A DNA stretch of 64,000 nt from Mycolicibacterium aromaticivorans JS19b1 = JCM 16368 (GTDB lineage: Bacteria; Actinomycetota; Actinomycetes; Mycobacteriales; Mycobacteriaceae): the NCBI RefSeq assembly GCF_000559085.1, contig NZ_JALN02000001.1, positions 4,526,001 to 4,590,000 on the forward strand, written 5' to 3'. The translations under genes and the position numbers were made by a program. Shown here piece by piece: positions 1 to 64,000 of the stretch (the stretch's first letter is position 1; every line of letters starts with the position of its first letter). The notes under the pieces are model-generated. The model was given only the letters and a program-made list of their open reading frames with translations. It was not told the origin of the DNA and did no database searches.

Positions 1-38
1 GTGCGGATGCGCTTTTCCTGCGACTTGATGTTGGCCAC
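1..38 (-). CDS. rpsT: 30S ribosomal protein S20, N-terminal fragment (cut by window edge)
   Basis: Read on the minus strand from a GTG at 38, the first twelve codons give VANIKSQEKRIR, the characteristic start of S20, a small-subunit protein that binds 16S rRNA. A GAGGA ribosome binding site lies about 9 nt upstream. The rest runs off the left edge. In M. tuberculosis rpsT is the divergent neighbour of the ATP-grasp gene that follows here, so context agrees. Only the fragment can be seen. Confidence 0.88.
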   Translation of the reverse strand, partial: MANIKSQEKRIR

Positions 39-187
39 GCGTTAGTTCCTCGTCTTCAAGCTTGGGGTTCGTCAGTCTTGCCGGGGCCGTCAGGCCCTCG
101 GGCAGCGACTGCTCAGAGTACCAGTGGTGGCCCTGAACTCACAAAATGGAGGTCACTGGCCTGCCGAAACGGTGAACGTGCGGCAGC

Positions 188-1870
188 ATGGGACACGTGA
201 GCCTTCGAACCCTGCCTTCGGAAACAAACCGGTCGTCGCGCAATGGGTCGCGACAACCTCGGCGTCACGACCATATCTTCGGCGGTTACAACAACCTCGG
301 CTCCTACGCCAAGGCCTTCGACGAGATGTTCGACAACCAGGGCAACGTCCGTGGGCCGTACAAGGGGATTTTCGCCGAACTCGCGCCGTCCGACGCCGAA
401 GAACTCGAAGCCAGGGCCGAGGCGCTGGGCCGCGCGTTCATCGATCAGGGCATCACGTTCTCACTGTCCGGCCAAGAGCGGCCGTTCCCGCTCGACCTGG
501 TGCCCCGGGTGATCTCCGCCGCCGAGTGGTCCCGGCTCGAACGGGGCATCACCCAACGGGTCAAGGCGCTGGAGATGTATCTCGACGATATCTACGGCGA
601 TCAGGAAATCCTGCGTGACGGGGTCATCCCGCGCCGGCTGATCACCTCGTGCGAGCACTTCCACCGGCAGGCCGCCGGCATCAGCCCGCCCAACGGGGTG
701 CGCATCCACGTCGCCGGCATCGACCTCGTTCGCGACGCCCAGGGCACCTTCCGGGTGCTCGAGGACAACCTGCGGTCCCCGTCGGGCGTCTCCTACGTCA
801 TGGAGAACCGGCGCACCATGGCCCGGGTTTTCCCCAACCTGTTCGCCACCCACCGGGTGCGCGCGGTCGGCGACTACTCGTCGCACCTGCTGCGGGCGCT
901 GCGCAACGCCGCGGCCACCAACGAGGCCGACCCGACGGTCGTCGTGCTCACCCCGGGGCCGTTCAACTCGGCGTACTTCGAGCACTCCCTGCTGGCCCGG
1001 CAGATGGGCGTGGAGCTGGTCGAGGGCCGCGACCTGTTCTGTCGCGACAACGTGGTCTACATGCGCACCACCGAAGGAGAGCGCCAGGTCGATGTCATCT
1101 ATCGCCGGATCGACGACGACTACCTCGACCCCATGCAGTTCCGTCCCGACTCGGTGCTCGGCGTGGCGGGTCTGCTGAATGCCGCGCGCGCAGGCAACGT
1201 GGTGATCTCCAGCGCGGTCGGCAACGGCGTCGGCGACGACAAGCTGGTCTACACCTACGTGCCGACGATCATCGAGTACTACCTCGGCGAGAAGCCGCTG
1301 TTGGCCAACGTCGACACGTTCCGCTGCTGGCTCGAGGAGGAATGCGAAGAAGTGCTCGACCGGGTCGACGAGCTGGTGATCAAACCGGTCGAAGGTTCGG
1401 GCGGGTACGGCATCGTGTTCGGCCCGGACGCGTCCGAGAAGGAGCTTGCGTCCATTCGCAAAAAAGTTGCCGCCGATCCGCGCGGCTGGATCGCGCAGCC
1501 CGTCGTCCAGCTGTCGACGGTGCCCACCAAGGTGGGCGACGCGTTGGCCCCGCGCCACGTCGATCTACGGCCCTTCGCGGTCAACGACGGTGAGGACGTC
1601 TGGGTGCTGCCCGGTGGACTGACCCGCACGGCGCTGATCGAGGGGTCGCTGGTGGTCAACTCCAGTCAGGGCGGCGGATCCAAGGACACCTGGGTGCTGG
1701 CCTCCAAGACGTCGGTGGCCGCCCGCGAACTCGGCGACGCGGAGGTGGTGCGCAAGATCCCCAAACCCGGCAAGGCAGCGGTCGCCGAGAAAGGTCCCGA
1801 GTCGTCCGGTCAGCAGCAACAAGGCCAACAGCAGCAGAGCCAGCAGCAGCAACAGCAGGTGATGCGCTGA
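188..1870 (+). CDS. Circularly permuted ATP-grasp protein (Rv2411c-like)
   Basis: This 560-residue protein belongs to the circularly permuted ATP-grasp type 2 family (DUF404/DUF407), predicted ATP-dependent carboxylate-amine ligases. Typical family stretches are GNVRGPYKGIFAELAPSDAE near residue 50, VLEDNLRSPSGVSYVMENRR near 190, and KPVEGSGGYGIVFGP followed later by HVDLRPFAVN. It starts a tightly coupled operon with an alpha-E protein and a transglutaminase-like protein, a trio conserved across bacteria and thought to make or process a peptide of unknown identity. The C-terminus is a glutamine-rich tail (residues about 537-558) encoded by CAG/CAA triplets. The start is uncertain: residues before about 30 look unconserved, and a GTG at 197 is an alternative. 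Confidence 0.88.
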   Translation: MGHVSLRTLPSETNRSSRNGSRQPRRHDHIFGGYNNLGSYAKAFDEMFDNQGNVRGPYKGIFAELAPSDAEELEARAEALGRAFIDQGITFSLSGQERPFPLDLVPRVISAAEWSRLERGITQRVKALEMYLDDIYGDQEILRDGVIPRRLITSCEHFHRQAAGISPPNGVRIHVAGIDLVRDAQGTFRVLEDNLRSPSGVSYVMENRRTMARVFPNLFATHRVRAVGDYSSHLLRALRNAAATNEADPTVVVLTPGPFNSAYFEHSLLARQMGVELVEGRDLFCRDNVVYMRTTEGERQVDVIYRRIDDDYLDPMQFRPDSVLGVAGLLNAARAGNVVISSAVGNGVGDDKLVYTYVPTIIEYYLGEKPLLANVDTFRCWLEEECEEVLDRVDELVIKPVEGSGGYGIVFGPDASEKELASIRKKVAADPRGWIAQPVVQLSTVPTKVGDALAPRHVDLRPFAVNDGEDVWVLPGGLTRTALIEGSLVVNSSQGGGSKDTWVLASKTSVAARELGDAEVVRKIPKPGKAAVAEKGPESSGQQQQGQQQQSQQQQQQVMR

Positions 1871-2847
1871 TGTTGGCCCGCAACGCCGAGGCGCTCTACT
1901 GGATCGGACGCTACGTCGAGCGCGCCGACGACATCGCCCGCATCCTCGATGTGACGGTGCATCAGCTGCTCGAGGACTCGAGCGTGGACCCCGACCAGAC
2001 TTCGCGGATTCTGCTGCAGGTGCTGGGTATCGAGCCGCCCAAACATCAGCTCGATCTGTGGTCACTGACTGATCTGGTGGCATTCAGCCGCGATACCGTG
2101 GGCGGCTGCTCGATCGTCGAGGCGATCTCGGCGGCCCGTGAGAATGCCCGTTCGGCAAGGGAAGTCACATCCAGTGACATGTGGGAGTGCCTGAACACCA
2201 CCTACAACGCGCTCGCCGAACGGGAGCGCGCGGCCCGCCGGCTCGGCCCGCACGAGTTCTTCAGCTTCATCGAGGGCCGAGCGGCGATGTTCGCAGGGTT
2301 GGCCGATTCGACGCTGTCCCGTGACGACGGGTACCGCTTCCTGGTGCTCGGGCGCGCCATCGAGAGGGTCGACATGACCGTGCGGCTGCTGCTGTCGCGG
2401 GTGGGGGACAGCGCCTCGTCACCGGCCTGGGTGACGGTGCTGCGCTCGGCGGGCGCCCACGACACGTATCTGCGTACCTACCGCGGTGTGCTCGACGCCA
2501 GCCGCGTCGTCGAATTCATGTTGCTGGACCGGCTTTTCCCGCGGTCGATCTACTACTCGCTCAGACTGGCCGAGCACAGCCTCGACGAACTCATGCACCG
2601 TCCGCACAACCGGCTGGGCTCCACCGCCGAGGCTCAACGCCTCCTCGGCCGCGCCCGCAGCGAGTTGGAGTTCATCCGTCCGGGCGTGCTGCTGGAGTCC
2701 TTGGAGGAACGGCTGGCCGGACTGCAGACAACCTGTCGCGACGTCGGAGAGGCGGTGGCGCTGCAGTACTTCCACTCCGCGCCGTGGGTCGCGTGGTCCG
2801 ACGCCGGACAGCGCGGTGCGCTTGTCATCGAGGAAGGGGAGATCTGA
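1870..2847 (+). CDS. Alpha-E domain protein (DUF403, Rv2410c-like)
   Basis: The 325-residue protein opens with MLARNAEALYWIGRYVERAD, the hallmark of the alpha-E family, an all-helical domain with many conserved Arg and Glu residues (for example GRAIERVDMT in the middle). Its biochemical role is unknown. It is always found beside circularly permuted ATP-grasp ligases and transglutaminase-like proteases and is assumed to act with them. The ATG overlaps the stop of the upstream gene by one base (TGATG), and its own stop overlaps the next start the same way, so the three genes are translationally coupled. Confidence 0.9.
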   Translation: MLARNAEALYWIGRYVERADDIARILDVTVHQLLEDSSVDPDQTSRILLQVLGIEPPKHQLDLWSLTDLVAFSRDTVGGCSIVEAISAARENARSAREVTSSDMWECLNTTYNALAERERAARRLGPHEFFSFIEGRAAMFAGLADSTLSRDDGYRFLVLGRAIERVDMTVRLLLSRVGDSASSPAWVTVLRSAGAHDTYLRTYRGVLDASRVVEFMLLDRLFPRSIYYSLRLAEHSLDELMHRPHNRLGSTAEAQRLLGRARSELEFIRPGVLLESLEERLAGLQTTCRDVGEAVALQYFHSAPWVAWSDAGQRGALVIEEGEI

Positions 2848-3686
2848 TGTGGCGGATGCGGGTCGTGCACGCGACGGGGTACGCCTACAAGTCACCGGTC
2901 ACCGCGTCGTACAACGAGGCCCGGCTGACGCCGCGCTCGGACTCCCGGCAGAACGTCATCCTCAACCGCGTGGAGACCATCCCGGCGACTCGTAATTACC
3001 GCTACGTCGACTATTGGGGCACGGCGGTAACGGCTTTCGACTTGCACGCGCCGCACACGGAGTTGGAGGTGACAGCGTCATCGGTGGTCGAGACCGACAA
3101 GCCGGAAGCTCCCAGCGATGACGTGACGTGGGACGAACTGGCCTCCGCGGCGGTCCGGGACCGGTTCGACGAGGTGCTCACTCCGACGCACTACACGCCG
3201 GCCAGCCGGCGACTCGAGCGGGTCGGCAGACGCATCATCAAAGAGAACGATCCGGTGCAGGCCGTGATCGCCGCCGCCCAGTGGGCGCACAGCGAACTCA
3301 GTTACGTTCCCGGCACCACCGGTGTGCACTCGTCGGGCCTCGATGCACTCCGGGAAGGCAAAGGCGTGTGTCAGGACTTCGCTCATCTGACGCTGATCCT
3401 GTTGCGTGGCATGGGGATTCCGGCCCGGTACGTGTCGGGGTACCTGCACCCCAACCGTGATGCCGTGATCGGCGACACCATCGATGGGCAGAGTCACGCG
3501 TGGATTCAGGCCTGGACCGGTGGCTGGTGGAACTATGACCCGACCAACGATTCGGAGATCAACGAGCAGTACATCAGCGTCGGCGTCGGCCGAGACTACG
3601 CCGACGTCACCCCCCTGAAGGGCATCTACTCCGGCGAGGGCTCGACCGATCTCGATGTGGTCGTGGAGGTCACCAGGCTGGCGTGA
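2847..3686 (+). CDS. Transglutaminase-like cysteine protease-fold protein (Rv2409c-like)
   Basis: This protein has 279 residues when begun at the ATG that overlaps the preceding stop (TGATG). The transglutaminase-like catalytic triad is visible: Cys175 in GVCQDFAHL, His217 in QSHAWIQAW and Asp231 in YDPTND. An N-terminal bacterial transglutaminase-like beta domain covers roughly residues 1-85. There is no signal peptide, so it acts in the cytoplasm with the ATP-grasp and alpha-E proteins, perhaps cutting or cross-linking their peptide product (inference). The 3' end overlaps the convergent PepSY gene by 61 bp. Confidence 0.9.
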   Translation: MWRMRVVHATGYAYKSPVTASYNEARLTPRSDSRQNVILNRVETIPATRNYRYVDYWGTAVTAFDLHAPHTELEVTASSVVETDKPEAPSDDVTWDELASAAVRDRFDEVLTPTHYTPASRRLERVGRRIIKENDPVQAVIAAAQWAHSELSYVPGTTGVHSSGLDALREGKGVCQDFAHLTLILLRGMGIPARYVSGYLHPNRDAVIGDTIDGQSHAWIQAWTGGWWNYDPTNDSEINEQYISVGVGRDYADVTPLKGIYSGEGSTDLDVVVEVTRLA

Positions 3687-5179
3687 TCGGGCGGTGGCCG
3701 GCGGGAACTGATGATCGCTTCGGCCACCAGCACCACCAGCAGCGAAATACCGAAGGCCGGGAACAGGATTCCGAGCACGACCGAGATGACCGTCACGGTG
3801 ATCATCGCTTTCTTCGGGGTGTTCGCCAGGGTGGATTCGCTGGCCGGGGCGGGCAGGCCGCTGCGGCCGGTGGGACGGCGTTTCCACCACATCAGCACTC
3901 CCGTCGCCGCGCTGAGGAGAACCCCGAGGCAGGCGACGGTGGCCGAAATGCGGGTGAGCCAACCCATTTGGTTGCCCATGTGCATGGCGATCCCGAAGCT
4001 TGTCAGCCGGGACAGCGCGCCGTCCTGGGCGGCGGTGGCGTTGGTGATGGTGGCACCGGTGAACTGGTTCAGATACAACGTCCGCTGTTCGGACACCCGC
4101 TGCGGCCACCGGTTGACCACCGTGTAGCTGCCGTAGACCGTCGTGCCGTCCCGCGTCGTATCGGCCGGCGGGAAGATCGAATAGCCGGGCACCATGTGCT
4201 CGTCCTTGGCGATCCGGTCGATGTCGTTGTAGGACATCCGGGCCGCGCCCGCGGCGGGCTGCGATGAGTAGATCGGGTCGTCGGTGGCGGCCCAGGCGAT
4301 GCGGCGGCCCAGGCGGTCGTAGTCCCCGAGCTTCGCCGGTGTTGAGGGAGCATCGATTTCGGTGGACGGGGTGACTGTTGCGGTCACCGCCCGCCAGTTC
4401 TCACCCCAGTACCGCGTCCAGGTCATCCCGGACAGGATGTAGCAGATCAGGATGACCGCGACGACGACCCCGGTCAGCGCGTGCACGTCGCGCCACCGCA
4501 ACCGGCCGCCGGCGCGCCATCGCACGCTCAGCAGCGGTTTGGCGGCTTCGGTGGCGCGCGGCCACCACAGATAGATCCCGCTGCCGAGCAGAACCAGGAT
4601 CCAGGTCGCGGTCAGCTCCATCCAGAGGTTGCCGATGCCGACCGGGATGGTGGACTCCGGATATGCGGACGGATTGATGAGGTGTCCCAGTGACGGCAAC
4701 TGGACGTGTGGGCCGTCGTTGCCGAACATCCGGTGCAGCTGATTGGCCCAGCCCACAAGTCCGGACAGCTGATCGCGCTGCCCCAGATAGACGCCCGTAT
4801 ACGGATTGACGAACACCTGGATGACGTTGGCTTCGGCCTGTGGGTAGCCCGTGGCATCAGCGGCCGAGAAGTCCACCCGGGTCGAGGAGTTCGGGCCGTC
4901 CGGTGGGGTGACCGCCTCCAACGTGCTCCCGGTGCCCGCGTGCTCGGTGGCGGTGGCCACCTGAGCATCGAGGGGAACGGTCTGGGGTCCCTGCTCGACC
5001 ACCAGCAGGTGCCGGTTGAGCAGGGCGTCCAGCGGCTGGCTGTAGAGGATCACCAGGCCGCTGCAGGCCAACACCACCAACACCGGGGCGGCGAACAGCC
5101 CCACCCAGAAGTGCAGCCGCCAGATCCGGCGCAGCACAGCCGCATCACCGCGGCGCGTCGAAGTCTCGGTCGTCGTCAT
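3626..5179 (-). CDS. PepSY-associated TM helix (PiuB-like) membrane protein
   Basis: The 517-residue protein is of the PepSY-associated membrane family (PiuB type), often linked to iron or heme uptake and transmembrane reduction. A membrane helix follows residue 20 (LHFWVGLFAAPVLVVLACSG). A long extracytoplasmic part with PepSY-like segments follows, then helices near 165-185 (LWMELTATWILVLLGSGIYLWW), 215-235 (HALTGVVVAVILICYILSG), around 410 (SATVACLGVLLSAATGVLMWW) and a final pair near 460-490. The motif HRMFGNDGPH and the tryptophan-rich helix ends fit the family. It is monocistronic and convergent with the transglutaminase-like gene. Substrate unknown. Confidence 0.78.
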   Translation of the reverse strand: MTTTETSTRRGDAAVLRRIWRLHFWVGLFAAPVLVVLACSGLVILYSQPLDALLNRHLLVVEQGPQTVPLDAQVATATEHAGTGSTLEAVTPPDGPNSSTRVDFSAADATGYPQAEANVIQVFVNPYTGVYLGQRDQLSGLVGWANQLHRMFGNDGPHVQLPSLGHLINPSAYPESTIPVGIGNLWMELTATWILVLLGSGIYLWWPRATEAAKPLLSVRWRAGGRLRWRDVHALTGVVVAVILICYILSGMTWTRYWGENWRAVTATVTPSTEIDAPSTPAKLGDYDRLGRRIAWAATDDPIYSSQPAAGAARMSYNDIDRIAKDEHMVPGYSIFPPADTTRDGTTVYGSYTVVNRWPQRVSEQRTLYLNQFTGATITNATAAQDGALSRLTSFGIAMHMGNQMGWLTRISATVACLGVLLSAATGVLMWWKRRPTGRSGLPAPASESTLANTPKKAMITVTVISVVLGILFPAFGISLLVVLVAEAIISSRRPPPDHASLVTSTTTSRSVEPSPE

Positions 5180-5206
5180 CGCCCATAAGTCGGGCGACGG
5201 CGCGGC

Positions 5207-6037
5207 TTAGTTCCCGACGGAAACGCGGTGCAGGTCGTTGCCGATCTCGACCGGGCCGCTGAACTCGGTCGCAGCCTTGGCGCGCCACTGGTCCTCCTGG
5301 CCGGGCACCAGAGGAGGTACGTAGTGGGTGAGCACCAGTGTGCCGACGCCGGCGCGGGCCGCGGTCGCAGCGGCCTGCTCGACCGACGAGTGGTAGTCGA
5401 GGATGTCCCGGATCCGCTGGACCGGCATCTGCTCGACGAGATCCGCTCGGATCACGGTGTGCACCAAAGCGTTCGCCCCGGTGGCAAGTTCGTCGAGCCC
5501 GGCGCAGGGCACGGTGTCACCGGCCAGCACCACCGCGACACCGTCGTATTCGACGCGGAAACCGAGCGTCGGCTCGACCGGGCGGTGGTCGGTGGGCGCC
5601 GCGGTGATCCGGACGCCGCCCTCGTCCCACACCTGACCGGAGGCGTACTCGTACACCTGAATCGACGGAGGTTCGGTGATGTCGGGGTGGTGGCCGATGC
5701 GGTAGGAGATGTCGGGTGCCAACGCCGCCAGCGTCGCGTCGACGACGGCCTTGGTGCCGGGCGGGCCGATGATCGGCAGCGGGGTGGGCACGAACGTGGT
5801 GACCCAGCGGGTGGTGATCACATCGGACAGGTCGGTGATGTGGTCACTGTGCAGATGGGTCAGCAGCAGCGCGGTGATGTTGGCGGCGCCGACGCCCGCC
5901 GCGGCGGCCCGCATGAGCACCCCGCGTCCGCAGTCCACCAGGAACAGCGAGTCGCCGGCTTTGACCAGGGTTGACGGCCCGGCGCGATTCGGGTCGACCA
6001 TCGGGCTTCCGGTGCCGAGCAGCGTGACGTCGATCAT
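5207..6037 (-). CDS. MBL-fold metallo-hydrolase, ribonuclease Z-like (Rv2407-like)
   Basis: A 276-residue metallo-beta-lactamase fold protein. The metal-binding motif THLHSDH is at residues 60-66, preceded by DCGRG near 36-39; AGDTVPC near 168 and LTHYVPP near the C-terminus supply further ligands. The opening VTLLGTGSP is typical of the RNase Z/ElaC branch, and M. tuberculosis Rv2407 is annotated as ribonuclease Z, the tRNA 3' endonuclease. Similar proteins act on other phosphodiesters, so the tRNA role is inference. Transcribed alone and divergent from the glutamine synthetase operon. Confidence 0.82.
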
Positions 6038-6118
6038 GGGGTTAATTACTACCCTGCCGGGCTGCGACTCGGGGGCAATTGGTCGCCGGCACGGCGGGTT
6101 TCGCCACCCGACCGCTTT

Positions 6119-6218
6119 TCAATGACCTATTGACACGATTCGTGCGGCTGCTGTGTCTAACTGCTGTGTTCGCGGGCATTTCGGCTGGCCAACTTTCAAT
6201 AGGTCATTCATTAGTTGG
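6119..6218. promoter_or_regulatory. Two inverted operator-like dyads upstream of the glutamine synthetase operon
   Basis: A 15-bp dyad TCAATGACCTATTGA (6119-6133, arms TCAAT/ATTGA) recurs inverted at 6196-6210 with one mismatch. The second copy is centred inside a larger dyad, CCAACT (6189-6194) and AGTTGG (6213-6218). The centres are 77 bp apart. The first site overlaps a TTGACA hexamer (6130-6135) that could be a -35 box. The natural candidate to bind them is the TetR-family protein encoded at the end of the operon. Confidence 0.6.
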
Positions 6219-6277
6219 AAACAGCGCAGTTACAGAGCGTGGCTACGGTGGCTTCGACCGGTGCGAGAAGGGAACAC

Positions 6278-7645
6278 ATGACAAGCACGCTCAACGGGCA
6301 GGCACACACCGACGTCCGCGAGGTCGCCGAGAAGCTGACCGCCGCGGGAGTCCGCTACGCGGCGATCAGTTTCGTCGACATGCACGGCAAGCCGAAGGCG
6401 AAGATGGTGCCGTTGGGCCATTTGGAGCAGGCCGCGAACGGGTCGGAGATGTTCACCGGGGCGGCGCTGGACGGGGTGCCGCAGGATGTCAACGATGACG
6501 AGGTCGCGCCGCACCCGGACCTCCACGCGGCGATCGTCATGCCGTTCAACCGCGAGATCGCGTGGTTTCCCGGCGATCTGTGGGTCGGTGACACCCCGTT
6601 CGAGTCGTGCAGCCGTCAGATCCTCAAGCGGGTCACCGCCGAGGCGGCGACGTTGGGCTACGCCTTCAACCTCGGCATCGAGACGGAGTTCTTCCTGCTG
6701 TCGGATCGCAACGGGGTGCCGGAGCCGGCCAGCCCCGACGACAATCTGGATAAACCCTGCTACGACCTGCGCGGCATGCTGCACAACTTCGGCGTGGTCG
6801 ACGAGATCGTCGCGGCGATGAACGAACTGGGTTGGGATGTCTACTCTTTCGACCACGAGGACGGCAACGGTCAGTTCGAGACCGACTTCACCTACACCGA
6901 CGCGGTGTCGATGGCCGACCGGTTCGTCTTCTTCCGGATGATGGTCGGCGAGATCGCCCGCAAGCACGGACTGTTCGCCTCGTGGATGCCGAAACCCTTC
7001 GCCGATCGAACGGGCAGCGGAGCGCATTACAACATGTCACTGGCCGACGTCGACGGGACCAATCTCTTCGAATCCACCGACGATCCGCACGGTTGCGGGC
7101 TTTCCTCGCTCGGCTACCAGTTCATCGCCGGTGTGCTGCGCCACGCACCGGCGATCTGCGCGGTCATCGCGCCGACGGTCAACAGCTACAAGCGACTGGT
7201 CAAGCAGGGCAGCATGTCCGGTCTGACGTGGGCACCGATCTTCGCCTGCTACGGCGACAACAACCGCACCAACATGCTGCGGATCCCTCGGGGCGGCGGT
7301 CGCGTCGAATGCCGTGCCGCCGACAGCGCCAACAATCCTTATCTGGGCGCTGCGCTGATGCTGGCCGCCGGACTCGAAGGGATCCGGGAGGGGCTCGACC
7401 CCGGCGCCCCCAACCGCGACAACCTCTACCGGCTCTCGGAACCGGATCTGATCGAGCGGGGCATCACCTGGCTGCCGCGTTCACTCGGTGAAGCCATCGA
7501 CGCGATCGAGGCAGACTCGTTGGTGCGCAACGTGTTCGGGACGGCAATGTACGACTCGTTCGTCTCCGAGAAGAAGCTCGAGTGGGATTCCTACAACGCG
7601 CACGTCTCGTCGTGGGAGTCTGAGCGCTACCTACGGTTCTTCTGA
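6278..7645 (+). CDS. glnT: Type III (GlnT-like) glutamine synthetase family protein
   Basis: This 455-residue glutamine synthetase fold protein starts at the ATG at 6278 behind GAGAAGGGA; the open frame extends further upstream but without a ribosome binding site. Family marks include SFVDMHGKPKAKMVP near the N-terminus, metal-site glutamates in GIETEFFLL and DHEDGNGQFE, GSGAHYNMSL, and the ATP/glutamate loop PTVNSYKRLV followed by RIPRGGGRVECRAADSANNPYL. The sequence resembles the GlnT / gamma-glutamylmethylamide synthetase group rather than housekeeping GlnA. Coupling to a creatininase-family amidohydrolase suggests amine or gamma-glutamylamide metabolism (inference). The stop overlaps the next start (TGATG). 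Confidence 0.8.
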   Translation: MTSTLNGQAHTDVREVAEKLTAAGVRYAAISFVDMHGKPKAKMVPLGHLEQAANGSEMFTGAALDGVPQDVNDDEVAPHPDLHAAIVMPFNREIAWFPGDLWVGDTPFESCSRQILKRVTAEAATLGYAFNLGIETEFFLLSDRNGVPEPASPDDNLDKPCYDLRGMLHNFGVVDEIVAAMNELGWDVYSFDHEDGNGQFETDFTYTDAVSMADRFVFFRMMVGEIARKHGLFASWMPKPFADRTGSGAHYNMSLADVDGTNLFESTDDPHGCGLSSLGYQFIAGVLRHAPAICAVIAPTVNSYKRLVKQGSMSGLTWAPIFACYGDNNRTNMLRIPRGGGRVECRAADSANNPYLGAALMLAAGLEGIREGLDPGAPNRDNLYRLSEPDLIERGITWLPRSLGEAIDAIEADSLVRNVFGTAMYDSFVSEKKLEWDSYNAHVSSWESERYLRFF

Positions 7646-8388
7646 TGGGCAGTCGCTGGGAAGACCTCAACTCGGTGCAGATCGCCCACCGGCTTTCCGT
7701 CGACCCCGACACCGTGGCTCTGATTCCCGTCGGCGCCACCGAACAGCATGGGCCGCATCTGCCGGTGGGCACCGACACCATCATGGCGACCGCCGTGGCA
7801 GAGGCTGCCGCTGGTGAGCACGCTCTCGTGTTGCCTGCGATCGCATTCGGCGCCAGCTTCTTTCACGGGACCGCGCTGCCGGGCACGGTGGCGTTCGACG
7901 GGGACCAGACCGCGACGGCAGCGGTCCGGGTCGCCGAGGCGTGTGTGGACTCCGGGGTACGGCGCGTTTTGTTCGTCAACGGTCACGTCGGGAACAGCGC
8001 GCCATTGTGGTTGGCCTGCGACCGGTTTCGCAGACACCATCCTGACCGGCGCATCGGCGTCATGCAGTGGTGGGACCTGACACCCGACATCGCGGGGCGA
8101 GCCACCGAAGACGCTGTCGACTGGCACGCCAATGCCGCGGAAACCTCGCTGATGCTGGCGGTCCGGCCCGAACTGGTGGACGTCGACGCGATGCGCGATG
8201 CCGACGACCCCGACCGCACCGCGGGCACGGTGTTCCGTTATCCCGTCCAGCACGTCTCCACCAACGGAGTGACGGGGTACCCGTCGCGGGCCTCGAAGAG
8301 CTACGGCCTCCAGTTGTGGGCCGACGTCGTGGCCGCGGCGCGCGACGTGGTGATGCGCGCGCACACTGAAGTCCCACCGCTGGGATGA
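7645..8388 (+). CDS. Creatininase-family amidohydrolase
   Basis: A 247-residue creatininase-family protein. The metal ligands are in place: Glu33, His35 and Asp44 in ATEQHGPHLPVGTD, a histidine in FVNGHVGN, and a glutamate in NAAETSLM. The family hydrolyses cyclic or linear amides; members include creatininase and the mycofactocin maturase MftE, but no other mycofactocin gene is here, so it is not called MftE. Translationally coupled to the upstream glutamine synthetase (TGATG) and to the downstream regulator (ATGA). It may hydrolyse an amide linked to the synthetase reaction (inference). Confidence 0.78.
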   Translation: MGSRWEDLNSVQIAHRLSVDPDTVALIPVGATEQHGPHLPVGTDTIMATAVAEAAAGEHALVLPAIAFGASFFHGTALPGTVAFDGDQTATAAVRVAEACVDSGVRRVLFVNGHVGNSAPLWLACDRFRRHHPDRRIGVMQWWDLTPDIAGRATEDAVDWHANAAETSLMLAVRPELVDVDAMRDADDPDRTAGTVFRYPVQHVSTNGVTGYPSRASKSYGLQLWADVVAAARDVVMRAHTEVPPLG

Positions 8389-9158
8389 CGGCGGATCCCG
8401 GCCGTACAATTCGCGACGTGCCGACACCGCAGGTCCCCTCACGGGTTCGCGTGATCGGACGGCCCCGCAACGATGCCGATTCGGCGGCTACGACCTCGCC
8501 ACGCACCGGGATCGTCAACGCCGCGACCCGGCTGTTCTCCGAAAAGGGTTATGCGCAAACCACAATGAGCGACATCGCGCGGGCCGTCGGCCTGCAGCAG
8601 TCGTCGCTGTACTACTGGTTCCGTAACAAAGAGCAGCTGCTGGGGGAGACGCTGCTGGTGAACCGGGCACCGCTGAAGTTCATCGCCGAGGTCGGTGCCG
8701 GTTCGGGATCACCGGCAGTCAAGCTATACCGCCTGTTGCGGTTCGACACGATCCAGTTGGCGCTCTCGCCGATCGACTTCAACGAGATCCAGCGCATCGC
8801 CCATGACCAGCGCGCAGACTTCCACCAGTTCTGGACCGACTACGAGCGGCTCAAAGACTGGGTGTCCGACCTGATCGGTGCCGCGATCGTGGAGGGGAAG
8901 TTCATCGACTGCGACCGGGAGGAAACGGCCGGTTTGCTGCTGAACTTCGATGAGGGTGCGCAGAAGCGCACCCGCCTGCACACCGACGAGGGTGACCGGG
9001 TGGCCGAGGCGGTCCGGGTCGCCGAACAGGTTGCGATCATCTCGGTTCGCGGACTGCTCAAGCGGCCCAGCGAGATCGGCCGGATCAGTGCTCAGGCCGC
9101 CCAATTCGACGACACCGCGGTGGCGCTGTCGGTGAGCCAAGCCTCGTCGCAGTCGTGA
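8385..9158 (+). CDS. TetR-family transcriptional regulator
   Basis: The 257-residue protein has a TetR DNA-binding domain after a basic leader of about 40 residues: TGIVNAATRLFSEKGY, then TTMSDIARAVGLQQSSLYYW with the recognition helix at its end. The remaining 170 residues would be the ligand-binding and dimer domain. The ATG overlaps the creatininase stop (ATGA); a GTG at 8419 is a less coupled alternative. As last gene of the operon it likely autoregulates through the paired dyads upstream of the synthetase gene (inference). Confidence 0.85.
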   Translation: MTADPGRTIRDVPTPQVPSRVRVIGRPRNDADSAATTSPRTGIVNAATRLFSEKGYAQTTMSDIARAVGLQQSSLYYWFRNKEQLLGETLLVNRAPLKFIAEVGAGSGSPAVKLYRLLRFDTIQLALSPIDFNEIQRIAHDQRADFHQFWTDYERLKDWVSDLIGAAIVEGKFIDCDREETAGLLLNFDEGAQKRTRLHTDEGDRVAEAVRVAEQVAIISVRGLLKRPSEIGRISAQAAQFDDTAVALSVSQASSQS

Positions 9159-9167
9159 CCGCCGGGG

Positions 9168-10172
9168 TCACTCCCGTGCCGAGGACACCCAATTCGGATC
9201 GATGGATCGGTGGCCGGACACGCTGGCGCCGGCCGCCTCCAGGGCGACCACTTGATCGGGGTTCAGCTGCACCGACAGCGACGCGGCGTTCTCGTCGACG
9301 CGGGCCGCGCGTCGCGTGCCCGGGATCGGCACCGACGCCACACCGAGGACCTCGGCGCGCTGCCGCAACCACGCCAGGGCGACCTGCGCCGGCGTCGCGC
9401 CCACCTCGTCGGCGATCGAGGTGACCACCTGCACCACGGCAAGATTGGCGTCCAGGACGTCTTCGGCGAAGCGAGGGATGCGGCTGCGGAAGTCTCCGGC
9501 CGAGGACAGGTCGGCCGCCGACCGGATGGTCCCGGTGAGGAATCCACGCCCCAGCGGCGAATACGGCACGAAACCGACGCCGAGTTCGGCAGCCGCCGGC
9601 ACCACGTGGCGTTCGACGTCGCGGCTCCAGATCGACCACTCGCTCTGGACGGCGGCGATCGGGTGCACCCCGGCCGCGGCGCGCAACTCGTCAGCAGTCA
9701 CCTCCGACAGGCCGAGGTGGCGTACCTTGCCCGCGGTAACCAGTTCGGCCATCGCGCCGACCGTCTCCTCGACCGGCAGCGACACGTCGCGGCGGTGCAT
9801 GTAGTAGAGGTCGATCACGTCGGTGCCGAGCCGGCCCAGGCTCTCGTCGGCGCAGCGCCGGACGTACTCCGCGTCACCGCGGGCCTTGAGCTTGCCGGTC
9901 GTCGGGTCGCCGTCGATCCCGAACTTCGTCGCCAGCGTGACCTCGTCGCGGCGGCCGGCCAGAACCTGGCCGATCAGTCGTTCGTTGGCACCGCCGCCGT
10001 AGACGTTGGCGGTGTCGATGAAGGTCATCCCGACGTCCAGGCAGTGATTCAGGGTCGCCAGTGACTCGGTGTCGTCGACCGCGCCGTAGACCGGCGTCAG
10101 CGCCATGCCGCCGAACCCGATCGCGCTGACCGTCAAGCCGTCGCCCAACTCCGTCTTCGGCAAGGTGCCCAT
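9168..10172 (-). CDS. Aldo/keto reductase
   Basis: A 334-residue NAD(P)H-dependent aldo/keto reductase. The ATG at 10172 is chosen because GAGGAG lies just upstream; the longer frame lacks this. Family motifs are GFGGMALTPVYG near the N-terminus, FIDTANVYGGGANERLIGQVL (catalytic Asp and Tyr), the catalytic Lys in LATKFG, the active-site His in DLYYMHR, and the cofactor segment VASVPIPGTRRAARVDENA near the C-terminus. The substrate cannot be told. It ends 9 bp from the TetR gene, tail to tail, and is divergent from the CBS protein. Confidence 0.88.
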   Translation of the reverse strand: MGTLPKTELGDGLTVSAIGFGGMALTPVYGAVDDTESLATLNHCLDVGMTFIDTANVYGGGANERLIGQVLAGRRDEVTLATKFGIDGDPTTGKLKARGDAEYVRRCADESLGRLGTDVIDLYYMHRRDVSLPVEETVGAMAELVTAGKVRHLGLSEVTADELRAAAGVHPIAAVQSEWSIWSRDVERHVVPAAAELGVGFVPYSPLGRGFLTGTIRSAADLSSAGDFRSRIPRFAEDVLDANLAVVQVVTSIADEVGATPAQVALAWLRQRAEVLGVASVPIPGTRRAARVDENAASLSVQLNPDQVVALEAAGASVSGHRSIDPNWVSSARE

Positions 10173-10291
10173 GCAGATCTCCTCGTGTCTCGTGGTCGGC
10201 CTGTTCTGTCTTAACGCAACCGTTGCGGTTTGCTTCCCCGGCGCTCTCACAAGCCTTAACCTGGTGTGACATCCATCACAAGGGGGTGGCG

Positions 10292-10726
10292 ATGCGTATC
10301 GCCGACATCCTTCGCAGTAAGGGAACGACGGTGGCCACGATCACCGAGACCACGACGGTCACCGGCCTGCTGGCCGAGCTGGCCATTCACAACATCGGCG
10401 CCATGGTCGTCGTCGGCCCGGACGGCGGCGTGGTGGGCATCGTCTCGGAGCGCGACGTCGTGCGCACGCTGCACGATCACGGTCCGGATCTGCTCCGCAG
10501 TGCGGTCGCCGACATCATGAGCAAGGTCTTGGTGACATGCTCGCCCGACGACCAGATCGACGACCTGAGCGCGCTGATGACGCACAACCGGGTGCGGCAC
10601 GTGCCGGTGATGCAAGGCGGGCGCCTGGTGGGCATCGTCAGCATCGGGGACGTCGTCAAGAACCGGATGGAGCAGCTGCAAGCCGAGCAGGAGCATCTGC
10701 AGGCCTACATCACGCAGGGCGGATAG
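10292..10726 (+). CDS. Two-CBS-domain protein (Rv2406c-like)
   Basis: A 144-residue protein consisting of a CBS pair, an adenine-nucleotide-sensing module. CBS1 spans about residues 8-62 (MRIADILRSKGTTVATI to VVGIVSERDVVRTL) and CBS2 about 73-130 (DIMSKVLVTCSPDDQIDDLSALM to RLVGIVSIGDVV). The start is the ATG at 10292 after AGGGGGTGGCG. No effector domain is fused, so it may regulate a partner in trans. It ends 3 bp before the convergent MazF-like gene. Confidence 0.88.
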   Translation: MRIADILRSKGTTVATITETTTVTGLLAELAIHNIGAMVVVGPDGGVVGIVSERDVVRTLHDHGPDLLRSAVADIMSKVLVTCSPDDQIDDLSALMTHNRVRHVPVMQGGRLVGIVSIGDVVKNRMEQLQAEQEHLQAYITQGG

Positions 10727-10729
10727 CGG

Positions 10730-11326
10730 CTAACTCCAGGAGTATTCGGCACGCAGCCGCGCAGCGACCAACTCGAAGGTGTGCGGATCCAGAATCGCGC
10801 CCTCGCGGCGGATGCCCTCTTCGGGAACGTCGAGCACCCGGTCCAGCCGCACCCAGCTGGGTCGGCCCTCGTAATCCCAGCCGCCCGAACCGATCGCGAT
10901 CCAGTTACGGTCCTCGGCGTGGTGGGCCTGGCTGGACAGCATCAACCCGAGCAGCGTCCGGCGATCCCGGCCGACCACCAGCACCGGGCGGTCCTTGCCC
11001 TTGGTCGGGTCATCCTCGTAGACCACCCAGGTCCAGACCACCTCGCCGGGGTCGGCTCGCCCGTCGAGATCGGGCGCATAGACCAGTCGGCGGGCGCGAT
11101 GCGCGGTCGGGACACTGTTGTCGGTGACCGGTCGGCCCGCGGTGATTGCGGCAGGCTGATCGATCGGGGTGGTGCTGGCCACCAGAACTTCGATACCCAG
11201 CCGCAGACCCTGCTGGATGGTCCGCGGTACGGCCTGGGGTATCGGCAACTGTCGAATGAACTTGGGCGCCTCGTTGAAGACGAGGTGCTCTGCCAGTCTC
11301 TGAAACGTCCTCCACTGCGACGCCAT
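10730..11326 (-). CDS. PemK/MazF-like conserved protein without antitoxin (Rv2405-like)
   Basis: A 198-residue protein. Residues about 85-190 resemble the PemK/MazF barrel ([20 protein letters not shown] then RPVLVVGRD and [10 protein letters not shown]). A helical N-terminal region of about 80 residues precedes it. No antitoxin gene is adjacent, so a toxin role is doubtful. The ATG at 11326 is preferred over 11338 because a TATGCT -10 box (11334-11339) lies 7 nt upstream, which predicts a leaderless mRNA starting at that ATG. Divergent from lepA. Confidence 0.7.
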
Positions 11327-11333
11327 TCTGACG

Positions 11334-11339
11334 AGCATA
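11334..11339 (-). promoter_or_regulatory. -10 box for leaderless transcription of the MazF-like gene
   Basis: Minus-strand TATGCT fits the mycobacterial TANNNT -10 pattern and sits 7 nt before the ATG at 11326. No ribosome binding site lies between, so transcript and reading frame probably start together. Confidence 0.55.
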
Positions 11340-11438
11340 GGCGGATCGCGCGAGCCTCGCGGCGCGCGATTGTGCCGGGCCGGGCCCTACTCGATACGCT
11401 GGAGACGCCCGAGGGCCCCCTCGAAGTACCACCCGACC

Positions 11439-11450
11439 AGGAGATTTCCC

Positions 11451-11453
<3 letters not shown>
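11439..11453 (+). promoter_or_regulatory. Ribosome binding site followed by a possible ATC start codon of lepA
   Basis: AGGAG at 11439-11443 is followed after 7 nt by ATC (11451-11453) in the lepA frame, just where the recognisable protein sequence ([14 protein letters not shown]) begins. No in-frame ATG or GTG exists upstream within the open frame; only a TTG at 11370 without a ribosome binding site. Confidence 0.5.
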
Positions 11454-13304
<1,851 letters not shown>

Positions 13305-13366
13305 GGGGCGAGGGCTCAATCACACGCGACCAAGCTGTCGTTCGGGGGCGATCGATCATTGGTGCC

Positions 13367-14068
13367 GTGATCGGCGTTGCTGCGCTGGCGGGGTGCGCGA
13401 GCACGGTCGACGGTTCGGCGGCGCGTCAGGATCAGAGTGTTGTCCTGCGCGATCTGTCCGAAGTGTTGCCCACCGGCGCGGAGGTGAGCCGAGCAGCAGG
13501 AAATCCGTTGTCCGACAGTGAATCTCCAACCGTCGGCGGGATTGATGCCCTGCCCAACGGAATTCGCGACAATGCCGCCGCCAACCCTATCGAATGTCTC
13601 GGTCCAGCCACACCCTTCATGCGCGTGGTGTACGAGGTGGGTGACGTGCGCCGGGCCGCCTGGCAGGAATTCTCGAACTTCGGCGGCGGCCAAACCGTTT
13701 CCAGCGTGGATGCCGGTGTTGTCCAATTCGCATCCGATGCCGAGGCGCAACGGATGTTCGGTGCTTTCGTCAATCAATGGAAGGCGTGCGAGGGCAAGAC
13801 GCTGCGTTCCGCCCTGCCCACCCCGGCCGGCGCCGAGATGCGCCAAAAGGTCACCGACGTGAGAGTCGATGGTCCGGTGTTGTCTGCGACGGTGGTCAAC
13901 TCCGACAACCAGGGCGACGCGTCGTTCCCCACCGAGCGGGCCATCGGGCTGGCGGCTGATTGCGTGGTGGACGTGGACGCCGCGGTCACCGGCGGTCAGC
14001 GGCGACCCTCGGGCCGGGCCGTGAGCCTGGCCCGAACCATGCTGGACAAGGTCACCCACGGACGATGA
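13367..14068 (+). CDS. LppR-like lipoprotein with PknH-like sensor domain
   Basis: A 233-residue protein of the mycobacterial sensor-domain family related to the extracellular domain of kinase PknH. A lipobox ALAGC sits only 9 residues from the GTG start, so the lipid anchor is clear but the signal peptide is unusually short. The upstream in-frame codons (RSIIGAV) would complete a normal one, yet no ATG, GTG or TTG precedes them, so the true start is unresolved. Cysteines in IECLGP, WKACEGK and ADCVV are typical of the fold and likely form disulfides. Position after lepA matches M. tuberculosis lppR. Confidence 0.75.
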   Translation: MIGVAALAGCASTVDGSAARQDQSVVLRDLSEVLPTGAEVSRAAGNPLSDSESPTVGGIDALPNGIRDNAAANPIECLGPATPFMRVVYEVGDVRRAAWQEFSNFGGGQTVSSVDAGVVQFASDAEAQRMFGAFVNQWKACEGKTLRSALPTPAGAEMRQKVTDVRVDGPVLSATVVNSDNQGDASFPTERAIGLAADCVVDVDAAVTGGQRRPSGRAVSLARTMLDKVTHGR

Positions 14069-14107
14069 TCGGTCGTTGACCCACCGGAGCGGGTTGTCGG
14101 GGGGACA

Positions 14108-14818
14108 ATGTCGAGCGTGAGCCGCGTGCCCGTGTTCTGCGCTGCCGTCCTGGTCAGCGTGCTGCTGTCCGGTTGCGTGTCCACCGTCGGTGGTACGGCA
14201 CTGCGCGGCGAGAGCACCGGCCCCGGGTCCGTTGACGTCCCCACCCTCACGGAGTCCGACCTCGACCGGGTGCTGCTGGGCGCCGGCGAGGTGAACGGCA
14301 TCATGGGCGCCACCGGGATCCGGATGACCGCGTCCTCGCAGGACATGAGCGACAACTCCGACGGGGTGTCCGACGTCGACTGCCTCGGAGCGATCTACGG
14401 TGCCGAACAGATGGTGTACCAGGGCAGCGGCTGGATGGCGGTCCGCGACCAGGTGCTCCAGGAGCCGACCGCCGACAATGCGCACTGGGTCGAACAGATC
14501 GCGGTGCTCTACCCGTCGAATGAGAAGGCCACGGCGTTCGTCGACAGGTCGCGCACCACGTGGCAGAAGTGCGGCGGCACGTCGATCGACATCGACAACT
14601 CCGACGTGCACTCCACCTGGAAGATCGATAGTGCGGATGTGAGTGGCGACATCCTGACCCAGGTCTCCACTCAGCGCAACGCCGGCGGATGGGGCTGCCA
14701 GCACGCGCTGACCTCGGCGTCCAACGTGGTGATCGAGGCATGGGCGTGTAGCAATTCCATCGCCGACGAGGCCAGTGCCATCGCGGCGGACATGGTCAAG
14801 AACGCCGCGACGAAGTGA
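14108..14818 (+). CDS. Sensor-domain lipoprotein, second paralogue
   Basis: A 236-residue lipoprotein with a standard signal peptide (MSSVSRVPVFCAAVLVSVLL) and lipobox LLSGC at about residues 19-23. The mature part is again the PknH-like extracellular domain with paired cysteines (VDCLGA, WQKCGG, WGCQH, WACS). It follows its paralogue by 39 bp, and GGGGGG precedes the ATG. The two look like a tandem duplication. Role unknown; likely binds a ligand at the outer face of the membrane. Confidence 0.82.
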   Translation: MSSVSRVPVFCAAVLVSVLLSGCVSTVGGTALRGESTGPGSVDVPTLTESDLDRVLLGAGEVNGIMGATGIRMTASSQDMSDNSDGVSDVDCLGAIYGAEQMVYQGSGWMAVRDQVLQEPTADNAHWVEQIAVLYPSNEKATAFVDRSRTTWQKCGGTSIDIDNSDVHSTWKIDSADVSGDILTQVSTQRNAGGWGCQHALTSASNVVIEAWACSNSIADEASAIAADMVKNAATK

Positions 14819-14878
14819 CCGTTCGGCTCTAAAAGGCCTGGTGCGTAACCACATTCGCGCCCGTGCAACTCGGACTGA

Positions 14879-16090
14879 TCAGCTGACGCGGTGGCCGACG
14901 AGGAAGGCCAACAGTGCCAGCACCGCCAGGGTCACCATCACCACTGCCAGCGGCAGGGCGGTGTGCTCTCCACCCAGGCTGACCAGCGGTGAGACTGCGG
15001 CGCCGAGTCCGAATTGCAGCGCGCCCAGGCCGGCCGACCCCGTGCCGGCCGCGCGGGGGACGGCAGCCAGCGCCAGCGCGGTGGCATTGCCGAGGATCAG
15101 GCCCTGGGATGCGACGGCCACGAAGATCGGGATGGGAATTAGCCAAGCCGGTGCCCCGGTGAGAACCAGACCGAGTAGGACGAGCGTGGCGGCCATCGTC
15201 AGGCCCAGGCCAACACCCAGCAGCGTCGCGGTGGCGATGCGCTGGTTCAGCCGCGCCGACAGCGAGCTGACGCTGACGATGCCCAGTGCGTTGGCGCCGA
15301 ATGCGACGCCGTACTGCGTCGGGGTGAGCCCCACCATCACCTGATAGACGAACGGTGAGGCCGAGATGTAGGCCATCATCACCGAGAAACCGAACGCGAA
15401 GGCCAGCGTGTTGGCGATGTAGGCCCGGGATCGTAGCGCTCGCCACGGCGAGATGCCCTGTGCAGCATCAGCTTTCAGTTCATCCCTGCGATGAGCGGGG
15501 TGTGACTCGCGCACCACGGTCACAGTCGCGACCAGCATGGCCACCGTGAGGCCGCAGACCACCCAGAGGATGCCGCGCCAGCCGACGGGGCCCACCAGCA
15601 GTCCGCCGGCGAACGGTGCGACCACCGGCGCGACGCCGCCGACGATCATCATCAGGCTGAACGCCCGGCCCGCGCTCTTGCCGTCCGCCAGGTCGGAGAT
15701 CACCGCGCGACCGATCACCATGCCCGCGGCACCGGTGAAGCCCTGGGCGAACCGGGCCGCGATGAGGATGGCGATGTTCGGAGCGGTGGCGGCGACGACG
15801 CTGGCCAGCACGCACAGCAGCGCACCGACGATCAGCGGGCTGCGTCGGCCGAGCCGGTCGGACAGGGGGCCGAACAGCAATTGGCCGAACGTCAGTCCGA
15901 GCAGGAACGCCGTCAAGGTCAGCTGCACGGCCGTGGCGCTGGCCTGCAATTCGGCGGTCATCTCGGGGAAGGCAGGGAGATAGAGGTCGGTGGCCACCGG
16001 TGCGACCGCATTGAGCAGCGCGAGTACCACCAGCAGCCACGGCGAGATCGCGGTCTCGTGGGTCTGGGCGTCCCGGGTGGCGGTCGTCAT
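14879..16090 (-). CDS. Bcr/CflA-type MFS drug efflux transporter
   Basis: A 403-residue, twelve-helix major facilitator of the Bcr/CflA subfamily. It shows DLYLPAFPEM in the first helix, GLTFGQLLFGPLSDRLGRRSPLIVG (motif A) and RFAQGFTGAAGMVIGRAVISDL (motif B/C), as in bicyclomycin and multidrug exporters. The gene is divergent from a MarR regulator with a clear operator between them, the usual arrangement for inducible efflux. The exported compound is unknown. Confidence 0.88.
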   Translation of the reverse strand: MTTATRDAQTHETAISPWLLVVLALLNAVAPVATDLYLPAFPEMTAELQASATAVQLTLTAFLLGLTFGQLLFGPLSDRLGRRSPLIVGALLCVLASVVAATAPNIAILIAARFAQGFTGAAGMVIGRAVISDLADGKSAGRAFSLMMIVGGVAPVVAPFAGGLLVGPVGWRGILWVVCGLTVAMLVATVTVVRESHPAHRRDELKADAAQGISPWRALRSRAYIANTLAFAFGFSVMMAYISASPFVYQVMVGLTPTQYGVAFGANALGIVSVSSLSARLNQRIATATLLGVGLGLTMAATLVLLGLVLTGAPAWLIPIPIFVAVASQGLILGNATALALAAVPRAAGTGSAGLGALQFGLGAAVSPLVSLGGEHTALPLAVVMVTLAVLALLAFLVGHRVS

Positions 16091-16104
16091 GGAAGAACCT
16101 CATC

Positions 16105-16142
16105 TAGTTAGTTATGAGAAAATAACTATCAAACAATAACTA
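16105..16142. promoter_or_regulatory. MarR operator between efflux pump and regulator
   Basis: A 20-bp palindrome TAGTTAT-gagaaa-ATAACTA lies at 16109-16128, flanked by extra half-sites TAGTTA (16105-16110) and ATAACTA (16136-16142). This AT-rich island separates the divergent MFS and MarR starts and overlaps where both promoters must lie, as expected for MarR repression of both genes. Confidence 0.75.
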
Positions 16143-16160
16143 ATGCGCTAGGATTTGTCC

Positions 16161-16607
16161 ATGGAAGGTGAGTTGGCCGATCTCGCCGAGGCGATCATCG
16201 GAGTGGCGCGGGAGCTTCGACTGCGCCTCGACAGCACAGCCGCATCGGACGCCGACATCGTCGAGTTGACAGCGTCGGAAGCCCACCTGATGCGGCACAT
16301 CGACCACCACCCGGGCGTCACGCCCAGTGACCTCGCCCGGGCGACCGGCCTGCAGCGCAGCAACATGTCCACCGCGCTCCGAAGCTTGGAGAACCGCGGC
16401 TTCGTCGAACGCCGTGCCGATCCGCATGACGCGCGCGGCGTGAATCTGTACCCGACCGATAGGGCTGCCGAGAACCTCAAGCGCCTGCGACGGCAGTGGG
16501 CCCAGCTGATGGACAACGGGCTCCGGGGAGACCGGCAGGGCGCCGCGGCTGCGAAGGCACTCCTCGAACGGGTCGAGGCGGCTCTGACGGCCGACCGGTT
16601 GGGGTGA
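16161..16607 (+). CDS. MarR-family transcriptional regulator
   Basis: A 148-residue MarR protein starting at the ATG at 16161 with AGGA upstream. The winged helix is seen in EAHLMRHIDHHPGVTPSDLA, then ATGLQRSNMSTALRSLENRG and FVERRADPHDARGV (wing). Flanking helices would dimerise. It is divergent from the Bcr/CflA transporter and almost certainly represses it through the intergenic palindromes. Confidence 0.87.
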   Translation: MEGELADLAEAIIGVARELRLRLDSTAASDADIVELTASEAHLMRHIDHHPGVTPSDLARATGLQRSNMSTALRSLENRGFVERRADPHDARGVNLYPTDRAAENLKRLRRQWAQLMDNGLRGDRQGAAAAKALLERVEAALTADRLG

Positions 16608-16616
16608 CGACCTCTG

Positions 16617-16680
16617 CTACATCTGCCTGTTTGTAGGCCATCCGCCTACATCTGCCTGTTTGTAGGCCATCCGCCTACAT
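16617..16680. repeat. Tandem 29-bp repeat with two hairpins; likely bidirectional terminator
   Basis: A 29-bp unit beginning CTACATCTGCC occurs twice without mismatch (16617-16645 and 16646-16674), followed by the first six bases of a third copy (16675-16680). Each unit boundary forms the hairpin TGTAGGC-catcc-GCCTACA (16632-16650 and 16661-16679). The array lies between convergent MarR and trehalase genes, and the last six bases encode the trehalase Met-stop. Function as a terminator is inferred from position and hairpins; there is no U-tract. Confidence 0.75.
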
Positions 16681-18687
16681 CGGGGCGTTGGCCGGCTGGA
16701 ACACGCCCGTGCTGTCGGCCTCTTCCTCGGCGCGGATCACGTGCACCACGGCGTTGATCAACGCCAGGTGGGTGAACGCCTGCGGGAAGTTACCCAGATG
16801 CCGGCCGGTGCGCGGTTCGATCTCCTCGGCGTACAGATGCAGCGGGCTCGCGAAGGACAGCAGCCGTTCGCACAGATGCCGGGCCCGGCTGACCTCGCCG
16901 ATCTCGACCAGTGCAGACACCAGCCAGAACGAGCAGATCGTGAACGATCCCTCCTCGCCGGACAGGCCGTCGTCGGTCTCCTCGACGCGGTAGCGCAGCA
17001 CCAGCCCGTCCTCGGTGAGCTCGTCGGCGATCGCCAGCACCGTGGCCCGCACCCGCGGGTCGTCCGACGGCAGGAACCGCACCAACGGCACCAACAGCAG
17101 TGACGCGTCCAGGGCGTCGTCGCCGTACCGCTGGGTGAGGACCCCGCGGTCGTCGACGCCGTGTGTCAGGATGTCGGCCTTGATCTCCTCGGCGATCGCC
17201 CGCCACTGCTGCGCGTAGCTCTTCTCGCCGACCAGTTCGGCCAGCTTCGAGCCGCGATCCAGCGCCACCCAGCACATCACCTTCGATGAGGTGAAGTGCT
17301 GCGGTTCGCCGCGCACCTCCCAGATGCCGCGGTCGGGTTCCTTCCAGTGCTTGATCGCCTCTTCGACCTGCTCCTTGAGCACCGGCCAGAGCTGATCGGA
17401 GATCTGTTCACGCGACTTGGCGTGCAGATACACCGAGTCCAGCATGGTGCCCCAGATGTCGTGCTGCATCTGGTTGTAGGCGCCGTTGCCGATGCGCACC
17501 GGCCGGGCGTTGTCGTAGCCGGACAGGTGGTGCAGTTCCTCTTCGACCAGTTCGCGTTCGCCGCCCACGGCGTACATCACCTGTAACGGGTGCCGTTCGC
17601 CGTTGTTGGCGCCGGACACGTCGGCGATGAAGGCGAAGAAGTCGTCGGCCTCACGATCCAGACCGAGGGTGTAGAGGCCCCACAACGCGAACGTCGAGTC
17701 CCGTACCCAGGCGTAGCGGTAGTCCCAGTTACGTTCGCCCTGAGGCGTTTCCGGCAGCGACGTGGTGGACGCGGCCAGCAGCGCGCCGGTCGGTGAATAC
17801 GTCAGTCCCTTGAGCGTGAGCGCGCTGCGCTGTAGGTACGACCGCCACGGATGGTCGGGGAAATCGCCGATGTTGATCCACTGGCGCCATGCCTCGCTGG
17901 TCTGCCACATCTTGTCGGCGGCTTCTTCATACGTCTGTGGCGCCGGATGCTTCGACCAGGACAGCGCGACGAAGACGTTGTCGCCTTCCTTGAGGCGGGT
18001 GCGGGCGCGCGCTTCGCGGCCCTCGAGACCGATCCGCAGGTTCGTGGTCAGCCTCAGCGTGGGATTCGCGTCAGGGTCCTTCCTGGCCCGCGCGATCGCC
18101 TCACCGTAGGCGTTGGCCGAGTACTCCCAGGCGGCGTTGACCCGGCCGTAGTCGAAGGACGGCTCGCAGTTCATCACCACTTCGACCGTGCCGCTCACAC
18201 AGCGCACCGTGCGCAGCAGGATGTGCTCGGCATCCCAGTCCATCGGGGTGCGCCGGTGCGTCCGCGACCGGGCCTCGATGTCGTGCCACGGGCCCATCAC
18301 GAGTGCTTCGCGCACGATCAGCCAGCCGGTGTGCGTCTGCCAGGTGGTCTCCAGAATGAGGCTGCCGGGCAGATAGCGGCGGGCCGCCGGCACCGACACC
18401 CCGTATGGGCCCAGTCGGAAGTGCCCGGCGCCGCGGTCCAAGATCGCCCCGAAAACGCTGGGGGAGTCGGGCCGGGGAACGCACAGCCACTCCACGGCGC
18501 CGGCCGACGAGATCAGGCAGGTGTTCTCGCAATCGGAGAGGAAGCCGTAGTCCGCGATCGGCGGGAACGGGTTGCGCAGCGCAGCCGGCGAGGCATAGGG
18601 CACCGGTGCGGTCACGGACAACGGCGCGGGCGCCGCGACGCGCACGGCGTCGGTGTTCTCACCGGCTGGCTGGGCTTGGAGGACCAT
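16675..18687 (-). CDS. Glycoside hydrolase family 15 protein, trehalase (Rv2402-like)
   Basis: A 670-residue GH15 protein: an N-terminal beta-sandwich (IADYGFLSDCENTCLISSAGAVEWLCVPRPDS) and a C-terminal alpha/alpha toroid (RNWDYRYAWVRDSTFALWGLY near 330; HLGNFPQAFTHLALINAVVHV near the end). Catalytic acids lie in conserved Asp/Glu stretches. M. tuberculosis Rv2402 and its M. smegmatis orthologue were shown to be trehalases of this family, splitting trehalose into two glucose molecules. Cytoplasmic; no signal peptide. The first 35 residues are low in conservation, so a later start is possible. The stop codon lies inside the tandem repeat. Confidence 0.87.
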   Translation of the reverse strand: MVLQAQPAGENTDAVRVAAPAPLSVTAPVPYASPAALRNPFPPIADYGFLSDCENTCLISSAGAVEWLCVPRPDSPSVFGAILDRGAGHFRLGPYGVSVPAARRYLPGSLILETTWQTHTGWLIVREALVMGPWHDIEARSRTHRRTPMDWDAEHILLRTVRCVSGTVEVVMNCEPSFDYGRVNAAWEYSANAYGEAIARARKDPDANPTLRLTTNLRIGLEGREARARTRLKEGDNVFVALSWSKHPAPQTYEEAADKMWQTSEAWRQWINIGDFPDHPWRSYLQRSALTLKGLTYSPTGALLAASTTSLPETPQGERNWDYRYAWVRDSTFALWGLYTLGLDREADDFFAFIADVSGANNGERHPLQVMYAVGGERELVEEELHHLSGYDNARPVRIGNGAYNQMQHDIWGTMLDSVYLHAKSREQISDQLWPVLKEQVEEAIKHWKEPDRGIWEVRGEPQHFTSSKVMCWVALDRGSKLAELVGEKSYAQQWRAIAEEIKADILTHGVDDRGVLTQRYGDDALDASLLLVPLVRFLPSDDPRVRATVLAIADELTEDGLVLRYRVEETDDGLSGEEGSFTICSFWLVSALVEIGEVSRARHLCERLLSFASPLHLYAEEIEPRTGRHLGNFPQAFTHLALINAVVHVIRAEEEADSTGVFQPANAPM

Positions 18688-18796
18688 CTGGACATCATCG
18701 AACGCCGACCCTGTTGCCGTCTACTTATGCCCCGATCCGTGGCTTTGCTGTTACCGCGGCACAGAGCCGCTGGCAGGCACCGCCTAGGCTGGAGCA

Positions 18797-18991
18797 ATGC
18801 AGGGAGTGCTGAGCTGGTGGGACGGCGTCGAACTGTGGTTGTCCGGGCTGGGTTTCGTCGTTCAGACCATCATCGTGATGCCCGTCGTTCTGCTGCTCGC
18901 CTACGTCATCGCGGTGGTGATCGATGCGCTCCTCGGCAACGGCATGCGGCTGGTGCGCCGGGTGCGTCACGCTGACCGGCGGCAGGAGTGA
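18797..18991 (+). CDS. Small membrane protein (Rv2401A-like)
   Basis: A 64-residue protein with one strong hydrophobic helix (about residues 20-45, VVQTIIVMPVVLLLAYVIAVV) and a basic C-terminus (RLVRRVRHADRR). M. tuberculosis has a similar small membrane ORF at this place, between trehalase and subI. Function unknown. Its stop overlaps a GTG that leads into a second tiny membrane ORF. Confidence 0.72.
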   Translation: MQGVLSWWDGVELWLSGLGFVVQTIIVMPVVLLLAYVIAVVIDALLGNGMRLVRRVRHADRRQE

Positions 18992-18996
18992 CCGGG

Positions 18997-19074
18997 ATGC
19001 CGCGATCACGCGTCACGCTCGCCCTGGTGGCCCTGCTGGTCTTGATCATCGTGGTGTGGCTGGTCAACCGCTGA
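18997..19074 (+). CDS. Putative 25-residue single-helix membrane microprotein
   Basis: The ATG at 18997 has AGGAG 8 nt upstream and opens a 25-codon frame: MPRSRVTLALVALL, further hydrophobic residues, and a final WLVNR. It is a basic cap plus one transmembrane helix. A GTG at 18988 overlapping the previous stop would add three residues. The ribosome binding site and coupling support translation; no homologue can be named. Confidence 0.5.
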   Translation: MPRSRVTLALVALLVLIIVVWLVNR

Positions 19075-19105
19075 TACCTCCGCTGGTCGGCCATCGGAAC
19101 TCTGT

Positions 19106-19111
19106 TAAGCT
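19106..19111 (+). promoter_or_regulatory. -10 box of the leaderless leader ORF before subI
   Basis: TAAGCT matches TANNNT and lies exactly 7 nt before the ATG at 19119, so the transcript of the sulfate transport operon probably begins at that A and the short ORF is leaderless. Confidence 0.65.
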
Positions 19112-19118
19112 TCCCGCC

Positions 19119-19211
19119 ATGCATTCGGCGACCGGTTACGGCGAGGGCCACATTTTGGCCCTCATTGCCGTTGGCCCGTTGGCTGTTGCTGATGTTGCAT
19201 GTTGTCGCTGA
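19119..19211 (+). CDS. Leaderless 30-residue cysteine leader peptide before subI
   Basis: The ORF has 30 codons and ends ...VACCR-stop, with two adjacent TGT codons three and two codons before TGA. It starts 7 nt after a TAAGCT -10 box and ends 122 bp before subI. Mycobacteria are known to use leaderless short ORFs rich in terminal cysteine codons to sense charged tRNA-Cys and attenuate sulfur operons; this ORF fits by position, length and codon content. A hairpin with 7-bp arms GAGGGCC (19143-19149) and GGCCCTC (19157-19163) lies within it. Below the size usually annotated. Confidence 0.68.
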   Translation: MHSATGYGEGHILALIAVGPLAVADVACCR

Positions 19212-19333
19212 CACCGTTGTGCCCGTCCGCGGTCTGGTGTCGGTGATGGTCGTTGACACTTCGTTGTCCAACATCGCCATTCCGTTGCGACGGGGCTCGA
19301 TTCGCCCGTAACCCGCAATGAGAAAGGCCAGTA

Positions 19334-20371
19334 ATGCCCAAGATTCACCTTCCCGGTCGCCGGTGGGGTACCGCCGTCGCGTTGGCGACGACCGCAACGG
19401 TGCTCGCCGCCTGCGGAGGCGGGTCCAGCGACGTTCCCGGTGGCGGCAACCAGTCGAAGGCTGACACCACCCTCACCCTGGTGGCCTATGCCGTCCCCGA
19501 GCCCGGCTGGAGCAAGATCATCCCGGCGTTCGCCGCCACCCCGGAAGGCAAGGGCGTCGCAGTGACGACCTCCTACGGTGCCTCCGGCGACCAGTCGCGT
19601 GGTGTGGTCGACGGCAAGCCCGCCGACATCGTGAACTTCTCGGTCGAGCCTGACGTCACCCGCCTGGTCAAGGCGAACAAGGTCGCCGCCGACTGGAACA
19701 AGTCCGTCACCCAGGGCATCCCGTTCGGTTCGGTTGTGTCGCTGGTCGTCCGAAAAGGCAATCCGAAGAACATCAAGGACTGGGACGACTTGCTGCGGCC
19801 CGGTATCGAGGTGGTCACGCCGAGCCCGCTGAGTTCGGGATCGGCCAAGTGGAACCTGTTGGCGCCCTACGCCGCAAAGAGCAACGGTGGCAAGGACGCA
19901 CAGGCCGGCCTCGACTTCGTCAACAAGCTGGTGACCGAGCACGTCAAGACCCGTCCGGGGTCCGGCCGGGAGGCCACCGACGTGTTCCTGCAGGGCACCG
20001 GAGATGTGCTGATCAGTTACGAGAACGAGGCGATCAACACCGAGCGTCAAGGTAAGCCCGTCGAGCACGTCATCCCGCCGCAGACGTTCAAGATCGAGAA
20101 CCCGGTGGCGGTGGTGACCACCAGCGCCCATCTGGACAAGGCGACCGCGCTGAACAACTACCTGTTCACGCCGGAAGGCCAGAAGATCTGGGCACAGGCC
20201 GGTTTCCGTCCGGTCGATCCGTCGGTGGCCGCTGACTTCGCCACCGACTTCCCGACGCCACAGAAGCTGTGGACGATCGCCGATCTCGGTGGCTGGAGCA
20301 CGGTCGATCCGGCACTGTTCGACAAGGACAATGGCACCATTACGAAGATCTACAAGCAGGCCACTGGATGA
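19334..20371 (+). CDS. subI: Sulfate-binding lipoprotein SubI
   Basis: A 345-residue periplasmic-type binding protein with a lipoprotein signal peptide (basic start, hydrophobic core, lipobox LAAC at about 27-30). The mature part is of the sulfate/thiosulfate-binding family: YAVPEPGWSKIIPAF, TTSYGASGDQSRGV, DIVNFSVEPDV, TPSPLSSGSAKWN and FTPEGQKIWAQAGFRPVDP. It delivers sulfate to the CysTWA importer encoded next. AAAGG precedes the ATG by 6 nt. The stop overlaps the cysT start (ATGA). Probably attenuated by cysteine through the leader ORF. Confidence 0.93.
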   Translation: MPKIHLPGRRWGTAVALATTATVLAACGGGSSDVPGGGNQSKADTTLTLVAYAVPEPGWSKIIPAFAATPEGKGVAVTTSYGASGDQSRGVVDGKPADIVNFSVEPDVTRLVKANKVAADWNKSVTQGIPFGSVVSLVVRKGNPKNIKDWDDLLRPGIEVVTPSPLSSGSAKWNLLAPYAAKSNGGKDAQAGLDFVNKLVTEHVKTRPGSGREATDVFLQGTGDVLISYENEAINTERQGKPVEHVIPPQTFKIENPVAVVTTSAHLDKATALNNYLFTPEGQKIWAQAGFRPVDPSVAADFATDFPTPQKLWTIADLGGWSTVDPALFDKDNGTITKIYKQATG

Positions 20372-21249
20372 CAGCAGCTATCGAGCCAAATCCTCAGGCG
20401 GTCCGGCCCGAGCTCACCCCGAGTGAGCCGGGCGGGCCGTCCGGCTTCCTGGCCCGTAGGCACGGCACCACCAGCCTGCGGGTCGGTGCCGCGTCGATCT
20501 GGCTGAGTGTCATCGTGCTGCTGCCGCTGGCCGCGATCGTGTGGCAGTCGGCCAAGGGCGGCTGGCACGACTTCTGGGCGACCGTCACTTCCAACGCGGC
20601 GCTGGAGTCCTTCAAGGTGACGCTGACGATCTCGCTCGGCGTCACGGTGGTCAACGCGGTGTTCGGGCTGCTGGTCGCCTGGGTGCTCACTCGCGACGAC
20701 TTCCTAGGCAAGCGGTTGGTCGATGCCGTGATCGACCTGCCGTTCGCGCTGCCCACCATCGTGGCGAGCCTGGTCATGCTGGCGCTCTACGGGCCGAACA
20801 GCCCGATCGACTTGCACCTGCAGCACACCAAATGGGGTGTGGGCGTTGCCCTCCTGTTCGTCACGCTGCCCTTCGTGGTGCGTTCGGTTCAGCCCGTGCT
20901 CCTCGAACTCGACCGCGAGGTCGAGGAGGCCGCCGCGTCGCTGGGCGCGACGAACTTCGTCATCTTCACCAAGGTGGTGCTGCCCGCGTTGTTGCCGTCG
21001 CTGCTGTCCGGCGCCGGTCTGGCGTTCTCGCGTGCGATCGGCGAGTTCGGCTCGGTGGTGCTGATCGGTGGCGCGGTACCGGGGGAGACCGAAGTTTCGT
21101 CGCAGTGGATCCGAACCCTGATCGAGAACGACGATCGCTCCGGTGCGGCGGCGATTTCGATTGTGCTGCTGGTTGTCTCGTTCATCGTCTTGTTCATCCT
21201 GCGCACCATCGGTTCACGAGCCGCCAGGCGGGAGGAGCTCTCGGCATGA
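20368..21249 (+). CDS. cysT: Sulfate ABC transporter permease CysT
   Basis: A 293-residue permease starting at the ATG overlapping the subI stop. Six predicted helices; the binding-protein-dependent transport loop EEAAASLGATNFVIFTKVVLPALLPSLLSG docks with the CysA ATPase. The C-terminus continues SRAIGEFGSVVLIGG, typical of CysT/CysU. It forms the membrane channel with CysW. The stop overlaps the cysW start. Confidence 0.93.
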   Translation: MTAAIEPNPQAVRPELTPSEPGGPSGFLARRHGTTSLRVGAASIWLSVIVLLPLAAIVWQSAKGGWHDFWATVTSNAALESFKVTLTISLGVTVVNAVFGLLVAWVLTRDDFLGKRLVDAVIDLPFALPTIVASLVMLALYGPNSPIDLHLQHTKWGVGVALLFVTLPFVVRSVQPVLLELDREVEEAAASLGATNFVIFTKVVLPALLPSLLSGAGLAFSRAIGEFGSVVLIGGAVPGETEVSSQWIRTLIENDDRSGAAAISIVLLVVSFIVLFILRTIGSRAARREELSA

Positions 21250-22058
21250 TCCCGTCGCCCCTGGTGCGCTATCTGACCCGTTACGTGGCGCTCGCCTACA
21301 TCGCGGTTCTGGTGCTCGTGCCCGTCGGCCTGATCCTGTGGCGGACGTTCGCGCCCGGCTTCGGTGCGTTCGTCGAATCCATCACCACGCCCGCTGCGAT
21401 TTCCGCACTGCAGTTGTCGCTGCTGGTGGTGGCGATCGTGGTGCCACTCAACGTGGTCTTCGGCGTTCCCACCGCACTGGTGCTGGCGCGCAACAAGTTC
21501 CGCGGCAAATCCGCGCTGCAGGCTGTCATCGATCTGCCTTTCGCGGTGTCGCCGGTGGTCGTCGGTGTGGCGCTGATACTGCTGTGGGGCAGCTCGGGAT
21601 TGTTCGGGTTCGTCCAGAACAATGTGGGCTTGAAGATCATTTTCGGCTTCCCCGGCATCGTGCTGGCCAGCATCTTCGTCACCGTGCCATTCGTGATCCG
21701 CGAGGTCGAACCGGTTCTGCATGAGCTCGGCACCGATCAGGAACAAGCGGCGGCGACGCTGGGATCCAGCTGGTGGCAGACGTTCTGGCGAATCACGCTG
21801 CCGTCGATCCGGTGGGGCCTGACCTACGGCATCGTACTGACCGTCGCCCGCACCCTGGGCGAGTACGGCGCGGTGATCATGGTGTCCTCCAACCTGCCGG
21901 GCACGTCACAAACCCTGACCCTGCTGGTCTCCGACCGCTACAGCCGTGGTGCCGAGTACGGCGCCTACGCCGTTTCGACTCTGTTGATGGCCGTCGCGGT
22001 ACTGGTCCTGGTCGTCCAGGTGATTCTGGACGCCCGGCGGGCCAAGGCGAGCGAGTAA
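21246..22058 (+). CDS. cysW: Sulfate ABC transporter permease CysW
   Basis: A 270-residue permease starting at the ATG at 21246, overlapping the cysT stop by four bases; a much longer open frame upstream is a shadow of cysT. The EAA-type loop is [23 protein letters not shown], followed by [19 protein letters not shown], as usual for CysW. Partner of CysT in the sulfate channel. Confidence 0.93.
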
Positions 22059-22080
22059 TCCCACTAGGAGAACGACTCTC

Positions 22081-23103
22081 ATGACCAATGCCATCACCGT
22101 CACGGGCGCGAACAAGCGTTACGGCGACTTCGCTGCCCTCGACAACGTCGACTTTGTGGTGCCGGCCGGGTCGTTGACCGCACTGCTCGGCCCCAGCGGA
22201 TCGGGAAAATCGACACTGCTGCGTGCGATCGCAGGGTTGGATCAACCCGACACCGGCACCATCACGATCAACGGACGGGACGTCACCAACGTACCCCCGC
22301 AGCGCCGCGGAATCGGTTTTGTGTTCCAGCACTACGCCGCGTTCAAGCACCTGACCGTGCGGGAGAACGTCGCATTCGGATTGAAAATTCGCAAGAAGCC
22401 AAAAGCTGAGGTCAAGGCGAAGGTCGACGACCTGCTCGAGGTCGTCGGACTGGCCGGCTTCCAAACACGTTATCCCAACCAGCTTTCCGGCGGTCAGCGC
22501 CAACGGATGGCGCTCGCCCGCGCGCTGGCCGTCGATCCTGAGGTGCTCCTGCTGGACGAACCGTTCGGTGCTTTGGACGCCAAGGTCCGCGACGATCTGC
22601 GGACCTGGCTGCGGCGACTGCACGACGAGGTGCACGTCACGACGGTGCTCGTCACCCACGACCAGGCCGAAGCCCTGGACGTGGCCGACCGGATCGCGGT
22701 GCTCAACAAGGGCCGCATCGAACAAATCGGCTCACCGACCGACGTCTACGACAGCCCGGCCAATGCGTTCGTCATGTCCTTCCTCGGCACGGTGTCGTCG
22801 CTCAACGGAATCCTGGTGCGCCCGCACGACATTCGGGTTGGTCGAAATCCGGAGATGGCGATCGCGGCGGGGGATGGCACGGCCGAGTCGACCGGAGTAA
22901 CCCGTGCCACCATCGATCGGGTGGTGTATCTGGGCTTTGAAGTACGCGTCGAATTGACCAGCGCCACCAACGGGGCGCCGTTCACCGCGCAGATCACCCG
23001 AGGCGACGCCGAGGCCTTGGCGCTGAAAGAGGGCGACACCGTCTACGTGCGGGCCACCCGGGTCCCGCCGATCGCCGGCGAGGTCCAGGTCGCGGCCAGT
23101 TAG
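22081..23103 (+). CDS. cysA: Sulfate ABC transporter ATPase CysA
   Basis: A 340-residue ATPase that powers sulfate import. Walker A is GPSGSGKST (about 38-46), signature LSGGQRQR, Walker [12 protein letters not shown], and the H-loop [10 protein letters not shown]-terminal TOBE-like regulatory domain follows (about 240-340). TAGGAGAAC precedes the ATG. The stop codon overlaps that of the convergent chelatase gene (TTAG). Confidence 0.95.
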
Positions 23104-23840
23104 GCTGCGATCCGGTTCGCGACGGCGGTATCGAACCGGTCGAGCACAGTCTCGGCCACCAGCCGATGCGCGCCCAGTGGGCTGACCATGGACAGGCCTG
23201 CCGCATCGGCGATCGCGGCCACCCGGTCGGTGATGCGGCCCGGCGCGATGAACCAGGGCGCCACCACGATCCGCCGTGCGCCACTCTTGCGTAGCAGCTC
23301 GATCCCGTCCGGCACCGACGGCTGGGGCCCGGTCGCGTAGGCGACGTGCACTCCCGACCATCGGGCACCGCGGCCCAACGTGACGGCGAGCGCCGCGGTC
23401 CGGGCGTTGGCGGCGGCATGGGAGGAACCGACCGCCACCACCAGCACGCCGAGACCGCGCTCGAATTGATGAATCTGGTGCTCCGCCAAGCGTTCCCGCA
23501 TGACAGTCACAAGGCGCGGATCCTCACCGAGGGTGTCGGCCTGGATCACGTCGGCGCCGGTGTCAGCGATCATCGCCGGGATGTCGACGCGGGCGTGGTA
23601 GGCGCTCGCCAACAGCAGCGGGGTGACGACCGCCGGGCCGTCGAGTGTCCGTAGGACATCACTCAGATTCGGGGCGTGCTTCTCGCAGAACGCCACTCGC
23701 ACGTCGAGTTCGGGACGCAGCATGCGGATCCGCTCGGCCACCGCGTACGTGGTCACCGCGGAACGCGGATCGGCACTGCCGTGCGCGGTGAGGATGAGCG
23801 GTGGGCAGGAGCGAAGCGACCCGGGAGTCGACACCGTCAC
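23100..23840 (-). CDS. Sirohydrochlorin chelatase-like protein (Rv2393-like)
   Basis: A 246-residue CbiX/SirB-type chelatase that would insert iron into sirohydrochlorin to make siroheme for the neighbouring sulfite reductase. The metal-site motif [12 protein letters not shown] is near the N-terminus, and [20 protein letters not shown] carries the second histidine; a repeat of the fold follows ([28 protein letters not shown]). The GTG at 23840 overlaps the cysH stop (GTGA), so it is the third gene of the sirA operon. Confidence 0.87.
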
Positions 23841-24550
23841 GAAACGTGAAGCCCGCATTCGGTTTTCGCCAGGCCCTGCCAGCGTCCACTACGCGGGTCG
23901 GCGCCCTCGATCGGCTTGGCCGTGCACGGTGCGCAACCGATCGACGGATAGCCTTCGTCGACAAGCGGATTCACCAGCACGCCGTTGGCCTGGATGTAGG
24001 CGTCCATGTCCTCATCGGTCCACGCGGCCAGCGGGTTGATCTTCACCAGCTTGAAGCCTTCGTCGAAGCTGATCAGCGGCGCGTTGGCGCGAGTGGGCGC
24101 CTCGACCCGACGGATGCCGGTGACCCAGGCGGTGTATCCGCCCAGCGCCTTGCTCAGCGGCACCACCTTGCGCAGCCGGCAGCATTCGCCCGGATTGCTG
24201 GCGAACAGGTCCTTGCCCAGCAGCTGATCCTGCTCGGTCACACTGTGCTCGGGCGTGACGTTGACGACGTGGATGTCGTACACCGCTTCGACCGCGTCGC
24301 GGGTACCGATCGTCTCGGCGAAGTGGTAGCCCGTGTCGAGGAACAGCACGTCAACGCCGGGGCGCACCTTCGAGGCCATGTCGACCAGCACCGCGTCCTG
24401 CATGTTGGAGGCGACGACGTAGTCACCACCGAAGTGCTTGTCGGTCCAGGCCAGCAGTTCGAGCGCGCCGGCGCCGTCGAGTTCGGCCGCGCCACGTTCT
24501 GCAAGCTCCCGCAGCTCGGCCTCGGTCACTCTGTCCACCCCAATGCTCAT
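23837..24550 (-). CDS. cysH: Assimilatory adenylyl-sulfate (APS) reductase CysH
   Basis: A 237-residue APS reductase. It has the PAPS/APS-reductase fold and the two cysteine pairs that bind a [4Fe-4S] cluster in APS-specific enzymes (ECCRLRKV near 120 and GCAPCTAKP near 205). The catalytic cysteine is in the C-terminal ECGLH. The ATG at 24550 overlaps the sirA stop (ATGA). It converts APS to sulfite using thioredoxin, the step before sulfite reductase. Confidence 0.94.
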   Translation of the reverse strand: MSIGVDRVTEAELRELAERGAAELDGAGALELLAWTDKHFGGDYVVASNMQDAVLVDMASKVRPGVDVLFLDTGYHFAETIGTRDAVEAVYDIHVVNVTPEHSVTEQDQLLGKDLFASNPGECCRLRKVVPLSKALGGYTAWVTGIRRVEAPTRANAPLISFDEGFKLVKINPLAAWTDEDMDAYIQANGVLVNPLVDEGYPSIGCAPCTAKPIEGADPRSGRWQGLAKTECGLHVS

Positions 24551-26220
24551 CGCAACTCTTCTTCCTGTGCCCGTACGGCCCATTGGGCGAAACGCTCTCC
24601 GTCGCTTCTTTGTTTCACGAAGTTGCGCACCACCCGCTCGATGTAGTCGCCGAGCTCGGTGCTGGTGACCTTGTGCTGGCGCAGTTTGCGGCCGAAACCG
24701 CTGTCCAGCCCCAGGCTTCCGCCCAGGTGCACCTGGAATCCCTCGACCGAATTGCCGTCACCGTCGTCAACCATCTGGCCCTTGAAGCCGATGTCGGCGA
24801 CCTGGATGCGGGCGCACGAGTTGGGGCAGCCGTTGATGTTGACAGTGACCGGCACATCGAGCTGGGAGTTGAGATCTGCCAGGCGCTCCTCGAGCTCCGG
24901 CACCAGCACCTGGGCCCGGTTGCGGGTCTCGGCGAACGACAGCTTGCAGTACTCGATGCCGGTGCAGGCCATCAGGTTCTTGCGCCACGACGACGGCCGT
25001 GACGGCAGCCCGAGGGCGTCGAGGGCGGCGACCAGCTCGTCCAACTTGTCATCGGCGACGTCGAGAATGACGAGCTTCTGGTACGGCGTGAGGCGGATCC
25101 GGTCGGAGCCTGCGGCCTTGGCCAGGTCGGCGACCTTCGTCAGGATCGTGCCGGTCACCCGGCCCGCGATGGGGGCGACGCCGACGGCGTTGAGCCCGTT
25201 CTTCTGCTTCTGGATGCCGACGTGGTCGATCGGGTGCTTCAGCGGCTCCGGGGCGGGGCCGTCGAGCAGCTTGCGGCCCAGGTATTCGTCCTCGACGACT
25301 TGGCGGAACTTCTCGACTCCCCAGTCCTTGATGAGGAACTTCAGCCGCGCCTTGCTACGCAGTCTGCGATAGCCGTAGTCGCGGAACACCGAGGTGATGG
25401 CCTCCCACACCTCGGGGACCTCGTCGAGCGGCACCCAGGCGCCCAGGCGCTGAGCGAGCATCGGGTTGGTGGACAGTCCGCCGCCGACCCAGATGTCCAG
25501 GCCCGGCCCGTGCTCGGGATGGTTGACCCCGATGAAGGCGATGTCGTTGACCTCGTGCGCGACGTCCTGCAGGCCCGATATCGCGGTCTTGTACTTGCGC
25601 GGCAGGTTGGAGAACGACGGGTTGCCGACGTAGCGGCTGACGATCTCGTCGATCGCCCACGACGGGTCGAGAACCTCGTCCACCGATTCGCCGTTGAGCG
25701 GGCCGCCGAGCACCACACGCGGGCAGTCGCCGCACGCCTCGGTGGTCTGCAGCCCGACCGCGGCCAGCCGCTCCCAGATCTGTGGCACATCCTCGATCTG
25801 GATCCAGTGGTACTGCACGTTCTCGCGGTCGGAGATGTCGGCGGTGTCGCGGGCGAACTCGGTGGAGATCTCACCGATCGTCCGCAGCGCCGCGGCGCTC
25901 AGCGCGCCGCCGTCACAGCGCACCCGCATCATGAAGGACTTGGCCTCGAGGATCTCTGCGTTCTCGTCACCGGTCCAGGTGCCGTCGTAGCCCTGCTCAC
26001 GCTGGGTGTAGAGACCCATCCAGCGCATCCGGCCGCGCAGATCGTTCTTGTCGATGCTGTCGAAACCGGTCTTCGAATACGTGTTGATGATGCGATCGCG
26101 GACGTTGAGCGCGTCGTCGTCCTTCTTGAACTGCTCGTTCGGGTTCAGCGGCTCGCGCTGACCCAGGGCCCACTGGCCCTCACTGCGTGTCTTCGCCGCG
26201 GCCTTGGTCGGCTGGGTCAT
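24547..26220 (-). CDS. sirA: Ferredoxin-dependent sulfite reductase SirA (NirA)
   Basis: A 557-residue siroheme / [4Fe-4S] enzyme that reduces sulfite to sulfide. The cluster and siroheme cysteines are in ACTGIEYCKLSFAETR and NGCPNSCARIQVADIG near the C-terminus. Both ferrodoxin-like half domains are recognisable (GMRWMGLYTQREQGYDG; VQYHWIQIEDVPQIWERL). M. tuberculosis NirA has a Tyr-Cys cross-link near the siroheme; a Tyr in GLYTQ and Cys in CGDCPR could supply it here (inference). GAGGAG precedes the ATG but can be sequestered in a leader hairpin. First gene of sirA-cysH-chelatase. Confidence 0.94.
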   Translation of the reverse strand: MTQPTKAAAKTRSEGQWALGQREPLNPNEQFKKDDDALNVRDRIINTYSKTGFDSIDKNDLRGRMRWMGLYTQREQGYDGTWTGDENAEILEAKSFMMRVRCDGGALSAAALRTIGEISTEFARDTADISDRENVQYHWIQIEDVPQIWERLAAVGLQTTEACGDCPRVVLGGPLNGESVDEVLDPSWAIDEIVSRYVGNPSFSNLPRKYKTAISGLQDVAHEVNDIAFIGVNHPEHGPGLDIWVGGGLSTNPMLAQRLGAWVPLDEVPEVWEAITSVFRDYGYRRLRSKARLKFLIKDWGVEKFRQVVEDEYLGRKLLDGPAPEPLKHPIDHVGIQKQKNGLNAVGVAPIAGRVTGTILTKVADLAKAAGSDRIRLTPYQKLVILDVADDKLDELVAALDALGLPSRPSSWRKNLMACTGIEYCKLSFAETRNRAQVLVPELEERLADLNSQLDVPVTVNINGCPNSCARIQVADIGFKGQMVDDGDGNSVEGFQVHLGGSLGLDSGFGRKLRQHKVTSTELGDYIERVVRNFVKQRSDGERFAQWAVRAQEEELR

Positions 26221-26227
26221 GAAATGT

Positions 26228-26313
26228 GCTCCTCAATGTTCAAGGAGCTGGCGTTCGAATCGCGCGAATCCACCGGTGAGCTGTTCCGGCGGCGCAGATC
26301 CGGTCAGCCAGCT
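26228..26313 (-). promoter_or_regulatory. Candidate attenuator hairpins around the sirA ribosome binding site
   Basis: In the sirA mRNA the ribosome binding site lies in AGGAGC (26228-26233), which can pair fully with GCTCCT (26243-26248) across a 9-nt loop, hiding it. The GCT of that anti-site is also part of GCCAGCT (26246-26252), which can instead pair fully with AGCTGGC (26307-26313), 28 nt after the leader ORF. The two helices exclude each other, as in a translation-controlled switch. Confidence 0.55.
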
Positions 26314-26340
26314 GAAGTACAGGTGGGCGGGTCTACGAGG

Positions 26341-26433
26341 TCAAGCCAGACAACAGCAAGTACAGACGCGCTTGAAATCGACATGCCGCCGCACGACCAG
26401 CGCAGGACTGCGCAGGGTCTGGGGGGCTGTCAT
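26341..26433 (-). CDS. Leaderless polycysteine leader peptide before sirA
   Basis: The ORF has 30 codons and ends VCTCCCLA-stop, with four cysteines in the last seven residues. It starts with ATG at 26433, 7 nt after a CAGAAT -10 box, so it is predicted leaderless. It ends 120 bp before sirA. Polycysteine leaderless short ORFs acting as cysteine-responsive attenuators were described in mycobacteria, including upstream of this sulfite reductase operon in M. smegmatis. When cysteine is scarce, ribosomes should stall at these codons and favour sirA expression. Confidence 0.85.
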   Translation of the reverse strand: MTAPQTLRSPALVVRRHVDFKRVCTCCCLA

Positions 26434-26440
26434 GCGGGCC

Positions 26441-26446
26441 ATTCTG
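26441..26446 (-). promoter_or_regulatory. -10 box of the sirA leader ORF
   Basis: Minus-strand CAGAAT is 7 nt before the leader ATG at 26433. The same hexamer precedes the ABC transporter at 61729 at similar spacing. It places the transcription start at the ATG. Confidence 0.5.
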
Positions 26447-26526
26447 CCACGAACCGCGCCGATAGCTCTAACCGGGCCGAATTTTGACTCGTCGTGAGCG
26501 AAAGTCGGCTCTGGGACACTGAACGG

Positions 26527-27702
26527 ATGTCGGTCCGCCCCGCACCGACCGCCCTACCGGAACTCGCACTGACTCCCGGAACGGCGTTCGGCATCTACGT
26601 CCACGTGCCCTTCTGCGCCACGCGGTGCGGGTACTGCGACTTCAACACCTATACGGCCGCCGAGCTCGGCGGCGCTTCGCCCCAGGGTTGGCTGAGCGCG
26701 CTGCGCTCCGAACTGGAGTTGACCGCCGCCCTGCTGGGTGAGGTGTCCGTCGACACGGTCTTCGTCGGTGGCGGTACCCCGTCGTTGCTCGGTGGCGAGG
26801 GGTTGGCCTCGGTGCTCGACGCGGTCCGTGCCAACTTCACGATGGCCGCACAGGCGGAAGTCACCACCGAGGCCAACCCGGAGTCGACGTCGCAGGCGTT
26901 CTTCGACGAGATCCGCGCCGCGGGCTACACCCGGGTGTCGCTGGGCATGCAGTCGACCGCGCGCCGGGTGCTGGCGGTGCTGGACCGGACCCACTCGCCG
27001 GGCCGGCCGTTGCAGGCCGCGGCCGAGGCGATGGCGGCCGGCTTCGAGCACGTCAACATTGACCTCATCTACGGCACACCAGGGGAGACCGATGACGATC
27101 TCTCGCGTTCGGTCGATGCTGCGCTGAGCGCCGGCGCCGACCACATCTCGGCCTACGCCTTGGTTGTCGAGGATGGTACGGCGCTGGCTCGCCGGGTGCG
27201 CCGCGGCGACATCGAAGCCCCCGACGACGACGTCCTCGCCCACCGTTACGAATTGCTCGACCAGCGGCTGGCGGCGGCGGGGCTGAGTTGGTACGAGGTG
27301 TCCAATTGGAGCCGTCCCGGCGGTGAGTGCCGGCACAACATCGGCTACTGGAACGGCGGGCAGTGGTGGGGTGCGGGTCCCGGAGCTCACGGGTTCGTCG
27401 GCGACATCCGGTGGTGGAACGTCAAGCACCCCAACGCTTATGCCGAACTGCTGGCCGACGGGCGGCTGCCGGTGGCAGATTTCGAGCGTCTAGGTCCCGA
27501 GGCCCGCCACATCGAGAACGTGCTGTTGGGAATCAGGTTACGCACCGGCTTGCCGGTCGCCGTGCTGACGGAATCCGAACAGTCGCGCGCAGGCCGGGCG
27601 GTGGACGACGGGCTGCTGACGCGGGGCGGAGAGCGGTTGCTGCTCACCGACCGCGGCCGGCTGCTGGCCGATGCCGTGGTGCGCGACCTCCTCGACGACT
27701 GA
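26527..27702 (+). CDS. hemW: Radical SAM protein HemW (HemN-like, Rv2388c-like)
   Basis: A radical SAM protein of about 391 residues from the ATG at 26527; a GTG at 26494 would add 11 residues. The cluster motif CATRCGYC is near the N-terminus in YVHVPFCATRCGYCDFNTY, followed by FVGGGTPSLL and RVSLGMQS, NIDLIYGTPGETDDD, and the HemW C-terminal helical domain. Annotated as coproporphyrinogen oxidase HemN in many mycobacteria, but it lacks the extra N-terminal residues of true HemN and fits HemW, a heme chaperone. Divergent from the sirA operon. Confidence 0.88.
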   Translation: MSVRPAPTALPELALTPGTAFGIYVHVPFCATRCGYCDFNTYTAAELGGASPQGWLSALRSELELTAALLGEVSVDTVFVGGGTPSLLGGEGLASVLDAVRANFTMAAQAEVTTEANPESTSQAFFDEIRAAGYTRVSLGMQSTARRVLAVLDRTHSPGRPLQAAAEAMAAGFEHVNIDLIYGTPGETDDDLSRSVDAALSAGADHISAYALVVEDGTALARRVRRGDIEAPDDDVLAHRYELLDQRLAAAGLSWYEVSNWSRPGGECRHNIGYWNGGQWWGAGPGAHGFVGDIRWWNVKHPNAYAELLADGRLPVADFERLGPEARHIENVLLGIRLRTGLPVAVLTESEQSRAGRAVDDGLLTRGGERLLLTDRGRLLADAVVRDLLDD

Positions 27703-27713
27703 GCGCCGGATAC

Positions 27714-27764
27714 GGCAAGGCCGCGGGGGAGCCTTTGGGGGTAGGCACATCCCGCGGCCTTGCC
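27714..27764. terminator. Bidirectional terminator hairpin
   Basis: A perfect 14-bp stem, GGCAAGGCCGCGGG (27714-27727) and CCCGCGGCCTTGCC (27751-27764), with a 23-nt loop lies between convergent hemW and the small secreted protein gene. No T-tract, as is common in mycobacteria. Confidence 0.8.
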
Positions 27765-27779
27765 CGGCATACCTGCCGG

Positions 27780-28013
27780 TTAGCCCAGCGCCCACAACGG
27801 GATGCCGTTGAACCCGAACGCCTGCTGAGGCGAGGTGGCAGGAGGCGTGGCGTGAATTCTTGCGTGGCCCTGCTTCTGGCACATTGTGGCACCACCCTTG
27901 TCCAAGCAGTCCATCGGGTTGGGCGATGCGCTTGCACTCGGCGCGAGGCTGACGGCCAGCGCCGCGGCACCGGCGGCGACGAGTGGGGCGAGGCGGCGGA
28001 GTGTGATCGTCAT
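27780..28013 (-). CDS. Small secreted protein
   Basis: A 77-residue protein with a clear signal peptide (RRLAPLVAAGAAALAVSLAP, cleavage after SASA near residue 30). The mature part of about 47 residues has two cysteines (MDCLDKGGATMCQKQGHA), probably one disulfide, and ends FGFNGIPLWALG. The ATG at 28013 is chosen for the AAAGGA upstream; the longer frame has none. It resembles small exported proteins common in mycobacteria but cannot be assigned a function. Confidence 0.7.
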   Translation of the reverse strand: MTITLRRLAPLVAAGAAALAVSLAPSASASPNPMDCLDKGGATMCQKQGHARIHATPPATSPQQAFGFNGIPLWALG

Positions 28014-28161
28014 TGATCGTCCTTTCTTCTTCCGGGAGAGAAACCCTGGGGGGATTAGGTTTTCGTTGACTCTTCCCGATATCTCAACTCTATGTGCTGC
28101 GGGCGAGCCGGTCACGGGGTTCATATCAGAGTCAAATCTATTGATGGCCAAACGAACTCAA

Positions 28162-30429
28162 TCATCGAACGGCAATCCCGTTGTTCTGCAACGACAGCGC
28201 TGGGCTGGGCTCGACATGAAGAACCCGGGCACTGCCGATGTCGTAGAACAGGCCGATGACCTTCAGCCGGCCCTGCTCGTGCAGGTCGTGGATCAGCGGG
28301 TGACCCACCAGGGTGTCGACCTGGACGGCAACACTGACCATGCTCAGCTGGTCTGCGGTGCTGAAGCCCTGCTCGGCGGCCGATTGCGCTATCGGGTGCC
28401 GGCCCTCGTCGAAGGTATCCAGAGCCGGCTGAGCGTACTTCAGCCAGGACCGGAGGTGTTCCTCGCCGGGTCGGCGCGGCGCCCCGACGCCTTGCTCCCG
28501 CAAGGCGGCATGCATTGCGCCGCAGGAGGAATGGCCGCACACGACGATCGACGACACGTTCAACCTCCCGACCGCGAAGGCGATCGCCGCTTCCACGGAA
28601 TAGTCGTGCTGGTCGGCGGGCACGAGGTTGCCGACGTTGCGCACGGTGAACAGGTCACCCGGCCCGCTGCTGGTGATCGCGTTGGGCACGATCCGGGCGT
28701 CGGTGCACGTGATGAACAACGTCTCGGCGGTGTTGGTGTGCGCCAATTTCTCCATGTGCGGCCGGATGTGGGGAGCAGTCCTGCGGTGGTACACCTCGAC
28801 GCCGTCGAGAACGGACTGGCCTGCGGTGTCGCGCCGTTCATGGCCGATGGTGGTCAGCGGGTCCTGCCACGAACTCCACGGCACGATGCCGAGCCGCTTG
28901 TCGATCATTCCGAAGGAGCGCTGGGGCGGCCCGTCCAGCGCGCTGCTCAGTTCGACCGAGCCCACTTCCTGCACCAGAACGCTGCCGCCTGACGCCTCGT
29001 GCTGCCGCTGCCAGTCCTCGATCACCTGGTGTGCGGCGTGGTCGATGAAGTCCACCGAAATCTCCAGTGTGACGCGCACACCGGGAGGCACCGACGCCAG
29101 TGTCTTGTGCAGCTGAGGCAGCGACAGGAACGTGGCCGATCCTTCCACGGCGACGCGCCAATCGTCGTTGTCATCGTCGGCCGGCTGGGCATGGATCCTG
29201 GCGCGTGCCACTCGCCAGACCGTCAGCACGACCGCCAGCGCCAGCCCGAGCAGGACACCTTCGAGCAGGTTGAGGAAGACCACCCCGGTGATCGTCACCA
29301 GATAGACGGCGATATCGCCGGTCCGGCGTGCGGTCTTGATGTGGCTGAGCTTGACCAGCTGAATGCCGATGACGATGAGCAACCCGGCCAGCGCCGCGGT
29401 CGGAATCTGCTGGGCCAGACCGGCGAACGGCAGGGCGAAGACCAGCACCCACACGCCGTGCAACATCGCCGACGCACGGGTTTTGGCGCCCGCGGTCACA
29501 TTGGCCGAGCTGCGCACGATCACACCTGTGATCGGCAGTCCGCCGACGGCGCCCGAGACGACGTTGGCAGCGCCCTGTCCCACGAGTTCGCGGTTCAGAT
29601 TCGACCGCGGGCCGTCCTGCATGCGGTCCACGGCGACCGCGGTGAGCAAGCTCTCGACGCTGGCGATGAGTGCGACGGTGATTACGCCCGTGGCGAACGC
29701 GCCCCAGTTACCCTCCGGCAGGCCCGGTGGCTTCAAGGCGTCGAGCAGTGAACCGTTGAGCTGGATGCGCGGCACATTCATCGCGAAGAGCACCGACACC
29801 GCGCTGGCGCCGACGATCGCGACCAGCGGCCCGGGCACCTTGCGAATCTTCGCCGGCATCCAGCGCCAGCTCACCAGGATCCCGATCACCAGGAGCCCGA
29901 CGGCCAACCCGGCGTGATCGGCGGCGAGCAACTGACCGGGCAGTTCGGTGATGTTGCGCCAGGCCGAGCTCTCGGAGCTCCCGCCCAGCAGGACATGGAC
30001 CTGCTGCAGCGCGATCGTGACGCCGATGCCGGCGAGCATGGCGTGCACCACCATCGGTGAGATCGCCAGCGCTGCGCGGCCCACCCGGCTGACTCCCAGC
30101 AGTACCTGGAGGATGCCCGCGCAGACGGTGATTGCGCAGGTCACGGCCCAGCCGAATTCGGCCACCAGGCCCGCGACGATCACCGTCAACCCGGCGGCGG
30201 GACCGCTGACCTGCAGCGGCGACCCGCCCAGGGCGCCGGCAACCACACCGCCCACGATCGCCGCGATCAGCCCCGCCAGCACCGGTGCATCGGAGGCGAT
30301 GGCGATGCCAAGGGACAGCGGTAGGGCCACCAGGAAGACCACCAACGAGGCCGGTAGGTCGTAGCGCAGGAGGGTGGACATCCTGCCCGGGTCTTCAGAA
30401 CCCTCGAGTGGCGCAGTTGAACGCTGCAA
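28162..30429 (-). CDS. SulP transporter fused to beta-carbonic anhydrase (Rv3273-like)
   Basis: A 755-residue fusion. Residues about 20-430 form a SulP anion transporter (SLGIAIASDAPVLAGLIAAI; GGLPITGVIVRSSANVTAGA). A STAS-like segment spans about 445-530. The C-terminal 200 residues are a beta-carbonic anhydrase with zinc ligands in FITCTDARIVP and VVCGHSSCGAM. It should import bicarbonate or a related anion and interconvert CO2 and bicarbonate at the membrane. M. tuberculosis Rv3273 has the same architecture. The TTG start at 30429 is set by AGGAG 7 nt upstream; the ATG at 30381 has no such site. Confidence 0.88.
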   Translation of the reverse strand: MQRSTAPLEGSEDPGRMSTLLRYDLPASLVVFLVALPLSLGIAIASDAPVLAGLIAAIVGGVVAGALGGSPLQVSGPAAGLTVIVAGLVAEFGWAVTCAITVCAGILQVLLGVSRVGRAALAISPMVVHAMLAGIGVTIALQQVHVLLGGSSESSAWRNITELPGQLLAADHAGLAVGLLVIGILVSWRWMPAKIRKVPGPLVAIVGASAVSVLFAMNVPRIQLNGSLLDALKPPGLPEGNWGAFATGVITVALIASVESLLTAVAVDRMQDGPRSNLNRELVGQGAANVVSGAVGGLPITGVIVRSSANVTAGAKTRASAMLHGVWVLVFALPFAGLAQQIPTAALAGLLIVIGIQLVKLSHIKTARRTGDIAVYLVTITGVVFLNLLEGVLLGLALAVVLTVWRVARARIHAQPADDDNDDWRVAVEGSATFLSLPQLHKTLASVPPGVRVTLEISVDFIDHAAHQVIEDWQRQHEASGGSVLVQEVGSVELSSALDGPPQRSFGMIDKRLGIVPWSSWQDPLTTIGHERRDTAGQSVLDGVEVYHRRTAPHIRPHMEKLAHTNTAETLFITCTDARIVPNAITSSGPGDLFTVRNVGNLVPADQHDYSVEAAIAFAVGRLNVSSIVVCGHSSCGAMHAALREQGVGAPRRPGEEHLRSWLKYAQPALDTFDEGRHPIAQSAAEQGFSTADQLSMVSVAVQVDTLVGHPLIHDLHEQGRLKVIGLFYDIGSARVLHVEPSPALSLQNNGIAVR

Positions 30430-30750
30430 GGCCAGACTCCTGTCTGCGTATGCGAGATCTATTAATTGACAGTCGATTCACGGATCGTTCCGCCGAATCG
30501 AAACGAATTCACAAGCGCGACAGTAGGTGTGGCGAAAGACTGTCTTCAAGGAATCCATATCGGATCCATATCTGCGGGCACTCGGCGCGGCCGAGTCGTG
30601 ACCAAAGTGTGTCGCGTCTAACAGATTGTTGCGGAATGCTCTGGCCGCGAACGCAATACGACAACGCCTTCAGTAGGGCCGCGACCGGGCAAGATATGAA
30701 ACAGATATGGGGTCCATGACAGATTCATGTGTTTTCCCCAGAATCGAAGT
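30430..30750. promoter_or_regulatory. Divergent promoter region with 11-bp-period repeat boxes
   Basis: This 321-bp region separates the SulP fusion gene (-) and the two-component operon (+). ATCCATATC occurs at 30553-30561 and 30564-30572, an 11-bp period. GATATG, the reverse complement of its core, occurs at 30693-30698 and 30704-30709, again with period 11. OmpR/PhoB-type regulators bind such direct repeats. No gene was seen in the region. Confidence 0.6.
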
Positions 30751-31530
30751 ATGGCTATACCGGTCGCACCGTCAACGTCTCGTCCCCTCCGCCCCCGTCA
30801 GGCCATCCTCGGGCAGCTTCCGCGCATCTCCCGCGCCGACGGTTCGCCCATCCGCGTACTTCTCGTCGACGACGAGCCGGCGCTGACGAATCTGGTCAAG
30901 ATGGCCTTGCACTACGAGGGCTGGGAGGTGGAAACGGCCGGCGACGGTCGTGACGCCTTGTCGAAGTTCCGGGAGTTCGAGCCGGATCTGCTGGTGCTCG
31001 ACATCATGCTGCCCGACACCGACGGACTGCAGATCCTCAAGATGACGCGGGAGACCGAGGGCTATACGCCGACGCTGTTCCTGACGGCGCGGGATTCGGT
31101 GATGGACCGGGTGACGGGGCTGACCGCGGGAGCCGACGACTATCTGACCAAGCCGTTCAGCCTCGAGGAGTTGGTCGCCCGGCTGCGGGGCCTGCTGCGC
31201 CGGTCCAAGGCCACCACCGCGCCCGAGGACGAGGTGCTCAAGGTGGGCGATCTTGTGCTGGACGGGCCGAGTCGTGAGGTCACCCGGGGCGACGAGCAGA
31301 TCTCGCTGACCACCACCGAGTTCGAGCTGCTGCGGTATCTGATGCGCAACCCGCGTCGCGCTGTCACCCGCGCCGAGATCCTGGACCGGGTGTGGAACTA
31401 CGGCTTCGGCGGCCGGTCCAGCATCGTCGACCTCTACATCTCCTATCTGCGCCGCAAGGTCGACGCCGGGCGCGAACCGATGATCCATACGGTGCGCGGT
31501 GTCGGCTACATGCTGCGGCCGCAGCGGTGA
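30751..31530 (+). CDS. OmpR/PhoB-family response regulator
   Basis: A 259-residue regulator: receiver domain about 35-150 (VLLVDDEPALTNLVKM, phosphoacceptor Asp in LLVLDIMLPDTDG, KPFSLEEL) and winged-helix effector about 160-255 (LTTTEFELLRYLMRNPRRAV; SSIVDLYISYLRRKVD; HTVRGVGYMLRP). Length and partner size recall TrcR/TrcS, but the identity is not certain. The start could also be the ATG at 30727. Its stop overlaps the kinase GTG start. Likely binds the 11-bp repeats upstream and controls its own operon and perhaps the divergent SulP gene. Confidence 0.88.
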   Translation: MAIPVAPSTSRPLRPRQAILGQLPRISRADGSPIRVLLVDDEPALTNLVKMALHYEGWEVETAGDGRDALSKFREFEPDLLVLDIMLPDTDGLQILKMTRETEGYTPTLFLTARDSVMDRVTGLTAGADDYLTKPFSLEELVARLRGLLRRSKATTAPEDEVLKVGDLVLDGPSREVTRGDEQISLTTTEFELLRYLMRNPRRAVTRAEILDRVWNYGFGGRSSIVDLYISYLRRKVDAGREPMIHTVRGVGYMLRPQR

Positions 31531-33062
31531 GGCCGGCCACCCACGGCGAGAGGCGGTGGCGTCCGCGTTCACTGCGCAGGCGGTTGGTCATCTGGGTCTC
31601 GGCGATCAGCAGCGTGGCGATGATCGCCATCGGCGCGGTCGCGGTGATGAGTCTGCGCGACGAGGCGATGAGCCTTGCCAACAGTCAGGTGTCCAATTCG
31701 CTTGCCGCGTTCAGCTATTCGTATTCCAAGGCCAAGCGGTTCGGGGACATCGAACAACCAGCGGACGACGGCAGCGCCGATCACGGTGATTTCGACGAGT
31801 TCCCGGGCCAGGGGCCGGGCACGGTGATCGCGATGCTGCGCGACGATCGGGTGGTCTACGCCAGCGCGTTCACCGACGGCGAACCCGTCCCGGCTCCGCC
31901 GGACGCACTGCGCGCATTGGAGAAGATCAACTGGGCAGGCGGCGATCCGCAGACCGTCGAACTCGGCGACATGGGGTCGCATCGGGTCGGGCACCGGGAT
32001 TTCCCGGGCGGCGAGCGGCTGGTGTCGGCGGTGTCGCTGGATCTGGCGAACAAGACCGTCACGGGCAAAGGTCTGACCGTGGTGATCCTGGTGGTCGTCG
32101 CTGTGGCGCTCACCGCGTTGGGAACGATGATCGTGGTGAACTACGCGTTGCGGCCGCTGCGGCGCGTCGCGGACGTCGCCGCCAAGGTCGCCGACCTTCC
32201 CCTGGACCCCACCGACTACCGGATCACCGCCCGGGTGAGCCCGGCCGACACCGACCGGGCCAGTGAGGTCGGGGTCGTCGGTCATACCCTCAACCGGCTG
32301 TTGTCCAATGTCGATTCCGCGCTCGGCGATATCGCGGCGTCCGACCGCCGAACGCGCCAATTCCTCACCGATGCCAGCCATGAACTGCGCACACCGCTGG
32401 CCGCGATCCTCGGTTACGCCGAACTGACCCGCCAGGACAGCGACTTGCTGCCGCCGACCACCGAGTACGCGCTGGCCCGCATCGAGGCGGAATCACGCCG
32501 GATGGCGTCCTTGGTGGCCGACCTGCTGCTGCTGTCGCGCCTCGACGAGGGCGGTGACCTGGAGCTCGAAGACCTCGACCTGTGCGACGTGGTCGCCGAC
32601 GCGGTGAACGACGCTGCGGTGAGTGCGCCGGACCATCAGTTCATGATCGACCTGCCCGACGAAGCCATCTGGGTTCGTGGCGACCGCGCCCGGTTGCATC
32701 AGCTGCTGGCGAACCTGCTCGGCAACGCGCGGGTGCACACCCCCGCGGGAGTCACGGTCAACACATCCCTCACCAGGGGCGGCGGCGGGCGGGTGGAACT
32801 CGTCGTCAGCGACGACGGTCCCGGCATACCCGAGGAGATCATGCCCAATCTGTTCGGCCGGTTCGTCCGGGCGGACAAGTCGCGGTCGCGCGAGCTGGGT
32901 TGCAGTGGGTTGGGGCTGGCGATCGTCCTGTCGATCGTGGAAGCCCACGGCGGCACGGTGAGCGCGCAATCCCGCCCGGGCAGAACTCAATTCACGGTGA
33001 GCCTGCCGGCCGCCGGTCAGCTGGCCGAGAACTGGTCGGCGACGCCGCCGTCCATGTCGTAG
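31527..33062 (+). CDS. Sensor histidine kinase
   Basis: A 511-residue membrane kinase, partner of the preceding regulator (GTGA overlap). TM1 spans about residues 20-42, an extracytoplasmic sensor of about 140 residues follows, TM2 (GLTVVILVVVAVALTALGTM), then HAMP. The H-box is SHELRTPLAAILGYAEL; N-box NLLGNARVHTP, G1 DDGPGIP and G2 GLGLAIV complete the ATPase domain. The signal is unknown. Its 3' end overlaps a convergent gene by 46 bp. Confidence 0.9.
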   Translation: MRPATHGERRWRPRSLRRRLVIWVSAISSVAMIAIGAVAVMSLRDEAMSLANSQVSNSLAAFSYSYSKAKRFGDIEQPADDGSADHGDFDEFPGQGPGTVIAMLRDDRVVYASAFTDGEPVPAPPDALRALEKINWAGGDPQTVELGDMGSHRVGHRDFPGGERLVSAVSLDLANKTVTGKGLTVVILVVVAVALTALGTMIVVNYALRPLRRVADVAAKVADLPLDPTDYRITARVSPADTDRASEVGVVGHTLNRLLSNVDSALGDIAASDRRTRQFLTDASHELRTPLAAILGYAELTRQDSDLLPPTTEYALARIEAESRRMASLVADLLLLSRLDEGGDLELEDLDLCDVVADAVNDAAVSAPDHQFMIDLPDEAIWVRGDRARLHQLLANLLGNARVHTPAGVTVNTSLTRGGGGRVELVVSDDGPGIPEEIMPNLFGRFVRADKSRSRELGCSGLGLAIVLSIVEAHGGTVSAQSRPGRTQFTVSLPAAGQLAENWSATPPSMS

Positions 33063-33340
33063 ACCCGGGCGTGCAGGACCGTGCGATTACGCAGCGCGGC
33101 CCGGACCGCCCGGTGCAGGCCGTCCTCTAGGTAGATCACGCCACGCCACCGGACCGCGTGCGGGAAGAGGTCGCCGTAGAACGTCGAGTCTTCGGACAGC
33201 AGGCGGTCCAATGCCAGCACCGTCGTCGTCGTGACCAACTCGTCGAGCCGGATCTGTCGCGGCGGAATCTGCGACCAGTCGCGGTAGGAGAGGCTGTGCT
33301 CGGGGTATGGCTTGCCGTCCCGAACGCCTTTGAAGATCAT
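33017..33340 (-). CDS. Conserved mycobacterial protein with ParB-like motif (Rv2375-like)
   Basis: A 107-residue protein with no signal peptide. The segment VLALDRLLSEDSTFYGDLFP followed by RGVIYLEDGLHRAVRAALRN resembles the DG-x-HR turn of ParB/sulfiredoxin-like folds, but the similarity is short and gives no function. M. tuberculosis has a similar protein (Rv2375) just upstream of hrcA, also divergent from it. Confidence 0.65.
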   Translation of the reverse strand: MIFKGVRDGKPYPEHSLSYRDWSQIPPRQIRLDELVTTTTVLALDRLLSEDSTFYGDLFPHAVRWRGVIYLEDGLHRAVRAALRNRTVLHARVYDMDGGVADQFSAS

Positions 33341-33452
33341 CGGGCCGTCGTCCCTGCCGACCGACCCCGCGTCACCATTCGAGCAAGGCTAGTCGCTGCA
33401 GGCCCCGACGTCAGCGGTGGGCGAACATCCGTGCGCACGTAACACCGAGCCG

Positions 33453-33479
33453 GTGGCACTCCGAGTGCGCGGGTGCTAA
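33453..33479. promoter_or_regulatory. CIRCE-like HrcA operator
   Basis: GTGGCACTC-N9-GGGTGCTAA (33453-33479) matches the CIRCE layout (consensus TTAGCACTC-N9-GAGTGCTAA) with a degenerate left arm and one change in the right arm. It lies 50 bp before the hrcA start. The 9-bp spacer itself begins CGAGTGC, creating a second, tight palindrome GCACTC-c-GAGTGC (33456-33468). Confidence 0.7.
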
Positions 33480-33528
33480 ATGTGGGCGTTTGTGTCCGTA
33501 AAATGGAGACGACTTGGAGGTGTACCAG

Positions 33529-34566
33529 ATGGGAAGTGCTGACGACCGTCGCTTCGAGGTGCTCCGTGCCATCGTCGCCGACTTCGTGGCGACCAAAGAA
33601 CCGATCGGTTCCAAAGCCCTCGTCGACCGCCACAATCTGGGCGTATCCAGCGCAACGGTGCGCAATGACATGGCGGTCTTGGAAGCGGAGGGCTACATCA
33701 CCCAGCCCCACACCAGCTCGGGGCGAGTGCCCACCGAGAAGGGCTACCGCGAGTTCGTCGACCGCATCGACGACGTCAAACCGCTGTCGGGCTCCGAGCG
33801 CCGAGCGATCCTGCAGTTCCTGGAATCCGGCGTCGACCTCGACGACGTGCTGCGGCGCGCGGTGAAGCTGTTGGCCCAGCTGACTCGGCAGGTCGCGATC
33901 GTCCAGTACCCGACGCTGTCGACCTCGACGGTGCGGCACCTGGAGATCGTGGCGTTGACGCCGGCCCGGCTGTTGATGGTGGTGATCACCGACTCCGGCC
34001 GGGTCGACCAGCGCATCGTCGAGTTGGGCGACACCATCGACGACCACCAGCTGTCCCAGCTGCGCGAATTGCTCGGGCAGGCGTTGGAGGGCAAACGGCT
34101 GGCGGCGGCGTCGGTTGCGGTCGCCGACCTGGCCGCGCGGCTGGATGGGTCGGGCGGCCTCGGCGATGCCGTCGGCCGGTCGGCCACGGTGCTCCTCGAG
34201 TCGTTGGTGGAGCACAATGAGGAACGTCTGCTGATGGGCGGCACCGCCAACCTGACCCGCAACACCGCCGACTTCGGGGGATCGCTGCGTTCCATCCTCG
34301 AAGCTCTTGAGGAACAGGTCGTGGTGCTTCGCCTGCTGGCCGCCTCACAGGAAGCGGGTAAGGTCACGGTGCGCATCGGTCAGGAAACGGAGGCCGAGCA
34401 GATGGCCGGAACGTCGGTCATCAGCACGACCTACGGCAGCTCGGGCACCGTGTACGGCGGCATGGGTGTTTTGGGACCCACCAGAATGGACTATCCGGGA
34501 ACTATCGCCAACGTCGCAGCTGTTGCGATGTACATCGGCGATGTCCTAGGGCACCGAGCCGGGTAG
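33529..34566 (+). CDS. hrcA: Heat-inducible transcription repressor HrcA
   Basis: A 345-residue repressor of class I heat-shock genes that binds CIRCE. The N-terminal winged helix is [41 protein letters not shown] and [21 protein letters not shown]-like and insertion domains follow, ending [25 protein letters not shown] lies 8 nt before the ATG. Followed by dnaJ2 after 57 bp, as in other mycobacteria. It should repress itself and the chaperonin operons elsewhere. Confidence 0.95.
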
Positions 34567-34623
34567 CCGGCGACATTAGACATGCGAGCCGGCTAACCGG
34601 CGGGGAAATTCGAAAGGTCAACA

Positions 34624-35766
34624 GTGGCACGGGACTACTACGGCTTGCTCGGGGTGAGCAAGGGCGCCAGCGATCAGGAGCTCAAGCGCGCCTATCGGAA
34701 GCTGGCCCGCGAATACCATCCCGACGTCAACCCCGACGAAGAAGCCCAGCACAAATTCAAGGAGATCAGCGCCGCCTACGAGGTGCTCTCCGACCCGGAG
34801 AAGCGGCGCATCGTCGACCTGGGCGGCGACCCGCTGGAGGGCGCCGCGGCGGGAGCCAACGGGTTCAGCGGCTTCGGTGGTCTGGGTGATGTGTTCGAGG
34901 CGTTCTTCGGCGGCGGCGGTGCGGCGCGCGGCCCGATCGGCCGGGTGCGGCCCGGTTCGGACTCGCTGCTGCGGATGCGCCTGGATTTGTCGGAGTGCGC
35001 GACCGGGGTGACCAAGCAGGTGACCGTCGACACCGCGGTGCTCTGTGATGTGTGCCAGGGCAAGGGAACTCACGGTGACTCCACGCCCGTAGCCTGTGAC
35101 ACCTGCGGCGGACGCGGCGAGGTGCAGACGGTGCAGCGTTCGCTGCTGGGCCAGGTCATGACCTCCCGGCCGTGCCCTACCTGCCGCGGCGTCGGCGAGG
35201 TCATTCCCGATCCCTGCCACCGGTGTGCCGGCGATGGACGAGTGCGTGCCCGCCGCGACATCAGCGTGAAGATTCCGGCCGGTGTCGGTGACGGCATGCG
35301 GGTTCGGTTGGCCGCGCAGGGCGAGGTCGGCCCGGGTGGCGGCCCGGCGGGCGACCTGTACGTCGAGGTCCACGAGCAGCAGCACGACATCTTCGTCCGC
35401 GACGGTGACGACCTGCATTGCACCGTGTCGGTGCCGATGGTCGACGCCGCGCTCGGTACCTCGGTCACCGTCGACGGGATCCTCGACGGGCTGACCGAGA
35501 TCGTCATCGCGCCGGGCACCCAACCCGGTTCGGTGACCACGCTGCGCGGGCACGGTATGCCGCATCTGCGTTCCGGGGTCCGGGGTGACCTGCATGCGCA
35601 CATCGAGGTGACGGTGCCGGGCAAGCTCGACGCCCGGGCCAAGGAACTGCTCACCGAGTTCAAGACCCGCAGCCACGCCGAACCCGAGGTCAAATCCACA
35701 CACTCCATGGCAGGCAACACCGGCGGACTGTTCAGCCGGCTGCGCGAAACATTCAGCGGCCGTTAG
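34624..35766 (+). CDS. dnaJ2: Molecular chaperone DnaJ2
   Basis: A 380-residue type I J-protein. J-domain residues 1-68 with HPD (YHPDVNPDE), a Gly/Phe-rich linker, then four zinc repeats ([41 protein letters not shown]) and the C-terminal substrate-binding barrels. It stimulates DnaK. GTG start at 34624. It follows hrcA, so it is heat-inducible through HrcA. Two imperfect copies of a GAGCCGG/CCGGCG stretch (34557-34573 and about 34590-34607) lie in and after the hrcA stop. Confidence 0.94.
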
Positions 35767-35778
35767 GCTCCGGCTTCC

Positions 35779-36537
35779 GTGGCCGACACACTGTTTTTCG
35801 TCGACGCCATTCCGGTGGTGGGGCAGCGTGCTGTCGTCGACGGCGACGAGGGTTTCCACGCCGCGACGGTCCGACGCATCCGGCCCGGCGAAACTCTCGT
35901 CCTGTCTGACGGCGAGGGCACCCTGGCCCGCTGCGAGGTGGACGAGACCACCAAGCGCGGGTTCTCGGCCCAGGTGCTTGAGCGCTGGACGCTCCCGCGT
36001 CCGCATCCGACGGTGACCGTCGCGCAGGGCATTCCGAAATCGGAGCGCTCGGAACTGGCGATCGAGCTGGCCACCGAGGCCGGTGCCGACGACTTCATCG
36101 CCTGGCAGGCCGACCGGTGTGTGGCGCGCTGGGACGGCGAACGCGCCGAGAAGGGCCTGCGCCGGTGGCGGGCGGTGGCGCGGTCGGCGGCGCGACAATC
36201 GCGGCGAGGCTATATCCCACCTATCGACGGCCCGGTCGCGACGGCTGCACTGACCGACCTGGTCGCCCAGCGGGTCGGGGCCGGCGGACTGGTTCTGGCT
36301 CTCCACGAATCGGCCGACCGCCCGCTGGCTGAACTGCCGTTCGCCCAAGCGGCGTCGATCATGCTGATCGTGGGCCCCGAAGGTGGGATCAGCGACGCCG
36401 AACTCGAGCGGCTGGCTGAGGCCGGGGCAACCGCGGTCCGGCTGGGTCCGACGGTGCTGCGCACCACGACTGCCGCGGCGGTGGCCCTCGGCGCGTTGGG
36501 GGTGTTGACCGGGCGCTGGTCGCATCAGCGTCGGTAG
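35779..36537 (+). CDS. rsmE: 16S rRNA (uracil1498-N3)-methyltransferase RsmE
   Basis: A 252-residue SPOUT methyltransferase. An N-terminal PUA-like domain (about 1-70) is followed by the knotted SAM-binding domain with [30 protein letters not shown] and [16 protein letters not shown]. It methylates U1498 of 16S rRNA. GTG start 12 bp after dnaJ2, so part of the hrcA-dnaJ2 operon. Confidence 0.92.
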
Positions 36538-36600
36538 CGGTCGGGCCACATCGGAAACCGGACTGTGGGTTGACCAGTGGGAGGTGCGGCGTTCGGACGG

Positions 36601-36606
36601 TAAACT
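36601..36606 (+). promoter_or_regulatory. -10 box upstream of phoH
   Basis: TAAACT fits TANNNT and lies about 49 nt before the phoH GTG, inside the 117-bp gap after rsmE. It would start the phoH-ybeY-corC-era operon. Confidence 0.45.
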
Positions 36607-36654
36607 GGTGTTTTCGACCTAACCGGAACCCAGGAAGCAGGCTTCGAAGACCAC

Positions 36655-37683
<1,029 letters not shown>

Positions 37684-37694
37684 GGGCATCTCAC

Positions 37695-38231
37695 ATGACC
37701 ATCGAGGTATCCAATGAATCCGGCCTCGACGTTTCCGAAGAGGAACTGATCAGCGTCGCGCGCTTCGTGATTCGTCGCATGGACGTCAATCCGGCCGCTG
37801 AGCTGTCGATGGTGTTGCTGGACACCAACGCGATGGCCGACCTCCACATGCGCTGGATGGACCTGCCCGGCCCCACCGACGTGATGAGCTTCCCGATGGA
37901 CGAGCTCGAGCCCGGCGGTCGCCCGGATGCGCCCGAGCCGGGGCCGTCGATGCTCGGTGACATCGTGTTGTGTCCGCAGTTCGCCGCCGATCAGGCCACC
38001 GCTGCCGGTCACAGCCTCGGTCAGGAACTGGCGCTGTTGACCGTGCACGGCGTGCTGCATCTGCTGGGCTATGACCATGCCGAGCCGGATGAGGAAAAGG
38101 AGATGTTCGACCTGCAACGCACCCTTCTCGAAGAGTGGGTGGCCGAGCAGGTCGAGGCATACCACCAGGATCGGCAGATCGAGAAGGACCGTCGACTGCT
38201 CGACAAGTCACAGTTCTTCGACGAACCGTGA
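37695..38231 (+). CDS. ybeY: rRNA maturation endoribonuclease YbeY
   Basis: A 178-residue zinc RNase. The metal motif [11 protein letters not shown] (H-x3-H-x5-H) is complete near residue 120, with MSFPMDE and GDIVLCP earlier. It takes part in 16S rRNA 3' end maturation and 70S quality control. The stop overlaps the next start (GTGA). Confidence 0.95.
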
Positions 38232-39520
38232 CGGGCTGGAGTTCGCTGCTCGGTGCGATCGCGCTGATAGCGCTGGGCGGTTTGTTCGCCGCGATCGATG
38301 CTGCCATCAGCACCGTGTCGATTGCGCGGGTCGAGGAGCTGGTGCGCGACGAGCGACCCGGCGCCCTGCGGCTGGCCAGGATCATGGCCGAGCGGCCGCG
38401 GTACATCAATCTCGTTGTGCTGCTGCGCATTGCGTGCGAGGCCGCCGCGACGGTCTTGCTGGTCGCCTTCCTGTGGGATGACCTCGGTCTGACCTGGGGC
38501 CTGGTGGCGGCGGCGGGCATCATGACGGTCGCCAGCTTCGTCGCGATGGGGGTGGGCCCGCGCACCATCGGCAGGCAGAACGCCTACACCATTGCCTTGA
38601 CGTCGGCCGTTCCGCTGCAAGCGATCTCGGTTCTGCTCACTCCGATCAGCAGGCTGCTGATCGTGCTCGGCAATGCGCTCACCCCGGGCCGCGGCTTCCG
38701 CAACGGACCGTTCGCCTCCGAGATCGAGCTGCGTGAGGTCGTCGACCTGGCACAGCAGCGCGGCGTGGTGGCCGACGACGAACGCCGAATGATCCAGTCG
38801 GTCTTCGAACTCGGCGACACCGCCGCACGTGAGGTGATGGTGCCGCGCACCGAGATGGTGTGGATCGAGAACGACAAGTCCGCCAGTCAAGCGACATCGC
38901 TTGCGGTGCGCAGTGGGTATTCGCGCATCCCGGTGATCGGAGAGAACGTCGACGATGTGGTCGGCGTGGTCTATCTCAAAGACCTTGTGCAGCGCACCTA
39001 TTACTCCTCGGACAGTGGCCGCGGCACCAAGGTGACTGACATCATGCGACCGGCGGTGTTCGTCCCGGACTCCAAACCGCTCGACGAGTTGTTGCGTGAG
39101 ATGCAGCGCGACCGCAACCACATGGCCTTGCTGGTCGACGAGTACGGAGCCATCGCCGGCCTGGTCACCATCGAGGACGTCCTGGAGGAGATCGTCGGCG
39201 AGATAGCCGACGAGTACGACACCCGCGAAGTGGCGCCCGTCGAAGAGTTGGGCGACAACAAGTTCCGGGTGTCGGCCCGCCTGCCGATCGAGGACGTCGG
39301 CGAGCTCTACGACATCGAGATCGCCGACGATCTCGACGTCGACACCGTCGGCGGTCTGCTGGCCCTCGAGCTCGGCAGGGTGCCCCTGCCCGGCGCCGAG
39401 GTGGTCTCGCATGGGCTGCGTCTGCAGGCCGAAGGCGGCCGCGACCACAGAGGGCGGCTTCGCATCGGCACCGTGCTGGTCAGCCGGATCGAGCCGGAAG
39501 GAAGCGACGAGGATGACTGA
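38228..39520 (+). CDS. CNNM/CorC-family membrane protein (DUF21-CBS-CorC)
   Basis: A 430-residue protein starting at the GTG that overlaps the ybeY stop. A DUF21/CNNM transmembrane domain (about 1-165) is followed by a CBS pair ([39 protein letters not shown]) and a C-terminal CorC_HlyC domain ([19 protein letters not shown]). The family acts in magnesium and cobalt export; the hemolysin name is historical. In M. tuberculosis a small gene (Rv2365c) separates it from era; here it overlaps era directly. Confidence 0.9.
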
Positions 39521-40439
39521 CGCTGCGCAGAGTGAATTCCGGTCCGGCTTCGTCTGCTTCGTCGGCAGGCCCAACACCGGCAAGTCGACGCTGACCAATG
39601 CGCTGGTCGGAACCAAGGTGGCGATCACATCCAACCGTCCGCAGACCACCCGACACACCATTCGCGGCATCGTGCATCGCCCCGACTTCCAGATCGTTCT
39701 GGTCGACACTCCCGGCCTGCACCGCCCGCGCACGCTGCTGGGCAAGCGGCTCAACGACCTGGTCCGCGACACCTACTCGGAAGTCGACGTCATCGGGCTG
39801 TGCATTCCCGCCGACGAGAACATCGGACCCGGCGATCGATGGATATACGAACAGATCCGCGACGTCGCCCCCCGCACAACGCTTGTCGTCATCGTCACCA
39901 AGATCGACAAGGTGTCCAAGGAGCGGGTGGCCGAACAGCTGGTCGCCGTCCATGAACTGGTCGGCGACACCGCGGCCGAGATCGTGCCGGTGTCGGCCAC
40001 GCGGGGGGACCAGGTCGACATCCTCATCGATGTGCTGGCCGGCCAGTTGCCGCCCGGCCCGGCGTTCTACCCCGACGGGGAGCTCACCGACGAGCCCGAA
40101 GAAGTGTTGATGGCCGAGCTGATTCGCGAGGCGGCACTGGAAGGGGTTCGCGACGAGTTGCCGCACTCGTTGGCGGTGGTCATCGAGGAGATCGAGGAAA
40201 GGTCGGGGCGGCCGGCGGATGATCCCCTGATCGATGTGCACGCGGTGTTGTATGTCGAGCGGGACAGCCAGAAGGGCATCGTCATCGGCAAGGGCGGTGC
40301 TCGGCTCAAAGAGGTTGGGACGGTGGCCCGTACGCAGATCGAGAAGCTGCTCGGCACCAAGGTCTATCTCGATCTGCGGGTCAAGATCGCCAAGAACTGG
40401 CAGCGCGACCCCAAACAGCTTGGCCGGCTGGGGTTTTAG
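39513..40439 (+). CDS. era: GTPase Era
   Basis: A 308-residue GTPase that binds the 3' end of 16S rRNA. Motifs: GRPNTGKST (G1), TTRHTI (switch), DTPGLHRPR (G3), TKIDK (G4), SATRGDQ (G5), and a KH domain with [13 protein letters not shown]. The ATG at 39513 overlaps the previous gene by 8 bp with GAAGGAAG upstream. Its stop overlaps the convergent amidase stop. Confidence 0.95.
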
Positions 40440-41887
40440 CTCTCGGTGGGCACCGGGGTGTTCCACCAGATCTCGGGTTGCTTGTTGGCCCACCCGTTGA
40501 TGGCTTCCAGCTCAGCCGCCAGGGAGATCAGCAGCGGCTCACTGTTGGCCGGGCCCATCAGCTGCACGCCGATCGGCAGGCCCTCGGAGGTGAAGCCGGC
40601 CGGAACATTGATCGACGGCCAGCCCAGCAGATTCCACGGGAACGTCACCGGGCACGCCGCGATCATCGCGCGGTCGGTACCCATGGGCCCGAGGCGGTCG
40701 AACGTGCGGGCCGGCGGAGGCGGCTGCGCAGTCGTCGGCGCCAGCACGACGTCGACGGAGCGGAAGATCTGCCCGACGCGGCGGTGCAGCTTCGGTTCGC
40801 TGGCGCGGGCGCGGCGCAGCATCGAGCCAGACAGCAGCCGGCCCATCCGCATGTTGGACTCGGTGCGGGGGTCGAAGGCGACGTCGTCACCAAGCCGGTC
40901 GGCCCACTCCAGCAGCCCGGCGGTGGACCGGGGTAGGAACGTCAGCGGCAGCCGCAGGCCGTAGTTGGGGTTGCCTGCCATCACGGTGTGGCCCAGCAGG
41001 CCGAGCTGCTCGGCGATCCCGCTGAGCGCGACCCTGATCTCGGGATGCAGCCTGGCGGGAAAGAAGGTGAACGGAAAGCGGGTCGACAGCGCGATCTTCA
41101 ATGGACCCGGGGCGGCCCCGACGGAGTCGGTCATCCGTACCGGCGGTGGCGTGAACGGGTCGTCATCGTGGTTGCCGGAGGCGGCGTCGAGCACGAGCGC
41201 GGCGTCGGCGACCGTGCGGGCCAAAACCCCGTTGACGGTGATCCCGTTGAACGGGTCATGGACCGGCCAGGTCGAGATGCGGCCGCGCTGCGGCTTGATA
41301 CCGACCAGGTGGGTCCAGGCGGCCGGCACCCGGACGCTGCCCGCGCCGTCGGATCCGATGGCCGCGGCGACCAGGCCTGCCGCGACGGCGGCGGCGCTGC
41401 CGCCCGACGAGCCACCGGGAGTGTGCTTGCGCGACCAGGGATTACGGGTATGGCCGAAGGCGGGGCCGCTGGTGAACGGCCATTGGCCCAGTTCGCAGCA
41501 GTTGGTCTTGCCGACGATCACCGCGCCCGCCGCGCGCAGCCGGCGGACGACTTCGGAGTCCTGTGTCGCCGGGCGCACGGGTCCGGCCGTTCCGAACGAG
41601 GTCGGAACGCCGGCGATGTCGACGTCGTCCTTGACCGCGATGGGGATGCCCAGCAGCGGGGCCTGCTCGCCGGCGGCGCGCCGTCGATCGGCCTCGGCGG
41701 CATCGGCGAGTGCCGATTCGGTCAGCACCACCCGGAAGGCGTTGAGCGTGGATTGGCTGGCGGTGATCGCACGCAGCGACCGGCGGGCCAGTTCGGTGGA
41801 CGTGACCGTGCCGCTGGCCAACTGATAGAGCTGCTCACCAATGGTCGGAAACCGCGGTGGCCTGCCCAGACTCCGGTGAGCTGTCAT
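40436..41887 (-). CDS. amiA2: Amidase (AmiA2-like)
   Basis: A 483-residue amidase-signature enzyme. The Ser-cisSer-Lys triad is in AVKDDVDIAG (Lys), GGSSGGSAAAVAAGL (cis-Ser) and GSDGAGSVRVPAAW (nucleophile Ser). Substrate unknown. The start at the ATG at 41887 gives the length of M. tuberculosis AmiA2; the open frame extends upstream as an antisense shadow of recO. It is opposite in direction to the surrounding era/recO genes. Confidence 0.88.
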   Translation of the reverse strand: MTAHRSLGRPPRFPTIGEQLYQLASGTVTSTELARRSLRAITASQSTLNAFRVVLTESALADAAEADRRRAAGEQAPLLGIPIAVKDDVDIAGVPTSFGTAGPVRPATQDSEVVRRLRAAGAVIVGKTNCCELGQWPFTSGPAFGHTRNPWSRKHTPGGSSGGSAAAVAAGLVAAAIGSDGAGSVRVPAAWTHLVGIKPQRGRISTWPVHDPFNGITVNGVLARTVADAALVLDAASGNHDDDPFTPPPVRMTDSVGAAPGPLKIALSTRFPFTFFPARLHPEIRVALSGIAEQLGLLGHTVMAGNPNYGLRLPLTFLPRSTAGLLEWADRLGDDVAFDPRTESNMRMGRLLSGSMLRRARASEPKLHRRVGQIFRSVDVVLAPTTAQPPPPARTFDRLGPMGTDRAMIAACPVTFPWNLLGWPSINVPAGFTSEGLPIGVQLMGPANSEPLLISLAAELEAINGWANKQPEIWWNTPVPTES

Positions 41888-41951
41888 GGCGACGTCGAGA
41901 CTAACGGCGCGCGTCCGCCGGTATGTCGCAATGCAGTGGGAAACTGGTCGG

Positions 41952-42773
41952 ATGCGGCTGTACCGGGATCGGGCGGTCGTGCTGCGCCAGCACAAGCTCG
42001 GTGAAGCCGACCGTATCGTCACCTTGCTGACCCGCGACCACGGTCTGGTCCGCGCGGTTGCCAAGGGCGTGCGCCGTACCCGCAGCAAATTCGGTTCCCG
42101 GCTGGAGCCGTTCGCCCACATCGATGTCCAGCTGCACCCCGGTCGCAACCTGGACATCGTCACCCAGGTGGTGTCGATCGACGCCTTCGCCACCGACATC
42201 GTCAGCGACTACGGCCGCTACACCAGCGCCTGCGCGGTCCTGGAGACCGCCGAGCGGCTCGCCGGGGAGGAACGCGCCCCGGCGCCGGCGCTGCACCGGC
42301 TCACAGTCGGGGCATTGCGGGCGGTGGCCGACGGTGCCCGCAGCCGCGAGCTGGTCCTGGACGCCTACTTGCTGCGGGCCATGGGGATCGCCGGCTGGGC
42401 GCCGTCACTGACCGAATGTGCCCGCTGCGCGGCGCCGGGACCGCACCGAGCGTTCCACATCGCCGCTGGTGGCAGCGTCTGCATGCATTGCCGTCCGTCC
42501 GGCTCGACGACACCGCCGCAGGCGGTGCTGGATCTGATGTCCGCGCTGCACGACGGCGATTGGGAGCTTGCGGAGGCCTCGACGCCGTCGCACCGCAGCC
42601 ACGCCAGCGGCTTGGTGGCTGCGCATCTGCAGTGGCATCTGGAACGCCAGTTGCGCACTTTGCCGCTGGTGGAGCGGGTCTACCGGCGGGCCGCTGACCA
42701 TGGGATGGAGATGTTCAGGCAGGATGAGCCATATGGCGATGAACCGGGTGACCAGCTCGTGGCGGGGGGCTGA
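41952..42773 (+). CDS. recO: DNA repair protein RecO
   Basis: A 273-residue recombination mediator that loads RecA with RecR. An N-terminal OB fold ([20 protein letters not shown]), [16 protein letters not shown], and a zinc site CARCA...CMHC in the C-terminal domain. The ATG at 41952 is the first matching family homology; the frame is open further upstream. The 3' end overlaps the uppS start by 41 bp. Confidence 0.93.
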
Positions 42774-43647
42774 GCGCAGGCGGAAAGAGACCTTTCCGCA
42801 GCTGCCCCCGGCGCCCGACGACTACCCGATGTTCCCGGACACCTCTGTGTGGCCGGTCGTATTTCCCGAACTGCCACCCGCGCCGGACGGCGGTCCGCGC
42901 CGGCCGCCCCAGCACACCTCCAAGGCCGTGCCGCCGGCGATCCCGGCCACCCAGATGCCCAAGCACGTGGCCGTCGTGATGGACGGCAACGGGCGATGGG
43001 CCACGCAGCGCGGGTTGAGCCGCACCGAGGGCCACAAGATGGGCGAGGCGGTGCTGATCGACATCACCTGCGGAGCCATCGAGATCGGGATCCAGCACCT
43101 GTCGGTGTACGCGTTCTCCACCGAGAACTGGCGGCGCAGCACCGAAGAGGTGCGGTTCCTGATGGGCTTCAACCGCGAGGTGGTGCGCCGGCGCCGGGAG
43201 AACCTGGATGCCATGGGGGTCAACATGCGCTGGGTGGGGTCGCGGGCTCGGATGTGGCGCAGCGTGATCAAGGAATTCGACATCGCCGAGAACATGACCG
43301 TCGGCAATGACGTCATCACGGTGAACTACTGCGTGAACTACGGCGGGCGGGCCGAAATCGCCGAAGCGGCAAAGCAAATCGCGCGTGACGCGGTGGCCGG
43401 CCGGGTAGATCCGGAGCGGGTGAACGAGGCCACGATCACCGAGCACCTGCACCGGCCGGACATTCCCGACGTCGACCTGTTCATCAGGACGTCGGGGGAG
43501 CAGCGGGCAAGCAACTTCATGCTCTGGCAGGCCGCGTACGCCGAGTACGTGTTCCAGGACAAGCTGTGGCCCGATTACGACCGGCGCGACCTGTGGGCGG
43601 CCTGCGAGGAGTACGCCGAACGTAACCGGCGTTTCGGCCGGGCCTGA
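42733..43647 (+). CDS. uppS: Decaprenyl diphosphate synthase (cis-prenyltransferase UppS)
   Basis: About 304 residues. The cis-prenyltransferase core has [16 protein letters not shown] (catalytic Asp), [19 protein letters not shown], and [21 protein letters not shown], with a mycobacterial N-terminal extension ([12 protein letters not shown]). In M. tuberculosis this gene (Rv2361c) makes the decaprenyl phosphate lipid carrier for cell wall synthesis. The start may be the ATG at 42733, 42739 or the GTG at 42748, all inside the recO end. Confidence 0.93.
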
Positions 43648-43648
43648 G

Positions 43649-44032
43649 ATGGGACTCGACACCCGGTTGGCCGATGCACTGAGCGCGGTCGTGCCGGTGG
43701 AGGTGGAGTCGGACGGTGCGCTGACGGTGCGCTATGACGGCACGTTCGCCTCGCTGCGGACGGTCACCATTGCCGAGGACATCGAGATGGTGTCGGTGAC
43801 GCAGGTCCTCGGCTGGGATCTGCAGCCGACTGCCGACCTTCGCAAACGTGTTGCCGCGCAAGCACAGTTGACGATGCTGGGGACGGTGACGCTCGTCGAG
43901 TCCGGTAAGAAGGGCGACATCATGCTGCGCTACAACTTTCCCGGCGATGGGCTGGCCGATCATGCGCTGCAGACGCTGGTGCTGATGGTGCTCGCCGGCG
44001 GGGCCGACGCCCGTCGCGCGCTCGTCGACTAA
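43649..44032 (+). CDS. Conserved mycobacterial protein (Rv2360c-like)
   Basis: A 127-residue soluble protein without signal peptide. The pattern of an RYDGTFASLRTVTI strand pair and C-terminal helices loosely resembles the CesT/YbjN chaperone fold, but this is weak. It follows uppS by one base and precedes zur tail to tail, as in M. tuberculosis. Function unknown. Confidence 0.72.
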   Translation: MGLDTRLADALSAVVPVEVESDGALTVRYDGTFASLRTVTIAEDIEMVSVTQVLGWDLQPTADLRKRVAAQAQLTMLGTVTLVESGKKGDIMLRYNFPGDGLADHALQTLVLMVLAGGADARRALVD

Positions 44033-44033
44033 C

Positions 44034-44456
44034 TCAGCCTCGGCACTGCCCGCAGGTGCCAAATAGCTCGATCGTGTGGCTGACGTCCGAAAAACCATGC
44101 TCGGCAGCCACTTCCGCGGCCCAGGCTTCAACTTCGCGGCCGCTGACCTCCACCGCTGCACCGCAACTGCGGCACACGAGATGATGGTGATGGTCCGCGC
44201 CGGCGCAGCGCCGGTAGACCGACTCCCCGGTATCGGTGCGCACCATGTCCACCAGCTCGGCCGCCGACAGTGACTGCAGCGTCCGGTACACCGTGGTCAG
44301 CCCGATGTTCTCACCGCGGCGGCGCAGCTCGTCGTGCAACTCCTGCGCCGAGCGGAACTCGTCGACGGTGTCGAGCAGCGCGATGATGGACGCCCGCTGA
44401 CGAGTGGCGCGCACCCCGCCCGCGCCGGCGCGCGGACGGATGTCTGCTCCGGTCAC
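44034..44456 (-). CDS. zur: Zinc uptake regulator Zur (FurB)
   Basis: A 140-residue Fur-family repressor. The winged helix (RQRASIIALLDTVDEFRSAQ; LTTVYRTLQSLSAAELVDMV) is followed by the metal domain with DHHHHLVCRSCGAAVEV and a C-terminal CGQC pair for structural zinc. In mycobacteria it represses zinc import and alternative ribosomal protein genes. The GTG start overlaps the smtB stop (GTGA), so the two zinc sensors are co-translated. Confidence 0.93.
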   Translation of the reverse strand: MTGADIRPRAGAGGVRATRQRASIIALLDTVDEFRSAQELHDELRRRGENIGLTTVYRTLQSLSAAELVDMVRTDTGESVYRRCAGADHHHHLVCRSCGAAVEVSGREVEAWAAEVAAEHGFSDVSHTIELFGTCGQCRG

Positions 44457-44758
44457 GAGTGCCCCTCGCCGGCGTGGCTGATGGCGGCGACGACGATCTC
44501 GGCCAGGTGCTCATCGACCAGCCGGTACATCACTTCCCGCCCGGATCGCTCGCCGGCGACCACTCCGGCCGCCTTCAGGATTCGCAGGTGCTGGCTCACG
44601 AGGGGCTGCGGGACGTCGAGGGCGTCGACGAGCTCGTGCACGCACCGCCGGGACTCCCGAAGTTGCAGAACGATCGCGATACGCACCGGGGCGGCCAGCG
44701 CGCGCAACAGTTCACCGGCGCGTTCCAGCAGCGCAGCATGGTCGGTGGCGGTGGTCAT
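44453..44758 (-). CDS. smtB: ArsR/SmtB-family zinc-responsive repressor
   Basis: A 101-residue ArsR-family repressor starting at the ATG at 44758 after GGGGAGG. The HTH is DALDVPQPLVSQHLRILKAAGVV; the C-terminal helix carries histidines (DEHLAEIVVAAISHAGEGHS) suited to the zinc site. In M. tuberculosis SmtB represses the smtB-zur operon until zinc is present. The palindrome upstream is the likely operator. Confidence 0.9.
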   Translation of the reverse strand: MTTATDHAALLERAGELLRALAAPVRIAIVLQLRESRRCVHELVDALDVPQPLVSQHLRILKAAGVVAGERSGREVMYRLVDEHLAEIVVAAISHAGEGHS

Positions 44759-44776
44759 TGCGCACCTCCCCGTTAT

Positions 44777-44791
44777 TGGAAACGATTTCCA
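44777..44791. promoter_or_regulatory. Operator palindrome of the smtB-zur operon
   Basis: TGGAAA-cga-TTTCCA, a perfect 15-bp dyad, lies 18 bp before the smtB ATG, between the divergent smtB and glyS promoters. It could bind SmtB itself or, by likeness to Zur boxes, Zur. Confidence 0.6.
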
Positions 44792-44850
44792 GTTGGCTAA
44801 CACTTTTCCATGCATGATCACGCATGTCAAAGGGTCCGGTGAGAGGTCGC

Positions 44851-44856
44851 TAGGCT
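44851..44856 (+). promoter_or_regulatory. -10 box of glyS
   Basis: TAGGCT fits TANNNT. A start site about 7 nt downstream would leave the ATG at 44857 untranscribed, which argues that glyS begins at one of the GTG codons at 44887 or 44899. Confidence 0.5.
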
Positions 44857-44898
44857 ATGGGACTGTTGTCCGTTCACAGAACAGGAGTGGCACCCACC

Positions 44899-46296
44899 GT
44901 GGCGTCCGTCATCGATTCCGTCGTCAACCTGGCTAAGCGTCGTGGCTTGGTCTATCCAGCCGGCGAGATCTACGGCGGGACCAAATCGGCATGGGACTAC
45001 GGCCCACTGGGTGTGGAGCTCAAGGAGAACATCAAGCGGCAGTGGTGGCGGTCGGTGGTGACCGGCCGCGACGACGTCGTCGGCCTGGACAGCTCGATCA
45101 TCCTGCCGCGCGAGGTGTGGGTCGCCTCCGGTCACGTCGAGGTGTTCAACGATCCACTCATCGAGTGCCTCAACTGCCACAAGCGCCACCGTCAGGATCA
45201 CCTGCAGGAGGCGTACGCAGAGAAGAAGGCGACCAAAGACAAGGTCCCAGTGGACCCCGAATCGGTCGCCATGACGGAGATCGTCTGCCCGGACTGCGGC
45301 ACCAAGGGCCAGTGGACCGAGCCCCGCGAATTCAACATGATGCTCAAGACCTACCTCGGGCCGATCGAAGCCGAGGAGGGCATGCACTACCTGCGGCCGG
45401 AGACCGCGCAGGGCATCTTCGTGAACTTCGCCAACGTGGTGACCACCTCGCGCAAGAAGCCGCCGTTCGGCATCGGCCAGATCGGCAAGAGTTTCCGCAA
45501 CGAGATCACCCCCGGCAACTTCATCTTCCGCACCCGCGAGTTCGAGCAGATGGAGATGGAGTTCTTCGTCGAGCCCGCCACCGCACCCGAGTGGCACCGG
45601 TACTGGATCGACACCCGGCTGCAGTGGTACATCGACCTCGGCATCAACCGCGACAACCTCAGGCTCTTCGAGCACCCCAAGGAGAAGCTGTCGCATTACT
45701 CGGCGGGCACCACCGACATCGAGTACAAGTTCGGTTTCCAGGGCAACCCGTGGGGCGAGCTCGAAGGCATCGCCAACCGCACCGACTTCGATCTCAAGAC
45801 GCACTCACACCATTCCGGCACCGACCTGTCGTTCTACGACCAGGCCGCCGACACCCGCTACGTCCCGTACGTCATCGAACCCGCAGCGGGACTTACCCGT
45901 TCGTTCATGGCGTTCCTCGTCGACGCCTACGCTGAGGACGAGGCGCCGAACGCCAAGGGCGGGGTGGACAAGCGCACGGTGCTGCGATTGGACCCGCGGC
46001 TGGCGCCGGTGAAGGCGGCGGTACTACCGCTGTCGCGGCACGCCGATCTCAGCCCGAAGGCCAAGGATCTGGCCGCGGAGTTGCGCAAGAACTGGAACAT
46101 CGAGTTCGACGACGCCGGTGCGATCGGCCGCCGCTATCGCCGCCAGGACGAGATCGGCACGCCGTACTGCGTGACGGTCGACTTCGATTCCCTGGAGGAT
46201 CACGCGGTGACCGTCCGCGAGCGCGACCAGATGACGCAGGAGCGCATCGGCATCGACTCGGTGGTCGACTACCTGGCCACCCGGCTGAAGGGCTAG
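44899..46296 (+). CDS. glyS: Glycyl-tRNA synthetase
   Basis: About 465 residues, the alpha2-type class II enzyme. Motifs: [21 protein letters not shown], zinc-type cysteines in ECLNCHKRH and CPDCGTKG, motif 2 [27 protein letters not shown] region, motif 3 [14 protein letters not shown], and a C-terminal anticodon-binding domain. The GTG at 44899 is chosen because AGGAG lies upstream and the encoded start [15 protein letters not shown] matches mycobacterial GlyS; a GTG at 44887 is possible. Confidence 0.93.
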
Positions 46297-46303
46297 AAGC
46301 GGC

Positions 46304-48310
46304 CTAGAAACGGCCGCCGCCGCCCAGCATCCCGCCGCCGTCGGAGCCGCCTGACGATCCGCCGAAGGTCGTCGACGACCATCCGCCGCCACCGCCGAAT
46401 CCGCCGCGCATACCGCCGGACAAGATGTTGCCGAGGATGATGCCGCCGATGACGGCGCCCATGTTCGACGAACCGCCAACGCCGCCATAGTGATTCATAT
46501 AGGTGCGCTGCGCGGACTGGACGTCGTTGTTGGCCAGCTGCTGAGCTTGGGCAGCCAGCATCGACGCACCATTGGCATGCGCGATCGCTTCGGTGACATT
46601 GGTCTTCCGTTTGGCCTGCGCGGCCTCGAGTTGGCGCACCGCCTCGTTGAGCCGGGTGCGGGCCTCGGGCCCGACACTGCCGCGGCGGGTGTCGACGTAG
46701 TCGGCCACCGAACGCACCCGCGACTGCGCGGTGAACAGTGCCTGGTCGTAGGACCGGCCCAGCCGTTCGGCGTTCTCGCGTTCCTCGGCCACGCTGGCCA
46801 GTAGCCGGTCCAGATCGGCGTCGGCCTGGGTCAGCTGGGTGAACGCCCCCAGCGGGTCGGCAGATCCGTTGGTCTGTGCCGCGGCCACCGCCGCGACCGC
46901 GGCGTCGCGGGCGGCCGTCAGCTCGGCGGTGTTGGACAGTCCGCCCTGGGTCAGCTGAGCCACGGCCTGGTTGATGCCCTGCTGGGTGTCGGCGATCGCC
47001 GCAGGCAAGGTAGCGACCGCGCGCCTGATATCGCTGGCCGCGCTGTCGACCGCATCGAGCATCGAACTGGCCTGCTGCAGAGCGGCTTCCGCGCCGCGCA
47101 CGCAATCGACCAATTCGCTCTGCTCGCCGGCCACCGGTTTGGCCACCAGCTCGCGGGCCCGGCTGATCGATTGGTCGGCGAAGTCCAGCCGTTCCTTGGC
47201 GGCGGCGGCGTTGCGCGCCACCGAAACCAGCGCCGACTCGGCGAATTCGGTGTGCAGCTGTGCCAATGTGCCCTCGGCGGGATCGATGCGGGCGCTGACG
47301 TCGACCAGCTTCTGGGTCAGTATGTCCAGCCGGTCGGGTGCGTTGATGACGAGATCTCGCAGCTGATGGAACGCCTGGGTCTGGGCGTCCAACTCACGGT
47401 TGGCCCGCGCGGCGGCGACCACCACCCGGGTGAGCAGGTCGCGGCGCTCGGCCGGGGTTTCGGGCACCGCGTCGTCGAGCTGTTGGCGCACGGTGAACGC
47501 CTGTTGCAGGGTGGCCTTGGCGTTCTCGACGGCGCGTGCGAAGGGTTGGGTCTGCTGCTCACCGAATTCCTCTTCTGCCAAGGTCAATTCGTTGGAGCTC
47601 GTGCGAACGGCATTGTCGACGTCGACGACGATCGAGCGGGACAACTCGTCGAGTGCGTCGACTGGAACCGAAGCCAGGGCATTCGGATCGGTGGGGTCGA
47701 CGCGCTTGGCGGCGGCCACCTCGGCCTCGTGCCGCTTGCGCCGCCGCCGGCGGCTCCACACCAGCAAGACCACCACCGCCAGCACGATGACGCCCAGAAT
47801 GATCACCAGCGGCAATAGCGCGAAGCCGCCGGCGCTGGTGGTCTTGGCCGCCAGGCCGTCGGCCGCCGCGATCGCGGCGCCCGCCCAGTCGCCGTTGTGC
47901 AGGGCGGGCTCGATCTTGTCGTGGCGCAGGTCGTCGATTTTCGCGCCGCCGGCCGCCGCGGTGGGTACCAGGAAGGCGTAGGAGCGCTGCCCGGTCGCGA
48001 CCGCCAGAATCGCGTCCTGGTTACTCAGATCGCTGGCCACGCGGGTTTCCTCGGTCCAGCCCACCGCACTCTTGGGGGCGAAGGAGTCGACGAAGACCAC
48101 CCACAACCGCACCTTCCGCTCGCGGTAGAGGGTGTCGACGGCGTTCTGCACGCTGGCCAGTTGGCCGCCGGCCAGGACGCCGGCGTTGTCGGTGACGTAG
48201 TCCGGCAGCCGAAACGGCGGCTCGGCCGTCGCGGCGGGTGCCACCAGAGTGGCGGTGGTCAGGATGGCCGCGAGCAGGCTGAACAGACGAGCGAGGCGCA
48301 AGACCGTCAA
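46304..48310 (-). CDS. TPM-domain membrane protein (Rv2345-like)
   Basis: About 668 residues. A signal peptide ([19 protein letters not shown]) leads into a TPM domain ([13 protein letters not shown]..., [11 protein letters not shown]) outside the membrane. A helix near 175-200 ([21 protein letters not shown]) is followed by a basic stretch and long, coiled-coil-like cytoplasmic helices. The C-terminus is a Gly/Ser-rich tail ending [11 protein letters not shown]. Role unknown. The start is probably a TTG at 48310; the open frame extends upstream antisense to dgt. Confidence 0.78.
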
Positions 48311-48345
48311 ATGTAGTGGGGCCGGTGCTGGCAGACTGTGCGTCG

Positions 48346-49614
48346 GTGACAACGAATGAGCACGGCCACTACGACGAGGCCGACCGTGAGCGGGTGGTGC
48401 ACGAGCCGCCGAAGACTGCCGGGTTGCCCGGTACGTCGACGGAGCACCGCACCGACTTCGCCCGCGACCGTGCGCGCGTGCTGCACTGCGCCGCTCTTCG
48501 CAGGCTGGCCGACAAGACTCAGGTGGTCGGTCCGCGGGAGAGTGAAAACCCGCGCACCAGGCTGACGCATTCGCTGGAGGTCGCCCAGATCGGGCGGGGG
48601 ATGGCGCTGCCGCTGGGATGTGACGCCGACCTGGTGGATATGGCCGGTCTGGCCCACGACATCGGCCACCCGCCGTACGGCCACAACGGGGAACGTGCGC
48701 TCGACGAGTTCGCGGCCGCTTGCGGGGGCTTCGAAGGCAACGCCCAGAACTTTCGCATCCTGACCCGCATCGAACCGAAAGTGCTTGATGCACAAGGGCG
48801 CAGCGTCGGCCTGAACCTGACCCGTGCGGGGCTGGACGCTGTCACGAAGTATCCGTGGTTTCGTGAACGGGGCGTGCGCAAGTTCGGCTTCTACGAAGAC
48901 GACCGCACTCTCGCCGAGTGGGTGCGAGACATTGCGCCGTCGCGACGCCCGTGCCTGGAGTCCCAGGTGATGGACTGGGCTGACGACGTGGCCTACTCCG
49001 TGCACGACGTCGAAGACGGCGTGGTGTCGGGCCGGATCGACCTGCGGGTGCTGGCCGACTCCGACGCCGCGGCCGCTCTGGGCACGTTGGGCAAGTCCAG
49101 CACGATCGCCGCCGTCGATCTCGAGGCCGCCGCCCAGCGGTTGTCCCAGCTGCCGGTGGTCGCCGGGGTCGGCAAGTACGACGGCACGCTCGCGGCGTCG
49201 GTGGCACTCAAGCGGCTGACCAGTGAACTGGTCGGCCGATTCGCCTCCGCGGCGGTTCGGCTCACCCACGAGGTCGCCGGGCCGCAGCCGCTGGTGCGCT
49301 ATCAGGCGGATCTACAGGTACCCGCGACGGTCCGCGCCGAGGTGGCGCTACTCAAGACGCTGGCGCTGCAGTTCATCATGTCCGACCCGCGGCACCTGGA
49401 ATTGCAGGCGCAGCAACGGGAACGCATCCACCGGGTGGCGAACTGGCTGCTCGACGGCGCGCCCGCGACACTCGATCCGGTGTTCGCTCCGGAGTTCACC
49501 GCCGCCGCTGACGATGCCGCGCGGATGCGGGTGGTCGTCGACCAGCTCGCGTCGTACACCGAAGGCCGGGTGGAGCGCATCGACGCGCACATCGCCGGTG
49601 GACCCGCGTCCTAG
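48346..49614 (+). CDS. dgt: Deoxyguanosinetriphosphate triphosphohydrolase-like protein (Dgt)
   Basis: A 422-residue HD-domain enzyme that removes triphosphate from dNTPs. HD motifs: [14 protein letters not shown] (His) and [15 protein letters not shown] (His-Asp), then [18 protein letters not shown] (Asp). The GTG at 48346 matches the usual protein start; CAGACT 8 nt upstream could be a -10 box for leaderless transcription. Its TAG stop is part of the dnaG -10 box. Confidence 0.92.
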
Positions 49615-49617
49615 ACT
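49612..49617 (+). promoter_or_regulatory. -10 box of dnaG inside the dgt stop codon
   Basis: TAGACT begins with the dgt TAG stop and ends 6 nt before the dnaG ATG at 49624, the spacing of a leaderless mycobacterial promoter. Confidence 0.55.
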
Positions 49618-49623
49618 GTGCCG

Positions 49624-51564
49624 ATGACGACAGCGGTGAGCGGAGGTGGAGACCGCAAGGGCCGGATCTCCGAACGCGACATCGCCGCGATCCGCGACCA
49701 GGTCCGCATCGAGGACGTCGTCGGTGACTACGTGCAGTTGCGCCGGGCCGGTGCTGATTCGATGAAGGGTCTGTGCCCGTTCCACGACGAGAAGTCGCCG
49801 TCGTTCCACGTGCGGCCCAACCACGGTCATTTCCACTGCTTCGGCTGCGGCGAGGGCGGCGACGCCTACGCCTTCATCCAGAAGATCGAGCACGTCAGCT
49901 TCGTCGAGGCCGTCGAGATGCTGGCCGACCGCGTCGGCTACACCGTGACCTACAGCGGCGGCGGCACCAGCGTTCAGCGCGACCGTGGCAGCCGCAGCCG
50001 GTTGATCGCCGCGAACGCTGCCGCGCAGGAATTCTATGCTGCCGCACTGGAATCCGAGGAGGCTGCGCCTGCGCGGCAGTACCTGACCGAGCGGAATTTC
50101 GACGCCGCGTCGGCGCGCCAGTTCGGCTGCGGGTTCGCGCCGTCGGGATGGGATTCGCTGACCAAGCATCTGATCCGCAAGGGCTTCGAGTTCAAGGAGC
50201 TCGAGGCGGCCGGGCTGTCGCGTGAGGGCAGGCGCGGGCCGATGGATCGCTTCCACCGCAGGCTGCTGTGGCCGATCCGCACCGCCAGCGGTGAGACCGT
50301 CGGCTTCGGCGCCCGCCGAATCTTCGCCGACGACCAAATGGAAGCCAAGTACGTCAACACGCCCGAGACCGTGCTCTACAAGAAGTCCAACGTGCTGTTC
50401 GGGATCGACCTCGCCAAGCGCGATATCGCCAAGGGGCATCAGGCCGTCGTCGTCGAGGGCTACACCGACGTGATGGCCATGCATCTGGCCGGTGTCACCA
50501 CCGCGGTCGCCTCCTGCGGCACCGCGTTCGGAGACGAGCACCTGTCGATGCTGCGGCGGCTGATGATGGACGACAAGTTCTTTCGGGGCGAACTGATCTA
50601 CGTCTTCGACGGCGACGCGGCCGGGCGTGCGGCCGCGCTCAAAGCGTTCGCCGGCGAGCAGAACCTGGCCGGACAGAGCTTCGTGGCGGTGGCCTCGGAA
50701 GAAAAATTGGCCGGGATGGACCCGTGCGACGTCAGGCTCCATTTCGGCGACGGCGCGCTGCGCGACCTGGTGGCACGGCGCACGCCGCTGTTCGAGTTCG
50801 CGATCCGCACGGCACTGGCCGAGCACGATCTGGAATCCGCCGAGGGCCGGGTGGCGGCGTTACGCCGCTGCGTGCCGATGGTCGCCCAGATCAAAGACCC
50901 CACACTGCGCGACGAGTACGCCCGGCAGCTCGCCGGCTGGGTGGGTTGGGACGACGTCGCCCAGGTGATCGCGCGGGTGCGCGAGGAAGCCGGTCACAAG
51001 CCGGCCGGGCGCGACAACAAGCGCGCCGCGCCCGCCCGCACCAAGGTCACCGACGCCGGGGCCCGGCGTCCCGACCCGCGCGACCCGACCCTGTGGCCGC
51101 AGCGGGAGGCGCTCAAAGCCGCCTTGCAGTACCCGGCGCTGGCCGGCCCGGTGTTCGACTCGCTGACCGTGGAGAGTTTCACCCACCCCGGCTACGCGGC
51201 GGTGCGGATCGCGATCGAGGCCGCCGGCGGGACCTCGTCGGGCATTGTCGGAGCCCAGTGGATCGATACCGTGCGCGAACGTGCCGGTGCGCCGCTGACC
51301 GAAGGCCTGATCACCGAGCTCGGGGTCGAGGCGATCCGGGTCGAGGAGGAAGAGAAGCTGCCGCGGTACGTCGGCGGCGTGCTGGCCCGCCTACAGGAGG
51401 TCTGGGTGGGCCGTCAGGTCGCCGAGGTCAAGTCCAAGCTGCAGCGGATGTCGCCGGTGGAGCAGGGCGACGAGTACCACGCACTCTTCGGTGACCTGGT
51501 CGCGTTGGAGGCGTATCGGCGCAGTCTGCTGGAACAAGCCAGCGGCGATGACCTCACTGCGTGA
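49624..51564 (+). CDS. dnaG: DNA primase DnaG
   Basis: A 646-residue primase. The zinc domain has CPFHDEKSPSFHV and FHCFGCGEGGDAY (Cys-His-Cys-Cys). The TOPRIM catalytic core has VVVEGYTDVMAMHLAG and YVFDGDAAGRAAALKAF with the metal-binding Glu and Asp residues. The C-terminal helicase-binding domain follows residue about 450. The ATG at 49624 is preferred to the GTG at 49618 because of the -10 box. It makes RNA primers at the replication fork. Confidence 0.95.
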   Translation: MTTAVSGGGDRKGRISERDIAAIRDQVRIEDVVGDYVQLRRAGADSMKGLCPFHDEKSPSFHVRPNHGHFHCFGCGEGGDAYAFIQKIEHVSFVEAVEMLADRVGYTVTYSGGGTSVQRDRGSRSRLIAANAAAQEFYAAALESEEAAPARQYLTERNFDAASARQFGCGFAPSGWDSLTKHLIRKGFEFKELEAAGLSREGRRGPMDRFHRRLLWPIRTASGETVGFGARRIFADDQMEAKYVNTPETVLYKKSNVLFGIDLAKRDIAKGHQAVVVEGYTDVMAMHLAGVTTAVASCGTAFGDEHLSMLRRLMMDDKFFRGELIYVFDGDAAGRAAALKAFAGEQNLAGQSFVAVASEEKLAGMDPCDVRLHFGDGALRDLVARRTPLFEFAIRTALAEHDLESAEGRVAALRRCVPMVAQIKDPTLRDEYARQLAGWVGWDDVAQVIARVREEAGHKPAGRDNKRAAPARTKVTDAGARRPDPRDPTLWPQREALKAALQYPALAGPVFDSLTVESFTHPGYAAVRIAIEAAGGTSSGIVGAQWIDTVRERAGAPLTEGLITELGVEAIRVEEEEKLPRYVGGVLARLQEVWVGRQVAEVKSKLQRMSPVEQGDEYHALFGDLVALEAYRRSLLEQASGDDLTA

Positions 51565-51619
51565 AAACTCCCATCGGGTTATGGTTAACGCGCTGCCTGT
51601 CTCCGGCGAAAGGTCAGAT

Positions 51620-51937
51620 ATGACTACCGCGAACTCTCGTGCCCGGCGTATCGCCACCTTCGGTGCGCTTGCCGTGGCCGTGGCTGCGGTGCCGGCCCTG
51701 GTGGCACTGGAGCACTCCACCCCGTCGACCACCACGGCTACCGGCGGCACCTGCCTGGCCTGGTTCGGGTCGCGCGGCGACGGGCAGTGCCTGTCGTACT
51801 CGAACAACAACGTGAGTGTCGGAACCCCGCAGCTCGGCGTCTACGGTCCCAACGCGGGGTCGATGCCCGGTGGCGGTGTCGGTGTGAGCACCGGCCCGCT
51901 TCTGCCGGGTCAGACCATCAGCATCCCGATGGGCTAG
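51620..51937 (+). CDS. Small secreted protein (Rv2342-like)
   Basis: A 105-residue protein with a signal peptide (RRIATFGALAVAVAAVPALV). The mature part has two cysteines (GTCLAWFGSRGDGQCLSYSN), likely a disulfide, then a Gly/Pro-rich tail (GPNAGSMPGGGVGVSTGPLL). AAAGG precedes the ATG. M. tuberculosis has a small exported protein gene after dnaG. Function unknown. Confidence 0.72.
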   Translation: MTTANSRARRIATFGALAVAVAAVPALVALEHSTPSTTTATGGTCLAWFGSRGDGQCLSYSNNNVSVGTPQLGVYGPNAGSMPGGGVGVSTGPLLPGQTISIPMG

Positions 51938-51949
51938 GTTTCCCGGCTC

Positions 51950-52198
51950 CTATTTCTCCGACCGCTGCGGCTCGACGACGGTGGTGTTGGCGTCGATCTC
52001 GGTCAGCGTGACCATCTTCGGGTCCGGATCAGGTGACACCCGGTCGGCGAGCTTGCGGCGTCCTGCGTCGATCACGGTTTTGGTGGCGGGATTGTCGGTG
52101 ATGGCGCGGTAGGTGCCGACGATCTGCTCGTAGCGCTTACGGCCAGCCTTGGTGCCCAACACATAACCCACGCCGAGCACGGCCAGATACTGGATCAC
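51950..52198 (-). CDS. Small membrane-anchored conserved protein
   Basis: An 82-residue protein. A short hydrophobic N-terminus (IQYLAVLGVGYVLGTKAG) is followed by a basic helix (RKRYEQIVGTYRAI) and an acidic tail. This N-terminal pattern is seen in YtxH-like proteins, but assignment is weak. GTG start with AGGAAGGG upstream. Convergent with the small secreted protein gene. Confidence 0.65.
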   Translation of the reverse strand: MIQYLAVLGVGYVLGTKAGRKRYEQIVGTYRAITDNPATKTVIDAGRRKLADRVSPDPDPKMVTLTEIDANTTVVEPQRSEK

Positions 52199-52268
52199 TG
52201 GGTTCCCTTCCTGAATTCTCGCCCCTCCATCCTGCCTGACGTACCTGTGTTGGCGCGCGCCCGCCGGT

Positions 52269-52299
52269 TTGGCATCCGGGGTCCCCGGTAAGCTAGAGT
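52269..52299 (+). promoter_or_regulatory. Promoter of tRNA-Asn
   Basis: TTGGCA (52269-52274) and TAGAGT (52294-52299), 19 bp apart, resemble -35 and -10 boxes about 50 bp before the tRNA. An overlapping TAAGCT (52289-52294) is an alternative -10. Confidence 0.4.
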
Positions 52300-52349
52300 C
52301 ACTTTCCGGTCCGCATCAGCGCGAAGGCACTCACGCGGGCAGCAGATAG

Positions 52350-52425
52350 TCCCCTGTAGCTCAATTGGCAGAGCTTCCGACTGTTAATCGGACGGTTCTT
52401 GGTTCGAGTCCAAGCGGGGGAGCCA
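52350..52425 (+). tRNA. asnT: tRNA-Asn (anticodon GTT)
   Basis: The cloverleaf is complete: acceptor TCCCCTG (52350-52356) pairs with CGGGGGA (52415-52421), the D-loop has AATTGGCAGA, the anticodon is GTT at 52383-52385 in CTGTTAA, the T-arm has GGTTCGAGTCC, and the discriminator G is followed by an encoded CCA (52423-52425). M. tuberculosis has asnT at the same place after dnaG. Confidence 0.95.
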
Positions 52426-52796
52426 GGTCAAAGGCGTTTCCGCGATCCCGAGGGGATAGCCTTGGATGCGGTCACCGCCCCGATCGCACCGGGCCGCCGC
52501 GCAACCGCAGGCCGGTCCCGGGAGGTCCGAAGCTGAACGCCATTCGCGCGAACAACGTGAAACACAGTGACGCGCAATAACTATGGGTGTCGCCGCTGTG
52601 TTCGGCACCGCCTGCGGAGCAACCGGCATCCGGGCCGTCAATTCAATTGAGCTTTCATCGAAGTCGCGGCGGGGTGCGGCATCGATGCATTTTCGATGTG
52701 TTCCTGGCGGCCAGCGCATATTCGAACCCTCAAAGAAGCCGTCGTTACGTTCGGGTGGTCCTCGACCACGCATGCAACGCAGAAGCAAGGTAAACC
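52426..52796. other. Intergenic region after tRNA-Asn
   Basis: No convincing gene lies here; short open frames have no ribosome binding site or recognisable product. The second half is less GC-rich and has a dyad CATCGA/TCGATG around 52680-52698. It should hold the promoter of the cytochrome b module, whose first ATG follows AAGG. Confidence 0.5.
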
Positions 52797-52979
52797 ATGG
52801 CAAGTGGTTTGAGCGTCCTGGCGGAGAGCGCCGGCCGATACGTTCATTGGGGCGTCATCCAGATATCGGTGACCAATCTGACCATCATCGCCGTGATGAT
52901 GCTGGTTTTCATCCTCGCCCTGGTGATCCCATTCCCGTCGCACGGCGAAAGCGCCGACGATGAACGTGGGCCGCAATGA
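52797..52979 (+). CDS. Small single-helix membrane protein of the cytochrome b module
   Basis: A 60-residue protein with one transmembrane helix (NLTIIAVMMLVFILALVIPF, about residues 26-46) and a short acidic C-terminus. Its stop overlaps the next start (ATGA), so it is made together with the cytochrome b-like protein. It may be a small accessory subunit, by analogy with single-helix subunits of bc-type complexes (inference). Confidence 0.68.
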   Translation: MASGLSVLAESAGRYVHWGVIQISVTNLTIIAVMMLVFILALVIPFPSHGESADDERGPQ

Positions 52980-53623
52980 CGACCACCGCCACCGAGCCGC
53001 CGCAAGCCCCCGCGAGCGAAACGTCGAACTGGACGACCCGAACTCGTAAATGGATCGTCGGCCTGGTTCCGCCCGGCCAGGCGCTGCCCGACAGGCAGCC
53101 GGTCTACGTCGCGTCATGGATCTATGTCTTCGGGGTGCTGACGCTGGCAGCGCTGGTCATCGTAATCGCGTCCGGGTGCGTACTCGCAGTGGGCGGCCCA
53201 ATGTGGTGGCACGTATCCGGACTGGGGCACTACACCAATTCCGTGCATCTGTGGAGCGTGCAATTGCTCTTCGGATTCATGGTCATTCACCTGTGGGGGA
53301 AATTCTGGATGGCGGCCTGGCGCGGCGGGCGGTCGTGGACATGGATGACCGGCGTTGTGCTGTTCCTCATCTCGATCGGGACCTCGTTCACCGGGTTCCT
53401 GGCTCAGTCCAACTTCGACTCGCAGTGGATCGCCGGTCAGGCCAAGGACGGCTTGAACTCGGTCGGTGTTGGTGCCTGGTTCAACGTGCTCAACCCGGGA
53501 CAGATGTTGATGTGGCACATCGTCTTGCTGCCCCTGATCGTCGTCGTCATCACGCTGGTGCATGTGATCCTGGTCCGGCGCCACGGAGTTGTGCCTCCTA
53601 TCGACGTAGTCGGGGAAGGCTGA
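52976..53623 (+). CDS. Cytochrome b N-terminal domain protein (b6-like)
   Basis: A 215-residue membrane protein with about four helices. It carries both heme-b ligand pairs: His91 and His105 (H-x13-H, in NSVHLW...VIHLWGKF) and His181 and His196 (H-x14-H, in MWHIVL...LVHVILVRRHG). H-x14-H is the spacing of cytochrome b6. The domain ends after helix D, so the C-terminal half of a classical cytochrome b is missing or replaced by the next gene. No Rieske or cytochrome c gene is near. Electron donor and acceptor unknown. Confidence 0.85.
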   Translation: MTTTATEPPQAPASETSNWTTRTRKWIVGLVPPGQALPDRQPVYVASWIYVFGVLTLAALVIVIASGCVLAVGGPMWWHVSGLGHYTNSVHLWSVQLLFGFMVIHLWGKFWMAAWRGGRSWTWMTGVVLFLISIGTSFTGFLAQSNFDSQWIAGQAKDGLNSVGVGAWFNVLNPGQMLMWHIVLLPLIVVVITLVHVILVRRHGVVPPIDVVGEG

Positions 53624-53626
53624 GCC

Positions 53627-54583
53627 ATGGCTAGGAGAACGCCAGATTCGCACGACTTTCCCACCCGGTCCTACGATCTCGTCAAAGAGTTCGCCGTCGC
53701 GCTTGCGGTGGTGCTGGTCCTCAGCATCGGGCTCGCCGCAATCTTCTCCTCGCCGGACGAGAAGCCCGTCACCATGTTGGGCTGGGCCCAGGCCGCGCCG
53801 GATGACGTGGTCGCCACCGCGGTCGGTGAACTCGCGGGCACGACCACCAGCGCCGGCTACGGCCCCCCGTACAACAGCGCCTCCGAAGGCCAGAAACTCG
53901 GGCCCCTGCCGCTGCAGAAGTTGGGCGGTGTCCGGCTTCCCGTGGATTCCGCAAGCCTGGTGCTGGATCCGCTCAGCGGCATCGCCAACAACCCGAACCT
54001 CACCGCCGCATTGCAAGAGTGGAACGCTGCTGCGCCTGACCAACGCACCAAGTGGGCGACCGATTACTCGGATGCCATCGGCACCGCGGCCGCGGACGAT
54101 CAACCGGCCACCGGGGCGGGTGGCGATCCTGCCAAGGTCGCCCCTGGCGAGTACGGCCCGGTGCCGACGCTGGCGAGCGCATTCCTCGGAGTCGCACAGA
54201 CCGGCGGCCTCGAAGGCGCGCTGACCTCGTCGGGCAACTTTTACGGCGGCGACGCAACCCGCTCGCTGCTGCTGCTCTCCGACGGCGCCTACCTCGAGGA
54301 TCAGGCTCGCGCCAAGCATCTCGCCGGCGACCAGTGGGGAATGATGAATGAAGTGGGCAATGCCCCTGGCCAGCCATGGATGTGGCTATACACCTTCTGG
54401 TACCAGGTTCCGCCATTCTCGACGTCAGGTAATGCCGACGCGCTGGTCTGGGGCACGATGATGCTGCTGACACTGTTGCTGCTGTTCGTGCCCTTCATCC
54501 CCGGGCTGCGTTCGATCCCACGGTGGATTCCGATTCACCGGCTGGTCTGGCGGAACTACTACCGCCGCATCAAGACGTCGTAG
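53627..54583 (+). CDS. Membrane protein with large extracytoplasmic domain, partner of cytochrome b-like protein
   Basis: A 318-residue protein starting 3 bp after the cytochrome b-like gene. One helix at about 23-41 (FAVALAVVLVLSIGLAAIF), a region of about 225 residues expected outside, then a helix pair near 275-300 (ALVWGTMMLLTLLLLFVPF) ending in a basic tail (IHRLVWRNYYRRIK). The end recalls the C-terminal helices of cytochrome b/subunit IV. No heme motif is seen. Not recognised as a named family. Confidence 0.65.
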   Translation: MARRTPDSHDFPTRSYDLVKEFAVALAVVLVLSIGLAAIFSSPDEKPVTMLGWAQAAPDDVVATAVGELAGTTTSAGYGPPYNSASEGQKLGPLPLQKLGGVRLPVDSASLVLDPLSGIANNPNLTAALQEWNAAAPDQRTKWATDYSDAIGTAAADDQPATGAGGDPAKVAPGEYGPVPTLASAFLGVAQTGGLEGALTSSGNFYGGDATRSLLLLSDGAYLEDQARAKHLAGDQWGMMNEVGNAPGQPWMWLYTFWYQVPPFSTSGNADALVWGTMMLLTLLLLFVPFIPGLRSIPRWIPIHRLVWRNYYRRIKTS

Positions 54584-54613
54584 CGGTCGCGTGCGCTGCG
54601 CTCGCGCCTCGCG

Positions 54614-54877
54614 TCACAGCCACAGGTACAGGCCGGACAGCAGCGCCCACAACGCCACGCAGTAGACCTCGAACGCCACCCGCAGCGGGATCGGCGCATG
54701 CCGTAACTCCATGAAGTCCAGGCCCACCAGCCGCACCTTGATCGCCGCGATCGCCAGCACCGCGATCGCCACCAGCGAGCCGGTGCCGTGCTCGGCACCC
54801 AGCGCGAACGACGCCAGCGTGGCGGCCACCAGGATCAGCCAGCTGACGCCGGCCCGGTTACGCATCAACTGCAGCAT
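54614..54877 (-). CDS. Cytochrome c oxidase subunit IV-like protein
   Basis: An 87-residue protein with three helices (GVSWLILVAATLASFALG; LVAIAVLAIAAIKVRLVGLDFMELR; ALWALLSGLYLW). The KVRLVGLDFMELRHAP motif is typical of the prokaryotic oxidase subunit IV / NorF family. The ATG overlaps the upstream subunit III-like stop (TGATG). Last gene of a three-gene minus-strand operon. Confidence 0.78.
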   Translation of the reverse strand: MLQLMRNRAGVSWLILVAATLASFALGAEHGTGSLVAIAVLAIAAIKVRLVGLDFMELRHAPIPLRVAFEVYCVALWALLSGLYLWL

Positions 54878-55455
54878 CAGCTCACCAGGTACAGGAGAGG
54901 GAACAGGACGATCCACAGCAGGTCGACCAGGTGCCAGAAGCAGCCGCCGCCTTCGATGACCGCCAACCGGGTCGCCGACAGCTCGGTGCGCCGCGTCTGG
55001 GTCATCATCGCCGCCAGCACCACGATGCCGATGCAGACGTGCAGCATGTGCAGGCCGGTGAGGATGAAGTAGTACAGGTAGAAGTGATTGACGCCGGCAG
55101 TGTGCCCGTCTCGAACCAGCAGGACGTACTCGGTCACCTTCAGCGCCACGAACACCACGCCGCAGCCGGCCGCGATCACCAGGGCCCGGGCGGCGATCGC
55201 CCTCGCGCCCGTTCGCAGACCACCGATCGCTGCCACCACGAACAGCGAGCTGGTCAACAGCACCAGCGTGTTGACCAACCCGATGTTGACATGCAACGTT
55301 TTACGGGCGGCGTCGAAAACCTCTGGCGCCTTTGATCTTTCGACCATGAACGTGGCGAAAAAGGCCGCGAACACCAGCATGTCGCCGAGCAGGAAGACCC
55401 AGGTTCCCTGTTCGCCCGGGATGCGGCGGCCGGCGGTGGTGGTACCCGCCGTCAT
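54877..55455 (-). CDS. Cytochrome c oxidase subunit III-like protein (NorE type)
   Basis: A 192-residue, five-helix protein starting IPGEQGTWVFLLGDMLVFAAFF, with NHFYLYYFILTGLHMLHVCIG and GCFWHLVDLLWIVLFPLLYL. This is the short subunit III family that includes NorE of nitric oxide reductase clusters. No catalytic heme-copper subunit is nearby, so its partner is elsewhere. The ATG overlaps the previous stop (ATGA). Confidence 0.85.
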   Translation of the reverse strand: MTAGTTTAGRRIPGEQGTWVFLLGDMLVFAAFFATFMVERSKAPEVFDAARKTLHVNIGLVNTLVLLTSSLFVVAAIGGLRTGARAIAARALVIAAGCGVVFVALKVTEYVLLVRDGHTAGVNHFYLYYFILTGLHMLHVCIGIVVLAAMMTQTRRTELSATRLAVIEGGGCFWHLVDLLWIVLFPLLYLVS

Positions 55456-56153
55456 GCTTGTTCGGCGCGTTGCTGCGCCTTGATGCCGCGGTTGAGCACG
55501 TAGGTGGTGCTGAACATCCACACCGTCAGCGCCAGCCCGGGGATGTAGAACGCGAACACCCCGTGCCAGGCCAGCGGGCCGTCGTTGAACACCACCACCA
55601 CGCAGCCCGGCAGCGACAGCAGCGCCACCCACAGGTTCAGGTAGCCGTACCAGCGGGGGAAGGTCTGCGGTTCGGTGCTGTCGATGAACGACGCGATCGC
55701 CAGCGTGATGTTCTGCATGATGATCGTGCCGACGATGCCGATGAACATCAGCCAGAACACGTCGTTGAGCGCCTGGGTGATCTCCGGCGACCTGCTCTCG
55801 GGCCGAAACGCCGCCGCGGCCAGCACGAGGAACGGGAACAGCAGTGCGGGAACGAATATCGTCGCCGCGAACAACTGCGTCATCGACAACATGCCCCAGC
55901 GTCCTTCGACGCGGCGGATCCGCAGCACGATGGTGGCCAGGAAGGGCAGGGCGATCACCGATGTCATCAGGCAGCCTGCGATACCGATGCGGACCCAGAT
56001 CTTGTGGTCGATGAAGAAGTCGGCGACCTCCGTCGGCGACAACACCGGGGAGATCGGCGGGAACAGCCGCGCCAACCCGGACATGCAGGTGCCGTACAGC
56101 ACGATCATGATCGTTCCGCACCATGCGCCGATGCGCTGCAGCGTGAGCTCCAC
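55452..56153 (-). CDS. Six-helix membrane protein of unknown function
   Basis: A 233-residue integral membrane protein with about six helices, beginning MELTLQRIGAWCGTIMIVLYG. No catalytic motif is recognised. It heads the operon with the oxidase subunit III- and IV-like genes. The GTG start lies 7 nt after a TAAGGT -10 box, so translation is probably leaderless. Confidence 0.7.
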   Translation of the reverse strand: MELTLQRIGAWCGTIMIVLYGTCMSGLARLFPPISPVLSPTEVADFFIDHKIWVRIGIAGCLMTSVIALPFLATIVLRIRRVEGRWGMLSMTQLFAATIFVPALLFPFLVLAAAAFRPESRSPEITQALNDVFWLMFIGIVGTIIMQNITLAIASFIDSTEPQTFPRWYGYLNLWVALLSLPGCVVVVFNDGPLAWHGVFAFYIPGLALTVWMFSTTYVLNRGIKAQQRAEQA

Positions 56154-56160
56154 GGCCGCG

Positions 56161-56204
56161 ACCTTACCGAGTCACACCAGTAGTTTTGTCAAAAGTGTCA
56201 AAAC
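56161..56204 (-). promoter_or_regulatory. Promoter with repeated TTTTGACA of the oxidase-like operon
   Basis: On the minus strand two TTTTGACA copies in tandem precede a TAAGGT -10 box (56161-56166), 7 nt before the GTG start. The repeats also form inverted pairs: GTTTTG (56183-56188) with CAAAAC (56199-56204), and TTTTG-t-CAAAA (56184-56194), so a repressor site may overlap the promoter. Confidence 0.55.
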
Positions 56205-56206
56205 CG

Positions 56207-58123
56207 TCAGTCGAGGATGTTCTCCGGGTGCAGCATCTCCGCGTACCGCAGTTGTTCGGGAATCCCGAATCCGTCGACCAGCAGCTCGGCGTGCGGCCGA
56301 AGATCGCGGCAGCGTTGGTTGATGCCGCGGGTCACGGCCTTGGCCCGCTCGGTGGACAGGAACCGGTGCTCGATGAACCACGCCTTGTCATCCTCGATCA
56401 CCGACAGGGCGTACAGGTCGCACACCATGCCGAGGATGTTGCGGGCGTCCTCGTCCTCGCAGGCGTCTATACCAGCGACGAAGGCCTCGAGCACAATCCG
56501 GTCGATGTGCGCCTTGGCGGTGTGCAGCACGTGATCCTGCACGGAATTGAAGGCGTCGAACGCAGACATCTCCTTGGACTTGCGTTGCAGCCGGCGCGCC
56601 ACCGATGCCAGCAGGTACTCCTCCCGGTCCTCGAACATCTTGACCTGGGTGCCGCGGTTGAACAGGCTGCCCTCTTCCTCGTTGTCCTGGCGGGAATCGA
56701 GGATGGTCTGCATGATCGCCTCGGCCGCAGTCCTTTTCAGCACGCGGTCGCCGGCGAAGTTGGCAGCGAAGCGCACCCACTCCACCGGGCTCATCCCCTT
56801 GATGTCGTCGGCGTAGGCGGTCAGCAGTTCCTTGGCGACCAGTTGGGTGAGCACATGGTTGTCGCCTTCGAACGTGGTGAACACGTCCGTGTCGGCGCGC
56901 AGCGCGATCAGCCGGTTCTCCGCGAGATAGCCTGCGCCACCGCATGCTTCGCGAGCCTCCTGGATGGCGGTGCTGGTGTGCCAGGTGTTGGCCGCCTTCA
57001 GCCCGGCCGCCCGGGATTCGAGCTCGCGCTGTTCCTCGGCGTCGGGGTTGTCCGAGGTCTGCAGGTCGTGCAACCGGGCCACCAACTCGTTCTGGGCGAA
57101 CTGCAACGCATAGGAGCGGGCGATCAGCGGGAACAACCGGCGCTGGTGCACCAGGTAATCCATGATCAGCACTTCGTCGTCGTCATCGGGTGCACTGAAC
57201 TGCTTGCGCTGCAAGGCATATCGCACCGCGATGTCCAAGGCCACCCGCCCCGCGGCCGCCGCGCTGCCACCGACGGTGACCCGGCCGCGGATCAGGGTGC
57301 CCAACATGGTGAAGAAACGCCGGTTCACGTTCTCGATGGGGGACGAGTAGGTGCCGTCGGCGGCGACGTCGCCGTACTTGTTCAGCAGGTTGTCGCGGGG
57401 GATACGGACGTTGTCGAACATGATCCGGCCGTTGTCGACGCCGGGGAGGCCGCCCTTGTAGTGGCAATCCGAGGTGGTGATGCCGGGCAGGTCATTGCCG
57501 TCCTCGTCCCGCAGTGGAACGACGAAACAATGCACGCCGTGCGATTCGCCTCCTGTGATCAGCTGTGCGAAAACCGCTGATACCTTTGCGGTTTCGGCCG
57601 CACCGCCGATATAGTCCTTGCGCGACGTCGGCGTGGGGGAGTTGATCACGAACTCCTGGGTCGCCGGATCGTAGGTGGCGGTGGTCTCCAACGCCTGGAC
57701 ATCGCTGCCGTGCCCGGTCTCGGTCATGCCGAAGCAGCCCATCAGGTCCAGGTCGATGATGCGCTGGACGTAGGCCTTGTGGTGGCGCTCGGTGCCGAGG
57801 TTCTCGACGGCGCCGCCGAACAAGCCCCACTGCACGCCGGCCTTGACCATCAGCGACAGGTCGGACATCGCGAGCATCTCGATGCGAGTGACGGCGGCGC
57901 CCACATCACCGTTGCCGCCGTGCTCCTTGCGGAAGCCGTCCTCGGCGGCGCCTTTGGCCGCCATGATCTTCATCTGCTCAGCCACCTTCGCGCGGGCGAT
58001 GACGGTGTTGGGCGTGTAGTGCGGCCGGAAGACTTCGGTGGAAAGTTCCTCTCGCACGGCGTTCTTGACGTCTCGCCAACGGCCGTCGAGCGCGTTCCGG
58101 AGGTGCTCCGCAGTGGTGGTCAT
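56207..58123 (-). CDS. Acyl-CoA oxidase / acyl-CoA dehydrogenase-like flavoprotein
   Basis: A 638-residue acyl-CoA dehydrogenase superfamily protein of acyl-CoA oxidase length. Marks include GCFGMTETGHGSDVQALET (flavin/substrate site), YKGGLPGVDNGRIMFDNVRI, ALQRKQFSAPDDDDE, and EACGGAGYLAENRL, then a C-terminal helical extension as in peroxisomal-type oxidases. It would oxidise fatty acyl-CoA esters. The ATG at 58123 matches the usual start MTTTAEHLRNALDG. Substrate unknown. Confidence 0.87.
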   Translation of the reverse strand: MTTTAEHLRNALDGRWRDVKNAVREELSTEVFRPHYTPNTVIARAKVAEQMKIMAAKGAAEDGFRKEHGGNGDVGAAVTRIEMLAMSDLSLMVKAGVQWGLFGGAVENLGTERHHKAYVQRIIDLDLMGCFGMTETGHGSDVQALETTATYDPATQEFVINSPTPTSRKDYIGGAAETAKVSAVFAQLITGGESHGVHCFVVPLRDEDGNDLPGITTSDCHYKGGLPGVDNGRIMFDNVRIPRDNLLNKYGDVAADGTYSSPIENVNRRFFTMLGTLIRGRVTVGGSAAAAGRVALDIAVRYALQRKQFSAPDDDDEVLIMDYLVHQRRLFPLIARSYALQFAQNELVARLHDLQTSDNPDAEEQRELESRAAGLKAANTWHTSTAIQEAREACGGAGYLAENRLIALRADTDVFTTFEGDNHVLTQLVAKELLTAYADDIKGMSPVEWVRFAANFAGDRVLKRTAAEAIMQTILDSRQDNEEEGSLFNRGTQVKMFEDREEYLLASVARRLQRKSKEMSAFDAFNSVQDHVLHTAKAHIDRIVLEAFVAGIDACEDEDARNILGMVCDLYALSVIEDDKAWFIEHRFLSTERAKAVTRGINQRCRDLRPHAELLVDGFGIPEQLRYAEMLHPENILD

Positions 58124-58216
58124 GGCATGAAGGTATCCACGCAGCGCATTTGGCAAACGCGGATGTGGCAAACACAGGCGAACCTCAGTGGATGTGTCGC
58201 GACGGGCTGGCGTTCA

Positions 58217-58954
58217 ATGGCGCGTATGGCCGAGTCCGAGGGGGTCCCCGAACCGGGACACCTGCCCCACGACATCGATCACTCCCACCCCGACGTCACC
58301 GGAGGCTGGCTGCGTGCGGCGACCTTCGGGGCAATGGACGGATTGGTCTCCAACAGCGCGCTGATCGCCGGCGTCGCGGCCGGCGCCGGGGCCCACACCG
58401 TGGTGCTCAGCGGTGTCGCCGGATTGCTCGCGGGCGCATTCTCGATGGCGCTCGGCGAATATACGTCCGTCACTACCGCCAACGAACAGATCGACTCCCA
58501 GGTACGCATCGAACGGCGCTCGTTCGAGCGACATCCGCACGCCGAACGGGACGAACTGGTGTCGATGTTGATGGACATGGGGATGTCTGAGGCCACCGCG
58601 CGTCAGGCCACCGAGGAGATTCATCGCGACGAGGAACAGGCGGTGCATTTCCACCTGTCGCAGGAGCTCGGCGTCGACCCGCGGGAGAAGCCGTCCCCGG
58701 TGATCGCGGCGGTCTCGTCGTTCGTGATGTTCGCCCTGGGTGCGATCATCCCGCTGCTTCCATACCTGTTCGGTTCGGACAAGCTGTGGCTGGGTCTGAT
58801 GTGCAGCGGAGCCGGACTGTTGGTGGCCGGTGCGGTGGCCGCGAAGTTCACCAAGGGCTCGATGTGGCTCGGCGCCGGACGACAATTGGCGTTCGGCGCC
58901 ATCGCGATCGCCGCCACGTATGCGGTCGGAAATCTCGTCGAAGCCACCTTGTGA
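58217..58954 (+). CDS. VIT1/CCC1-family metal transporter
   Basis: A 245-residue VIT1/CCC1 protein that would move Fe2+ or Mn2+ across the membrane. Helix 1 is ATFGAMDGLVSNSALIAGVA; GAFSMALGEYTSV follows, then an acidic cytoplasmic metal-binding helix (SMLMDMGMSEATARQATEEI...DEEQAVHFH), and three C-terminal helices. An ATG at 58226 is an alternative start; upstream frame is open but unlikely coding. Confidence 0.87.
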   Translation: MARMAESEGVPEPGHLPHDIDHSHPDVTGGWLRAATFGAMDGLVSNSALIAGVAAGAGAHTVVLSGVAGLLAGAFSMALGEYTSVTTANEQIDSQVRIERRSFERHPHAERDELVSMLMDMGMSEATARQATEEIHRDEEQAVHFHLSQELGVDPREKPSPVIAAVSSFVMFALGAIIPLLPYLFGSDKLWLGLMCSGAGLLVAGAVAAKFTKGSMWLGAGRQLAFGAIAIAATYAVGNLVEATL

Positions 58955-58958
58955 GCAA

Positions 58959-58964
58959 TACGCT
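58959..58964 (+). promoter_or_regulatory. -10 box of the bestrophin-like gene
   Basis: TACGCT fits TANNNT and is 6 nt before the GTG at 58971, only 5 bp after the VIT1 gene ends; predicts a leaderless transcript. Confidence 0.45.
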
Positions 58965-58970
58965 GGCGCG

Positions 58971-59858
58971 GTGATTCGTAGCGTCGGGAAGCTCGGCCCA
59001 TTGAAGGTGTCGGGCCTCGTGTGGTGGCAGATGCGCTGGGACCTGCTGGCGATCATCGTGGTGGCTGCGATCTTGATCCCCATTCCCGACCCCACCCAGA
59101 TCGATTACGCCTCGGCGGTGTTGTCGGTGTTGGGTATCGGCGCTTCGGTGTTCATCGGCTTCCGTAACACCACCGCCTACAACCGGTGGTGGGAGGCCCG
59201 AACGCTGTGGGGCAACGTCATCATCAACTCGCGCGCCACCTACAACACGCTGTGCGCGGTGGACTCCGGTTCCCCGGAGATGGCGGATGTTCTGAGCCGG
59301 ATGCGTCGCCGGCAGGTGCGCTATGCCTGGCAGCTCGCCGCGGACTTGCGCAAGATCTCAGCGGTGGCGGGCGTCGCCGATCTGACGCCGGAAGATCCCG
59401 CCGACATCGGCGCCACCGATCTGATGACCCGCCAAGCGGTCGACATCCAAACCCTTTCGGCGAACGGACATGTCGACAACCAGGCCCGCGTGATGCTGAT
59501 GAACGTCAACACCGCTCTGGTGAGCGCCCAGAGCGGGCTGGAGCGTATCCGCAACGAGCCGATTCCGCTCCAATACGAGGTCTTCGTCCGCGGACTGGCG
59601 TGGTTCTTCGCGATCATGGCATTCAGCAGGCTCGACGGCTCGTCACACCCGTACGCCGGGGTGATCATCGGCCTGCTGCTGATGGCGGTGTTCATCGGCG
59701 CCGAGCGACTCGGGCACTTCATCGAGCAGCCCATGCAAAACGGAATCTTCGACATCGCGATGTACCGGTTCTGCGGCGTGATCACCGGCGACCTGTTGGG
59801 CAGGGACCATCCGCTGGCTCAGCCCAGGGAAAGCGCGAAGGCCACCATCTGGATGTGA
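58971..59858 (+). CDS. Bestrophin-like membrane channel protein
   Basis: A 295-residue bestrophin/UPF0187 protein. Family pattern: SVFIGFRNTTAYNRWWEARTLWGNVIINSR near residue 60-90 and PLQYEVFVRGLAWFFAIM plus FIGAERLGHFIEQPM later. Bacterial bestrophins form pentameric ion channels. Starts 16 bp after the VIT1 gene, perhaps from its own promoter. Confidence 0.87.
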   Translation: MIRSVGKLGPLKVSGLVWWQMRWDLLAIIVVAAILIPIPDPTQIDYASAVLSVLGIGASVFIGFRNTTAYNRWWEARTLWGNVIINSRATYNTLCAVDSGSPEMADVLSRMRRRQVRYAWQLAADLRKISAVAGVADLTPEDPADIGATDLMTRQAVDIQTLSANGHVDNQARVMLMNVNTALVSAQSGLERIRNEPIPLQYEVFVRGLAWFFAIMAFSRLDGSSHPYAGVIIGLLLMAVFIGAERLGHFIEQPMQNGIFDIAMYRFCGVITGDLLGRDHPLAQPRESAKATIWM

Positions 59859-59886
59859 GTGCTCACGGCGTTGAGCAACAACGGTT

Positions 59887-61098
59887 TCAGCTGTCGCTGC
59901 CGATGGTCACCGCGGTGGCCTGCTCGGTGATCTCCTCGATGTCATCTTCCTCGGTGTCAATAGCGCCCAAGTGGCGGGCAGTCAGCGCCAGCACCCCGGC
60001 CCCGAGTAGCACCGCACCGGCACCGACCCAGAACGGCAGGTGCACGCTGACCCGCTCACCGAGCACGCCGGCCAGCCAGGGTGCGACGGCGGCGCCGCCG
60101 AAGCGCATGAAGCTGTAGGCCGCGGAGGCGACACCGCGTTCGACGGGTGCAGCCTTCATGACCGTTTCGGTGATCAGCGTGTTGTTGATGCCGATGAACA
60201 GGCCGGCGATCACCACACAGGTGGCCAGGATGGTCTTGTTGTCGGTGCCGACGGCCATCACGACCAGGAGTGCCGAGAAGCACAGCAGATTCAGCAGCAG
60301 CACCCGGACGGTGCCGAAGCGATGCTGCAGGCGGGGTGCCACCACCACCGAGGTGAACGCGAGGCACAGACCCCAGCCGAAGAAGATCAGCCCGATCTCA
60401 TGTGCGTTCATGTCGAGTGGGAACGGGGTGAACGCCAGCAGCGTGAAGAAGCCGAAGTTGTAGAGCAGTGCGGTGACCGCGACCCCGAGCAGGCCCCGGT
60501 GCCGTAGCGCGCGAAACGGGTCGGCCAGTGTGGTCATCCGCTGCGGGCGCGGCGTCTCGGGCAGCAGCAGCGCCGTAACCACCAGGGCGATGGTCATCAG
60601 CACCGAAACCCCGAAAAATGGCCCACGCCAAGAGATTCCACCCAGCACGCCGCCGACCAGTGGGCCGACTGCGATGCCGAGCCCCAGCGCGGCTTCGTAG
60701 AGAATGATCGCCTGGGCGACCGATCCGCGCGCGGAGTTGACGATGGTGGCTAGCGCGGTCGCGATGAACAGCGCATTGCCCAGTCCCCACAGTGCGCGCC
60801 AGCCGACGATGCCCATCACGGTGTCGCTCATCCCGGCGAGTCCGGCGCCGGCGATGATGATGACCAGGCCGAGCAGCAGCGTGCGCTTCGGGCCGATACG
60901 GCTCGACACCACGCCGGTGACCAGCATCGCCACGCCCATGACAGCCATGTAGCTGGTGAACAGCAGCGACACCTGCGACGGCGTGGCGTTGAGATTGTCG
61001 GCAATCGGTTTCAGGATCGGATCGACGAGTCCGATGCCCATGAACGCGACGACGGATGCGAACGCAACGGCCCAGACGGCCTTGGGTTGGCGCCACAT
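59887..61098 (-). CDS. MFS transporter
   Basis: A 403-residue, twelve-helix major facilitator of the drug/H+ antiporter type: LVDPILKPIADNLNATPSQVSLLFTSYM, SSRIGPKRTLLLG (motif A) and EAALGLGIAVGPLVGGVLGG (motif C). The ATG at 61098 has GAGGAG 10 nt upstream. It follows a MarR gene on the same strand with a 17-bp gap, so probably under its control. Confidence 0.88.
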   Translation of the reverse strand: MWRQPKAVWAVAFASVVAFMGIGLVDPILKPIADNLNATPSQVSLLFTSYMAVMGVAMLVTGVVSSRIGPKRTLLLGLVIIIAGAGLAGMSDTVMGIVGWRALWGLGNALFIATALATIVNSARGSVAQAIILYEAALGLGIAVGPLVGGVLGGISWRGPFFGVSVLMTIALVVTALLLPETPRPQRMTTLADPFRALRHRGLLGVAVTALLYNFGFFTLLAFTPFPLDMNAHEIGLIFFGWGLCLAFTSVVVAPRLQHRFGTVRVLLLNLLCFSALLVVMAVGTDNKTILATCVVIAGLFIGINNTLITETVMKAAPVERGVASAAYSFMRFGGAAVAPWLAGVLGERVSVHLPFWVGAGAVLLGAGVLALTARHLGAIDTEEDDIEEITEQATAVTIGSDS

Positions 61099-61115
61099 GA
61101 GTGGCTCACTCCTCA

Positions 61116-61601
61116 CTACTTCGGTGACGTGTCGAGGTCGTCGAGGAGGCGATGCAATGCTCCGACGGCGGTCGACAGGATTTCGCGGTCCTCGTCCGAG
61201 AGGCGCTCGATGCGCGGATCGATCACTGCGGCGCGGTCCGCGCGGACCTGGGTGAGCATTGTCTTGCCCTCAGGGGTGATGCGAATGCGGACCGCACGCG
61301 CATCGTCGGGATCAGGGGTGCGGGCCACCAAGCCGGCATCCTCGAGACGCCGGACCTGCGTGGTCATCGTCGGCTGCGAGCAGTGGTCGAGCTCGGCCAG
61401 ATCGGAGATGCGGGCCTCGCCCTGGTCGTCGATCGTGCTCAGCAGCCGGGCCTGCGCCCACGGCAGCGGCAGCCGGATCCGCTGGGTGGCCAGCCGGTTG
61501 AGCCGGGCGACGACGGTGAGCAGCTCAGACCCCAAGCCCGCGTGCGACGTGGACGCGGCGCCGGGGTGCTCCTGGGTGGGCGTCGGAGTCATACCTACCA
61601 T
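61116..61601 (-). CDS. MarR-family regulator (Rv2327-like)
   Basis: A 161-residue MarR protein. Winged helix: ARLLSTIDDQGEARISDLAEL, DHCSQPTMTTQVRRLEDAGL and VARTPDPDDARAVRIRITPEG. The start is the ATG at 61601 or 61592. M. tuberculosis has a MarR gene (Rv2327) next to the same ABC transporter, so conserved context. The palindrome just upstream is its likely operator. Confidence 0.85.
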   Translation of the reverse strand: MVGMTPTPTQEHPGAASTSHAGLGSELLTVVARLNRLATQRIRLPLPWAQARLLSTIDDQGEARISDLAELDHCSQPTMTTQVRRLEDAGLVARTPDPDDARAVRIRITPEGKTMLTQVRADRAAVIDPRIERLSDEDREILSTAVGALHRLLDDLDTSPK

Positions 61602-61605
61602 ATTT

Positions 61606-61622
61606 ACATAGAAATACTATGT
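61606..61622. promoter_or_regulatory. MarR operator palindrome
   Basis: ACATAG-aaata-CTATGT, a perfect 17-bp dyad, lies 5-15 bp before the MarR start and includes a minus-strand TAGTAT that can serve as -10 box. Binding there would block the MarR-MFS operon. Confidence 0.65.
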
Positions 61623-61716
61623 TGTCTCCCGGCTGGCCGGTGTCATTTCTCACAGCATTCCCACAGGCGGCCCTGGCCGCGGCAGGCCGAGACCCCGAGC
61701 AGCCCGCGGCGACTGG

Positions 61717-61722
61717 CAGAAT
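61717..61722 (+). promoter_or_regulatory. -10 box of the ECF-type ABC transporter gene
   Basis: CAGAAT lies 6 nt before the ATG at 61729; the same hexamer precedes the sirA leader. Predicts a leaderless start. Confidence 0.4.
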
Positions 61723-61728
61723 CAGGTG

Positions 61729-63795
61729 ATGACCGCGACGAGACCGGAGGCCCCTGCGCAGCAGCCCTCCCGATCGTCGCTTGCTCGCCATCGAACAGGA
61801 TCGCTGTCACCCGTCGAGATGGCGCAAGCCTCCGTGATGGCCGCGTTGGCCGCCGCCATGGCGATCATCTCCGTCGTCGTGCCGTTCGCCGGGGGACTCT
61901 CGCTTCTCACCACGGTGCCGATGGGACTGCTTGGATACCGGTACCGCCTGCGGGTGTTGGTCGCGTCGACGGTCGCGGCGAGCGTCGTCGCCTTCCTCAT
62001 CGCCGGGATCAGCGGGCTCATGGTGGTGGTCAACTGCGCCTACGTCGGTGGGTTGGCCGGCATCATGAAGCGCCGGCGGCGTGGCACCCCGACGGTGATC
62101 GCGGTGGGCCTGGTCGCGGGCGTGGTGTTCGGTTTCTTCATCATCGCCGCATTGACCGTGCTGGTTCGGCTGCGCACGCTGACGTTCGAGGCGATGACGG
62201 CCAACTTCGACGGTGTGGTGTCGGTGATGTCGCGCTTCGAGCCGTTCCGGCCTGCCGCCGAGGACGCGCGGCACATGTTCGGCGTCGCCTTGCAGTATTG
62301 GCCTGCGCTGCTGATGGTCTACGCGATGTTCTCGATCATGGTCGTCACCCTGGTGGGGTGGTGGGCGTTGTCGCGGGTGCTGGACCGCTTGCGCGGCATT
62401 CCCGATGTGCACAAGCTCGAGACGCCCGACGAATCCGGCCCGGTCGCACCGGTTCCGGTGCGCCTGGTCGACGCCGGGTTCCGTTACCCCAACGCCGCGC
62501 GCGACGCGCTGCGACCCGTGAGCTTGTCGGTCGACGTCGGCGAGCACGTGGCGATCACCGGTGCCAACGGCTCCGGCAAGACCACGCTGATGCTGCTCCT
62601 GGCCGGACGGAGCCCTACCTCCGGCACGATCGAGCGGCCCGGTTCGATCGGACTGGGTAAGCCGGGCGGGACCGCGGTGATCCTGCAGCACCCCGAAAGC
62701 CAGGTTCTGGGAACGCGAGTCGCCGACGACGTGGTGTTCGGACTGCCGCCAGGGACGCACACCGATATTCCGGCTCTGCTCGACGAAGTCGGCCTGGCGG
62801 GCATGGAGGAGCGCGATACCGGCGGACTGTCCGGCGGTGAGCTGCAGCGACTCGCGGTGGCCGCCGCGCTGGCCCGCACGCCGTCGATGCTGATCGCCGA
62901 CGAGGTCACCAGCATGGTGGACCAGCGCGGCCGTGAGGCATTGCTGACCGTGCTGTCCGGTCTGACCGAACGCCACCGGATGGCGTTGGTGGCGATCACC
63001 CACTACAACAACGAAGCCGATACCGCCGACCGGATCGTCGATCTCACCGAGTCGCTGGACAACACCGACATGGTCGAAAGCGCTGCCGCGCCGACGGCGA
63101 CGATCAGTGCTGCGCCGCGCGCCGCCGAACCGGTGTTGCAGCTCGGCCATGTCAGCCACGAATACGCCGCGGGTACACCGTGGGCCAAGCCCGCGCTGAC
63201 CGATGTCAACTTCACCGTCCACGAGGGCGACGGCCTTCTCATCCACGGCGGCAACGGTTCTGGCAAGTCGACCCTGGCCTGGATCATGGCGGGCCTGACC
63301 ACGCCGACATCCGGCGTGTGTTTGGTGCGCGGGCGCCCCGCACCGGAATGCGTCGGCGAGGTGGCCATTGCTTTTCAGGCCGCCCGGCTGCAGTTGATGC
63401 GCAGTCGCGTCGATCTGGAAGTTGCTTCCGCAGCCGGTTTTTCACCCCGCGACACAGCCCGGGTGCACGCCGCGCTGGCCAAGGTCGGCCTGGATGCCTC
63501 ACTGGCCGGGCGTCGCATCGACCAGCTCTCGGGCGGGCAGATGCGCCGGGTGGTGATTGCCGGCCTGCTGGCCCGCTCGCCGCAGGCACTGATTCTCGAC
63601 GAGCCGTTGGCCGGTCTCGACGCAGCCAGCCAGCGTGGGCTGCTGCGGCTACTGAGCGATCTGCGCCGCAACAGCGGGCTGACCGTCGTGGTGATCTCGC
63701 ATGATTTCGTCGGCCTCGAGGAGCTGTGCCCACGCACTCTGCATCTGCGCGACGGTGTGCTCACCACCGCACCGACCGCGGAGGAAGTGTCGTGA
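61729..63795 (+). CDS. ECF-type ABC transporter: membrane domain fused to two ATPases (Rv2326c-like)
   Basis: A 688-residue fusion. Residues about 25-230 are membrane helices of an S-component-like domain ([20 protein letters not shown]). Two ATPase domains follow: the first with [17 protein letters not shown] and [11 protein letters not shown]; the second with [17 protein letters not shown] and [11 protein letters not shown]. The next gene encodes the T component, so all ECF parts are present for a vitamin or metal importer; the substrate is unknown. The start could be the GTG at 61726. The stop overlaps the next start (GTGA). Confidence 0.87.
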
Positions 63796-64000
63796 CGACC
63801 GCCCGCCAGCCTCGCCCGGTGGTGCTGCTGCGTCCGGTGCCGGGCACGTCACCGATACACGAGCTGTGGGCCGGCACCAAACTGGTTGTGGTCCTTGGTT
63901 TCTCGGCCCTGTTGGCGTTTTATCCGGATTGGGTGCCGATCGCTCTGGTCGCGATCCTCATCGGCACCGCGATCCGCATGGCCCGCATCCCGCGCGGCGT
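63792..64000 (+). CDS. ECF transporter T component (CbiQ/EcfT-like), N-terminal fragment
   Basis: GTG at 63792 overlaps the preceding stop. The visible 69 codons give a short polar start then [23 protein letters not shown], the typical first helices of EcfT/CbiQ proteins. Cut by the right edge of the window. It couples the fused ATPases to the substrate-binding membrane domain. Confidence 0.8.

Follow-up and report, generated by a model that had tools for sequence, protein, structure and literature searches.

The window analysed here, a 64,000-nucleotide stretch of the Mycolicibacterium aromaticivorans genome, carries a short reading frame that ends in a cluster of cysteine codons and stands directly ahead of a sirA/nirA-type reductase gene. 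The question raised by this locus is whether the frame is a leader through which cysteine supply acts on the genes behind it and, if so, which part of it would serve as the sensor. The best explanation, to which we give a probability of about 0.75, is that the frame acts in cis as a cysteine-responsive leader for sirA, cysH and the chelatase gene, is orthologous to the Ms4527A leader and works by the mechanism drawn below. We regard it as very probable that the element is of the cysteine-responsive leader switch kind; the RNA switch itself, as modelled, stands at about even odds.

The leader frame and the operon behind it

On the minus strand the sequence reads TGGCAGAAT, GGCCCGC and then the ATG at 26433, from which a frame runs to the TGA at 26343-26341 and encodes the peptide MTAPQTLRSPALVVRRHVDFKRVCTCCCLA. 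The -10-like box CAGAAT (26446-26441) is preceded by TGG, and the leader starts 7 nt downstream of it. Judged from the sequence, this spacing fits a leaderless start, and the A of the leader ATG is the predicted transcription start. A 33-codon reading from the ORF list was set aside, as its ATG at 26442 overlaps the -10 box. The C-terminus VCTCCCLA holds four Cys in five residues, a run of Cys codons near the stop as in polycysteine leaderless short-ORF attenuators. The last Cys codon of the tract (26352-26350) is UGU and corresponds to the position-12 Cys common to distant leaders, counting the His of the motif as 1. The initial annotation had described a 30-codon Cys-rich ORF that starts 7 nt after CAGAAT and lies 120 nt before sirA; all of this was confirmed, the gap running from the leader stop to the sirA ATG at 26220. 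Its remark that most annotation pipelines would miss so small an ORF is plausible, but models for leaders of this sort do exist in NCBI's pipeline. The features referred to below are as follows.

26441..26449, minus strand: extended -10 element TGGCAGAAT (sequence; pattern in relatives TGGCA[CG]AAT)
26341..26433, minus strand: putative leaderless short ORF, 30 codons plus TGA (sequence, -10 spacing, family match)
26365..26391, minus strand: conserved nascent segment RRHVDFKRV (low pN/pS; motif kept outside the family)
26350..26364, minus strand: cysteine tract C-T-C-C-C (sequence, conservation)
26321..26340, minus strand: C-rich stretch just 3' of the leader stop codon, 55% C and 15% G (composition; putative Rho loading)
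26307..26313, minus strand: R2, AGCUGGC, predicted anti-sequestor strand (folding)
26246..26252, minus strand: R3, GCCAGCU, predicted to pair with R2, overlapping the anti-Shine-Dalgarno strand GCUCCUUGA at 26248-26240 (folding)
26228..26236, minus strand: R4, UUGAGGAGC, containing the sirA Shine-Dalgarno AGGAG at 26233-26229 (sequence, folding)
24547..26220, minus strand: sirA/nirA-type reductase, 557 aa (NCBIfam matches under cut-off; named after the published orthologue)
23837..24583, minus strand: cysH, (P)APS reductase (NCBIfam match over cut-off)
23100..23858, minus strand: sirohydrochlorin-chelatase-like protein (72 bits, cut-off 120)

The gene order sirA-cysH-chelatase given earlier was borne out, with cysH over its cut-off and the best matches of sirA and the chelatase under theirs; for the sirA product these are ferredoxin--nitrite reductase and the NirA family. 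As mechanical ORFs the three genes overlap end to start, and hemW is divergent from the leader operon, from about 26494. The closest named SirA locus among the best 80 of 582 belongs to the MAG 'Mycobacterium sp. isolate D4_Bin_10' and is 99% identical. At the gathering threshold Rfam gave a single match in the window, a tRNA, and no leader family, and no intrinsic terminator-like sites were found in 26180-26560. Farther along, a long ORF at 28162-30429 (minus strand) resembles, by eye, a SulP-type transporter joined to a beta-carbonic anhydrase.

The window holds a second leaderless Cys-ending leader, MHSATGYGEGHILALIAVGPLAVADVACCR, at 19119-19211 on the plus strand, 7 nt after TAAGCT. It matches NF042937 (Ms4533A) with 49.5 bits against a cut-off of 31 and precedes an ORF at 19334 that, by eye, is apparently the first of a sulfate-transport operon; a 251-nt query over it found matches in 28 of 41 genomes of the genus. 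Elsewhere in the same genome (G000:C1:1936830-1936907, plus strand; L084/L091) an Ms5788A-type leader ends in RRAVDLCRVAGCCCCCCSC and precedes a DUF4395 gene. Both NF042933 and NF042937 match over cut-off in this genome. Pfam gave no match for three leader peptides.

Conservation of the leader and the position of its cysteines

The leader lies directly upstream of sirA/nirA, as does the Ms4527A leader, and scores 43.2 bits (E 2.1e-11) against the NCBIfam model NF042936 ('Ms4527A family Cys-rich leader peptide'), missing the cut-off of 45 by 1.8 bits. The 33-residue reading scores 42.9 bits, and two leaders from other sirA loci score 50.7 and 58 bits. Because 43.2 bits is below the cut-off, we term the window leader an orthologue by synteny and do not name it an NF042936 hit. 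Against NF042934 ('putative leader peptide') it reaches 19.7 bits, under the cut-off of 27, and another leader of the same genome 38 bits.

Shell 2015 (PMC4633059) shows in Fig. 7C a conserved leaderless small ORF upstream of nirA/Msmeg_4527, calls the uORF group Cys-enriched, proposes attenuation and gives 70S occupancy in M. smegmatis for the related cysA2 leader. Citing Canestrari 2020 (doi 10.1111/mmi.14498), PMC9031893 and PMC13236596 refer to translational attenuation by Cys in M. smegmatis, and PMC9094748 to a conserved set of Cys-rich regulatory sORFs. Seliverstov 2005 (PMC1262725) had predicted Cys-run leader peptides ahead of cys operons in Mycobacterium and P. acnes and ahead of cbs in B. 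longum; a term search of PMC9386245 gave nothing on such leaders. Its position and sequence make the window leader an orthologue of the uORF published for nirA/Msmeg_4527. The likeness to mycobacterial polycysteine leaderless short ORFs noticed by the initial annotation finds support in the same two properties and in the NF042936 match, under cut-off as it is.

The relatives compared were the best 80 of 582 named SirA loci, 81 with the window. Motif, -10 box and start spacing are widely kept among them: L[VT]xRRH[VI]Dxx[RL][VIT]C, TGGCA[CG]AAT and an in-frame ATG or GTG 6-7 nt behind occur together at 75 of the 81 sirA loci. Loss of the Cys codons in close relatives, named earlier as an outcome that would speak against the leader, was looked for and not borne out, with at least 3 Cys in the last 12 residues of the upstream ORF at 74 of 80 sirA loci. 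Among the 81 loci, L041, L044, L062 and L081 have no such leader; L044 is the second sirA copy of M. persicum AFPC-000227, whose other copy, L039, has one. Two loci, L047 (M. simiae) and L072, keep the Cys tract without RRHxDxKRV and offer natural tests of the nascent-segment idea.

Within RRHxDxKRV, pN is 0.067 and pS 0.495 (ratio 0.136, 68 unique cores), and third positions vary in the codons of the invariant Arg, His and Asp. The ratio is 0.77 (26 sequences) and 1.04 (29) in the N-terminal part of the leader and 0.30 in SirA (180 codons from EGQWALG; 60 of 69 sequences used). By these codon comparisons RRHxDxKRV is under peptide-level selection. The distant relatives described below suggest that the sensor includes a conserved peptide stretch in addition to the cysteines. 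In 68 mycobacterial cores Cys stands at position 8 in all 68, at 10 in 57 and at 11 in 52. The last Cys codon is UGU in all 66 cores with Cys there, against 41 of 476 SirA Cys codons; all these counts leave relatedness out of account. Alignment A1 was built on 51 of the 69 leader references, without 10 Rhodococcus/Nocardia-type loci, L067 (for which a wrong start had been taken) and the near-duplicates L004, L027, L033, L038, L040, L043 and L049. A further 6 motif-bearing loci without a picked start stand outside the 69.

The NF042934 model reaches much farther. It matched 284 of 298 genomes of the order at E<=0.01 (261 over cut-off) and 144 of 197 genomes of the class, which we take to be the Actinomycetes, at E<=0.001 (128 over cut-off); in genomes with many first-look candidates only part of these were scored. 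None of 14 control genomes matched at either threshold, and at a lax E<=10 ten of the 14 did, none over cut-off. From the ORFs downstream of 61 matches 40 were submitted, one per locus and chosen by length. A family was obtained for 27 (best match, often under cut-off) and none for 13 at the thresholds used. The families are sulfite reductases, sulfonate transport, SfnB/DszC-, DmoA- or luciferase-like monooxygenases, TauD, MetQ, O-acetylhomoserine sulfhydrylase, mercaptopyruvate sulfurtransferase/rhodanese, a dicarboxylate/glutamate-type symporter and DUF4395.

As the NF042934 profile itself includes Cys, the search was restarted from SirA in 32 genomes of the order and another 32 of the class, each set yielding 28 loci; one class genome gave two SirA loci, the second only 35% identical. 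These genomes were hand-picked to cover families and mostly profile-positive (a match somewhere in 31 of 32 and 26 of 32, respectively), so that the rate of leader presence is biased upwards and the Cys position is unbiased. The pattern [RK]x[HAYLGQ][VI]Dxx[RH] was sought in short ORFs within 900 nt upstream of sirA, Cys not being required. One leader, and never more than one, was found at 45 of 56 loci (with hardly any upstream DNA covered for L208), and three of the five profile-negative class genomes with a SirA locus had a leader with Cys at 12 (L184, L188, L193).

Outside the window's family a leader was present at 42 of 52 sirA loci. Cys stands at position 12, the assumed stall site, in 41 of these 42 leaders and at 13 in L197; there is one Cys in 30 leaders, two in 11 and three in 1. 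The position-12 codon is UGU in 32 of 41, against 14 of 271 SirA Cys codons of the same loci. Between position 12 and the stop lie 2-4 residues in 37 of 42 leaders, and by a permissive test the start codon is 6-7 nt behind A...T in 41 of 42. Strict fixity is counted against by L155 and L156, inside the window's family, with Cys at 8 and 10, not 12; the same holds for the two-Cys leaders of the Rhodococcus loci L079 and L080, in which the motif is intact. As a separate observation, AGC encodes Ser 9 in 37 of the 42 outside leaders, against 176 of 834 SirA Ser codons, which may be an RNA-level feature.

Three 900-nt control stretches per locus (opposite strand upstream, SirA coding region and its opposite strand) gave 7 matches. 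Six had Cys at 12 and apparently are leaders of other genes, and one is likely chance; the extra leader-like matches with Cys at 12 lie around sirA at L176, L177, L178, L182, L202 and L207.

What the leaders have in common, by the Cys-blind search, is the nascent segment together with a single Cys a fixed distance away. On this evidence the poly-Cys tract looks derived, and the core sensor seems to be a Cys in fixed register, preceded by the conserved nascent segment. Such peptides are evidently known to NCBI curators, given the NF042934 model; no description of the single-Cys form was found in the literature searched, most subscription journals lying outside it. The Streptomyces lividans RNA-seq reannotation (PMC8079986) reports eight leader peptides, none with the motif in the table as shown. 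Tentatively, and with somewhat less than even confidence, we consider a class-wide actinobacterial sensor, with the window leader as one of its branches, in which R[RL]H[VI]DLxRVxSAx would prime the ribosome and one position-12 Cys codon, usually UGU, would suffice for the sensing of Cys-tRNA. Poly-Cys, from which the mycobacterial elements take their name, would then be a later elaboration, and the sensor would have been kept while its RNA output was rewired, to a local Shine-Dalgarno hairpin in some lineages and to other pairings or Rho in others.

RNA folds and competing readings

Canestrari's 2020 work is said to have found that ribosomes stalled in the Cys tract block RNA structures hiding the next ribosome-binding site. 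In the window a fold of this sort, as in polycysteine attenuators, was found by prediction only: the sirA Shine-Dalgarno (SD) lies in a predicted 9-bp hairpin of GCUCCUUGA with UUGAGGAGC. From the leader stop to 20 nt into sirA, the alternative folds are predicted at -45.0 (R3:R4) versus -44.7 kcal/mol (R2:R3). As long as the SD is untranscribed, the best fold contains R2:R3, with a pair probability of 0.78-1.0. Folding that includes the ORF RNA gives P(R3:R4) of 0.58-0.97 and P(R2:R3) of 0.04-0.37, and folding that omits it gives 0.46-0.77 and 0.20-0.51, respectively.

RNA statistics were taken over 58 of the 69 leaders, without the 10 Rhodococcus/Nocardia-type loci and L067. A strong SD hairpin (duplex <= -9 kcal/mol) occurs at only 29 of the 58 loci. 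R2 and R3 motifs are present at 28 of these 29, and 27 of the 28 keep every R2:R3 pair through six R3 spellings, a count that follows nearly by construction because the R3 pattern favours pairing. The mean probability of R2 pairing within the 34 nt that precede the SD is 0.77, compared with 0.06 for shuffled tails, the native tail being the higher in 27 of 28 loci; the pre-SD P(R2:R3) exceeds 0.5 in 22 of 28 and is below 0.5 in 6. In full-length RNA the 28 loci have a mean P(R2:R3) of 0.28 and a local SD pairing of 0.85. At the other 29 loci the local hairpin is weaker, and SD pairing with the ORF end is slightly stronger, at -7.1 versus -5.9 kcal/mol (p 0.03, relatedness ignored).

At equilibrium the window SD remains nearly all paired, no matter which leader part is taken away (unpaired 0.00-0.10). 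Over the 58 mycobacterial loci mean SD accessibility hardly shifts between the whole leader (0.28), RNA from the first Cys codon (0.23) and RNA from the stop (0.30). Since the SD is not exposed at equilibrium, the switch needs co-transcriptional kinetics. Covariation is weak (12 RNAalifold pairs, 1 changed on both sides), and swapping R3 and R4 between species costs the duplex little (-12.3 own versus -11.7 swapped). Two designs were rejected: a four-strand attenuator in which the Cys tract pairs with R2 as strand 1 finds no backing, since this pairing does not exceed that of shuffles (mean z -0.36 over 58 loci, loci without R2 set to 0), and simple SD exposure by blocking the Cys tract is absent at equilibrium in the window. 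At several loci whose ORF ends CUC CCU UGA the SD opens on a cut 21 nt past the first Cys codon, not at the codon; this was not used because, among these loci, a clear gain in openness over the whole leader is seen for L020 alone.

In the mechanism as we draw it, transcription would begin at the A of the leader ATG and the ribosome would initiate leaderless. With ample Cys-tRNA it would pass the Cys tract and leave, upon which GCUCCUUGA would pair with UUGAGGAGC and hide the sirA SD. With scarce Cys-tRNA it would wait in the tract, probably aided by RRHVDFKRV in the exit tunnel, and would cover the leader RNA while R2 holds R3 and the SD is freed. The net effect would be an operon turned up when cysteine runs short. 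We infer the start site, the stalling, the switch and its direction; the ORF, the promoter-like box, the motif, the possible hairpins and the conservation can be read from the sequences.

The strongest competitor, which we nevertheless hold to be rather unlikely, keeps the same sensor with a transcriptional output. After ribosome release the C-rich RNA 3' of the stop would load Rho and end transcription before sirA, and a ribosome stalled near the stop would mask the site, as in E. coli tna. The first 40 nt after the stop are indeed C-rich and G-poor, with a C/G of 1.72 in the 58 mycobacterial leaders against 1.07 and 1.18 in later stretches and 1.09 in an upstream control, and with 1.68 in 37 leaders outside the family. 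The short distance from position 12 to the stop in 37 of the 42 outside leaders agrees with masking, and a role of Rho at mycobacterial cys leaders was put forward in 2005, as a prediction that its authors themselves graded "rather weak" (PMC1262725). Against this, the window's group has the SD hairpin with its R2:R3 alternative, translational control in M. smegmatis is cited by PMC9031893 and PMC13236596, and outside the family the C excess runs along the whole gap (1.46, 1.41; figures without an upstream control).

A finished peptide that acts in trans, or a structural small protein, would account for purifying selection at the peptide level, but the N-terminal part is nearly unconstrained by the ratios above and peptides of this type stand before a variety of sulfur genes, in the way that cis elements would; we think this very improbable. 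A chance Cys-rich frame has its short length in its favour and nothing else. Over both strands of the 64-kb window, 2 frames have at least 4 Cys in their last 8 codons and 13 have at least 3; a start 6-7 nt behind a -10-like box is found in one of the 2 and one of the 13, the leader each time. With the leader the sole frame of its sort in the window and kept at 75 of 81 sirA loci, the chance reading was rejected on conservation and uniqueness, and we give it next to no weight. The Cys-rich frame end CCCWPCCC at about 1812 (minus strand) lacks a leaderless start.

We thus retain the cysteine-responsive leader of sirA. As a locus it is ordinary and extends a published switch to another species. 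New here are the conservation of motif, -10 box and spacing, the peptide-level selection, the fixed Cys position and the two near-isoenergetic folds; the RRHVDFKRV segment, the fixed Cys position and the second leader at 19119-19211 go beyond the initial annotation. The parts worth following are the fixed-register Cys and the conserved nascent segment. If a single fixed-register Cys behind the conserved segment is ancestral, leader-peptide Cys sensing would be a class-wide device of sulfur control and no longer peculiar to the poly-Cys leaders of mycobacteria, and one system would unite attenuation by starvation with arrest peptides.

Relation to known leader systems

The nearest known system is the Ms4527A leader (NF042936), with the same position, predicted leaderless architecture, LVxRRHVDxKRVCxCCCL-type sequence and downstream gene; the window leader differs in species and in its score below the model's cut-off. 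Ms5788A (cysA2 operon; NF042933) and Ms4533A (NF042937) are likewise leaderless and Cys-ending, whereas in this genome the Ms5788A-type peptide carries RRAVDLCRV with 8 Cys, and the window's Ms4533A-type peptide is without the RHVD motif and terminates in ACCR. NF042934 peptides share an R[RL]HVDLxRVxSAxC core, many stand before sulfur genes, and 25 of the 61 matches read have one Cys; the model name carries no mechanism. As in the classical trp and his attenuators, codons for the end product lie in the leader peptide, but the window leader has no intrinsic terminator-like site and its predicted start has no 5' UTR. E. coli TnaC and other arrest peptides have conserved nascent residues at a fixed spacing from the stall codon, with possible masking of Rho. 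The window leader may resemble TnaC in conserved residues at fixed spacing from its presumed stall codon and in the possible Rho masking, whereas its candidate signal is a hungry Cys codon, at which any arrest is hypothetical.
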